In this document: positions 1-40,193 of the stretch, piece after piece | Numbering within the stretch: position 1 is the stretch's first letter | Layout: each line of letters begins with the position of its first letter | Origin: Candidatus Parcubacteria bacterium | GTDB taxonomy: Bacteria > Patescibacteriota > Patescibacteriia > Patescibacteriales > UBA12075 | Direction: 5' to 3' | DNA length: 40,193 nt | Assembly: GCA_023132155.1 (NCBI GenBank) | Contig: JAGLYP010000003.1 | Location: forward strand, 1-40,193 | Position numbers and translations under genes: made by a program | Notes under the pieces: model-generated | Told to the model about the DNA's origin: nothing | The model's database searches: none | The model's input: the letters and a program-made list of their open reading frames with translations, nothing else

Positions 1-4
1 TCGC

Positions 5-32
5 TTAATACTTAATACAAAATACATAATAC
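5..32. repeat. degenerate 7-nt tandem array (4 units)
   Basis: Four successive heptamers, TTAATAC, TTAATAC, AAAATAC and ATAATAC, fill the gap before parA and end 10 nt before its start codon. The period is exactly 7. It belongs to a class of 7-nt-period arrays found at several gene boundaries in this window. No function is visible, and the array may extend off the left edge. Confidence 0.7.
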
Positions 33-41
33 TTTTTAAAT

Positions 42-803
42 ATGGGTAAAATAATCTCAATAGTAAATCAAAAAGGCGGGGTTGGAAAGACCACGACAGC
101 CGTTAATTTAGGGGCTTATCTTGCTCATTTGGGCAAGGAAATTCTTTTGGTTGATATTGATCCGCAGGCAAACGCCACTTCCGGGCTGGGTATTGACCAC
201 AAAGAATTGTCTTATGGAATTTATGAAGCAATCATTGGTGAAAAACCGATATATTCCATTATAAAGCATACTGTTCAGGATGGGTATAAAGTCGCTCCTT
301 CAACTTTGTCTTTGGCGGGCGCGGGGATTGAATTGGTTGGAATGGAAGACAGGGAGTTCAGGCTTAATAAAATTATCAGTGAAATTGTTAATGAATATGA
401 TTATATAATTATTGACGGTCCGCCTTCTTTGGGCTTATTAACTGTTAACAGTTTAGTGGCGGCTGATGAGGTTTTGATTCCTATTCAAAGCGAATATTAC
501 GCGCTAGAAGGTCTAAGTCAGTTATTAGAAACCATTGCTTTGGTGCAAAACAATTTAAAGCCGGAATTAGGCGTGATGGGGGCGATTATTACCATGTTTG
601 ACCGCAGAAATAAATTATCCGGTTCGGTTATGAATGAATTGTATAAATATTTTCCGAATCGTGTTTTTCGTTCGGTTATCCCTAGGAGCGTTCGCTTAGC
701 GGAAGCCCCAAGTTTTGGCCGTTCAATTTTGCATTATGATCCAAAATCAAAAGGCGGAAAAGCCTATGAGCGCTTGGCAAGGGAGATGATTAGTTTGGAG
801 TAA
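42..803 (+). CDS. parA: ParA/Soj-type chromosome partitioning ATPase
   Basis: This is a deviant Walker-type ATPase of the ParA/Soj family, which binds DNA nonspecifically in its ATP form and moves ParB-parS complexes during chromosome segregation. The deviant Walker A motif KGGVGKTT lies at residues 11-18, the second conserved block DIDPQAN follows near residue 38, and the DGPPSLG block covers the Walker B region. At 253 residues the length is normal for a chromosomal Soj and too short for plasmid ParA proteins with an N-terminal DNA-binding domain. The ATG at 42 gives the expected N-terminus and has no Shine-Dalgarno site. No parB is visible; it could lie outside the window. A MinD-like role is less likely because the C-terminus shows no clear amphipathic targeting helix. 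Confidence 0.93.
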   Translation: MGKIISIVNQKGGVGKTTTAVNLGAYLAHLGKEILLVDIDPQANATSGLGIDHKELSYGIYEAIIGEKPIYSIIKHTVQDGYKVAPSTLSLAGAGIELVGMEDREFRLNKIISEIVNEYDYIIIDGPPSLGLLTVNSLVAADEVLIPIQSEYYALEGLSQLLETIALVQNNLKPELGVMGAIITMFDRRNKLSGSVMNELYKYFPNRVFRSVIPRSVRLAEAPSFGRSILHYDPKSKGGKAYERLAREMISLE

Positions 804-810
804 TATCAAA

Positions 811-845
811 ATTTATGATTTTAGATTTATGATTTAGGATTTAAT
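811..845. repeat. degenerate 7-nt tandem array (5 units)
   Basis: Five heptamers in register (ATTTATG, ATTTTAG, ATTTATG, ATTTAGG, ATTTAAT) occupy the parA-pyrG gap. The first 24 nt match the array at 17387-17410 with one mismatch, so the same heptamer family occurs at two distant gene boundaries. Confidence 0.7.
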
Positions 846-884
846 TCAAGAGTCATTAATATAATCTTTAAATTAAGCATCCCT

Positions 885-2558
885 ATGCCTAAAAAAACAA
901 CCAAGAAAAAAGACGAAAAGAAAAATACAAAATACATTTTTGTCGTTGGCGGCGTGATGTCCGGAGTCGGCAAAGGAGTAACTGTCGCTTCAATCGGCAG
1001 GATATTGCAGTCTATGGGCTATAATGTCAGTGCGATAAAAGTTGACCCATATATAAATATTGATGCCGGTACAATGAATCCGACTGAGCATGGCGAGGTT
1101 TTTGTTACGGAAGACGGCGATGAGACTGATCAGGATATAGGAAATTATGAGCGTTTTTTTAATAAAAATATTTATCGGGAAAATTACATGACAACCGGTC
1201 GAGTATATCAGACGGTAATCCAAAAAGAAAGAAATTTGGAATATAAGGGCAAATGCGTTGAAGTGGTTCCACATATTCCAATGGAAATCCGCGACCGTAT
1301 AAAAAAAGCGGTTCTAAAAACTAAGGCGGAAATTATGATTATTGAAATTGGCGGCACGGTTGGTGAATATCAAAATTTATTGTTTTTAGAAGCGGCGCGC
1401 ATGATGAAGTTATATGATCCGAAAAATGTTTTATTTGTTATGGTAAGTTATCTGCCAATTCCTGCTAAGGTGGGGGAGATGAAAACAAAGCCGACTCAAT
1501 ACGCGATTCGCACTTTGAATAGCGCCGGCATTCAGCCCGATTTTATAATCGGCCGTTCAAGAATGCCAATGGATGATGCCAGGCGCAAGAAAATCGCGAT
1601 AAATTGCAATATTAACAAGGACGATGTTATCTCCGCGCCTGATATTGATTCAATATATGATGTTCCGATAAATTTTGAAAAAGATAATTTTGGCGAGAGA
1701 ATATTAAGCAAGTTTAATCTTAAGCGCAAGAAAAAAGATTTGGCTGATTGGCGGAAAATGGTTAATATTATAAAAAACAGCAAAAAAGAAGTAAATATCG
1801 GCGTAGTGGGAAAGTATTTTACAACCGGAGATTTCTGTTTGTCTGATTCGTATATATCCGTTATTGAAGCTTTGAAGCACGGCTGTATAGCCAATAAAGC
1901 CAAGCCGAATTTGCATTGGATAAACACCGATGAAATTGAGAGAAAAGGAACAGCCTGTTTGGCAAAATATGACGGAATAATTGTTCCGCAAGGCTGGGGT
2001 ACCCGCGGCTCAGAAGGAAAAATTAAAACTATCCGCTATTGCCGAGAAAAGAAAAAGCCTTATTTTGGCCTTTGTTACGGCATGCAGATGGCTGTAATTG
2101 AATTTGCCCGTAATGTTTGCGATTTAAAAGGCGCTGATAGCGAAGAGATTAATTCTAAGACTCCATATCCGGTTATTCATATTATGCCCGGACAAAAAGT
2201 TTTGTTAGCCAAAAAGCAGTATGGCGGAACTATCCGTTTGGGCGGATGGCCTTGTAAAATTGTAAAAGGCACGCATTTAGCCAAAGCATACGAGAAAAAA
2301 TTTAAAAATAAAAGCACGATTTCAGAACGCCATCGCCATAGATATGAATTTAACAATGCTTTTCGCGAAAAGCTTGAAAATAACGGCTTGGTAATTGCCG
2401 GCACATCGCCTAACGGCAAGATTGTTGAAGCGATTGAAATAAAAAATCATCCCTTTTTTATAGGCACTCAGTTTCATCCTGAATATATTTCCAGGCCATT
2501 GGATCCGCACCCATTGTTTGTTGAGTTTGTTAAGGTTTGTTTAAAATTGAAAAAATAG
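885..2558 (+). CDS. pyrG: CTP synthase (glutamine hydrolysing)
   Basis: CTP synthase makes CTP from UTP, ATP and glutamine-derived ammonia, the last step of pyrimidine nucleotide synthesis in the cytosol. The N-terminal synthetase domain carries the P-loop GGVMSGVGKG at residues 22-31 and the KVDPYINIDAGTMNPTEHGE block. The C-terminal class I glutamine amidotransferase domain has its nucleophile in GLCYGMQ (Cys397) and a GTQFHPEY block near the C-terminus. The length of 557 is normal, with a lysine-rich extension of about 15 residues. Several usually conserved positions differ: GGVMSGVGKG instead of GGVxSxLGKG, and PQGWGTRG where PGGFGxRG is usual. Identity is secure and the divergence looks like that of a distant lineage. 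The gene converges on rpmA across a shared hairpin terminator. Confidence 0.95.
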   Translation: MPKKTTKKKDEKKNTKYIFVVGGVMSGVGKGVTVASIGRILQSMGYNVSAIKVDPYINIDAGTMNPTEHGEVFVTEDGDETDQDIGNYERFFNKNIYRENYMTTGRVYQTVIQKERNLEYKGKCVEVVPHIPMEIRDRIKKAVLKTKAEIMIIEIGGTVGEYQNLLFLEAARMMKLYDPKNVLFVMVSYLPIPAKVGEMKTKPTQYAIRTLNSAGIQPDFIIGRSRMPMDDARRKKIAINCNINKDDVISAPDIDSIYDVPINFEKDNFGERILSKFNLKRKKKDLADWRKMVNIIKNSKKEVNIGVVGKYFTTGDFCLSDSYISVIEALKHGCIANKAKPNLHWINTDEIERKGTACLAKYDGIIVPQGWGTRGSEGKIKTIRYCREKKKPYFGLCYGMQMAVIEFARNVCDLKGADSEEINSKTPYPVIHIMPGQKVLLAKKQYGGTIRLGGWPCKIVKGTHLAKAYEKKFKNKSTISERHRHRYEFNNAFREKLENNGLVIAGTSPNGKIVEAIEIKNHPFFIGTQFHPEYISRPLDPHPLFVEFVKVCLKLKK

Positions 2559-2566
2559 GGTTAAAC

Positions 2567-2607
2567 AAAAAACATGCAACTTGCTTGTCGCAAGTTGCAT
2601 GTTTTTT
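2567..2607. terminator. bidirectional terminator between pyrG and rpmA
   Basis: A perfect 18-bp stem (2567-2584 with 2590-2607) closes a 5-nt loop. The arms begin with six A and end with six T, so the hairpin has a U tract in both directions, as expected between convergent genes. It starts 8 nt after the pyrG stop and ends 6 nt before the rpmA stop. Confidence 0.9.
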
Positions 2608-2613
2608 ATTTTT

Positions 2614-2895
2614 TTATTTTTGAACAATTACATTAACAATTTTCGTTTTTTTCAGATGTCCCGTATATTTTCTTAATTTTTTGCTTGTGAATTTTATCAG
2701 ACCGGCAACAGTCGCAAATAAAGTGTCATCCTTACCCTTTTTTACATTTTCACCGGGGCGATATTTGCTTCCTCTTTGCCTGATTATAATAGATCCGGCT
2801 TTGGCAAATTGTCCGTCGGACAATTTAACGCCCAGCCGTTTGCTTTTTGAATCTTTAAGATTTCCGGCTGATCCGCCGGCTTTTTTATGCGCCAT
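2614..2895 (-). CDS. rpmA: 50S ribosomal protein L27
   Basis: L27 is a small basic protein of the large ribosomal subunit whose flexible N-terminus reaches the peptidyl transferase centre. The protein starts MAHKKAGGS and contains the family blocks [21 protein letters not shown] and DDTLFA. It is 93 residues long with the start at 2895; an upstream in-frame ATG at 2913 would add six residues not found in the family. There is no Firmicutes-type cleavable N-terminal extension. rplU (L21), the usual partner, is absent nearby, so the gene stands alone between a strong promoter upstream and a bidirectional terminator downstream. Confidence 0.96.
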
Positions 2896-2904
2896 ATGTT
2901 TATT

Positions 2905-2939
2905 ATGAAACATGAATCACAAAACATGAATCATGAAAT
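2905..2939. repeat. degenerate 7-nt tandem array (5 units)
   Basis: Units ATGAAAC, ATGAATC, ACAAAAC, ATGAATC and ATGAAAT run in exact 7-nt register just upstream of the rpmA start, inside its 5' leader. Same class as the other heptad arrays in the window, with a different unit. Confidence 0.65.
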
Positions 2940-2991
2940 TAAAAGTAAATAATAAAAAAATAATACCGAATGTCTTGGTTCGGCTTTAATT

Positions 2992-3020
2992 AATATAACA
3001 AATATATTTATTTGTGTCAA
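2992..3020 (-). promoter_or_regulatory. rpmA promoter with 5'-end hairpin downstream
   Basis: On the minus strand a consensus -35 TTGACA (3015-3020) is separated by 17 nt from a -10 TATATT (2992-2997) preceded by TGT. Transcription should start near 2985. A small hairpin (CCGAA/TTCGG, 2966-2983) sits at the very 5' end of the predicted transcript and is followed by a U-rich stretch. It could be a 5' stabiliser or a weak attenuator; this is inference. Confidence 0.75.
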
Positions 3021-3041
3021 GGCAATGTATTGTGTTATAAT
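3012..3041 (+). promoter_or_regulatory. extended -10 promoter of the Clp-like operon
   Basis: The -35-like TTGTGT (3012-3017), an 18-nt spacer and an extended -10 TGTTATAAT (3033-3041) face rightward. The -35 overlaps the -35 of the minus-strand rpmA promoter, so the two promoters are back to back and could compete. A start near 3048 would place the structured element at 3099-3142 in the 5' leader. Confidence 0.65.
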
Positions 3042-3098
3042 AATATTGTATTTCTACAAATTACGAATTATACGAATATATAAATATTTATATATAAT

Positions 3099-3142
3099 AT
3101 TCGCATATCCTGCAAACGTACGCGCGGGTTTGCGAAACGAAT
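3099..3142 (+). promoter_or_regulatory. structured 5' leader element, copy 1
   Basis: An outer stem ATTCG/CGAAT (3099-3103 with 3138-3142) encloses an internal loop (ATAT opposite TTTGCGAA) and an inner stem CCTGC/GCGGG. A second copy at 35385-35447 keeps the outer stem, the ATRT/TTTGCGAA internal loop and the inner stem, while the apical loop differs in size and sequence. In both copies the start codon follows within 5-6 nt, linked by an AAC(C)TT tail, and an extended -10 promoter lies upstream. This suggests an RNA element acting on translation initiation. I do not recognise it as a known riboswitch. Confidence 0.5.
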
Positions 3143-3148
3143 AACCTT

Positions 3149-3514
3149 ATGATGACAAATAATTTTACTTTATATGGAATAAAGATTTTAGCTGAAATTG
3201 CGCGCGATATTTTGTTTTTTCCGTTTTGGTGGTATTCGCGCGGGTTATTTAATGTTGTTCAGAAACAGATATTTTTTCTTAAAAATATGCAGAAATCTTT
3301 AGCCCTTTTGGTTTGGATAAAAAATATTTTCAAGCCTATGTACGGCCAGCGTGATTGGCAGGGTATTTTAATCAGTATTTTTATTCGTTCCGTTCAAATA
3401 GTATTTCGCAGTTTTTTAATGTTGTTTTTAATAATTTTTTCTTTATTTTTAATAATTTTTTGGATAATTTTACCGCCTTTAGTGATTTTTGAAATATTTT
3501 TTCAATTACTTTAA
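3149..3514 (+). CDS. small hydrophobic membrane protein upstream of Clp-like ATPase
   Basis: I do not recognise a named family. The 121-residue protein has an aromatic, amphipathic N-terminal half (an FFPFWWYSRG block at about residues 23-32) and a very hydrophobic C-terminal stretch from about residue 85 to the end, enough for one long or two short membrane helices. Two consecutive ATGs (3149 and 3152) are possible starts. The gene ends 2 nt before the Clp-like ATPase start, so the two are almost surely cotranscribed. As the downstream ATPase is itself membrane anchored, a role as its membrane partner or adaptor is a reasonable inference. The gene sits directly behind the structured leader element. 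Confidence 0.75.
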   Translation: MMTNNFTLYGIKILAEIARDILFFPFWWYSRGLFNVVQKQIFFLKNMQKSLALLVWIKNIFKPMYGQRDWQGILISIFIRSVQIVFRSFLMLFLIIFSLFLIIFWIILPPLVIFEIFFQLL

Positions 3515-3516
3515 AT

Positions 3517-6264
3517 ATGAATGACTCAATCAACAGCAATTTTATAGTTTGTCCGAATTGTCAGGGAAAAGGTAAAAATAATTTAGGCGTGGCCTGTCCC
3601 AATTGCGCCGGTTGCGGTCTGGGAACATTTTTTCATGGCCGTTTTTTTTATTGGGGTCCGAAATTAGGACGAGCCATGATTGAGTTGAGTCATTTTCGCA
3701 AGAAAATTCATTTATTAATAAATATTTTGGCTTTCACTTTGGGTTTTATCGGTTTGTTATCACTTGGTTTTTGGGCTTATTTAGCAAGCGGATACACAAG
3801 CGAGATTGGCGCTTTTGCCTTTTGGCGTGAAAAGCATATATTAATATTGCTGTTTTGGTTAAGCATGGCGGCTGATATGTTTGTAATGTATCGTTTAAGC
3901 GAGGAGGAACGGCAGAGGCATAAAATTAAAAAATTAAATTACGAGGAAAGCATCCAAAAGCAAGAATTGCCCGATAATTGGGATGAATTAAGGCGAGCGG
4001 CCGGCAGTTATAAAATCGATGTTTCCGGCGGGTTTAATCTGGGCGCTTATGATATGGCGGAAGATGCTTATTTGCTTGCCGCCAAGCTTGAGCATGAATA
4101 TGTTACGCCCCTGCATTTATTTTTTTCTTGTTTGGCCGATAAAGAAGTAGCCGCGATTTTTTCCCGCCTGAATGTTGATGGAGAAAAATTTTTAAAGAAA
4201 ATAAAAGGGCAAATAGCTCAAATTGATAAAAGTGAAAACAAAACGCAGTTATCAAAAACCGTAAGAGAAGTTTTTATTGAAGCATATATTAATGCTTACA
4301 AGTTAAGGCAAAAAAAGGTTTCGGCAAAAAATTTTATTATTCCTTGCTTAAAAAGAAATAATATTATTAAAGAAATATTGCTGGATTTTGATGTTAATAA
4401 AGACAAGATTTTTAACGTGATTTTGTGGTTTATTATTAACGAACAGCAGGTTGCGAATTATCAAAAATATAAAAGTTTGGCGCGCTTTAAGCCCAGTTCA
4501 AATATGGACCGCGCTTATACATCTGTTGCTACGCCAATGTTAAAACAAATTGCTTATGACTTGACTTTGGCGGCTAAGTTTGGCAGGCTTGAATATTGTG
4601 TCGCGCGCGAAAAAGAAATTGAAGCGATTTGGCAGTATTTTGAAAGCGGTGCTACCGGCGCCATGCTGGTTGGCCCTGTTGGGACGGGAAAAAATGCTAT
4701 TATCGGCGGCATCGCCCAATTAATGGTTGAAGAAGATGTGCCTAAATTTTTGCAAGATAAAAGATTGGTTGAGCTTGACGCCTCGCGCTTGATCAGCGGA
4801 GCCAGTCCCGCCCAAGCGCAGGGCCGTTTGATGGCTGTTATTGACGAAATTGTCAGGGCGGGTAATATAGTTTTATATGTAAATAATATTGAAAATTTAA
4901 TGGGAATTTCCAGCGGTTCTGAAGAAAGTTTGGATTTATCCGAGATTCTAGCCGGCGCTATTGAGCGGAGAAGTTTTTATTGTTTTGCCTCGGCTACTGA
5001 TGTTAATTATGTTAAATATATTGAAAATAGCTCTTTAGGCAATATTTTGCCGAAAGTAGACGTAAAAGAGCCGGAGGGCAATCAAGCGATACAAATTATA
5101 GAAAGTAAAATTGGCGCCATGGAAGGAAAGTATAAGGTTTATTTCTCATATAACGCTATTGAGCAGTCAGTTGTTTTGTCGTCAAAGTATCTGCATGATA
5201 AATATTTGCCTGAGAAAGCCATAGAAATATTGGAAGGCGCGGCCGTAAAGGTTCTTAAAACAAAAGGAGAGCATTCAATGGTAGGCAAGGAAGATATAGC
5301 CGCGTCCATCAGCCTTATTACCAATATTCCAATAACAAAAATTACCGAGGATGAAGGCAGGAAGCTGTTGCAATTAGAAGAGGAGATGCATAAAAGAATG
5401 ATTGCGCAAGACGAAGCGGTTAATTCTGTCGCCTCCAGCCTTCGGCGCGCCAGAACCCAGTTAAGAGAAGCTGATCGGCCGATTGCCAATTTTTTATTTT
5501 TGGGTCCGACCGGAGTCGGTAAAACAGAGTTGGCTAAAACTGTTTCTGAGGTTTATTTTGGCAAAGAGGAATATATGATCAGGGTTGATATGAGCGAATA
5601 TCAGCATCCTGACAGCATTAAGAAAATGATCGGAGACGCAAGCGGCGCGCGCGGGTATTTAACGGAAAAAGTGAGAAAATCGCCGTTTTCTTTAATTCTT
5701 CTAGACGAAATTGAAAAAGCGCATAAAGATATTTTAAATGTTTTTCTCCAAGTTATGGATGATGGCCGTTTAACTGACGGGCAAGGCAGGACAATTGATT
5801 TTACCAACGTGATAATTATCGCTACTTCCAATGCCGGAGCAATTTATATTCAGAATGAGATTTATAAAGGCACGCCTATTTCTGAAATAAAAAATGTTCT
5901 AATAAATGAGCATTTAAAAAATGTGATGCGTCCGGAGTTAATAAACCGTTTTGACGGGGTAATAGTTTTTGAGCCTTTGAGTTTTGAGAATGTGGTTGAT
6001 ATTGCTAAAATTTTATTAGAAAAGCTTAAAAAAGCGCTTGATTCAAAAGGTATTAGCTTAAGATGCGAAGAACAGGGCGTAAGAATTTTAGCGAAACAAG
6101 GATTTGATCCCAAATTCGGCGCGCGGCCTTTAAAAAGATTATTGCGAGACAAAATTGAAGACGAGATAGCCAATTTAATTTTAGCCGGAGCATTAAAGCG
6201 AAGAGATACAGTTATTATTGATGAAATGGCGAATGTGAAAGTTGAGAAGGGGGTTAAGATATGA
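3517..6264 (+). CDS. membrane-anchored Clp/Hsp100 AAA+ ATPase, first ATPase site degenerate
   Basis: A two-ring Clp-type unfoldase or disaggregase. In order: a DnaJ-like zinc finger (CPNCQGKG 12-19, CPNCAGCG 27-34), two membrane segments (about 67-91 and 107-126), a Clp N-domain from about 180, AAA1, and AAA2. AAA2 is intact: Walker A GPTGVGKT (663-670), Walker B Asp730-Glu731, a sensor 1 region with ATSNAGA, and the C-terminal GARPLKR sensor 2. AAA1 looks catalytically dead: Walker A is GPVGTGKN (386-393, Asn for Thr/Ser), and the Walker B acids are both Asn (456-457). No coiled-coil M-domain is evident between the rings, and the (V/I)GF ClpP-docking loop is not visible in AAA2. It therefore may work without ClpP, or with another membrane protease. 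Calling it ClpC, as is common for CPR homologues, would overstate what is seen. Confidence 0.85.
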   Translation: MNDSINSNFIVCPNCQGKGKNNLGVACPNCAGCGLGTFFHGRFFYWGPKLGRAMIELSHFRKKIHLLINILAFTLGFIGLLSLGFWAYLASGYTSEIGAFAFWREKHILILLFWLSMAADMFVMYRLSEEERQRHKIKKLNYEESIQKQELPDNWDELRRAAGSYKIDVSGGFNLGAYDMAEDAYLLAAKLEHEYVTPLHLFFSCLADKEVAAIFSRLNVDGEKFLKKIKGQIAQIDKSENKTQLSKTVREVFIEAYINAYKLRQKKVSAKNFIIPCLKRNNIIKEILLDFDVNKDKIFNVILWFIINEQQVANYQKYKSLARFKPSSNMDRAYTSVATPMLKQIAYDLTLAAKFGRLEYCVAREKEIEAIWQYFESGATGAMLVGPVGTGKNAIIGGIAQLMVEEDVPKFLQDKRLVELDASRLISGASPAQAQGRLMAVIDEIVRAGNIVLYVNNIENLMGISSGSEESLDLSEILAGAIERRSFYCFASATDVNYVKYIENSSLGNILPKVDVKEPEGNQAIQIIESKIGAMEGKYKVYFSYNAIEQSVVLSSKYLHDKYLPEKAIEILEGAAVKVLKTKGEHSMVGKEDIAASISLITNIPITKITEDEGRKLLQLEEEMHKRMIAQDEAVNSVASSLRRARTQLREADRPIANFLFLGPTGVGKTELAKTVSEVYFGKEEYMIRVDMSEYQHPDSIKKMIGDASGARGYLTEKVRKSPFSLILLDEIEKAHKDILNVFLQVMDDGRLTDGQGRTIDFTNVIIIATSNAGAIYIQNEIYKGTPISEIKNVLINEHLKNVMRPELINRFDGVIVFEPLSFENVVDIAKILLEKLKKALDSKGISLRCEEQGVRILAKQGFDPKFGARPLKRLLRDKIEDEIANLILAGALKRRDTVIIDEMANVKVEKGVKI

Positions 6265-6303
6265 GATTGGTAATTTAGCAAGATAAATTTTGTTATAATA
6301 AAT

Positions 6304-6340
6304 AATGTACGTACATATCTACGTACATTTTTATTTTTTT
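6304..6340 (+). terminator. terminator after Clp-like operon
   Basis: A 10-bp perfect stem (6304-6313 with 6320-6329, AATGTACGTA arm) with a 6-nt loop is followed by a T-rich tract to 6340. It lies 40 nt after the Clp-like stop codon. An extended -10-like TGTTATAAT at 6291-6299 just upstream is probably fortuitous or drives a very short transcript. Confidence 0.8.
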
Positions 6341-6354
6341 AAAATTTATTTTTT

Positions 6355-6388
6355 ATGAAATAATATTAATTATTTCATGCGTTTTTTT
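6355..6388 (+). terminator. second hairpin with T7 tract
   Basis: A 10-bp perfect A/T-rich stem (ATGAAATAAT, 6355-6364 with 6369-6378), a 4-nt loop and then seven T (6382-6388). Probably a backup terminator in tandem with the one 20 nt upstream. Confidence 0.6.
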
Positions 6389-6401
6389 AAAAATTTTATT
6401 A

Positions 6402-6430
6402 TTGACTTTGCGCGCTAAAATTGGTAAATT
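6402..6430 (+). promoter_or_regulatory. promoter of glycosyltransferase/ABC transporter genes
   Basis: TTGACT (6402-6407), a 17-nt spacer and TAAATT preceded by TGG (extended -10, 6422-6430). A start near 6437 places the hairpin at 6432-6460 at the 5' end of the transcript. Confidence 0.55.
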
Positions 6431-6431
6431 T

Positions 6432-6460
6432 AAGATAGGTTAAATAAAATAACCTATCTT
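6432..6460 (+). promoter_or_regulatory. leader hairpin
   Basis: A perfect 10-bp stem (AAGATAGGTT / AACCTATCTT) with a 9-nt AT-only loop, in the predicted leader 24 nt before the start codon. The following sequence has only a short T run, so it could be a weak attenuator or an mRNA stabiliser. Confidence 0.45.
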
Positions 6461-6483
6461 TTGATTTAAACAAATATATATTT

Positions 6484-7362
6484 ATGGAGAATATAAATAT
6501 AGGCGTATTAATTTACACCTACAACAGAATAGAGGATGCCAAAATTAGCATGGAAATAATAAGAAATTATTGGACTAAATCAAGTTTGATAAATGATATA
6601 AAAATAGTACATAGTTTTAATGGGAATAAAAATTGGTATCCAAAAAAATATTTGGAAGATGATTTAATACGAATGAGAAATTCAAATCATTTTCAAGGAG
6701 CATCTGAAATGATAGATAGCGGAATAAAAAAGATGAGGGAAAAATATAAAAATTTGGATTATGTTATCGTGCTGGCTTCTGATACTTGGCTTGTAAAAAT
6801 AAATTATTTAGAAAGTTTGCTTAAAAAGATGAGAAAAAAAGAATTGTATTTAGCTACTTGCCCGTGGGGTATTTCAAAGAGAAATTCATTGTTTGATGTC
6901 GGGATCTCAGTAGATTTTTTTATTATGGATTTTAAATGGATAAAAAAATACAAAATGTTCCCGATAGATTATAAAAATTTTTTTGATAAATATTGGGAGT
7001 TGTTTTTATATGTGAAAGGCAGTAATGTTTTCTTGGAAAAATTAATGATAGCGAGATTCTTGGAAGCAATTTTTAAACAATATAATAATAATGTTACTTT
7101 GAGATCTTTTGGAGAATCAAAAATTTTAAATTTAAAAGACAGAAGTCCGGTTCATTCCCATGTTGACAAGAACGGCTTTTGGATAAGAAAAAAATATTGG
7201 CCGAAAATGGGATTGTTAACTCATCATGAGCCTTTGCTTAAACAAAAAATTTTAAAACAGATGAAAATTGACAAAGGAAAATATATTTGTAAATTAATAT
7301 CATCAAATAATTTGAATTATTATCTTAAATACACAAAAGAAACCGAAAGATATGATGAGTAG
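6484..7362 (+). CDS. putative GT-A type (family 2-like) glycosyltransferase
   Basis: The N-terminus (NIGVLIYTYNR, residues 4-14) looks like the first strand and loop of a GT-A nucleotide-sugar fold, and a VIVLASDTWL block near residue 100 sits where the metal-binding DxD motif is expected, reduced to a single Asp. No membrane helices are seen, so it would act at the cytoplasmic face, presumably adding sugar to a lipid-linked or surface glycan. The C-terminal half is lysine, asparagine and aromatic rich and resembles nothing I can name. The gene is 61 nt upstream of an ABC exporter and close to a WecA-like transferase, which supports a surface-glycan role. Composition is more AT rich than the flanking genes, as often seen for exchangeable glycan genes. 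The glycosyltransferase call is moderate; donor and acceptor are unknown. Confidence 0.55.
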   Translation: MENINIGVLIYTYNRIEDAKISMEIIRNYWTKSSLINDIKIVHSFNGNKNWYPKKYLEDDLIRMRNSNHFQGASEMIDSGIKKMREKYKNLDYVIVLASDTWLVKINYLESLLKKMRKKELYLATCPWGISKRNSLFDVGISVDFFIMDFKWIKKYKMFPIDYKNFFDKYWELFLYVKGSNVFLEKLMIARFLEAIFKQYNNNVTLRSFGESKILNLKDRSPVHSHVDKNGFWIRKKYWPKMGLLTHHEPLLKQKILKQMKIDKGKYICKLISSNNLNYYLKYTKETERYDE

Positions 7363-7423
7363 AATTCAGGTTTACGCATTTTGATATTTCTAATCGTTTA
7401 CCAAATTAACAAAATTTTCGGAT

Positions 7424-9052
7424 ATGAACGCCATAAAATTTTTAGTTAAAAATTTAGATAAATACAGATTTAAGTTTTTTGTTATTTTTATTATCGGTAT
7501 TTTTGACGGAGTAGTGGGTTTTTTAATTCCGGTGACACTATCGGAATTTACAAAAACCAGTCTGGTAATAGTTAATTTTTCAAAAGTTGTTGCCATTATT
7601 ATTGCGTTATATGTTTTTTCGTTGATTTTGCAGTGGTTCGTCAGAAGGTATGGGGAAGCGCTAGCTATGCAGTTTGGTATTTATTTAAAAGTGAAATTTT
7701 TTAAAAAATTAGAAGCGCTTCCTGTGAGCCAGCATATCAATATTCATTCAGGATATGTACTGTCTCTCATAAGCAAAGTAACAGATGAATTTCAATCACT
7801 TGTATTTAGTGTGTTTTGGGTCTTTGCCCATAGCATAAGCCATTTATTATTATTTTTTATTTTTACCGCCAGAGAATCATTGTTAGTGGCTTTTTATAAT
7901 ACAATTATTTTAAGCATTTTTGTTGTTGTTAGTATTTTTTTATCAAAAAAAATGATACCGATTGCCAAAGAGCTGAATATTAAAAGAGCGGGATTGCTAG
8001 AGACTTATGTTGATTTTATGACAAATATGCTTACTATAAAAAAGCTAAATATTTATTCATTTGCCGAAAATAAAATTGATCAAAAAGTAGAGGATAATTA
8101 TATTCAAATTCAAAAACTGCAAAATTTTCATTCAAACCGCTGGTTTATTCTTCACGCTTTATTCGGCTTAACCTTTGTTTCAACAATTTGTTATTTTCTT
8201 TATCAGATTTCGCAAGGCGATTTAAGTCCGTCTATATTAATATTATTTGTAGTGGCATACGCCATAATTAAGGGAAACGTGGAAAGGCTTTCTGAAATTT
8301 TTAAGAGACTTATGGAGATGAACACGTATATTAAAAGCCTGGATGACATACTTAAAAATAATAAATTATCCGGAGATAGAAAGATAGCTGACTGGCAAGC
8401 AATAAAAATCGCAGATGTTAAATTTAGGCACAAAGAAACTGAAAAGGAAATTATAATACCTGATTTTAAAATCAATAAACGAGAAAAAGTTTGTATTATT
8501 GGAAAAAGCGGAGAGGGAAAAACTACTTTTTTAAATATTTTAGCAAATTTTTTACATCCCCAAGAAGGGAAATGCTTAATAGATAATATTAGCTATAAAG
8601 ATATAAATCAAGATTTTTTTATTAAAAATGTAGTAGTAATATCCCAAGAAGTTGAGCTGTTTAACATTTCTCTTAGGGAAAATATTGTTTTAGGTCGGGA
8701 TATTGGCGATGAAAAAATATTTAATATTTTTAAAGAAGTGGATTTATATAATTGGGCAAAAATGCTGCCAAAAGGACTGGATACAATCGTAGGTGAAAAA
8801 GGAATTAAATTGTCAGCAGGCCAAAAACAAAGGATTAATTTAATCAGAGGAATAGTTCTTGATCGCGAAATATACTTATTAGATGAACCGATTTCGCATC
8901 TTGATAAAAAGACAGCTGGAAAAGTAATTGAATTTTTAAAGAAAAATTTAAGCAATAAGACAGCAATAATTGTTACACATCACGAAGTTTTAAAAAAGAT
9001 TTGCGATAAAATATACGTAGCCGAAAATAACAAGCTGATAAAAAGTTTTTAG
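7424..9052 (+). CDS. ABC exporter, fused membrane and ATPase domains (MsbA/multidrug type)
   Basis: A half-transporter with an N-terminal membrane domain (about residues 1-300, about six hydrophobic helices) and a C-terminal nucleotide-binding domain. Visible motifs are Walker A GKSGEGKT (360-367), the Q-loop in VVISQE, the signature LSAGQ (463-467), Walker B IYLLDEP and the H-loop in VTHHE. It should work as a homodimer that exports a lipid, lipid-linked sugar, peptide or drug. The neighbours (glycosyltransferase upstream, WecA-like enzyme 12 nt downstream) favour a lipid-linked glycan or envelope lipid. The signature has Ala for the first Gly of LSGGQ, which is tolerated in many exporters. 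The ATG at 7424 has no Shine-Dalgarno site. Confidence 0.88.
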   Translation: MNAIKFLVKNLDKYRFKFFVIFIIGIFDGVVGFLIPVTLSEFTKTSLVIVNFSKVVAIIIALYVFSLILQWFVRRYGEALAMQFGIYLKVKFFKKLEALPVSQHINIHSGYVLSLISKVTDEFQSLVFSVFWVFAHSISHLLLFFIFTARESLLVAFYNTIILSIFVVVSIFLSKKMIPIAKELNIKRAGLLETYVDFMTNMLTIKKLNIYSFAENKIDQKVEDNYIQIQKLQNFHSNRWFILHALFGLTFVSTICYFLYQISQGDLSPSILILFVVAYAIIKGNVERLSEIFKRLMEMNTYIKSLDDILKNNKLSGDRKIADWQAIKIADVKFRHKETEKEIIIPDFKINKREKVCIIGKSGEGKTTFLNILANFLHPQEGKCLIDNISYKDINQDFFIKNVVVISQEVELFNISLRENIVLGRDIGDEKIFNIFKEVDLYNWAKMLPKGLDTIVGEKGIKLSAGQKQRINLIRGIVLDREIYLLDEPISHLDKKTAGKVIEFLKKNLSNKTAIIVTHHEVLKKICDKIYVAENNKLIKSF

Positions 9053-9063
9053 AATAAAATAAT

Positions 9064-10149
9064 ATGTATCTCCAAATTTTTTTAATTACATTTATAATAT
9101 CGCTGATTTGTACTTGGGCAATGAAAAAAATCGCCTTGCATTTTAAAATAGTTGATTTGCCGGACAAAAAGCGGAAATTTCACAAAAAAAGTATTCCGTT
9201 TTTAGGCGGGATTGCTATTTTTATAAGTTTTTTTTTAGGTCTTTTTTTTGTACGCGATTATTTGTTAGCCGGTAACTTAGAGATTTCCCATTGGCTTGGT
9301 TTTTTTGTCGGCGGATTTATTTTAATGTTAGGCGGATTTTTGGATGATAAGTATCATATTAGCCCCGGCAAGCAGTTTGTATTTTCTGTGTTAGCGGCCG
9401 TTGTTGCAATAATCGGCGGAATTGGAATTGAAAAAATAACCAATCCATTCGGCGATTTCCTGCATCTTGATATATACAAAATTCCTTTTTTAATTTGGGA
9501 CGGAGTAGCATATAATATTGTGCTTTTTTCTGATTTACTGGTTTTTTTATGGTTAATGGGCATGATGTATACCACAAAATTACTTGATGGCGTGGATGGT
9601 TTGGTTACGGGAGTAGTTAGCATTGGCGCTCTGATTACTTTTTTATTCACTATGACAACTATGTATTATCAGCCGGATATTGGAATAGCGGCCTTGATTT
9701 TGGCGGCCGCTTGCTTGGGGTTCTTGGTTTTTAATTGGCATCCGGCAAAAATATTTTTAGGCGAAGGCGGATCGTTGTTTTTGGGTTATGCGCTCGGGAT
9801 TTTGGCGATTATTTCCGGAGGAAAAATTGCTATTGCTTTGTTGGTGATGGGTATTCCGATTATGGATGTAATTTGGACAATTATACGCAGGCTTTTTGAG
9901 GGGAAAAATCCTTTTAAAGTTGCCGATCGCAAGCATTTGCATTTTCGTTTACTGGATATCGGATTAGGACAAAGAGCCACGGTCTTTATTTATTACGCGA
10001 TTGCCGGCATTTTCGGCTTAAGCGCTTTATTTTTGCAAAGCGTGGGAAAGCTGTTTGCTTTAATTTTATTAATTATTATAATGTTGGTTATTGTTGTAAG
10101 TTTTTATAAACTTGACAAAAAACAAGCCAAAAAAGAGCATGAATTTTAG
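9064..10149 (+). CDS. WecA/MraY-family undecaprenyl-phosphate phosphosugar transferase
   Basis: A polytopic enzyme of glycosyltransferase family 4 (WecA/TagO/MraY), which transfers a sugar 1-phosphate from a UDP-sugar to undecaprenyl phosphate. The family blocks are visible in order: KKRKFHKKSIPFLGG, the first acidic pair in GGFLDDKYH, LLDGVDGLV, FNWHPAKIFLGEGGSLFLG, and the cytoplasmic HLHFRLLDIG loop characteristic of WecA/TagO rather than MraY. About ten membrane segments are expected over 361 residues. Oddity: the GD(S/T)GS motif, whose Asp is a metal ligand in this family, reads GEGGS, an Asp-to-Glu change. The next gene overlaps its 3' end. It probably starts a surface polysaccharide; a role in peptidoglycan lipid I synthesis cannot be excluded because no mraY is in the window. 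Confidence 0.85.
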   Translation: MYLQIFLITFIISLICTWAMKKIALHFKIVDLPDKKRKFHKKSIPFLGGIAIFISFFLGLFFVRDYLLAGNLEISHWLGFFVGGFILMLGGFLDDKYHISPGKQFVFSVLAAVVAIIGGIGIEKITNPFGDFLHLDIYKIPFLIWDGVAYNIVLFSDLLVFLWLMGMMYTTKLLDGVDGLVTGVVSIGALITFLFTMTTMYYQPDIGIAALILAAACLGFLVFNWHPAKIFLGEGGSLFLGYALGILAIISGGKIAIALLVMGIPIMDVIWTIIRRLFEGKNPFKVADRKHLHFRLLDIGLGQRATVFIYYAIAGIFGLSALFLQSVGKLFALILLIIIMLVIVVSFYKLDKKQAKKEHEF

Positions 10150-10507
10150 AAGAAGAATTATTTTGTTTTGTTTGTGGGCGTTTTTAGTTTTATTTTTAAT
10201 TGCCTTTCCTGCGCCAGAATATGAAGGCGTGAAAATTACCTGGTATGATAAAATTGTCCATATAGTAATGTTTGGCGGTTTTTCTTATTTATTAATTTAT
10301 TCTCTCGCGGCAAGCAGGTTAAAAAATTTTTTATTAATATTATTTTTAGGCTTATCCGCCGGAATTTTGTATTCGGCTTTAGGCGAATATATTCAATCTT
10401 TCGTGCCGGGCAGAACAGTATCGGAATATGATTTTTACGCAGGCGTAGCAGGTTCGTTTTTATTTACAGTTATCGCTTATGTCAAATTTAAGAAAACTAA
10501 AGCCTAA
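10139..10507 (+). CDS. VanZ-like small membrane protein
   Basis: A 122-residue protein with about four membrane helices and the VanZ-like signature: a polar first loop with WYDKIVHIVMFGG, then hydrophobic helices and a SEYDFYAGVAGS segment matching the 'D...N..G...G' end of the family. I chose the ATG at 10139 (MNFRRR, a positive N-terminus before the first helix); an in-frame ATG at 10112 would lie deep in the upstream gene. It overlaps the WecA-like stop by 11 nt and is overlapped 29 nt by queH, so the genes are translationally coupled. The function of VanZ-like proteins outside teicoplanin resistance is unknown; an envelope role is likely. Confidence 0.75.
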   Translation: MNFRRRIILFCLWAFLVLFLIAFPAPEYEGVKITWYDKIVHIVMFGGFSYLLIYSLAASRLKNFLLILFLGLSAGILYSALGEYIQSFVPGRTVSEYDFYAGVAGSFLFTVIAYVKFKKTKA

Positions 10508-11030
10508 ATTATTGTTGCATATTTGCTGTATGGGCTGCGGGGCTTATGTCAGTGAATTCCTTAAAGCGGATTTTGAAGTGATTTTATATTTTTTTAATCC
10601 TAATATTTTTCCAGAGGAAGAATATGATATTAGATTGAGGGAAACCGAAAGAATAGCCAAAAAGTTTAATTTGAAATTAATTTGCGATGATTATGATCAC
10701 GGGAATTGGCTTAAGCAAATAAAAGGGCATGAAGCCGATCCGGAAAGAGGCGAGAGATGCCGAATATGTTATCAACAAAGGCTTGGATCAACCGCTGTAT
10801 TGGCTAAATATAAAAAAATAGAATATTTTACCAGTACTTTAAGCGTTAGTCCGCATAAAGACGCGAACGTGATTAAAACGATTGGCAAAAAATTGGAAGA
10901 AAAATATAATTTGAAATTTTTAGATAATGATTTTAAAAAAAATGACGGCTTTAAAAAAGCCGTAAAATTTTCAAAAGACTTGAATTTATACCGCCAAAAT
11001 TATTGCGGCTGTGAGTTTAGCATGAGATGA
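10479..11030 (+). CDS. queH: epoxyqueuosine reductase QueH
   Basis: QueH carries out the last step of queuosine formation in tRNA anticodons, reducing epoxyqueuosine to queuosine; it replaces the unrelated QueG. The family cysteines are all present: HICCMGC (Cys16, 17, 20), ERCRICYQQRL (Cys94, 97) and YCGCEFS (Cys176, 178), which bind an iron-sulfur cluster and a metal. The 183-residue length is typical. The start at 10479 overlaps the VanZ-like gene by 29 nt; no other ATG precedes the first Cys motif. tgt, which acts earlier in the same pathway, is 23 kb away at 34078; queA was not seen. Confidence 0.9.
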   Translation: MSNLRKLKPKLLLHICCMGCGAYVSEFLKADFEVILYFFNPNIFPEEEYDIRLRETERIAKKFNLKLICDDYDHGNWLKQIKGHEADPERGERCRICYQQRLGSTAVLAKYKKIEYFTSTLSVSPHKDANVIKTIGKKLEEKYNLKFLDNDFKKNDGFKKAVKFSKDLNLYRQNYCGCEFSMR

Positions 11031-11038
11031 AGTAAAAT

Positions 11039-11656
11039 ATGAAACCCAAAAAAACCAAAAAAATCCTTTTGTTTATATTGGAATTATCAGCGGTTTTTTT
11101 GGCTGTCTATTTGGTTTTGCTGCCGTTTTGGCCTGTGATAAAATATAATATTTATTTTAATGAAAAAATCGCCGAGGAGGCAAAAGATGTGGAAATTGTA
11201 AAAAAAGAATTAAAAATAATTATGAAAGGCTTGCCTTTATCCGAATATAGTATTTCGTCTAATCGGGTGGTTATTAAAAAAATCGGTGTTAACGCTCCGA
11301 TTGTTGAATCAAGTTCATTTGAATACGGACTTTCGCAAGGCGCGTGGCATATTCCCGAAACTTCCAGTCCCGATAAAGGCGGCAATACGGTAATAACCGG
11401 TCATCGCTTTAAATATTTGCCGCCGAATAATTTAACTTTTTATTTGTTTCATAAATTGGAAATAGGAGATATTGTTTCAATTATTTGGAAAGAAAAAGAT
11501 TATTTTTATCGCATTAAAGAAATAAAAATAGTGCCGAATACGGAATTGTCAATTTTAAATCCGACAAAAAATCCAACATTAACAATGTTCACTTGCCATC
11601 CGATTTATTCAACAGAGAAAAGATTGGTGGTGATTGGTGAGTTGATTGAAGACTAG
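11039..11656 (+). CDS. sortase (transpeptidase)
   Basis: A membrane-anchored cysteine transpeptidase that cuts a sorting motif on exported proteins and joins them to a cell-surface acceptor. One N-terminal membrane helix (about residues 9-31) is followed by a sortase barrel with His122 (VITGHRF), Cys186 (LTMFTC) and Arg195 (STEKRLVV), the full catalytic triad. The length of 205 and the motif style resemble class D/E enzymes. The next gene starts directly after its stop codon and encodes a secreted protein, so the two may be functionally linked. No LPxTG-like substrate with a C-terminal helix was recognised in the window, so the substrate is unknown. Confidence 0.88.
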   Translation: MKPKKTKKILLFILELSAVFLAVYLVLLPFWPVIKYNIYFNEKIAEEAKDVEIVKKELKIIMKGLPLSEYSISSNRVVIKKIGVNAPIVESSSFEYGLSQGAWHIPETSSPDKGGNTVITGHRFKYLPPNNLTFYLFHKLEIGDIVSIIWKEKDYFYRIKEIKIVPNTELSILNPTKNPTLTMFTCHPIYSTEKRLVVIGELIED

Positions 11657-12874
11657 ATGAAAAAAATAATTATAATATTATTTATATTTTTTGCCCCTTT
11701 GCGCTTGCAGGCGTCTTTAGGCGCGAATTTAAGCGGATCTATTCTCTTGGATGTTGAAAGGAACGGCGAGGCTTGGTATGTTTATCCTGAAGATAATAAG
11801 CGCTATTATTTGGGGCGGCCCGCTGACGCTTTTCAAATAATGCGGGAATTGGGTTTGGGAATTAGCGAGTATAATTTTCAAAGAATCGCGCAGGCCGGTA
11901 TGGCGGTTGACGGGGATTTGGAATTGGCAAGTCGCCTGGCCGGTAAAATTATAATTCAAACCGAGAAAAACGGCGAAGCTTGGTATATTTACCCCGAGAA
12001 TTTGAAAAAATATTATTTAGGGCGGCCCAAAGACGCTTTTAAAATAATGCGCGAATTATCGCTTGGAATTAGCAGGGAAAATTTAGCAAAAATTCACAAA
12101 CCGGGTATTAAAGAGAATATTGATGAATATAGTAATTATATTCATAAAAAAATAAATGTTGCTAATAAGGATTACACGGTTGACGTAATTGAAATTGATT
12201 TAAAAAATCCTAATCTAAAAATAATAACCGCTACTGCTGATAATTATAATTGCAAGGTTGATTGCCGGGTTAAAACTTTAGCTGATTTTGTTTTGAATAA
12301 TAATGGATTCGCCGGGATAAACGGTACTTATTTTGAAGCTTATGATAAAAAAAAGTTAAATTATTATTTTTATCCGGTATATAATTCAAATGAAAAAAAA
12401 TTAATAAATGATGATCAGTTAAAATATTGGACAACCGGACCGGTAATTGTGTTTGATGAGAGTAATAAATTTTATTATTTTAAGGATAGCCGTGAATTTG
12501 CGAGCGTTGAAGATTTTGAAGAAAAGTATAATGTAAAAATACAAGCCGCGATTGGCAATAAGCCGCGTTTGATTGAGAATAAAATGAATCTACTTATTGA
12601 ATGGAATATTGATAAAAAACAAAGAAATGTAAAAGCGCGGCGGAATGCTTTTGCCTATAAAGAAGATTTAAATGATCCGGGGAGGGGAATCGTGTATTTA
12701 CTGGTGGTGCAAAAGGTTACCGTACCGGAACTGGTTGATGTGGTTAAAAAGTTTGCTGTGGATTATGCTTTGAACTTGGACGGCGGTTATTCTTCGGCGC
12801 TTTGGTATAATGACGAATATATGCTTGGTCCCGGGCGCGATATTCCAAACGCGATTATTTTTAGTGAGAAATAA
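11657..12874 (+). CDS. secreted phosphodiester glycosidase-like (NAGPA/DUF2233) protein with duplicated N-terminal module
   Basis: A signal peptide (about residues 1-20, ending LQA) is followed by two copies of a module of about 45 residues, each with the pattern NGEAWY(V/I)YPE, YYLGRP and DAF(Q/K)IMREL. The C-terminal half resembles the exopolysaccharide-associated NAGPA/DUF2233 fold: a VDVIEIDLKNPNLKI strand, GINGTYFE, and ALNLDGGYSSALWY with its conserved Asp-Gly-Gly. That family includes enzymes that remove N-acetylglucosamine from phosphodiesters, so trimming of surface glycans is plausible but not proven. The gene abuts the sortase stop with no gap. The duplicated module looks like a cell-surface repeat; I know no function for it. 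Confidence 0.75.
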   Translation: MKKIIIILFIFFAPLRLQASLGANLSGSILLDVERNGEAWYVYPEDNKRYYLGRPADAFQIMRELGLGISEYNFQRIAQAGMAVDGDLELASRLAGKIIIQTEKNGEAWYIYPENLKKYYLGRPKDAFKIMRELSLGISRENLAKIHKPGIKENIDEYSNYIHKKINVANKDYTVDVIEIDLKNPNLKIITATADNYNCKVDCRVKTLADFVLNNNGFAGINGTYFEAYDKKKLNYYFYPVYNSNEKKLINDDQLKYWTTGPVIVFDESNKFYYFKDSREFASVEDFEEKYNVKIQAAIGNKPRLIENKMNLLIEWNIDKKQRNVKARRNAFAYKEDLNDPGRGIVYLLVVQKVTVPELVDVVKKFAVDYALNLDGGYSSALWYNDEYMLGPGRDIPNAIIFSEK

Positions 12875-12875
12875 G

Positions 12876-13145
12876 ATGATTGAAAAATATATTGATAAGT
12901 TAAATAAAAATTCAGAGCTTTATTTAAGGTTAAAAATTAATCCGGGCAGCGCGAAAAGCAAAATTAAAGATGTAATGGCGGATGAGACAATTAAAATAAA
13001 TATTGCGGCAAAGCCTGAAAAAGGCAAAGCAAATAAAGAGTTGATAAAATTGTTAAGCAAGCAGTTTGGGGCGGATAAAAATAATATTAAAATAATCAGC
13101 GGTGCCGGCGATCGCTTGAAATTGGTTAAAATAATAAAATTATAA
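12876..13145 (+). CDS. DUF167/YggU family protein
   Basis: An 89-residue protein with the DUF167 core: YLRLKINPGSAKSKI, INIAAKPEKGKANKELI and KIISGAGDRLK. The fold is known from structures of YggU homologues; the function is not established. I chose the ATG at 12876, 1 nt after the upstream stop, over an earlier in-frame ATG at 12810 inside the upstream gene. The 19-nt end of the coding sequence and its stop codon context are duplicated just before uppS. Confidence 0.85.
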   Translation: MIEKYIDKLNKNSELYLRLKINPGSAKSKIKDVMADETIKINIAAKPEKGKANKELIKLLSKQFGADKNNIKIISGAGDRLKLVKIIKL

Positions 13146-13189
13146 AAAATAGCTAACTTAACAAATAAAAGTTAAAATAATAAAATTAT
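13125..13189. repeat. 19-nt direct duplication flanking the DUF167-uppS gap
   Basis: The 19-mer beginning GTTAAAATAATAAAAT occurs at 13125-13143, covering the DUF167 3' end and stop codon, and again at 13171-13189, running into the uppS start codon. The offset is 46 nt. It looks like a small local duplication. Confidence 0.7.
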
Positions 13190-13901
13190 GCAAGACAAAA
13201 AACAAGAAATAAAAATTCCAAAGCATGTTGCGATAATTATGGATGGAAATCGGCGCTGGGCCAGAGAAAGAAATTTGCCGATTTATGAAGGGCATTTGCG
13301 CGGATATAAAAAATTAAGATTAATTCCGGAAATATTTTTTTCGTATGGTGTTGAAATTGTAACGGTATACGCGTTTTCCACGGAAAATTGGAATAGAGCG
13401 CGGGAGGAAGTAAATTATTTAATGAAATTAATCAAACGGGCTTTTAAGGAAGACGCGAAGCATTTTAATGAAAAAGGAATTAAGATTTTATTATCAGGAC
13501 GGATTGATGAGTTGCCGGGGGATTTACCGGATGTTTGTGAAAAAATTATTGATTTAACAAAAAATAATAGCAATGGCATTTTAAATATATGCTTGAATTA
13601 TGGCGGTCGCGCGGAAATTGTTGATGCTATTAAAAAAATGATGAAAAAAAATGTTAAATTGGAGCAGATTCATGATGGGTTAATTAAAAAATATTTATAT
13701 CAAAGCGAATTATGCGATCCGGATATTATTGTCAGAACTTCCGGTGAAAATCGCTTGTCAGGGTTTTTGTTGTGGGAATCGGCATATAGCGAATTATTAT
13801 TTTTAAAAAAGTATTGGCCGGATTTTGAAAAAATAGATGTGGAATTTGTTTTAAACGAATATGCTAGCAGAAACCGGCGATTTGGCGGCAACAGCGGATA
13901 G
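13188..13901 (+). CDS. uppS: isoprenyl (undecaprenyl diphosphate) synthase
   Basis: A cis-prenyltransferase that extends farnesyl diphosphate with isopentenyl units to give the C55 lipid carrier used for peptidoglycan and surface glycans. The catalytic Asp19 lies in IIMDGNRRWA, followed by the EGHLRGYK region, YAFSTENWNR, and the C-terminal DIIVRTSGENRLSGFLLWESAYSE-type signature, here split as RTSGENRLSGFLLW and SAYSELLF. The length of 237 is standard. The ATG at 13188 lies within the end of a duplicated 19-mer and has no Shine-Dalgarno site. With uppP at 17412, it supplies the lipid used by the WecA-like transferase. Confidence 0.95.
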   Translation: MQDKKQEIKIPKHVAIIMDGNRRWARERNLPIYEGHLRGYKKLRLIPEIFFSYGVEIVTVYAFSTENWNRAREEVNYLMKLIKRAFKEDAKHFNEKGIKILLSGRIDELPGDLPDVCEKIIDLTKNNSNGILNICLNYGGRAEIVDAIKKMMKKNVKLEQIHDGLIKKYLYQSELCDPDIIVRTSGENRLSGFLLWESAYSELLFLKKYWPDFEKIDVEFVLNEYASRNRRFGGNSG

Positions 13902-13929
13902 GTAGGGAACAAAAATTTTTGTTCCCTGC
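13902..13929. repeat. palindrome/terminator after uppS
   Basis: A 24-bp loopless palindrome (13904-13927; half-site AGGGAACAAAAA) extended by a wobble and one GC pair. It begins at the uppS stop codon. The same 24-bp core sits inside the 66-bp palindrome at 20154-20219, so this is a recurring element that may serve as a terminator. Confidence 0.7.
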
Positions 13930-13947
13930 GATTTTAAAAAATATAAT

Positions 13948-13977
13948 TTGAATCTTTCTGGTTTTTTGTGTTATAAT
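13948..13977 (+). promoter_or_regulatory. extended -10 promoter of the metal-binding-repeat protein gene
   Basis: TTGAAT (13948-13953), an 18-nt spacer and TGTTATAAT (13969-13977). The start codon is 24 nt further on, so the leader is very short. Confidence 0.65.
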
Positions 13978-14000
13978 ATAGACAAGTAAAAAAATATTCA

Positions 14001-16841
14001 ATGCAAAAAAAATCTAATAAAATTTTTATTTTTTTAAAAATAATCTTTGTGTTTTTGTTTTTTGGGTTGTTTTTGTTTTTTTGTAACAATAATCAGGTTT
14101 TAAGCCAAACTTCATCAGATGCGATCGCGATAAGAATTATTCCAAATTATGAGCATTACAGCGCTAATCAATGGTATAAAAATCAAAATTTTAGCGGCTC
14201 GCCGCAAAGTATAATTGTTAATGGTTATGAAGGAATAAGAGATGGACATACCGTTTATGTCAATGTCGGAAATGTGGCGCCCGGAGGAGTTTTATATACT
14301 AATATTTATCTTATTACTTATAACCAAGACGCGGAAAATGTAACTTCTGATATTTTTGGCAACATTCTTGGCCATTGGCAGTTTAATACAAATATTACGG
14401 ATATTGGCCATTGCCGAGGGGAGAATAGTATTATTTGCGATTTGGACGAAGATTGCCCGATTAGGGATTTTTGCGATAGTTTTAAATCTTTAGTTATAAG
14501 AGATACGAAAAGATTGGAGGATTTAGCGCAAATCAGGGATGTTTTAGAGAGTTATTATAATCAAGGTCATTATCCTCGCCTTGAAGCAGGGACTTATTTG
14601 CCAAATAAGACAATTTCCGTTTGGCCAAGCTGGCAAGAAACTTTTAGCGATGAAATTGGTTATAATTTGCCGCTTGATCCGGTAAATAAAATGGGGGAAT
14701 GCTGTCCGCCTGACGCAAATAATTGCGATAAAACCGGAAATTATAACGCGAATACTTGCTGGGATGAAAATAAGAAAATTTTTGCCACTGATTTACCCAA
14801 TCAGCTTCCGGACAGCAGTTTGATTTATTTCTATAATTTTTCAATTCTTGATTACAGTTTGTGCGCGTTTCTTGAATCCGGATTAAATGTCGCTCATAAA
14901 CAACTAATAGACGCGGCTTGTCCGGAGATTTGCATTGACATAGATAATGACGGTTATGGATTATTTGCTACCGATGCTTGTATCAGCCATCCAAATATGG
15001 TTGATTGCGACGACACCAATGCTAATGTCGGCGCCGGTGGCGTTGAGGTATGCAGCGGCGGTATTGATGAGGACTGCGATGGCTTAATTGATTGCGACGA
15101 TGTTGAACAGTGCGCGGGAAACGCAAGTTGTATTGTGATTGAAGGTTGCGATTTTAACAATATTTGCGGCACAACAGAGACTTGCGACAGCTGTCCAAAA
15201 GATTGCTGTCCTTGCGGAGATGGCGAGTGTAATGAGGCTTTGGAATGCAGCGGAGGAATTTTTGATTGTACTGCGGCGGATTGCAAGTGCGGCAATGACA
15301 CGAGAAATTGCGATGAAGAATGCGATGGCGAGGCAGGGTGTGATAGTGAATGCCGATGGATTATTCCGGAGTGTACTGATCTTGATCAAGATCGTTATAT
15401 AAAAGAAACTACTAGCATAAGCAGCTGCGCTGATGTTTGCGGCGAGGGCGGCAATCAGCCATGCTTGGGTAACAATGATTGTGATGATACTGATGATCGG
15501 ATTTTTCCCGGAAATCCTGATATTTGTGATGGATTGGATAATAATTGCAGTGATTCGGATCATTCTAACGGGGTTGATCCGGCGCAAATTGATGAAGGTT
15601 ATAATGAGGAGAGTTGCGGTTATTTATGCGGGTTTGATTATGACATGAATCGTGTCGGCAGTTTGCGCTGTTGCGGTGACGACCCAGGCGAAGGTGGATT
15701 TGGCGGGAGCACTTACCAGAATCCCGAATCTTCATGTAATGATGGCATTGATAATGATTGTGACGGCACTTATGACAATAATACGTCTAATCCGACAAAC
15801 CCCGATACTGATTGTCTGGAATGTAATGCCAGCAATAATACAGATGAAAGTTTTTGGTATGTATTTACAGAAACAGATTGCAATCAATGTGATCATGAGG
15901 GCAGCGATGACGATGATCAGTTTGGAGAAGATTGGAGCGCTTATTTTGGTATGGCGGATAAATGCGATTCGGATTGCGGAGTTGTGGCAGTCAATGTCGC
16001 TTTAAGCGATTATGAAAATGGCAATGAAACAAGTTGTGACGGAATTGATAATGATTGCGACGGAGAAATTGATGAAGGTTTAATACAAATTTTTTATTTG
16101 GATAGTGATGGTGATGGTGATGGCAATCCTGATATTTCCGGAGAATATTGTCTTGGCGCGGAGCCGGGAAATTATGTGAATAATAATAATGATTGTGATG
16201 ATGATAATGATCAGATTTTTCTTGGACAAATAGAAGTTTGTGATGGGGTAGACAATAATTGTGCCAACGGAATAGATGAAGGCTGTGTTTTAAATGATTA
16301 TTGCAGGGATAGCGATAATGACGGCTATGGCGATCCAAGCGAAATGGTAAACGATTTTTCGGCGCCACTGGGGTATGTTGCCGACTGTAGTGATTGTAAT
16401 GATGATCTAGGCGCGGGCGGAAAATTTTGTTGGCCGGGTAATAATGAAACTTGCGACGGCTATAACAATGACTGCGACAGCGATGTGGATGAGGGTTGTG
16501 ATAATGATGGCGACGGTTTTTGCGATAATACAATGTTGTGGTTTGATACAACGTTAGTTTGTGATAACACAACATTAGGACCAAACGGAGATGATTGCGA
16601 TGATGATGGAGTAAACGCCGCTAATAGATTTCCGGGCAATTCGGAAATCTGCGATGGAATTGACAATGATTGCGACTCTGATACGGCTGATGGCAGTGGA
16701 GAGGCTTTTTATGAAGCAGATATAGAGATAACTTGCGATGACAACAAAGACAATGATTGTGACGGCAGTGTTGATACAGATGATTCTGACTGCGCTAATT
16801 ATTGCGTATTTACCTTTAAATTGCCTTGTGAGTTAAATTAA
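14001..16841 (+). CDS. large secreted protein with pilin-like domain and MopE-type Asp/Cys metal-binding repeats
   Basis: A 946-residue exported protein with an N-terminal hydrophobic signal or anchor (about residues 10-33). Residues about 167-300 (RDTKRLEDLAQIRDVLESYY, then HYP, LPLDPVN and DYSLCAFLE) resemble the globular part of type IV pilins and pseudopilins, without the N-terminal pilin helix. From about residue 312 to the end there are about eight repeats of the MopE-type putative metal-binding motif: DGDGYG-like, DCDD, then (E/D)(I/V)CDG(I/V)DN(D/N)CDG. The repeat region is rich in Asp and Cys and should bind Ca2+ or other metals with disulfides. No C-terminal membrane helix or LPxTG-like signal is visible. 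It has its own promoter and may be a surface adhesin or sortase client; both roles are inference. Confidence 0.8.
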   Translation: MQKKSNKIFIFLKIIFVFLFFGLFLFFCNNNQVLSQTSSDAIAIRIIPNYEHYSANQWYKNQNFSGSPQSIIVNGYEGIRDGHTVYVNVGNVAPGGVLYTNIYLITYNQDAENVTSDIFGNILGHWQFNTNITDIGHCRGENSIICDLDEDCPIRDFCDSFKSLVIRDTKRLEDLAQIRDVLESYYNQGHYPRLEAGTYLPNKTISVWPSWQETFSDEIGYNLPLDPVNKMGECCPPDANNCDKTGNYNANTCWDENKKIFATDLPNQLPDSSLIYFYNFSILDYSLCAFLESGLNVAHKQLIDAACPEICIDIDNDGYGLFATDACISHPNMVDCDDTNANVGAGGVEVCSGGIDEDCDGLIDCDDVEQCAGNASCIVIEGCDFNNICGTTETCDSCPKDCCPCGDGECNEALECSGGIFDCTAADCKCGNDTRNCDEECDGEAGCDSECRWIIPECTDLDQDRYIKETTSISSCADVCGEGGNQPCLGNNDCDDTDDRIFPGNPDICDGLDNNCSDSDHSNGVDPAQIDEGYNEESCGYLCGFDYDMNRVGSLRCCGDDPGEGGFGGSTYQNPESSCNDGIDNDCDGTYDNNTSNPTNPDTDCLECNASNNTDESFWYVFTETDCNQCDHEGSDDDDQFGEDWSAYFGMADKCDSDCGVVAVNVALSDYENGNETSCDGIDNDCDGEIDEGLIQIFYLDSDGDGDGNPDISGEYCLGAEPGNYVNNNNDCDDDNDQIFLGQIEVCDGVDNNCANGIDEGCVLNDYCRDSDNDGYGDPSEMVNDFSAPLGYVADCSDCNDDLGAGGKFCWPGNNETCDGYNNDCDSDVDEGCDNDGDGFCDNTMLWFDTTLVCDNTTLGPNGDDCDDDGVNAANRFPGNSEICDGIDNDCDSDTADGSGEAFYEADIEITCDDNKDNDCDGSVDTDDSDCANYCVFTFKLPCELN

Positions 16842-16860
16842 TGAATTTAAAAACCAAGCA

Positions 16861-16900
16861 GCCTAAAGCCCTGCCCCTCGCAAGGGGCAGGGCTTTAGGC
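16861..16900. terminator. GC-rich hairpin between convergent genes
   Basis: A perfect 18-bp stem (GCCTAAAGCCCTGCCCCT arm, 16861-16878) with a 4-nt CGCA loop, much more GC rich than its surroundings. There is no U tract on either side, but its place between two convergent genes suggests a bidirectional transcription or RNA-end barrier. Confidence 0.65.
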
Positions 16901-16940
16901 GCTATGTGATTGGCGGATTTTATGTTAATTTTGTTAGAGT

Positions 16941-17378
16941 TTAGTTGGCTAAAAAATAAATTATAATGCTTACGAGCAAGCCGATTATGGATCCGATAAG
17001 CACTTGGGACGGGGTGTGGCCGATTCTTTCCAGTAAATGTGGATATTTCGCGTCCAAAACATCATCGTCTTTTAAGTCTTTTACTAAAATATTTAAAATA
17101 TGCCCATGTTGTCCCAAGTATCTTCTTATGCCAAGCGCGTCGCGAATTACTATGATTGCCAAAACAATGCTAATGGAGAATAGCGGGGATTTTATTCCTT
17201 CTTCAAGGCCGATAATTGTGGCAAGGGATATAATTAACGCGCTATGTCCGGAAGGCATTCCGGAATAGGCCATTAAATTTTTTAAGCTAAATTTTTGCCG
17301 GTTAGATTTTAGAAAAAGTTTTACTATTTGAGTTATAAATCCGGCAATAATCGGGGCTAAGAGTATGTGATAAGACAT
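16941..17378 (-). CDS. DUF212 / divergent PAP2 family membrane protein
   Basis: A 145-residue integral membrane protein of the DUF212 (YuiD-like) family, related to PAP2 phosphatases. The signatures are GMPSGHSALI (acid phosphatase-like SGH block), VIRDALGIRR, and the C-terminal ERIGHTPSQVLIGSIIGLL. The usual motif has PSSHSA; here it is PSGHSA as in PAP2 proper. Its proximity to the divergently transcribed uppP, only 33 nt away, fits a role in polyprenyl phosphate recycling, but no activity is established for this subfamily. Its promoter must lie within or next to the uppP 5' region. Confidence 0.85.
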   Translation of the reverse strand: MSYHILLAPIIAGFITQIVKLFLKSNRQKFSLKNLMAYSGMPSGHSALIISLATIIGLEEGIKSPLFSISIVLAIIVIRDALGIRRYLGQHGHILNILVKDLKDDDVLDAKYPHLLERIGHTPSQVLIGSIIGLLVSIIIYFLAN

Positions 17379-17386
17379 GGTTTTAT

Positions 17387-17414
17387 ATTTATGATTTTAG
17401 ATTTATAATTTATG
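17387..17414. repeat. degenerate 7-nt tandem array in the divergent intergenic region
   Basis: Heptamers ATTTATG, ATTTTAG, ATTTATA, ATTTATG run in exact register and include the uppP start codon. The first 24 nt match 811-834 with one mismatch. Confidence 0.7.
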
Positions 17415-18215
17415 ATTGATTGTATAATTGCGATTTTATTCGGTTTAATTCAGGGGGTAACGGAGTTTTTGCCTGTTTCAAGTTCAGGGCATCTTTTAGT
17501 GGCGCATAAATTTTTAAATTTGCCGATTGATAATGAATTGGCTTTTGACGTAGTTTTGCATTTTGCCACTTTTTTGGCGGTGTTTTTATATTTTTTAAAA
17601 GATATTATAAAAATATTAAAATCCTGGGTAAAAAGTTTTTCAGGAAAAATTGATGAAAGCGCGCAATTGGGGTGGCAAATAATTTTAGCTACGATTCCGG
17701 CGGCGACGGCAGGGTATTTTTTGGAAGATGTAATTGAAAATAAGCTGCGCTCTGTTTTTATTGTCGCTTTAATGTTGTTTGTTGTCGCTATCCTGTTTAT
17801 AATATTTGAAAAAATTAAAAATAAACAAAAAGAAATTTCAGCTATTAATTGGAAAGAAGCGCTAATAATCGGTTTTGCGCAAAGCTTAGCTCTTATCCCC
17901 GGAACTTCCAGATCCGGTATAACCATTATAGCAGGTTTGGGAATTGGTTTAAAGAGGGAAGCGGCAGTCCGCTTTTCTTTTTTATTATCCTTGCCGATTA
18001 TAATGGGTGCTAGCCTAAAAAAAATTCCGCAATTATTTGACGCTGGACTGAATAATTATGAATTTTCAATATTGTTAATCGCTTTTTGCGCCTCATTTAT
18101 TTCCGGCTGGCTAACCATTAAATATTTTTTGCGTTTTGTCAAAAGACACTCTTTAATTTCTTTTGCTTGGTATAGAATAGCATTAGCGATAATTGTGTTG
18201 TTGTTGTTTTTGTGA
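17412..18215 (+). CDS. uppP: undecaprenyl-diphosphatase (BacA/UppP)
   Basis: An integral membrane phosphatase that converts undecaprenyl diphosphate to the monophosphate on the outer face of the membrane, recycling the carrier lipid; overproduction gives bacitracin resistance. Both family motifs are present: GLIQGVTEFLPVSSSGHL near the N-terminus and PGTSRSGITI with downstream RFSFLLSLP in the second half. The length of 267 and eight or so helices are typical. The start codon is the ATG closing the heptad array at 17387-17414. The TGA stop overlaps the GTG start of mtaB. Confidence 0.95.
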   Translation: MIDCIIAILFGLIQGVTEFLPVSSSGHLLVAHKFLNLPIDNELAFDVVLHFATFLAVFLYFLKDIIKILKSWVKSFSGKIDESAQLGWQIILATIPAATAGYFLEDVIENKLRSVFIVALMLFVVAILFIIFEKIKNKQKEISAINWKEALIIGFAQSLALIPGTSRSGITIIAGLGIGLKREAAVRFSFLLSLPIIMGASLKKIPQLFDAGLNNYEFSILLIAFCASFISGWLTIKYFLRFVKRHSLISFAWYRIALAIIVLLLFL

Positions 18216-19477
18216 ATAAAAAAATAACTTATAAAATTTACACACTAGGTTGCAAGGTTAATCAATATGATTCAGCTGTTTTAAAAAGTCGTTTAAATCA
18301 GATCGGTTTTAAGGAGTGTGAAAGTTCCGCTGATTTAGCTATTGTAAATACCTGTGCTGTTACAAAAACGGCTATTCATAAGAATAGCCGTATGTTTAAT
18401 TTGGCTAAAAAAGAAAACCCAAAAGCAAAAATTGTTATTATGGGCTGTTGGCCCGAGATAGATAATAAAATTTTAATAAAAGAGCAAGCGGATTTAATTC
18501 GGGGAGTGGGGGATTATGAAAGGTTGATTAAGCGGATAAAAAGATTTTTTCCAGAGTTAAACGAAAAAAATAAATTATTAGACAGTATTGCCAGCACTGA
18601 TAGATCGCGGTATTTTTTAAAAATTCAGGATGGCTGCGAGCAGTTTTGCTCTTATTGTATTATTCCTTTTACAAGAGGCAAGTTAAAAAGCCGTAAATCG
18701 CGAAAAGTAATCACAGAAGTTGAGTTTGCCGTAGAAAATGGGTTCAGAGAGATTGTTTTAAGCGGAATTCATTTGGGATTATATGGGCGAGAAAAAGATT
18801 TTAAAGAAAAGATTAATTTGGTTGATTTAATAAACAAATTATTAAAAATTGATAATTTGGAAAGAATAAGATTAAGTTCAATAGAAGTAACAGAAGTAAC
18901 AGATGAATTAATTAAGTTGATGAGTGAAAATAAAAAAATATGCAAGCATTTGCATATTCCATTGCAAAACGGTTCAGATAAAATATTAAAATTAATGAAT
19001 CGTCCATATACAAGTGGTGATTTTCAAAAAAAAGTTGTAGAATTGCGAAAAGATATGCCGGACATAGCATTAAGCACGGACGTGATTGTCGGTTTTCCCG
19101 GAGAAACAGAAAAAGATTTTCAAGATACTTATAATTTTATTAAAAAGATAAAATTCAGCCGTTTGCACGTTTTTCCGTTTTCGGCTCATGAAAAAACCAT
19201 GGCTTTTAATTTCCCAAGTCATTTAAGCAAGGAAGTTATCAAAGAACGCGCTAAGAAACTAAGGAAATTAGGAAAGGAATTAGAAGAGAAATATAAACGA
19301 AAGTTTACAGGCAGAAATTTGGCGGTTATTGTGGAATCTAAAAATGGCGCGTATTATATTGGCAAAACAGAATATTATTTTGATATTAAATTCAAGGATG
19401 TTGATGTTGTTGATTGGTGCGGGAATGATGTGGGTGATTTGGTGAGGAAGAAATTAAAGATTACTAATATTAAATAA
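18212..19477 (+). CDS. mtaB: tRNA t6A37 methylthiotransferase MtaB
   Basis: A radical SAM enzyme of the MiaB/MtaB/RimO family that adds a methylthio group to N6-threonylcarbamoyladenosine 37 in tRNA. The N-terminal UPF0004 domain holds three cluster cysteines (Cys14 in TLGCKVNQYDS, Cys48 in VNTCAVT, Cys79 in MGCW), and the radical SAM motif is CEQFCSYC (142-149). A basic C-terminal TRAM-like region follows. TLGCKVNQ, rather than TxGCQMN, places it with MtaB and not MiaB. The start is a GTG at 18212 in a 4-nt overlap with the uppP stop, indicating translational coupling. The length of 421 is normal. Confidence 0.93.
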   Translation: MNKKITYKIYTLGCKVNQYDSAVLKSRLNQIGFKECESSADLAIVNTCAVTKTAIHKNSRMFNLAKKENPKAKIVIMGCWPEIDNKILIKEQADLIRGVGDYERLIKRIKRFFPELNEKNKLLDSIASTDRSRYFLKIQDGCEQFCSYCIIPFTRGKLKSRKSRKVITEVEFAVENGFREIVLSGIHLGLYGREKDFKEKINLVDLINKLLKIDNLERIRLSSIEVTEVTDELIKLMSENKKICKHLHIPLQNGSDKILKLMNRPYTSGDFQKKVVELRKDMPDIALSTDVIVGFPGETEKDFQDTYNFIKKIKFSRLHVFPFSAHEKTMAFNFPSHLSKEVIKERAKKLRKLGKELEEKYKRKFTGRNLAVIVESKNGAYYIGKTEYYFDIKFKDVDVVDWCGNDVGDLVRKKLKITNIK

Positions 19478-19499
19478 AAATTTGTTGTTTAGTCGTAAT

Positions 19500-19571
19500 T
19501 TGACTATTTAATTTGACTATTTTTAAAATAAGATGTAATGTGTATAAAAATCAAAAAACTATTTTTAAAAT
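19500..19571. repeat. direct repeats upstream of the orphan zinc-ribbon-like gene
   Basis: TTGACTATTTaa is followed by TTGACTATTTTTAAAAT, so TTGACTATTT occurs twice 13 nt apart (19500, 19513). ACTATTTTTAAAAT then occurs again at 19558-19571, 42 nt after its first copy at 19516. These may be tandem -35 boxes or operator sites; no clear -10 at 17 nt spacing was found (TAATGT at 19536 is weak). Confidence 0.5.
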
Positions 19572-19598
19572 GTATATAAAACAAATCGGGAGGGAAAA

Positions 19599-20033
19599 AT
19601 GGACAAAGAATTTCTTGAATTAGGAATACAAGAAGGCAGAATTTTTAAGATTGGCAAAGGTTTCTTTTTCGCAGTACAAATACCAGACGATACAGTTGGG
19701 GGTAGTGGATCTCGTTGTTCATATTGCAACGCTAGCATAGTTTGTTGTCACCAAATTTGCAGGCACTGCGATCTACCACTCATCGGTCCGTTCGGCTTCC
19801 CACAGTTACCAGAGTGGGAATTATTTACACTGGAAGAAAAAAGGATGACGGTCGAGGAAATTTACTGTCATCACGGCAACAGGGGGCGCCTGTTGTACAC
19901 AAACGTTGAGCATATTCCACTGACATTCGACGAATTGACTAAAGTTGAAGAAATAAACTATCACGACGCCGATCTTTTTCTTTTGGCGCATGAAATAGCT
20001 CCACAAAAAATCAGAGAAATTCTATTAACTTAG
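19599..20033 (+). CDS. orphan small protein with CxxC-x10-CxxC zinc-ribbon-like motif
   Basis: I do not recognise this 144-residue protein. Cys40/Cys43 and Cys54/Cys57 form a CxxC-x10-CxxC arrangement, with extra Cys49-Cys50 and several His residues (YCHHGNRG near residue 90), suggesting zinc binding. No signal peptide or membrane helix is seen. It has a strong Shine-Dalgarno site (GGGAGGG, about 7 nt before the ATG), unlike almost every other gene here, and its codon use is visibly richer in C-ending codons than its neighbours. It is flanked by direct repeats upstream and a good terminator downstream, so it forms a single-gene unit. Together this suggests recent acquisition. It could be a regulator or a phage- or plasmid-derived gene; nothing in the sequence decides this. 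Confidence 0.7.
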   Translation: MDKEFLELGIQEGRIFKIGKGFFFAVQIPDDTVGGSGSRCSYCNASIVCCHQICRHCDLPLIGPFGFPQLPEWELFTLEEKRMTVEEIYCHHGNRGRLLYTNVEHIPLTFDELTKVEEINYHDADLFLLAHEIAPQKIREILLT

Positions 20034-20087
20034 ATTCCACTGGCTATAGTAGCCATGAATCCGTAAAAATTTCTTTGAACTAAAATT

Positions 20088-20131
20088 ATACCGGTTACAC
20101 GTCTTAGTGTATAACCGGTATTTCTTTTTTT
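20088..20131 (+). terminator. terminator after the orphan zinc-ribbon-like gene
   Basis: A 10-bp stem ATACCGGTTA / TAACCGGTAT plus three inner pairs with a 2-nt bulge, followed by a T-rich tract (20121-20131). Confidence 0.85.
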
Positions 20132-20153
20132 AAAGATTATATTTGATATACAA

Positions 20154-20219
20154 AAAACACGCACAAAAAACCGTAGGGAACAAAAATTTTTGTTCCCTAC
20201 GGTTTTTTGTGCGTGTTTT
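20154..20219. repeat. 66-bp perfect palindrome
   Basis: Two 33-bp arms meet with no loop at 20186/20187. The centre contains the same 24-bp palindrome (AGGGAACAAAAA half-site) as 13904-13927. The outer arms begin AAAACACGCACAAAAAA. It lies 23 nt after a complete terminator, so termination alone does not explain it. The gap 20034-20829 (796 nt) holds the preceding terminator, this palindrome, the mraZ promoter and operator, and the mraZ leader. Confidence 0.85.
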
Positions 20220-20371
20220 CGTTTTATTGTGGATAAAATGTTGAAAAGTAAGTGTTTTTTGATGATAAATTGATAGCGGGATTTTTGTTATTTTAATAAG
20301 TGCTGTTAATATCTTAAAAAATATTTATAAAATTTGCTAATATTTGTATTATATATGTTGGAGCAGGTGTG

Positions 20372-20400
20372 TTGACTTTTGGGTAAAAGTGGTGTATACT
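20372..20400 (+). promoter_or_regulatory. dcw cluster (mraZ) promoter
   Basis: TTGACT (20372-20377), an exact 17-nt spacer and TATACT (20395-20400); one of the two best sigma70-type promoters in the window. A start near 20407 gives a leader of about 420 nt before mraZ. Confidence 0.8.
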
Positions 20401-20435
20401 ATAATCATAAAGGTGAAAAGTGGTGAATTGAGGTG
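20391..20435 (+). promoter_or_regulatory. MraZ operator: GGTG direct repeats
   Basis: GGTG occurs at 20391, 20412, 20422 and 20432, spaced 21, 10 and 10 nt, so all lie on one face of the helix. The last three form 10-nt direct repeats (GGTGAAAAGT, GGTGAATTGA, GGTGAATTGC). MraZ proteins are known to bind short G-rich direct repeats with about 10-bp period upstream of their own operon. The first copy falls in the promoter spacer and the rest cover the start site, consistent with autorepression. Confidence 0.7.
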
Positions 20436-20606
20436 AATTGCAAAAAGTTAATTTAAAACAAAAAAATAATAAAAAAACAAAAAGTTGTTTTAAACAAAAA
20501 CAAAAATTTAAATAAAAATAAATTAAAACCAGCCGAGACAATACACGCTGGTAAAACACAAAAACAAAAAGCCGCGTAAAACGCGCAAGCGCATCACGCG
20601 GCAAGC

Positions 20607-20645
20607 ATGGGGATGCTTACTCTGCCTCAAAAAAAGGACGAGTAA
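20607..20645 (+). CDS. possible 12-residue leader peptide in the mraZ leader
   Basis: ATG at 20607 opens a 12-codon frame (MGMLTLPQKKDE) ending in TAA at 20643-20645. The start codon lies in helix H3 and the stop codon in the 3' arm of helix H4, so translation would disrupt both. There is no Shine-Dalgarno site. This may be chance; it is noted because position and structure coincide. Confidence 0.2.
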   Translation: MGMLTLPQKKDE

Positions 20646-20767
20646 AAACAAAAATAATTTAGGCGAAGAAGGGGTCTGATACCTGCGAAAGCAGACAATC
20701 AGCCTCCTCCTTAATCTAAAAACCCTTCCTTAATTTAAATATAAGGCTTGTCGTGTCCTTAGTAAAG

Positions 20768-20829
20768 CAGGATTTATGCGTTTGTTTAAAATTTAATATT
20801 TTAAAATGCATAAATCCTGAAATTTTTTT
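20768..20829 (+). terminator. terminator/attenuator abutting the mraZ start codon
   Basis: A 12-bp perfect stem CAGGATTTATGC (20768-20779 with 20808-20819), a 28-nt A/T loop, then AAA and seven T (20823-20829). The T tract ends directly at the mraZ ATG (20830). An intrinsic terminator here would stop transcription before mraZ unless relieved, so it is a candidate attenuator. Confidence 0.65.
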
Positions 20830-21261
20830 ATGTTTATCGGTGAATATAAACACAATTTAGACGCTAAGGGCAGGCTGGCGATTCCGGCAAAATTTCGCGG
20901 TTTGCTTAAAAAAGGAGCAGTTGTTACTCGAGGTTTGGATAACTGTCTTTTTTTATATTCTAAAAAAGAATGGGCAGAAATGGCTAAAAAAATATCTAGT
21001 TTGCCTCTCAATAAAGCTAATGATCGTGCTTTTGCACGTTTAATGCTTGCAGGCGCAATGGAAATTGATTTTGACAAGCAGGGTCGTGTTATGATTCCCG
21101 AGTATTTAAGGGATTTTGCTAAGTTAAATAAAAAAGCAGTAATTGCTGGATTATATGATAGATTAGAAATTTGGGATGAACAAAAATGGAATAAATATAA
21201 GACAGGAACAGAAAAAGAGAGTAATGCGATTGCTGAAGCACTTGGAGAGCTTGGTATTTAG
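20830..21261 (+). CDS. mraZ: transcriptional regulator MraZ
   Basis: The first gene of the dcw cluster, encoding a DNA-binding protein with two SpoVT-AbrB-like domains that represses its own operon. The N-terminal MFIGEYKHNLDAKGRLAIPAKFR and second-domain EIDFDKQGRVMIPEYLR match the two repeats of the family; the protein ends with the usual variable tail. The length of 143 is normal and the N-terminus fixes the start at 20830, directly after a T tract and without a Shine-Dalgarno site. Likely targets are the GGTG repeats at 20391-20435. The cluster continues after a repeat-bearing gap with rsmH, ftsL-like, ftsI and murF. Confidence 0.94.
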   Translation: MFIGEYKHNLDAKGRLAIPAKFRGLLKKGAVVTRGLDNCLFLYSKKEWAEMAKKISSLPLNKANDRAFARLMLAGAMEIDFDKQGRVMIPEYLRDFAKLNKKAVIAGLYDRLEIWDEQKWNKYKTGTEKESNAIAEALGELGI

Positions 21262-21333
21262 TTATAATTTTAATATTTCAGAAATCCACCGACGAAGTCA
21301 ATTTTTATTAATTTTTACACAGTTTCTCTCTTT

Positions 21334-21486
21334 CTGTCATCCTGGAATTTTTATCGGAGCGACAGCGGAAATAAAAATATCCGGGATCCAGGAGTAAAAT
21401 GCACGTACTTGCGTTTATTTGTTATTGTTTATTTATTTCTCGCTCCCCTGGATTCCAGGTTGCGCTTCGCGCCCCTAGAATGACAG
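21334..21486. mobile_element. MITE-like foldback element, copy 1
   Basis: The left part (21335-21394) matches 27396-27455 at 59 of 60 positions, starting TGTCATCCTGG and ending TCCAGGAG. After an A/T spacer, a shorter inverted part (CCTGGATTCCAGG, then CCTAGAATGACAG) closes the element, giving imperfect terminal inverted repeats CTGTCATYCTRGG. It has no coding capacity. It accounts for about half of the 322-nt gap 21262-21583, in which nothing else was found. Confidence 0.65.
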
Positions 21487-21583
21487 TGGACGGGAGATAT
21501 ACTAAAAATTTATTAATTACCCATAAAATTGTCCGAAGAAGCTATTTTTTAAAAGCGTGCAACATGAGTTAACAAAAATAAAT

Positions 21584-21718
21584 ATGAAAATAAAATTACA
21601 AACAAAAAATAAAAACAAAAGCAAAGGGTTGAAGGTGCGAGTAATTAGGGCGCCAATTGTTGATACTGAAGAATTAAAACAGATTGTGTTTGCCAGAACC
21701 AGGGCTTTGGTTTTGTAA
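21584..21718 (+). CDS. possible 44-residue basic protein between mraZ and rsmH
   Basis: ATG at 21584 opens a 44-codon frame ending in TAA 7 nt before the rsmH start. The first 20 residues are Lys/Asn/Gln rich (MKIKLQTKNKNKSKG) and the rest (VRVIRAPIVDTEELKQIVFA) looks like ordinary protein. The spacing to rsmH fits an operon member. I recognise no family, and there is no Shine-Dalgarno site. Moderate to low confidence. Confidence 0.4.
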   Translation: MKIKLQTKNKNKSKGLKVRVIRAPIVDTEELKQIVFARTRALVL

Positions 21719-21725
21719 TTTCAGT

Positions 21726-22721
21726 ATGAAAGAATATAAACACATCCCGGTAATGTTAAATGAGGTAATTGATTTTTTGTCTCCTGAAAAAAATCAAAAT
21801 TTTATTGATTGCACATTGGGAGGCGCCGGTTATACGGTTGCAATCGCGAAATTGATTTTACCGAAAGGAAAAATACTATCAATTGATTTGGATCAGATGG
21901 CTTTAAAAAACGCTGAGAGCGTAATCAAAAAAGAAAATTTAAGAAATATTAAAATAGTACATGGCAATTTCAAAGATATCTCGAAAATTTTACAAAATAA
22001 TTGGAATAACAAACAAAATATCCAAATTAACGGTATTGTATTCGATCTTGGTTTATCATCAGCTCAACTCCAGGACGAGCGCAGGGGATTTTCTTTTCAG
22101 CTGGATGCTCCGTTAGATATGGCTTTTGGGGGCACACATCACACATCACACATCACACATCACGTATCACTTAATAATGAATGTTCTACTGCGGAGATTG
22201 TGAATAATTGGGGCGTAGCAGAGATAGAGAAAATATTAAAGGATTATGGGGAGGAGCGGTTTGCGAAGAGTATTGCCAAGGGAATTGTTGACGCGAGAAA
22301 AGAGGGTGAGATCAAAAAAACTAAACAGTTAGTTGGTATAATTGCCAGGGCTGTGCCCGGAAAATATCGGAATAATAAAAAAATTCATTTTGCTACGCGC
22401 ACTTTTCAGGCGTTGCGGATTGCCACCAATGATGAATTAAATAGCCTTAAAAAAGCTCTTCCGCAAGCTTTAAATATATTGGCAAGCGGCGGAAGAATCG
22501 CGGTTATTTCTTATCATAGCTTGGAAGACAGGATAGTAAAGCATTTTTTTAAAAAAGAATCCAAAGATTGCTTGTGCCCGCCGGAATTTCCGGTGTGTGT
22601 ATGCGGGCATAAAGCCGGTTTAAAAATAATTACAAAAAAAGCATTATTGCCAAGCAACGAGGAAGTGAAAAAAAATCCCAGATCGCGAAGCGCGAAAATG
22701 AGAGTAGTTGAAAAAATATAA
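21726..22721 (+). CDS. rsmH: 16S rRNA m4C1402 methyltransferase RsmH (MraW)
   Basis: An S-adenosylmethionine-dependent enzyme that methylates N4 of C1402 in the ribosomal P site of 16S rRNA. Family blocks are HIPVMLNEV at the N-terminus, FIDCTLGGAGYT (SAM site), GIVFDLGLSSAQLQDERRGFSF, the ATRTFQALRIATNDE block and the C-terminal SYHSLEDRIVKHFF. I start it at 21726 (MKEYKHIPVM); an upstream in-frame ATG at 21684 would overlap the small ORF and is not family-like. Oddity: the usual LDMRMD region reads LDMAFGG followed by about a dozen residues (THHTSHITHHVS) encoded by a (CACACAT)n tandem repeat, so repeat DNA has entered the coding frame. The gene still appears intact at 331 residues. Confidence 0.93.
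   Translation: MKEYKHIPVMLNEVIDFLSPEKNQNFIDCTLGGAGYTVAIAKLILPKGKILSIDLDQMALKNAESVIKKENLRNIKIVHGNFKDISKILQNNWNNKQNIQINGIVFDLGLSSAQLQDERRGFSFQLDAPLDMAFGGTHHTSHITHHVSLNNECSTAEIVNNWGVAEIEKILKDYGEERFAKSIAKGIVDARKEGEIKKTKQLVGIIARAVPGKYRNNKKIHFATRTFQALRIATNDELNSLKKALPQALNILASGGRIAVISYHSLEDRIVKHFFKKESKDCLCPPEFPVCVCGHKAGLKIITKKALLPSNEEVKKNPRSRSAKMRVVEKI
22133..22167. repeat. in-frame 7-nt tandem repeat inside rsmH
   Basis: Four exact CACACAT units (22133-22160) followed by CACGTAT (22161-22167). Because 7 is not a multiple of 3, the encoded peptide is not periodic. It replaces part of a usually conserved loop of RsmH. Confidence 0.85.
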
Positions 22722-22756
22722 AAGTCCCTAAAAATAAAATCAAACAAAAAATAAAA

Positions 22757-23101
22757 ATGGCAAAAATACAAAAAATTGACAATAGAATTTTAAATTCCAA
22801 GCGGAAAAAAAGGAATATTTTGTCGTGGAGGCTGGTTAATAGAGTAATAATTTTTTTGGCTGTTTTATCAGGATTTGGTTATATTGTTACTATAAATGAC
22901 TTGGCAGTGAAAGGCATTGTTTTGGAAGAATTAAGAAAGGAGGCCGCGGAACAAAACAATTTGACCAATGATTACGAATTGGCTATTATGGAGATGGAAT
23001 CTTATGATCATATTAATAAAAGGGCGAAAGATATGAAAATGGTTAAAGTGGATAAAATTGATTATATTACAATTAACAATGAAGGCGTTGCTAAAAAATA
23101 A
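22757..23101 (+). CDS. FtsL/DivIC-like cell division protein
   Basis: A 114-residue bitopic protein with a basic cytoplasmic N-terminus (NSKRKKRN), one membrane helix (about residues 27-47) and an extracellular coiled-coil stretch (EELRKEAAEQNN onwards). This is the FtsL/DivIC (septum formation initiator) architecture. FtsL-type proteins form a complex with FtsB/DivIC and FtsQ that activates septal peptidoglycan synthesis. Sequence conservation is low in this family, so position between rsmH and the PBP gene is the main evidence for FtsL rather than FtsB. Confidence 0.75.
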   Translation: MAKIQKIDNRILNSKRKKRNILSWRLVNRVIIFLAVLSGFGYIVTINDLAVKGIVLEELRKEAAEQNNLTNDYELAIMEMESYDHINKRAKDMKMVKVDKIDYITINNEGVAKK

Positions 23102-23136
23102 GTTTTTATAAATGATGATATAGTAAATAAATACAG

Positions 23137-25077
23137 ATGATACTGGCAAAAAAAAAAGCAAAAAATAATTCCGATTATACTAATCGCCTGAATGTGGTCA
23201 TGGTGATTATTTTTTTATTGGCCGGTATCTTGGCTTATAAATTATTTAACCTGCAGGTAATACAGCACGATCTTTACGCGGCGCTAGCTATGGATCAGCA
23301 TCAGGTTTTTAATACGCTTAAGCCGGAAAGAGGAAGAATTTTTATTCAAGACGGACAAGCGGGTAATGGCGAATATTATCCGGTAGCTACAAATAAAGAG
23401 TATGCTCTGATTTACGCGATTCCAAAAAAAATTCAAAATGCCGAAAAAACAGCGGAGATATTTTATGAAATATTTAATAAAAAAGAAGCTGAGAAAGAAG
23501 TAGATGCGCTATTGGATAGTGATGAGTATTTTAAGGAATTAACCGAAGATTTTAATCCTTTGCTGGCGCGGAAAAAAGATGCTATCAGTAAAAAAGAAAA
23601 AGAAGAATTTTTGAAGATAAAAAGGGAATTGGAAATTAAATTGAGAAAAGAGGAAATAATTGAAAATTATAAGAAAAAATTAAGCAAAAAAAACGACCCC
23701 TACGAACCGATCAAAAAAAAGGTTGGTGAAGAAGAATTAGAAAAAATACTAGCATTGGATTTGGAGGGCGTTGATTATATAATGGAAGATTATCGATATT
23801 ATCCGGAGGGCGGTGTCTGCTCTCATTTGCTTGGATTTGTCGGCTTTAACGGAGATGAAAGAATCGGCCAATACGGGCTTGAGGGTTTTTTTGATTATGA
23901 ATTATCAGGAAAGTACGGTTCAATAAAGGCCGAGCGTTCAGCCAAAGGAGGCTTGATTATTATTAAGGAGCGTGAATATAATGAGCCGTTGGACGGGAGT
24001 GATTTAATTTTAACGATTAATCGCTCTATTCAATTCGCAACCTGTGAAATGCTTGAGGAATCAGCAACGCGGCACGGAGCAGACGGTGGAACAGTTATTG
24101 TTATGGAGCCTGGTACGGGCGCGATTTTAGCAATGTGCTCTTGGCCGAGTTATGATCCGAATAATTATGGTAAAGTTGAAGATATTAATATTTATAATAA
24201 CCCGGCAATATTTGAACAATATGAGCCTGGTTCAATTTTTAAGGTTATTACTATGGCTGCCGGCATTGACCAGGAAAAAGTCAGCCCTAACACTTTTTAC
24301 ACTGACAAAGGCTATGTTATGATTGAAGGCTGGCCGAAACCGATTAAAAATTCCGATTATGGAACGCATGGCGAGCATGGCAGGGTAAATATGGTTACTG
24401 TTTTGGAAGAATCTTTAAATACTGGTTCAATTTATGTTATGAAACAAACTTCGCCTGAAATATTCGCCGATTATGTGATCAATTTCGGTTTTGGCGAGAA
24501 AACCGGCATTGAATTGGAAACAGAAGGAATTAGCAATGTGAATAGCTTGAAAAGAAAAACAATACGTCCGATTGAAGCCGCGACCGCTTCTTTTGGACAG
24601 GGAATTACAGCCACTCCTTTGCAGATTGTTACAGCTTATTCCGCTGTCGTGAATGGCGGAATGTTAATAAAGCCTTATGTGGTTTCAGAGATCGTGGCTA
24701 GCGATGGCGTTAAACAAAAAATCCGGCCTAAGCAAATCAGGCGGGTGATTTCAGAAAAAGCGGCTTTATTGGTTTCCGGCATGATGGTGAACGTTGTTGA
24801 CGGCGGACACGCCAAACTTGCGGGGGTGAAAGGGTATTACGTAGGCGGTAAAACCGGAACAGCGCAGGTCGCCGATAAGGAAAGGGGCGGATATAGCGAA
24901 GATAAAACAATCCATTCCTTTGTCGGTTTCGCGCCGATTGAAAATCCAAAGTTTGTTATGCTGGTAAAGCTGGATAATCCGAAAGATGTTAAATTTTCCG
25001 CGTCTTCAGCAGCACCCTTGTTCGGCCGGATAGCGGAATTTATTTTAAATTATTTTCAGATCCCTAAAGAGAGATAA
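23137..25077 (+). CDS. ftsI: penicillin-binding protein 2 / FtsI-type transpeptidase
   Basis: A class B penicillin-binding protein that cross-links peptidoglycan, here presumably at the division septum because of its dcw location. One N-terminal membrane helix (about 20-42) is followed by the PBP dimerisation domain (LKPERGRIF block, then a Lys/Glu-rich charged insertion at about 110-205) and the transpeptidase domain with SIFK (366-369, catalytic Ser366), SLN (426-428) and KTG (572-574). All catalytic motifs are intact. The length of 646 is normal. murF starts 2 nt after the stop, so the two are coupled. A Spo VD or elongasome PBP2 role is possible, since no PASTA domain or rodA/ftsW partner is in view. 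Confidence 0.9.
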   Translation: MILAKKKAKNNSDYTNRLNVVMVIIFLLAGILAYKLFNLQVIQHDLYAALAMDQHQVFNTLKPERGRIFIQDGQAGNGEYYPVATNKEYALIYAIPKKIQNAEKTAEIFYEIFNKKEAEKEVDALLDSDEYFKELTEDFNPLLARKKDAISKKEKEEFLKIKRELEIKLRKEEIIENYKKKLSKKNDPYEPIKKKVGEEELEKILALDLEGVDYIMEDYRYYPEGGVCSHLLGFVGFNGDERIGQYGLEGFFDYELSGKYGSIKAERSAKGGLIIIKEREYNEPLDGSDLILTINRSIQFATCEMLEESATRHGADGGTVIVMEPGTGAILAMCSWPSYDPNNYGKVEDINIYNNPAIFEQYEPGSIFKVITMAAGIDQEKVSPNTFYTDKGYVMIEGWPKPIKNSDYGTHGEHGRVNMVTVLEESLNTGSIYVMKQTSPEIFADYVINFGFGEKTGIELETEGISNVNSLKRKTIRPIEAATASFGQGITATPLQIVTAYSAVVNGGMLIKPYVVSEIVASDGVKQKIRPKQIRRVISEKAALLVSGMMVNVVDGGHAKLAGVKGYYVGGKTGTAQVADKERGGYSEDKTIHSFVGFAPIENPKFVMLVKLDNPKDVKFSASSAAPLFGRIAEFILNYFQIPKER

Positions 25078-25079
25078 AT

Positions 25080-26366
25080 ATGAAAAAATTAATTCAATTA
25101 AAATTAAAAATAGCGGCAAAAATAATTTTAGCGAAGTACAAGCCGAAAGTGATTGGTATTACCGGCAGTGTTGGAAAGACTACCGCGAAAGAAGCGGTTT
25201 ACGTGGTTTTAAAAGATAAATTTAATACTCGGAGAAGCGTAAAAAATTATAATAATGAAATCGGCTTGCCTTTGGCTATTATTGGCGTTGATTCTCCGAG
25301 GAAGTCTTTAATCGGCTGGATATCGGTTTTTTTGAAAGCAAGCAAATTAATATTTTTTAAAGATGAAAATTATCCAAAAGTATTGATTCTTGAGATGGGC
25401 ATAGACCGCCCCGGGGATATGGATTATTTATTAAAAATAGCAAAGCCGGATATCGGGATAATTACTTTTGTCGGTTCGGTTCATCTTGAATATTTCGCGT
25501 CCAAAGAAAAATTAAGGCAAGAAAAAGGCAAATTAATAAAAAATATCAAAAAATCAGGATATTCTATAATTAATTATGACAATGAAGGCTCCAGAAAATC
25601 AATCAATGAAAGCAAAGCTAAAATAATCAGCTATGGTTTGGATGAAGAGGCTAGTTTGCGCGCGCGAGAAATAAGGTTCAGCTTTGAAGAAACTGGCGAA
25701 AATTCTTTGCAAGGGATTAATTTTAAGATAATTTATGATGGCGCCGCTACGCCGGTTTTATTGCCTAATGTTCTTGGCGTGAATGCTATTTATGCCGCCT
25801 TGGCGGGAGCGGCCGCGGGAATCGCGCTTGGGATGAATATGGTTGAAATCAGCCAGTCGCTTAGACAGTTTGTTTCACCGAAAGGAAGGATGAATATTAT
25901 TAAGGGAATAAAAAATACAACAATTATTGACGATACTTATAACTCGGAGCCGCAGTCGGTAATCGCCGCTTTAGAAACTTTGAAAATGATATCAGCTAAA
26001 AATAGAAAAATCGCGGTTTTAGGGGATATGCTTGAACTTGGCAGATATAGCGAAGATGGACACAAGGAGGTCGGTAGATATTTATTTGAAACAGGGGTTG
26101 ATAAATTGATTTTGGCAGGCGAGCGATCCAGGGATATTGGCAGAGGCGCTACGGAGGCTGGCATGTTAAGGGATGATATTTTTCATTTTTCCAAATCCGA
26201 TGACGCGAAAATGTTTGTTCAGGATAGGCTAAGAGCGGGGGACTTGGTTTTAATTAAAGGTTCGCAAGGCATGAGAATGGAGAAAATCGTTAAGGAAATA
26301 ATGGCAGAGCCGTTGCGCGCTAAGGAGCTGTTGGTTAGGCAGGAGCGGGAATGGTTGGAAAATTAA
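25080..26366 (+). CDS. murF: MurF-like Mur ligase lacking the N-terminal substrate domain
   Basis: A Mur ligase of the MurF type, which adds D-Ala-D-Ala to UDP-MurNAc-tripeptide in peptidoglycan synthesis. The P-loop GITGSVGKTT is at residues 26-35; next come NNEIGLPLAI, the EMGIDRPGDM block, HLEYFASKE, and the C-terminal-domain signature DDTYNSEPQSV with VLGDMLELG. In typical MurF the P-loop lies near residue 105, after domain 1, which binds the UDP-sugar. Here that domain is absent and only a short hydrophobic/basic N-terminus precedes the P-loop. The same pattern could mean a noncanonical Mur ligase or a substrate bound in another way. It is the last dcw gene before cysK; no ftsW, murG or mraY follows. 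Confidence 0.85.
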   Translation: MKKLIQLKLKIAAKIILAKYKPKVIGITGSVGKTTAKEAVYVVLKDKFNTRRSVKNYNNEIGLPLAIIGVDSPRKSLIGWISVFLKASKLIFFKDENYPKVLILEMGIDRPGDMDYLLKIAKPDIGIITFVGSVHLEYFASKEKLRQEKGKLIKNIKKSGYSIINYDNEGSRKSINESKAKIISYGLDEEASLRAREIRFSFEETGENSLQGINFKIIYDGAATPVLLPNVLGVNAIYAALAGAAAGIALGMNMVEISQSLRQFVSPKGRMNIIKGIKNTTIIDDTYNSEPQSVIAALETLKMISAKNRKIAVLGDMLELGRYSEDGHKEVGRYLFETGVDKLILAGERSRDIGRGATEAGMLRDDIFHFSKSDDAKMFVQDRLRAGDLVLIKGSQGMRMEKIVKEIMAEPLRAKELLVRQEREWLEN

Positions 26367-26458
26367 AAATTAATAATTTTTTTTGATTATAAATTATCCG
26401 CCCAAGGCGAATCAGCCCTTGGCCGGCAAATTTTATAGCAAATTCACAAATAAAAGAT

Positions 26459-27352
26459 ATGATATACAATAATGTTTTACAAACTATCGGCAATACGCCC
26501 TTGGTCAAGATTAATAAATTGAACGACAAAAATGATGTGAATATTTACGCCAAAATTGAAGGTCGGAATCCGAGCGGAAGCATTAAAGACAGAATTGCCC
26601 TAAAAATGATTGAAAAAGCGGAAGCGTCTGGAAAATTGGATAAAAATAAAATTATTATTGAGGCCACTTCAGGAAATACAGGCATTTCACTGGCTATGAT
26701 TGGCGCGGTTAAAGGTTACAAAATCGAGATAGTAATGAGTGAAGCGGTTTCAGTTGAGCGGCAGAAGATGATTAAAGCATTTGGGGCGGATATAATTTTA
26801 ACGCCGAAAGAAAAGGGAACTGATGGAGCAATAATAAAAGCGCGTGAATTAATCAAGCGGAATCCTGAGAAATATTATCATACTGATCAATTTTCCAATG
26901 ATGCTAACGCGGCGGCGCATTATGAAACAACCGCCCAAGAGATTTGGCGGCAGACCGGCGGCGATATTGATTATTTTGTGGCCGCAATCGGCACTTCCGG
27001 GACTTTGATGGGGGTTGGCGAGTATTTAAAAAAATATAATCCAAAAGTAAAAATTGTGAGCGCTGAACCTAAAAGAGGGCATTATATACAGGGCTTGAAA
27101 AATATGGAAGAGGCAATTGTGCCCGCGATATATGATAAGAGCAAATTAGATGGTATAATTATAATAGATACGGATGAGGCGTATGAAATGTCCCGGCAGA
27201 TTATAAAAAACGAAGGAATTTTTGTTGGAATGAGCTCGGGAGCCGCTATGCTTGCTTCTTTGAAAGTTGCGGAAAAAATTACAAAAGGAAATATCGTAAC
27301 AATTTTTCCGGATAGGGGGGAGAAGTATTTGAGTACGAGTTTGTTTGTTTAA
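26459..27352 (+). CDS. cysK: cysteine synthase (O-acetylserine sulfhydrylase family)
   Basis: A PLP enzyme of fold type II that makes cysteine from O-acetylserine, or O-phosphoserine, and sulfide. The PLP lysine is Lys43 in NPSGSIKDR, the phosphate loop TSGNTG is at 70-75, and AAIGTSGTLMGVG and FVGMSSGAAM match the family. The length of 297 is close to CysM/CysK. No cysE or sulfate-reduction genes are visible, so the sulfur source may be scavenged sulfide. A cystathionine beta-synthase-like activity is the main alternative. It lies upstream of cysS, separated by a foldback element, so the two genes form a cysteine supply and use pair. The 92-nt gap before it holds one hairpin (CCAAGG/CCTTGG, 26402-26422). 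Confidence 0.9.
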   Translation: MIYNNVLQTIGNTPLVKINKLNDKNDVNIYAKIEGRNPSGSIKDRIALKMIEKAEASGKLDKNKIIIEATSGNTGISLAMIGAVKGYKIEIVMSEAVSVERQKMIKAFGADIILTPKEKGTDGAIIKARELIKRNPEKYYHTDQFSNDANAAAHYETTAQEIWRQTGGDIDYFVAAIGTSGTLMGVGEYLKKYNPKVKIVSAEPKRGHYIQGLKNMEEAIVPAIYDKSKLDGIIIIDTDEAYEMSRQIIKNEGIFVGMSSGAAMLASLKVAEKITKGNIVTIFPDRGEKYLSTSLFV

Positions 27353-27395
27353 AGTTTTTTTGTCATTTTGCACTTGAATGTTTCTTTTCTTTTCT

Positions 27396-27607
27396 TGTCA
27401 TCCTGGAATTTTTATTGGAGCGACAGCGGAAATAAAAATATCCGGGATCCAGGAGCGCGAGAAATAGCCGATAATTAAAAATTAATTAACACCACGTATA
27501 AATTTATTTATGTAATTGGTAATAATATAATAATTATACGTATTAACCCTGGATCCCGGATATTTTTTCTTGTCGCTTAAGCTCCAAGAAAAAATTCCAG
27601 GATGACA
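27396..27607. mobile_element. MITE-like foldback element, copy 2
   Basis: A 60-nt part (27396-27455) nearly identical to 21335-21394 is followed by an A/T-rich spacer of about 92 nt and an inverted, diverged copy (27548-27607). The ends form perfect 18-bp terminal inverted repeats starting TGTCATCCTGGAATTTTT. The spacer contains its own ACGTATAA/TTATACGT inverted repeat. There is no coding capacity. It fills most of the 352-nt gap 27353-27704; the remainder shows only a weak promoter-like TTGTCA-17-TATTAG (27625-27653). Confidence 0.75.
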
Positions 27608-27704
27608 AGAAGAGAGAGTTTTTTTTGTCAGCGAATTAATAAAAGTCTATTAGAAATGGCAGGGGGGTGTGGTAAAAGATTAAATTGTATTAAAATAAAA
27701 ATTT

Positions 27705-29294
27705 ATGCAAAAACTATATCTATACAACACATTAAGCAGAAAAAAAGAGGAATTCATTCCCATAAACAAATCAGAAATCGGATTATATACTTGCGGTCCT
27801 ACGGTTTATAATTACGCGCACATTGGTAATCTTAGAACTTATATTTTTGAGGATATTTTAAAGAGGGTTTTGAAATATAATGGTTATAAAGTGAAGCACG
27901 TGATGAACATAACGGATGTCGGGCATTTGACAGGGGATATGGATATGGGCGAAGATAAAATGGAAAAAACAAATAAAAATGCGCTTTATTTAAAGTGTGA
28001 AAATTGTGGTAAAGATTTTTTTAGTGGAATAATCAACTCTGGGAGTGGGATAAAACTTATTAACAACAAGCATCAATGTGAACATTGTAATCATGTTAAT
28101 TTAGCAAAAAATAATTCCTCGTATTTTAAAAAACAGAAAATAAATAAAAATGTTTGGGAAATAGCAAAGTTTTATGAAGAGGCGTTTATTAATGATTTAA
28201 AGCATTTAAATATTAAAATGCCGGATGAAATGCCGAAAGCGACTGAGTATATTCAAGAGCAAATTGATTTAATAAAAATTTTAGAAAAAAAAGGCTTTAC
28301 ATATAAGATAAGCGATGGTGTATATTATGATACTTCTAAATTTAAAGATTATAACAAGCTTTCACATTTAGATTTGGAAACTTTGCGGGAGGGCGCGCGG
28401 GTTGAGAAAAATGAGGAGAAAAAAAACCCCACCGATTTCGCGCTTTGGAAATTTTCGCCAAAATATAAAAAAAGGCAAATGGAGTGGAATAGTCCTTGGG
28501 GTATTGGTTTTCCAGGCTGGCACATTGAGTGCTCGGCTATGAGTATGGCGTTGCTTAAGGAAAAATTTGATATTCATTGCGGCGGAATTGATCATATTAA
28601 TGTTCATCATACCAATGAAATCGCGCAATCGGAAGCCGCGACTGGCAAGCATTTTTTTAATTATTGGATGCATGGCGCGTTTTTCAATATTAAGGGCGGC
28701 AAGAAAATGGCCAAAAGCGCGGGGAATTTTTTGACTTTGCAAAATACTTTTATTGAAAAAGGAATGGATCCATTGGTTTATCGTTTCGCGGCTTTACAGA
28801 CGCATTATCGCAAGCCGATGGAATATTCGGAAAAAATAATGAAGAACGCGGAAAACGGGTTTAAGCATCTTGTTAATCAGATAAGGGAATCAGGAATCAG
28901 GAATCCCTCCTTCGCCAAGGTTTCGGCGGGCAAGCAGGAACCAAGGATTATGGATGTGAGCAGTAAATACAAAGAAAATTTTTTGGATGCGGTTAATGAT
29001 GATTTAAATATGCCGAAAGCTTTGGCCGTACTACAGGAGGTTTTAAAATCCGACTTAAGCGGTGAGGTAAAGCTTGCTACTGTTTTGGATTTTGATAAGG
29101 TTTTGGGTCTAAAATTAGATGAGGCCGGCAAGGTAGAAGAATTGTCCGCAGAGGTTAAAGAATTAATAAAAATAAGAGAAAAAGCGCGGGTAGAAAAAAA
29201 TTGGGGAAAATCGGATAAGTTGCGCGAGAAAATAGAAAAATTAGGATATACTGTGGAAGATAGCAAAGAAGAAACAAAAGTTTATAAAAAATAG
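27705..29294 (+). CDS. cysS: cysteinyl-tRNA synthetase with inserted CxxC/CxxC ribbon
   Basis: A class I aminoacyl-tRNA synthetase that charges tRNA-Cys. Conserved elements are the zinc and substrate Cys30 in [14 protein letters not shown] (HIGN for HIGH), [27 protein letters not shown], and KMAKS for KMSKS, a variant seen in the family. Two oddities. Between GEDKMEK (82-88) and [12 protein letters not shown] (150 on), where most homologues have about ten residues, there are about 60 residues with CENC (98-101) and CEHC (125-128), resembling a zinc ribbon. Near residue 402, the stretch [10 protein letters not shown] is encoded by an interspersed-repeat-like sequence. The start at 27705 is the first ATG before the conserved N-terminus. 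The length of 529 exceeds the usual 460-480 because of these insertions. Confidence 0.95.
28908..28940. repeat. repeat-like insertion in cysS coding sequence
   Basis: The segment encoding [10 protein letters not shown] (CCTTCGCCAAGG then TTTCGGCGGGCAAGC) is GC rich, lies in a variable loop after the catalytic core and resembles a peptide I associate with repeat insertions in CPR proteins. That association is from memory and was not searched. Confidence 0.35.
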
Positions 29295-29298
29295 TGCT

Positions 29299-29417
29299 AA
29301 TATACAATATTAAATATCCAATATACATTCAATAGTTAATTTTTAATATTCAATAATAAAAACATTAAATAGATTTGAGTATTAAATGAATATTGGATAT
29401 TGAGTATTGGATATTTT
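29299..29417. repeat. 17-unit degenerate 7-nt tandem array before dusB
   Basis: The whole cysS-dusB gap reads in one heptamer register for 119 nt. The first units are AATATAC, AATATTA, AATATCC, AATATAC, ATTCAAT, AGTTAAT, TTTTAAT, ATTCAAT; the last are ATATTGG, ATATTGA, GTATTGG, ATATTTT. Left units (AATATCC) are complementary to right ones (GGATATT), so the array can fold back. It is the longest such array in the window. Confidence 0.7.
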
Positions 29418-29426
29418 TTTCATTCT

Positions 29427-30377
29427 ATGAAAAATTTTTGGCAAAAATTAAAAAAACCGTTTTACGCTTTGGCGCCGTTAGCGGGAATTAGTGATTCAGC
29501 TTTCAGGCAGATATGCAAAGAATTTGGCGCTGATGTGCTGTATTCTGAAATGGCGTCGGCAACGGCGCTTTTTTATGACGCAAAAGGGGGCAAAAATTTT
29601 GAATTATCCGAAACCTTGAAATTAGCGCGATTTGAAGAAAAAGAAAGGCCTTTTGTTGCGCAATTATTCGGCTCAGATCCGAAGTATTTTGAAGCAGCAA
29701 CAAAAATTATTACTGAAGAAATTAAACCGGATGGAATTGATATAAATTTTGGCTGTCCTGTAAAAAAGGTGCAAAAGCAAGGCGCAGGAGCCGCGTTAAT
29801 GGCTGATTTAAAAAAATCTTATGAAGTAATAAAGATAACGACAGAAAATGCTGATTTACCCATATCTATAAAAGTTAGAACTAAAGCTGGCGAAGTTGAT
29901 GTTTTGCGGTTTTTGGATTATATTTCCGATTTGGACGTAAAAGCGATTATGATACATGGCAGAACTTTGGAGCAGATGTTTTCCGGCCAGATTGATACGG
30001 CAATAATAAAAAAAGCGCGAGATTTTTTTCCCGGAATAATTATGGCAAATGGCGGAATTTATTCATACGAAGATGCCGCGCGTGTTTTAAGTGAAACCGA
30101 GGCTGACGGCCTTGGAATTGCCCGCGGAGCGCTTGGCAGACCTTGGATTTTTAAAGCTTTGCGAACCGGCCAGTCAGTTAATCGGCAAAAAAGCGCGGTT
30201 TTTAAAATTGCGATAAAGCACGCGGAGTTAGCTTATAAACAAAAGGGCAAAAAGGGAATTATTGAAATGCGGAAGCATTTATGTTGGTATATACACGGAT
30301 TTCCAGGCGCGAGTAAAATGAGAGAAGAATTAATAAAAGTTAGCTCTTTGGATGATATAAGAAATATTTTTTTATAA
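29427..30377 (+). CDS. dus: tRNA-dihydrouridine synthase (DusB-like)
   Basis: A flavoenzyme that reduces specific uridines in tRNA to dihydrouridine with NADPH. The N-terminal LAPLAGISDSAFR, the active-site DINFGCPVKKV (Cys110), SIKVRTK, MIHGRTLEQMFSG and the IARGALGRPWIF phosphate-binding segment are all present. The length of 316 matches DusB. I start at the ATG at 29427 rather than an upstream in-frame TTG at 29400 that falls in repeat DNA. The gene overlaps the convergent corA by 6 nt. Which tRNA position is modified cannot be told from the sequence. Confidence 0.92.
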   Translation: MKNFWQKLKKPFYALAPLAGISDSAFRQICKEFGADVLYSEMASATALFYDAKGGKNFELSETLKLARFEEKERPFVAQLFGSDPKYFEAATKIITEEIKPDGIDINFGCPVKKVQKQGAGAALMADLKKSYEVIKITTENADLPISIKVRTKAGEVDVLRFLDYISDLDVKAIMIHGRTLEQMFSGQIDTAIIKKARDFFPGIIMANGGIYSYEDAARVLSETEADGLGIARGALGRPWIFKALRTGQSVNRQKSAVFKIAIKHAELAYKQKGKKGIIEMRKHLCWYIHGFPGASKMREELIKVSSLDDIRNIFL

Positions 30378-31340
30378 CCACTTTTTCTTCGCGAAAATAA
30401 TCAACATTCCCGTACAGCCAAACATCATCATTGCCATAATAATCCAAAAACCGTTAGGATTATTAACAAAAGGCATACCTTCCATCGTGTTCATGCCGAA
30501 TATAGCCGCCAACAAAGTAAGCGGAAAGACGATAACCGAAAAAATCGTTAAGGTTTTCATAATATCGTTCAGGCGGTTGTTTAAAAGCGATTCATTGGTA
30601 TTATTGAGAATCTCTACCATTTCTTTTTGTATTTCCAGATTTTCCCAAAAGCGCTTGGAGTTTTCCAGCAATGAGCTGTAGTATTTGCGAATTTTATGCT
30701 CTGGAATATTACCGGATTCAAATTTGCTTAATTTTTTAATGATATTTTTATGGTTAAGCATAATTTTGCGCGTATTGATAATATTTCGGCGCGTTGCAAG
30801 AATTTGTGAAACCGCTTTTCTGGATTTTTGTTCAAAAATCATTTGTTCCAGATTGGTGATATTTATGCTATTTCTATCTAAAATTTCATTACAGTCAATC
30901 ATTAATTTGTCAAGAATTTCGTATAAAAGAATTGCCGATGATTCAAATTCGTAGGAAAGGGTTGAATTTCCGTCTTTTTTGCAAAGATTAAAGAATTTGT
31001 TTAGCGCGTTAACATTGTTGTTGTGCAGAGTGATAATATAATCTTCACCGACAAAAAATTCAATTTCACCGCTGATAATATTGCCGTTGTCAAAGACCGG
31101 AAAATGAAGAATTAAAAAAAGATATTCATTGGTATATTCCATTGCCGTTCTTTGCGCGGTGGCTTTTGAGGATGATGCTTGCAGGTGGGATAAATTAAAA
31201 TTGAATTTTTTTCTTAAATATTCAATTTCTGTTTTTCTGGCATTTGCTATATTAATCCAGACAACTTTTCCGCCGGGAGTTACGGGGTTGTCAATAATTA
31301 TTTTTTGAATATTTTTGGAGATTATTTTTTTTTGCGGCAT
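30372..31340 (-). CDS. corA: CorA-type magnesium/divalent cation channel
   Basis: A pentameric inner-membrane channel for Mg2+, and possibly Co2+ or Ni2+. A long cytoplasmic domain precedes two C-terminal membrane helices; the signature GMN is at 282-284, followed by a loop and the final helix ending in KKKWL. The length of 322 is normal. The usual MPEL-type acidic loop after GMN is partly replaced (TMEGMPF). It converges on dusB with a 6-nt overlap and diverges from the next gene across a 124-nt gap with promoters in both directions. Confidence 0.93.
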   Translation of the reverse strand: MPQKKIISKNIQKIIIDNPVTPGGKVVWINIANARKTEIEYLRKKFNFNLSHLQASSSKATAQRTAMEYTNEYLFLILHFPVFDNGNIISGEIEFFVGEDYIITLHNNNVNALNKFFNLCKKDGNSTLSYEFESSAILLYEILDKLMIDCNEILDRNSINITNLEQMIFEQKSRKAVSQILATRRNIINTRKIMLNHKNIIKKLSKFESGNIPEHKIRKYYSSLLENSKRFWENLEIQKEMVEILNNTNESLLNNRLNDIMKTLTIFSVIVFPLTLLAAIFGMNTMEGMPFVNNPNGFWIIMAMMMFGCTGMLIIFAKKKWL

Positions 31341-31369
31341 ATTTAATATAGGTAATATTAATTATATAT

Positions 31370-31378
31370 ATTATAACA
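31370..31378 (-). promoter_or_regulatory. corA extended -10 promoter
   Basis: The minus strand reads TGTTATAAT, the same extended -10 as at 3033, 13969 and 35352. No convincing -35 is present. Confidence 0.55.
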
Positions 31379-31424
31379 CAGAATTTGATTTTTAAGAAAT
31401 TTTATTTAATATTTTCTTTTATTG

Positions 31425-31433
31425 TGGTATAAT
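31425..31433 (+). promoter_or_regulatory. extended -10 promoter of the hypothetical gene pair
   Basis: TGGTATAAT (TG-n-TATAAT) 31 nt before the start codon at 31465. The -35 region is not recognisable. Confidence 0.55.
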
Positions 31434-31464
31434 AAAAGAGAAAAATATTATATTTATTAAAAAT

Positions 31465-31971
31465 ATGGCAGATAACAATATTAATCTTGAGAAAGAAAAG
31501 CGGTTTAAAAAATCGGATAGTTTAATTGAGAAGCAAGGCGGCGAAAATGAATACACGCCTGAAACAAAAGAAAGCAGAGAAAGTGAATTAATGGAAAAAG
31601 CAACAGAGAACGGCGAGGTTGATTCGTATAATAAAGAAAAAAGAGAAGGCGGTGAGCTGGGAGGAATAGCAGCCGCAAGCAAGCAAAGAAAAGACAGGCA
31701 AGTACAAATGAAAAAAATAGAGTCTATACTGGAAAAAGGTTTGGATGATATTTATTTGGCAATGCCAAAAGAAAGACAGGAAAAATTTAAGCAAGAAGGA
31801 GAAAGAACCGTTGAAGAAATTAACGGATTGCTTGAAACGGGCAAGGCTACGATAAAAAAAATTATAAATTTAATTAAAGGATGGCTCGCCAGTATTCCCG
31901 GAGTTAATAGGTTTTTTATTGAGCAGGAAGCAAAAATTAAAGCAGATGAAATTATTAATTCAAAATTTTAG
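31465..31971 (+). CDS. lineage-type hypothetical protein (charged N-terminus, conserved C-terminal helix bundle)
   Basis: I cannot assign a function. The first 80 residues are strongly charged (Glu/Lys) and probably disordered. The C-terminal half (KIESILEKGLDDIYLAMP, then EEINGLLETGKATIKKII, then LASIPGVNRFFIEQEAKIKAD) looks like two or three helices with an amphipathic segment that could touch the membrane. I have the impression that similar proteins recur in CPR genomes, but I could not search for this. It is 18 nt upstream of a large bitopic protein and shares its promoter. Confidence 0.7.
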   Translation: MADNNINLEKEKRFKKSDSLIEKQGGENEYTPETKESRESELMEKATENGEVDSYNKEKREGGELGGIAAASKQRKDRQVQMKKIESILEKGLDDIYLAMPKERQEKFKQEGERTVEEINGLLETGKATIKKIINLIKGWLASIPGVNRFFIEQEAKIKADEIINSKF

Positions 31972-31989
31972 AAATGATTTTTAAATATT

Positions 31990-34011
31990 ATGCCAAAAAA
32001 ACAAAAAAATAAAAATAATAGCGACGTAACAATAAATTTAAAAGGATCAAGCTTGGCTGAATTTACCAAGCGTCCGCTTCCCAATGAAAAAGAGGTGGAT
32101 GAGTTTGATAAAATTATTGATGAGGAAGCGGGAACGTTTCAGTCTTTAGGCGAAGATGCTGATGGGAAAATTGAAGAAAGTTTAAGTGAGATATATCAAG
32201 ACGAAAACGGCGCAATGGTTGATGTGAAAAAAATGGATGTAAAAAAGCGCCATGGTTTTATTTTTTGGTTTTTTTCTTTTTTGTTAACGATTTTCCTAAT
32301 TGGCGGCGGAGCATATTACGGATATAATAATTTGTATTTACAAAGCGGAACCGATGCCGTGGCAGTTGATTTTTTTATTGAAGGGGAGACCGAAGTCGTT
32401 GCCGGCGAGGAATATTTTTATACTTTGCGATATAAAAATAACAGCAATATAGCTATAAAAAATATTCATATTCAGGCAAATTATCCTGAACATTTTAAAG
32501 TACTGGATATTTATCCCGAAAATAAAGATGAAAATAACGCGGTATGGAAAATTGAAATTTTACCGCCGCATTCGGCGGGTAATATTAAGATTAAAGGCAT
32601 GATGCTCGCGGCTAAAGACGAGACTGGCGTTATGTTCGCGGAGATGAGTTACAGTCCTGAAAATTTTTCTTCGGAATTTAAAGAAGAGGCTTCAATCAAT
32701 ACGGTTATTAACGATATCGGGATTGATTTTGATTTTGATCATGCAAGCAGTGTTCTTGTGGGCGAGACCGAGGAATTAACGCTTCATTTTAACGCCAAGG
32801 AAAATAATTTTATAAATAATTTTCGCTTAACATTGGAGCCGAAAGAAAATGTGGAAATATTAAATTATATCGGAGAAGGCAGGGAAAGATTAGCTGTTTT
32901 TGAGCAAGAAAGGCCGGGGGTATGGCAAATCAGCGAAGTCGGGCAAGATGAAGTGATGTTGCCGATAAGAATTAAATTTTTAGAAAAAGAAACAGAAGAA
33001 GAAAAATTATGTTTTAGTTTTGAATACAGAGGGAATGATGAAAGTTATACGAAATTTAAAGATGAAATTTTGAATTTTGAAGTAATGAAAAGCGATTTAA
33101 ATTTAACATTAATCATAAACGGTTCCCGCGAAGACAAAGGAGTTAATTTTGGAGGTACTTTAAATTATTCAGTAGTTTATAAAAATAAAGGCGAAACAAA
33201 GATGAAAAATGTGGTAATTATGGCGGTTTTGGAAAGCGATTTTTTAGACTGGACTACTATGCAATTTGACGCAAAAGGCAAAGAGCGCGGCAATACTATA
33301 ACCTGGACAAAGGAAGAAATTCCGTCTTTGGCGTCTATTGAAAAAAATCAGGAAGGAGTAATTGATTTTTCTGTTGATGTTATGAAAGCCGCGCCGACAG
33401 ACGGCAGTCAAGAATATCAAATTAAAAGTTACGCGCAATTCAGTATCGGCCAATTTGGCGAAGAGGAAGAGAACGAAGAAAAGCTTGTTGGGATTGAAGA
33501 TAATTTAAGCAATACTATTATAAATGTTATTAATAGCGACTTGGAATTAAGCGAGGCGATTAAATATTTTAATGAAGACAATATTCCCGTAGGCACCGGT
33601 CCTCATCCGCCGAAAGCGGGTGAGATTACCAGCTATAAAGTTTATTGGAGTTTAAGTAATAATTTGCATGAGTTAAAAGATTTGGCAATTAAAGTTAAAT
33701 TACCGGAGTATGTAGCCTGGGATAACAAAAACAGGGCGACCGTGGGCGAAATAAAGTATGATGAAACGCTCAGGGAGGTTCGTTGGGAAATCGGCCGCCT
33801 GCCGGTTACTGTTTTTCAAGCCAGCGGTGAATTTAGCATAAGCGTAACGCCGGCAGAAGAAGATAAAAATAAAATTATGGTTTTATTGCCAGGCTCTGAA
33901 GTTACCGCGGTAGATGATAAAACCAAGGCGGAATTAAGTGAAACGACCAAAGCTAAAACCACTAAATTAGAGGACGACAAAATCGCTCAAGGGGATGGGA
34001 TTGTGGAATAG
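31990..34011 (+). CDS. large bitopic surface protein with Ig-like/DUF11-type repeats
   Basis: A 673-residue protein with a cytoplasmic, acidic N-terminus of about 90 residues, one membrane helix (about 91-112, FIFWFFSFLLTIFLIGGGAYYG) and a large external part. The external part contains at least four beta-rich modules with the style of CARDB/DUF11 domains: GEEYFYTLRYKN(N) and GGTLNYSVVYKNKG with NVxIxAxLxxxF-like strands, and a last module near GEITSYKVYWSLSN. These modules typically form extended rods on cell surfaces. No C-terminal anchor or sorting signal is seen, and the membrane helix is N-terminal, so it is a type II-oriented surface protein. Function unknown. Confidence 0.75.
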   Translation: MPKKQKNKNNSDVTINLKGSSLAEFTKRPLPNEKEVDEFDKIIDEEAGTFQSLGEDADGKIEESLSEIYQDENGAMVDVKKMDVKKRHGFIFWFFSFLLTIFLIGGGAYYGYNNLYLQSGTDAVAVDFFIEGETEVVAGEEYFYTLRYKNNSNIAIKNIHIQANYPEHFKVLDIYPENKDENNAVWKIEILPPHSAGNIKIKGMMLAAKDETGVMFAEMSYSPENFSSEFKEEASINTVINDIGIDFDFDHASSVLVGETEELTLHFNAKENNFINNFRLTLEPKENVEILNYIGEGRERLAVFEQERPGVWQISEVGQDEVMLPIRIKFLEKETEEEKLCFSFEYRGNDESYTKFKDEILNFEVMKSDLNLTLIINGSREDKGVNFGGTLNYSVVYKNKGETKMKNVVIMAVLESDFLDWTTMQFDAKGKERGNTITWTKEEIPSLASIEKNQEGVIDFSVDVMKAAPTDGSQEYQIKSYAQFSIGQFGEEEENEEKLVGIEDNLSNTIINVINSDLELSEAIKYFNEDNIPVGTGPHPPKAGEITSYKVYWSLSNNLHELKDLAIKVKLPEYVAWDNKNRATVGEIKYDETLREVRWEIGRLPVTVFQASGEFSISVTPAEEDKNKIMVLLPGSEVTAVDDKTKAELSETTKAKTTKLEDDKIAQGDGIVE

Positions 34012-34046
34012 ATAATTTAATACGGGGAATATTAAAATTCTAAATT

Positions 34047-34072
34047 AACTCCCGTTTTTTGCGGGAGTTTTT
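34047..34072 (+). terminator. terminator or SD-sequestering hairpin directly before tgt
   Basis: AACTCCCG (34047-34054) pairs with CGGGAGTT (34062-34069) across a 7-nt loop, followed by five T. The tgt ATG is only 5 nt beyond the T run, and the 3' arm contains GGGAG about 10 nt before the ATG. So the hairpin may end the upstream operon, hide the tgt ribosome site, or do both. Confidence 0.75.
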
Positions 34073-34077
34073 GAAGT

Positions 34078-35235
34078 ATGATTAAAATAAAAAAAAAATC
34101 AGATAAAACCAAATTAAGAATCGGCGAAATAAAAACAAAACGCGGAGTTATTCAAACCCCGTTTTTTATGCCTGACGCGACGCGCGCGGTTTTAAAAGGT
34201 ATTGGCAATAATGAATCTGGTAAGCTCAATTTAAGCGCGATGGTAGTTAATACTTATCATCTTTATTTGCAGCCCGGAATGGATTTAATTAAAAAAGCGG
34301 GCGGAGTTAATAAATTTATGAATTTTGACAAGCCCTTGCTTTCAGACAGCGGCGGTTTTCAGGTTTTTTCTTTGATTCATCGGTCAAAGAAAATGGGAAA
34401 AATTTATGATAAGCATGTTGAATTTAAGTCGCCCATAGACGGTTCTTGGCACGGATTAACACCGGAGAAATCCATACAAATTCAGTTTGACCTAGGGGTA
34501 GATATGATGGTGTGTTTGGATGACTGCCCGCCAAATGAATTTTCCCGCGAGAATTTAGAGTCGTCCGTAAATAGAACCGTTCAATGGGCGGGGCGCTGTA
34601 AAAAGGAATATTTAACGCAGATTAAAAAAAGAAAAATAAAAGAAGATGAAAGGCCTTTGCTTTTTGGCGTTATACAGGGCGGAGTTGAGCTTGATTTGCG
34701 CGAAAAATGCGCCAAAGAACTAATTAAGCTTGATTTTGACGGTTATGGATTCGGCGCCAGGCCGGTTGATAAAGAAGGAAATTTTTTGGAAGAAGTTCTG
34801 CAATTTACCGCTGAGTTAATCCCTAAAGACAAGCTTCGCTTCGCGCTTGGCGTCGGCACGCCTGAAGACATAGTTAGGTGCGCTAACATGGGCTGGGATA
34901 TGTTTGATTGTGTTATTCCGACTCGGGAGGGGAGGCATGGACGCCTCTTTGAGGCAATTTCCAATTTCCAATTTCCAATTTCCAAACAAACTTCAATTTC
35001 CAATGATCAAATTTCAAAATCTATTTATAAAACTATAAATATTAATAACGCGGGATTTGCCATGGATTTTAGCGCGATAAATTTAAATAGTGAATTGGTG
35101 GAATTGAGAGATTATTCGCGGGCTTATTTGCATCATTTGTTTAAAATTAAAGATTCGCTTGGCGCGCGGCTTGCCAGTTTGAATAATTTGGAGTTTTATA
35201 TTAAGTTGATGGAAAATATCCGTTTGGGCGATTAA
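34078..35235 (+). CDS. tgt: tRNA-guanine transglycosylase, zinc site absent
   Basis: Exchanges guanine 34 of tRNAs with GUN anticodons for preQ1 or a related base. Catalytic residues are present: Asp90 in DSGGFQVF, DDCP near 149, GVIQGG (197-202), and the nucleophile Asp277 in FDCVIPTREGRHG. Two departures are striking. The base-recognition loop, GGLAVGE in well studied bacterial enzymes, reads FGARPVDKE (225-233). The four zinc ligands of the E. coli enzyme (CxCxxC and a later His) align with Ser338, Leu340, Leu343 and Asn369, so the zinc site is gone although the flanking YSRAYLHHL and GARL blocks remain. A heptamer repeat encodes SNFQFPISK at 295-303. The queH gene shows the pathway exists here, but the incorporated base may differ. 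Confidence 0.88.
   Translation: MIKIKKKSDKTKLRIGEIKTKRGVIQTPFFMPDATRAVLKGIGNNESGKLNLSAMVVNTYHLYLQPGMDLIKKAGGVNKFMNFDKPLLSDSGGFQVFSLIHRSKKMGKIYDKHVEFKSPIDGSWHGLTPEKSIQIQFDLGVDMMVCLDDCPPNEFSRENLESSVNRTVQWAGRCKKEYLTQIKKRKIKEDERPLLFGVIQGGVELDLREKCAKELIKLDFDGYGFGARPVDKEGNFLEEVLQFTAELIPKDKLRFALGVGTPEDIVRCANMGWDMFDCVIPTREGRHGRLFEAISNFQFPISKQTSISNDQISKSIYKTININNAGFAMDFSAINLNSELVELRDYSRAYLHHLFKIKDSLGARLASLNNLEFYIKLMENIRLGD
34955..34982. repeat. in-frame 7-nt tandem repeat inside tgt
   Basis: Four exact CAATTTC units, then related degenerate sequence to about 35017 (TTCAATTTCCAATGATCAAATTTC). It lies just after the segment encoding the nucleophile block and before the degenerate zinc region. Confidence 0.85.
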
Positions 35236-35313
35236 AACAGGAACTAAGTACCTACGATTTTTTGTTTCCGGTTTACCGGAAACAAAAAATCGTAGGTACT
35301 TAGTTCCTGTTTT
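35234..35313. repeat. 80-bp palindrome after tgt
   Basis: Two 39-bp perfectly complementary arms (35234-35272 and 35275-35313) separated by TT. The first bases are the last two of the tgt stop codon, and the last arm ends in TTTT. It probably acts as a terminator, but the stem is far longer than termination needs. It shares the AAAAAA(C/T)CGTAGG-like segment with the 66-bp palindrome at 20154. Confidence 0.85.
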
Positions 35314-35351
35314 ATAAATTGCGCTTGAAATTTTTTATTTTATTTAAAATA

Positions 35352-35360
35352 TGTTATAAT
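35352..35360 (+). promoter_or_regulatory. extended -10 promoter of gap
   Basis: TGTTATAAT (35352-35360), with TTGAAA 24 nt upstream of the hexamer, too far for a normal -35. The start near 35367 would leave the structured element at 35385-35447 in the 5' leader. Confidence 0.6.
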
Positions 35361-35384
35361 ATAAAAAGAAATTTTAATATTAAC

Positions 35385-35447
35385 ATTCGCATGTCCCGCA
35401 CGTGTGCCGTTCTACGGTATTCGTAGTTGCGGGTTTGCGAAGCGAAT
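35385..35447 (+). promoter_or_regulatory. structured 5' leader element, copy 2
   Basis: The outer stem ATTCGC/GCGAAT (35385-35390 with 35442-35447), the internal loop ATGT opposite TTTGCGAA and the inner stem CCCGCA/TGCGGG (35395-35400 with 35428-35433) are all perfect. The apical region holds an extra hairpin CCGT-TCT-ACGG (35407-35417) missing in copy 1. The gap start codon is 5 nt downstream of the outer stem. Confidence 0.55.
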
Positions 35448-35452
35448 AACTT

Positions 35453-36463
35453 ATGAATATCGCAATTAACGGTTTTGGCCGGATTGGCCGGGCAGTATTT
35501 AAAATAATGCTTGAAAATAAGAAGGATTTTAATGTTGTCGCAATTAACGATTTAACCGACACAAAAACTTTGGCACATTTATTAAAGTATGACACTTGCT
35601 ATGGCAAGTATGAGAAAAATGTTGAGTGTGGTGCTGATAGCATCAGCGTTTCAGGAAAAAAATATAAAATATTGGCGGAAAAAAATCCGGCTCAATTACC
35701 GTGGAAGAAAATGGAGGTTGATATTGTTTTGGAGTGTACCGGCAGATTCAGAACTAAACAGGACGCGGGTATGCATATTAAAGCCGGCGCTAAAAAAGTA
35801 ATAATTAGCGCGCCGGGCAAAGGCGACGGCATTAAAACGATAGTCCTTGGCGTAAATGAGAAAAAAATCAATAAGAATGATAAAATTATTTCCAATGCTT
35901 CTTGTACCACAAATTGTTTGTCTCCTGTTACGCAAATAATTAAAGATAATTTTGGCATTAAAAAAGCCGTGATGTCCACAATTCATTCCTATACAGCCGA
36001 TCAAAATTTAGTTGACGGACCGCATACTGATTTACGGCGAGCAAGAGCCGCCGCGCAAAATATTATTCCGACTACTACCGGAGCGGCCATTGCCACGACG
36101 CAAACCATACCGTCTTTAAAAAATAAATTTGACGGCATGGCAATCCGCGTGCCAACTCCGATCGGCTCTTTGGTGGATGTCTGTTTTGTGACAAAAAAGA
36201 AAACAGATGAAAAACAAGTGAATCAGGCCTTTAAAAAAGCGGCTCGCGGCGCCGTTTATAAAAAATATATTGAAGCGTCGGAAGAACCCTTGGTACTCGC
36301 GGATATAGTGGGCAATGGCGCAAGCGCGATTGTTGATTTAAATTGCACTAAAGTGGTTGACGGCGATTTAGTAAAAGTGATTGCATGGTATGATAATGAG
36401 TGGGGCTACGCGAATAGAGTTGTTGATTTATGCGGGTATATTAAGAGGAAAAAGTATATATAA
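35453..36463 (+). CDS. gap: glyceraldehyde-3-phosphate dehydrogenase (NAD type)
   Basis: Oxidises glyceraldehyde 3-phosphate to 1,3-bisphosphoglycerate in glycolysis, producing NADH. The Rossmann motif INGFGRIGR is at 5-13, Asp in AINDLTD marks NAD preference, the catalytic Cys151 lies in SNASCTTNC, and the C-terminal WYDNEWGYANR is intact. The length of 336 is standard. It is expressed from its own promoter behind the structured leader element. The hydrogenase-associated genes follow 64 nt downstream, so NADH formed here could feed H2 production; that link is inferred from neighbourhood. Confidence 0.96.
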   Translation: MNIAINGFGRIGRAVFKIMLENKKDFNVVAINDLTDTKTLAHLLKYDTCYGKYEKNVECGADSISVSGKKYKILAEKNPAQLPWKKMEVDIVLECTGRFRTKQDAGMHIKAGAKKVIISAPGKGDGIKTIVLGVNEKKINKNDKIISNASCTTNCLSPVTQIIKDNFGIKKAVMSTIHSYTADQNLVDGPHTDLRRARAAAQNIIPTTTGAAIATTQTIPSLKNKFDGMAIRVPTPIGSLVDVCFVTKKKTDEKQVNQAFKKAARGAVYKKYIEASEEPLVLADIVGNGASAIVDLNCTKVVDGDLVKVIAWYDNEWGYANRVVDLCGYIKRKKYI

Positions 36464-36465
36464 TA

Positions 36466-36496
36466 TGTCATTGCGAGCGCCAGCGAAGCAATGACA
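36466..36496. repeat. 31-nt inverted-repeat element
   Basis: TGTCATTGC (36466-36474) and GCAATGACA (36488-36496) flank GAGCGCCAGCGAA. This type of sequence (TGTCATTGCGAGCG...) recurs in many bacterial genomes. It shares TGTCAT/ATGACA ends with the two larger foldback elements. Confidence 0.7.
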
Positions 36497-36527
36497 AAAA
36501 AAGAAGTGTTTGTGTATTTGTAATTTT

Positions 36528-37568
36528 ATGCAAAGTATTGTTCAAAAAATAAAGAAAGCGGGATTAACCGGCAGGGGCGGGGCTTGTTTTCCGACCGCGG
36601 ATAAATGGCTGATGGTGAAAAAAGCCAGGGGTGAGAAAAAATACATAGTTTGCAATGCCTCGGAAGGGGAGCCGGGAATTAAGAAGGATAAGTATTTATT
36701 AGAGAAAAAAATAGATCATGTGATTGATGGAATTTTAATCGCAATAGATTATTTGGAAGCGGAAAAGGCTTATATATATTTAAACCCCGCTTATTACGAG
36801 AAATTTGGAAAAAATTTGGAAAAAACAATCGGCACATTGCCGATTGAGGTTTTTAAAAAACAGCATAAGGCAGGCTATATTGGCGGCGAGGAAAGTTCGG
36901 CTTTAAATCATATTGAAGGCAAGCGGATTGAACCGCGTTTGCGTCCGCCTTTCCCCACCACCTCCGGACTTTTGGGATTTCCAACGTTAATAAATAATGT
37001 TGAAACTTTTTATGATGTAAGTTTGATTGCCGCGAACGAATATCAAGGCAAAAGATTTTATACAATTAACGGCGATTGTTTATATGGTGGCGTCTATGAA
37101 TTGCCCGAGAGCTGGACAATTGCGGAAGTTTTGAAAAAAACCGACAATTATCCTGATTTTGATTTTTTTGTTCAAGTCGGCGGCGACGCAAGCGGCGTTG
37201 TTTTGAACGCGCGGCAGATGAACCAGCCGGCTGGAGGAGGCGGGTCAATTACAATCCACAGTTGTTTAAAACATAACCCAGTTGGATTAATGAGATATTG
37301 GACGAATTTTTTTTATAATGAATCATGCGGGCAATGTACGCCTTGCAGGGAGGGGCTTCATCGCATAAAAGAAGAAATGGAAAAAAAGGAGTTGAATTGG
37401 CAAATGATCGCCCGCCTTTTGGATAATTTGGAAGACACATCTTTTTGCGGGCTCGGTTGTTCCGTAAAAACGCCTTTTAGCTCTTACGTGAATAATGTTT
37501 TAAAAAAATCCGGTATCAAAATAAATTTGCCGCTTGATCAAAAAAAGTGTTTATGTGAATGTTTTTAA
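36528..37568 (+). CDS. NuoF-like NADH-binding flavoprotein of an [FeFe] hydrogenase (HydB/HndC type), compact
   Basis: Carries FMN, an NAD(H) site and one [4Fe-4S] cluster, and passes electrons between NADH and the hydrogenase. Visible motifs: GLTGRGGACFPTADKW (FMN/NADH, 12-27), CNASEGEPGIKKD, GYIGGEESSALN, and the cluster ligands CGQCTPC (Cys267, 270, 273) with Cys307. I start at the ATG at 36528; an in-frame TTG at 36510 adds six unlikely residues. At 346 residues it lacks the roughly 50 residues that usually precede GRGG, and also the N-terminal thioredoxin-like and C-terminal ferredoxin domains of HydB. No NuoE (HydC) homologue is in the window. It is separated from the hydrogenase by a membrane protein gene in the same direction. 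Confidence 0.87.
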   Translation: MQSIVQKIKKAGLTGRGGACFPTADKWLMVKKARGEKKYIVCNASEGEPGIKKDKYLLEKKIDHVIDGILIAIDYLEAEKAYIYLNPAYYEKFGKNLEKTIGTLPIEVFKKQHKAGYIGGEESSALNHIEGKRIEPRLRPPFPTTSGLLGFPTLINNVETFYDVSLIAANEYQGKRFYTINGDCLYGGVYELPESWTIAEVLKKTDNYPDFDFFVQVGGDASGVVLNARQMNQPAGGGGSITIHSCLKHNPVGLMRYWTNFFYNESCGQCTPCREGLHRIKEEMEKKELNWQMIARLLDNLEDTSFCGLGCSVKTPFSSYVNNVLKKSGIKINLPLDQKKCLCECF

Positions 37569-37585
37569 TTTATTAATATAAATTT

Positions 37586-38416
37586 ATGTCAAATGAACAA
37601 ACAGATTCTCAAGAGAATAATATTTCAAATTCTTTTGCGGAGCAAAAAATAGCGCCTGAGACTCCTGAAAATAAGCCTCCCATGAGTTCTATTCAAGATT
37701 TAATAAAACAATCTTGGCCGGTTTACAAAAGTAATTTAAAAAAATTAATCGGAATGATATTGATTCCGGTAATTGCCGTTATTCCCTTGATGGCTTTATT
37801 TTTATTATTAATATTTTTAAAATCTTTATTTAGCGGAAACGATATGGCAATATCTGTAATAAATATATTATTTGGCTTAATTGGATTCGCAGGAATGATT
37901 TGTTTTATATTTATTGTTGTTATCGCGCAAGCAGGTCTATATGTGCTTATTAAAGATAGCAAGGAAAATATTACGATTAAAGAAGCTTTTTTGCGGGCAA
38001 AAAAAATCGCGTTTAAATTTTTTACATTAAATTTGTTAATTGGAATTTTTGTATTTTTATGGTCATTGTTATTTGTAATTCCCGGAATTTATATGGCAAT
38101 CGCTTACAGTATGGCTATTTGGATTTTTATTTATGAGAATATTAGCGGAACAGCGGCTATTAAAAAAAGTAAAGAATTGGTCAAAGGATATTGGTGGGCT
38201 GTTGTTGGGCGCTTAGCAGGAGTGTACTTATTGTTTTACTTAGTGTTAGCTATACCAGGTATGTTTTTGGGCGACAACGGACTTGGTATGTTATGGGGTT
38301 TTGCGGCGCAAATAATATCATTTTTAGCCACTCCGTTTTTTATGATTTATCAATGTTTTATGTATTGGGATTTAAAGAAGATTAAAAGCGGATATGTTAA
38401 TGATGCTAATAAATAA
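37586..38416 (+). CDS. polytopic membrane protein between hydrogenase genes
   Basis: A 276-residue protein with a polar N-terminus of about 40 residues (Gln/Asn/Ser/Pro rich) and about six hydrophobic segments. Short amphipathic blocks such as IKEAFLRAKK and TAAIKKSKELVKGYWW between them are of the style seen in DUF975-like and glycerophosphodiester phosphodiesterase membrane-domain proteins. No enzyme motif is seen. It starts 18 nt after the NuoF-like gene and ends 18 nt before the hydrogenase, so it is in the operon. It might tether the complex to the membrane, but this family is common and the link may be incidental. Confidence 0.7.
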   Translation: MSNEQTDSQENNISNSFAEQKIAPETPENKPPMSSIQDLIKQSWPVYKSNLKKLIGMILIPVIAVIPLMALFLLLIFLKSLFSGNDMAISVINILFGLIGFAGMICFIFIVVIAQAGLYVLIKDSKENITIKEAFLRAKKIAFKFFTLNLLIGIFVFLWSLLFVIPGIYMAIAYSMAIWIFIYENISGTAAIKKSKELVKGYWWAVVGRLAGVYLLFYLVLAIPGMFLGDNGLGMLWGFAAQIISFLATPFFMIYQCFMYWDLKKIKSGYVNDANK

Positions 38417-38433
38417 TACGCGAAGCTTAATTT

Positions 38434-40167
38434 ATGAAAAGGGCAGTAAAAATTAAAATAAAAATTAATGGTAAGTTAGTAAATTGCGAGTCTGGCATAA
38501 CGATTATGCAAGCGGCAAAAATAGCGGGAATTTCTATTCCCGGACTTTGCAGCCATCCGGATTTTAAACCAAGAAGCACTTGCCGTGTTTGTGTGGTTGA
38601 AATTAAAGGCAGAAGAAATTTAGCCACTTCTTGTTCTACTTTAGTTGAAGACGGTATGGATGTTGTTACTGATAATGAGCGCGTTACAAGAGCGCGGAAT
38701 ATGAATTTGGAATTGATTTTTGCCGAACATATTGAAAAATGCGCGGATTGTATTTGGCGCTTTGAGTGTAAATTATTAGCCTACGCGCGGGAGTTTGGCT
38801 TAAAAATAACCAAATTTGACGACAGAAAACGGAATCGTGAAATATATCGTTTTGCCAACGCGGTAGAGATTGACGGTACGCAGTGTATTGATTGCAGACT
38901 TTGCATTGATGCCTGTACGCAACTGCAAAAAATTGATTATTTGGAATTAAAAGGAAAAGGCGCGAAACAAGAAGTGGTGCCAAGCCCTAAAAAAGATAAA
39001 AAATGCATACTTTGCGGTCAATGCGCGGTTCATTGCCCTGTTAGCGCCGCCCAGGAACAGATTGATTTGGGAGAAGTGGAAAAAGAATTAAATAATCCTA
39101 ATCACATAGTAGTCGCGCAATTCGCGCCGTCAATCAGAGTGAGTATTGGCGAAGATTTCGGCTTGCCGCATGGAAAGATCGTTACAGGACAAGTCGTGTC
39201 AGGCTTAAGGGAATTGGGCTTTGATTATGTGTTTGATGTTAATTTTGGCGCCGATGTAACCACGATTGTTGAAGCGGAAGAATTGCTGGCAAGGCTAAGT
39301 GATAAGGATAAAAAAGCGCCATTGCCTATGTTTACGTCTTGTTGTCCCGGCTGGGTAAATTATGTTGAACTTTATCGTGATGATTTGATTCCGTATTTAA
39401 CAACATCCCGCTCTCCGCATATTCATAATGGCGGATTAATTAAGACTTATTGGGCTGAAAGACAAAAGATTCATCCGCGTAAAATAGTCGTGGTTTCAAT
39501 AATGCCTTGCACTGCGAAAAAATATGAATCACATCGCGAAGAGATGAGAATTAATGAGCATTATCCGGTTGATTATTCACTGACAACCAGAGAATTTTCT
39601 TTTTTAATGAAAAAAAATAAAATTGATTTTGCTAAATTAAAAAATTCAAAAGCCGATAATCCATTAGGCGAATATTCCGGCGCCGCGGCAATATTCGGCG
39701 GCAGCGGCGGTGTAATGGAATCGGCTCTGCGGACAGCCCATGTGATGGCTTGCGGAGATAAAAAAAGCGGAATTTGCAGTTCAAAAATAGATTTTAAATC
39801 TGTAAGAGGTTTGAATGGAATTAAAGAAGCACGCGTTTCAGTTGCCGGAAATAAATTAAGAATAGCCGTAGTTAACGGAATTGGCAATATTAAAGGCGTA
39901 CTTGATAATATGAAAAACTACGATTATATAGAAGTTATGGCTTGTCCCGGCGGGTGCATTGGCGGAGGCGGACAGCCGATTCCAACCACTCCGGAAATTC
40001 GCCAAAAACGCATAGATGCTTTGTATAAATTGGATAAAAATTTAAAAGTGCGCAAATCTTATGAAAATAAATCCGCGCAAGAAGCTTTAGCGTGGTTAAA
40101 AAAACAAGGTCATAAGATAGAGCATTCTATTTTGCATACTGTTTATAAAAAGAGAACGGAAATTTAA
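38434..40167 (+). CDS. [FeFe] hydrogenase, group A, catalytic subunit (HndD/HydA type)
   Basis: Catalyses reversible H2 formation in the cytosol. Domains in order: plant-type [2Fe-2S] (Cys39, 50, 53, 67), His-Cys [4Fe-4S] (His99, Cys103, 106, 112), two ferredoxin [4Fe-4S] clusters (CIDCRLCIDAC and CILCGQCAVHC), then the H-cluster domain with all three signatures: TSCCPGW (301-307), MPCTAKKYE (from 357) and EVMACPGGCIGGGGQP (from 500), and the C-terminal small-subunit-like part. Nothing suggests loss of activity. The length of 577 matches the M3 type of clostridial enzymes. With the NuoF-like protein upstream it resembles NADH-dependent or electron-bifurcating hydrogenases, but the NuoE-like subunit and the HydEFG maturases are not in the window. 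A possible hairpin (ATGC...GCAT, 40178-40193) at the window edge may begin its terminator. Confidence 0.95.
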   Translation: MKRAVKIKIKINGKLVNCESGITIMQAAKIAGISIPGLCSHPDFKPRSTCRVCVVEIKGRRNLATSCSTLVEDGMDVVTDNERVTRARNMNLELIFAEHIEKCADCIWRFECKLLAYAREFGLKITKFDDRKRNREIYRFANAVEIDGTQCIDCRLCIDACTQLQKIDYLELKGKGAKQEVVPSPKKDKKCILCGQCAVHCPVSAAQEQIDLGEVEKELNNPNHIVVAQFAPSIRVSIGEDFGLPHGKIVTGQVVSGLRELGFDYVFDVNFGADVTTIVEAEELLARLSDKDKKAPLPMFTSCCPGWVNYVELYRDDLIPYLTTSRSPHIHNGGLIKTYWAERQKIHPRKIVVVSIMPCTAKKYESHREEMRINEHYPVDYSLTTREFSFLMKKNKIDFAKLKNSKADNPLGEYSGAAAIFGGSGGVMESALRTAHVMACGDKKSGICSSKIDFKSVRGLNGIKEARVSVAGNKLRIAVVNGIGNIKGVLDNMKNYDYIEVMACPGGCIGGGGQPIPTTPEIRQKRIDALYKLDKNLKVRKSYENKSAQEALAWLKKQGHKIEHSILHTVYKKRTEI

Positions 40168-40193
40168 AAATAAAAAAATGCGCCCGCAGGCAT

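Follow-up and report, generated by a model that had tools for sequence, protein, structure and literature searches.

Double-hairpin repeats ahead of start codons in a Parcubacteria genome: a probable lineage-specific mobile element kept as a sense-strand 5′ leader

Double-hairpin elements (DHEs) have been described from fungal mitochondrial DNA, in Allomyces and in Schizosaccharomyces octosporus and S. osmophilus, and in the available accounts they comprise two adjacent GC-rich hairpins dispersed through an AT-rich genome, are thought to be mobile and are patchily distributed between close species (PMC2800124, PMC10085805); for the Allomyces elements these accounts report no typical flanking duplications (PMC2800124, PMC10085805). 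Yeast mitochondrial GC clusters are likewise GC-rich palindromes in an AT-rich genome, showing copy-number turnover and element merger (PMC4478555). Among bacterial repeats, REP or GTAG palindromes with TnpA-REP are short and dispersed, with grouped copies, and form lineage-specific families with stem variation and conserved single-stranded motifs (PMC3733652, PMC8266576), while ERIC is described as a small mobile repeat which enters transcripts and can alter mRNA stability according to its orientation (PMC2229807).

Here we describe a repeat which is probably a lineage-specific, mobile, non-coding double hairpin, and which in the genome studied (G000, 1.23 Mb) appears to be retained almost exclusively as a 5′ leader on the sense strand, before start codons. 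Two copies lie in the window, by which we mean the whole 40,193-nt stretch of Candidatus Parcubacteria DNA that was analysed. A preliminary description had noted a pair of similar structured sequences ahead of two unrelated genes, and both were confirmed, at 3099–3146 and 35385–35451. They belong to a family of at least 32 copies in G000, detected with a covariance model (R1, E ≤ 0.1) built from an alignment of 23 copies; a second covariance model (R2) was used for the order-wide search. A scan with a 13-nt core pattern found over 20 near-perfect occurrences of GCGGGTTTGCGAA, with a C/T variant, in the genome, and this recurrence, together with the 32 covariance-model matches, indicates that the resemblance of the window copies is not due to chance. 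The element is about 48 nt long and consists, in order, of ATTCGCATGT, a first hairpin (P1, loop ATTCGTAG), a second hairpin (P2, loop usually GAA) and ATAAC. The two copies and their flanks are laid out as follows.

3033..3041, forward strand: extended -10 promoter-like TGTTATAAT upstream of copy 1, recognised by sequence; putative function
3099..3146, forward strand: double-hairpin element copy 1 (5′ ATTCGCATAT, P1, P2, AATAACC), before a 121-aa membrane-protein ORF; matches R1 (E 8.9e-12) and R2
3109..3128, forward strand: P1 hairpin of copy 1, CCTGC / GCGGG
3129..3141, forward strand: P2 hairpin of copy 1, TTTG-CGAAA-CGAA, in which the closing C-G pair is lost
3149..3514, forward strand: 121-aa ORF, its ATG at 3149 after a 2-nt gap from copy 1; no Pfam match
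3517-6264: ClpB-type AAA+ gene, next after the 121-aa ORF
35352..35360, forward strand: extended -10 TGTTATAAT of gap, also found upstream of gap in element-free genomes of the same genus
35370..35382, forward strand: AATTTTAATATTA, upstream motif common to many start-codon-adjacent copies
35385..35451, forward strand: double-hairpin element copy 2, before gap; matches R1 (E 2.1e-14) and R2
35395..35433, forward strand: P1 hairpin of copy 2, CCCGC / GCGGG, with enlarged loop
35401..35419, forward strand: palindromic 19-nt insert CGTGTGCCGTTCTACGGTA in the P1 loop of copy 2
35434..35446, forward strand: P2 hairpin of copy 2, TTTGC-GAA-GCGAA
35453..36463, forward strand: gap (glyceraldehyde-3-phosphate dehydrogenase), its ATG at 35453 after a 1-nt gap from copy 2; Pfam PF00044 and PF02800

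Other palindromes are also present in the window. A perfect 40-bp inverted repeat with a 2-nt centre occupies 35233–35314, between tgt and the gap promoter, and a second dispersed palindrome family, GTCATTGCGAGC...GCGAAGCAAT, occurs at about 36480–36505 and at the G000 loci L001, L023, L029 and L030, with many G000 copies on both strands.

The element is spread within one group of very small Patescibacteria: the R2 search found it in 31 of the 111 genomes of the order, at 1 to 54 copies each. One clear copy was detected outside the order, in G509 from another order of the same class, and under stricter filters there was none in the remaining genomes of a 380-genome phylum sample. Matches to Geobacillus, Bacteroidales and Rhodobacteraceae in a 19-nt pattern scan were dropped, as these lack the 5′ half of the element, and no description of the double-hairpin element was found in the literature. 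The 19-nt insert explains why the gap copy has a longer loop; roughly one in three G000 copies has this insert in its first loop. The insert is identical among its carriers (e.g. L050–L054, L059 and L062, and L076 of G002, before tmRNA), and for that reason may perhaps spread by itself.

The two-hairpin fold is common to the copies, with conserved unpaired ends and loops. RNAalifold, run unguided on 24 ungapped copies, returned exactly P1 and P2, in which 97.9% of cells are paired, seven of ten pairs show two-sided changes, and two-sided cells number 37 compared with 9.1 in shuffles. In copies from relatives P1 takes the forms CCCGC/GCGGG, GCCCC/GGGGC, GCCGC/GCGGC and GCGGC/GCCGC, and P2 variants include TTCGC/GCGAA, TCGGC/GCCGA, TTGCC/GGCAA, TCAAC/GTTGA and TTTTTGC/GCAAAAA. 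The stems thus covary, as the preliminary description had anticipated for a leader RNA, but they are not the stems it proposed. Its outer stem (ATTCG/CGAAT) reaches only 85% pairing over the copies, one of its pairs fails in 11 of 24 sequences, and it was rejected on these pair counts, with G012 L087 (GTTCGC...GCGAAC), which alters both ends together, as a counter-example; the TTTGCGAA strand, previously read as an internal loop, instead forms part of the second hairpin, TTTGC-GAA-GCGAA or TTCGC-GAA-GCGAA. The stems contain 53 G-T pairs and 18 A-C mismatches, and this excess of G-T, obtained with search models which favour G-T, is moderate evidence that the sense strand is probably the folding strand.

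In sense orientation, the region ahead of start codons is strongly enriched in copies. Counting ORFs of at least 60 aa, a sense start codon lies within 12 nt of 81 of the 172 distinct copies and an antisense one within that distance of 13, against 5.2% and 4.8% in a shifted-position control. By the strict count, 25 of 32 G000 copies end at most 12 nt from a sense start codon and 0 from an antisense one; adding rpmJ (37 aa) and purC (19 nt away) by hand brings the number to 27. The strand usually matters little to small bacterial repeats, which tend to be dispersed between genes, so for a repeat to end beside a start codon on the coding strand in 25 of 32 cases is unusual. Taking all genomes together, roughly half of the copies have no start codon next to them; some occur at a distance from genes, and others run antisense to a gene or precede a non-coding RNA. 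Sense enrichment before start codons and covarying stems together make an RNA acting in the leader plausible. To this extent the earlier proposal of a cis-acting leader RNA stands, but with other stems than those it named and for an element which is also mobile.

The downstream genes, named by reading N-terminal sequences, include rplB, rplV, rplE, rpmJ, infA, frr, secY, yidC, recO and recR, and further nrdR, ftsK, purC, gap, galU, rfbA, type IV pilus genes and nucleotide-sugar enzymes. A copy in each of G006 and G010 stops 1 nt short of the 5′ end of the tmRNA match, and the same arrangement is seen by sequence in G002 and G016. In G016 (C29, L132) the tmRNA match downstream of the element is in two pieces, possibly owing to an insertion or an unusual tmRNA. 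The element recurs on the same gene in different families (a DEAD-box helicase in G010, G016 and G031; NrdR in G000 and G443; tmRNA) and in different genera (RfbA in G000 and G009, and others), which is suggestive, not decisive, as a rough hand estimate puts chance coincidences at about four pairs. An ATG in the 5′ part is missing from 11 of 91 gene-adjacent copies and from none of the 81 others; such loss is expected if gene-adjacent copies are transcribed before the start codon, and a mixture of species could also cause it. A leader peptide was considered and rejected: the frame of the conserved 5′-part ATG relative to the gene varies (in G000, 3 in-frame, 11 overlapping and 13 stopped), hence there is no conserved upstream ORF.

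A mobile palindrome had been the main alternative offered in the preliminary description, and mobility was borne out, as same-genus orthologues lack the element and copies are nested and tandem. G001 and G002, of the same genus, encode gap proteins 94% identical to that of the window and retain the upstream TGTTATAAT, and their gap leader is plain AT-rich sequence with no element; infA is without the element in G001. Clean junctions are not found at gap and infA, hence the exact insertion borders rest on rpmJ, where the empty site reads GAATGTAAATATTATT followed directly by TTATG and the filled site has about 50 additional nt at that junction. The element is dispersed and has been gained or lost between species of one genus, and insertions enter AT-rich leaders, at gap downstream of a promoter sequence common with element-free relatives. 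Of the two marks of a MITE, no target-site duplication was seen at the rpmJ empty site, few junctions being examinable, and in most subfamilies the element's termini (ATTCG.../...ATAAC) do not form terminal inverted repeats. L072, L163 and L217 each show a whole element nested in the P1 loop of another, L129 is a tandem array of four copies, other palindromes are inserted in the element in L095 and L031, and large unrelated inserts are tolerated in the loops of L072, L095, L106 and L128. A third palindrome (CTTGYCCCTCCGTAGCYTTRGCGAAGG...) was observed within the element copies L095, L031/L112 and L105, either within P2 or in the stretch from the 5′ end to P1. As for the enzyme, a Y1 transposase (TnpA-REP) occurs in most relatives and is absent from G010, the genome with the highest copy number, in a set of incomplete genomes, and copy number is not followed by any family of transposases or reverse transcriptases; on their distribution, Y1 transposase and reverse transcriptase both appear unlikely as the driver.

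Such behaviour raises the alternative of a purely selfish, functionless palindromic repeat, whose machinery would preferentially insert it into AT-rich, transcribed or single-stranded DNA immediately 5′ of start codons, on one strand, with the hairpins needed only for movement. We regard this as rather unlikely. It is favoured by the empty sites, the nested and tandem copies, the patchy distribution among genomes, the copies lying at a distance from genes, in antisense to rpoA or ahead of tmRNA, and the genome-specific subfamilies, such as the GCCCC stems in G010. GAA mini-hairpins are very stable in single-stranded DNA, a further point in its favour. However, to account for 25 sense and 0 antisense copies in G000 the target would have to be very strong and orientation-specific, no candidate enzyme follows the copies, and compensated pairs are found at an orthologous site. 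The latter is the copy beside rpoA, which is common to G000 and G001 with homologous flanks and differs between them by compensated pairs in both stems. The structure of this copy is maintained although it runs antisense to its operon, so the constraint on it may act at the DNA level; template-switch repair of stems could also mimic compensation without selection.

A classical cis-regulatory RNA, either a riboswitch or a protein-binding leader, serving a defined regulon and spread by ordinary duplication, would fit the sense placement in leaders, the covarying fold, the conserved loops and ends, and the presence of the element on the same gene in several families. It is nevertheless improbable, as the diverse downstream proteins form no coherent gene set, the element is present or absent among species of one genus, copies are nested and tandem, the element also lies upstream of tmRNA, and the loops accept the large unrelated inserts of L072, L095, L106 and L128. 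In addition, no Rfam 15 family reached its gathering score in the window, and near the copies the only matches were far below gathering scores. The riboswitch suggested earlier found no support, with an incoherent gene set and tmRNA among the downstream genes, and the suggested link between proteostasis and glycolysis does not appear in the gene list (ribosomal proteins, IF1, SecY, YidC, RecO, RecR, NrdR, FtsK, GAPDH and others), nor does any single pathway.

The preliminary description had also placed both copies after an extended -10 promoter. The sequence TGTTATAAT does lie upstream of both window copies (3033 and 35352), but an extended -10 occurs within 130 nt of only three gene-adjacent G000 copies, so the promoter is not part of the pattern, and a promoter-linked element was rejected on this count. 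A DNA-level promoter module, in which an upstream AATTTYAATATTA motif and the hairpins jointly supply a new transcription start, draws on the observation that the motif precedes many start-adjacent copies, in several families, and that most inspected motif matches elsewhere in the genome are not before genes. This reading seems very improbable to us: gap retains its own TGTTATAAT promoter, in common with element-free relatives, AATATTATT, the core of the AATTTYAATATTA motif, is already present in the empty rpmJ site, and many copies are without the motif.

We favour a mobile repeat kept mainly as a sense-strand leader. On this reading the element would be transcribed together with the downstream gene, and in the transcript the two GC-rich hairpins would end a few nt before the AUG, with AAC-N-AUG left single-stranded. 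Most likely, the hairpin block at the ribosome entry site would adjust translation start or protect the mRNA. Other genes in the window mostly start from AT-rich leaders with no obvious Shine-Dalgarno site, and the 16S rRNA, sought for its anti-Shine-Dalgarno sequence, was not found in this assembly. Accessibility of the start region is hardly changed by the native element (0.57 vs 0.54 for shuffled elements), and improved start accessibility was rejected, showing no clear effect beyond shuffled elements. The broad functional list of downstream genes counts against this reading, as do the copies that have no start codon beside them. A more specific version, which we put forward tentatively, is a self-spreading translational leader: insertion would replace the 3′ end of the untranslated leader with a standard two-hairpin module, so that a common post-transcriptional control would extend over dozens of unrelated housekeeping genes, and at times tmRNA, in a host with little sign of Shine-Dalgarno sites. 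The element fronts rplB, rplV, rplE, infA, rpmJ and secY, where changes in translation should be costly. If true, this would offer a route for mobile DNA to create shared leaders, and translation control would become directly testable in a little-studied, mostly uncultured group.

Compared with the known systems, the element has the two adjacent GC-rich hairpins of DHEs and is present or absent between close species (at gap, rpmJ and infA), hence it may be said to share DHE architecture, the likeness meant being one of architecture. DHEs differ in being mitochondrial and mostly intergenic or in rRNA genes, and the accounts available mention no start-codon-adjacent sense bias for them. GC clusters are flanked by AG or ACT duplications (PMC4478555), whereas nothing comparable was seen at the rpmJ empty site. 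REPs form a single hairpin with an unpaired GTAG at the stem foot, whereas the element has two hairpins and carries GTAG inside the P1 loop, and identity with GTAG REPs or REPtrons was rejected on these grounds. ERIC differs in size and fold from the double-hairpin element. Nor does the available account describe ERIC as abutting start codons (PMC2229807). By architecture and behaviour, the closest systems would appear to be mitochondrial DHEs and GC clusters and, among bacteria, REPs and ERIC, and relative to these known repeats the unusual feature is the start-codon-adjacent sense placement.
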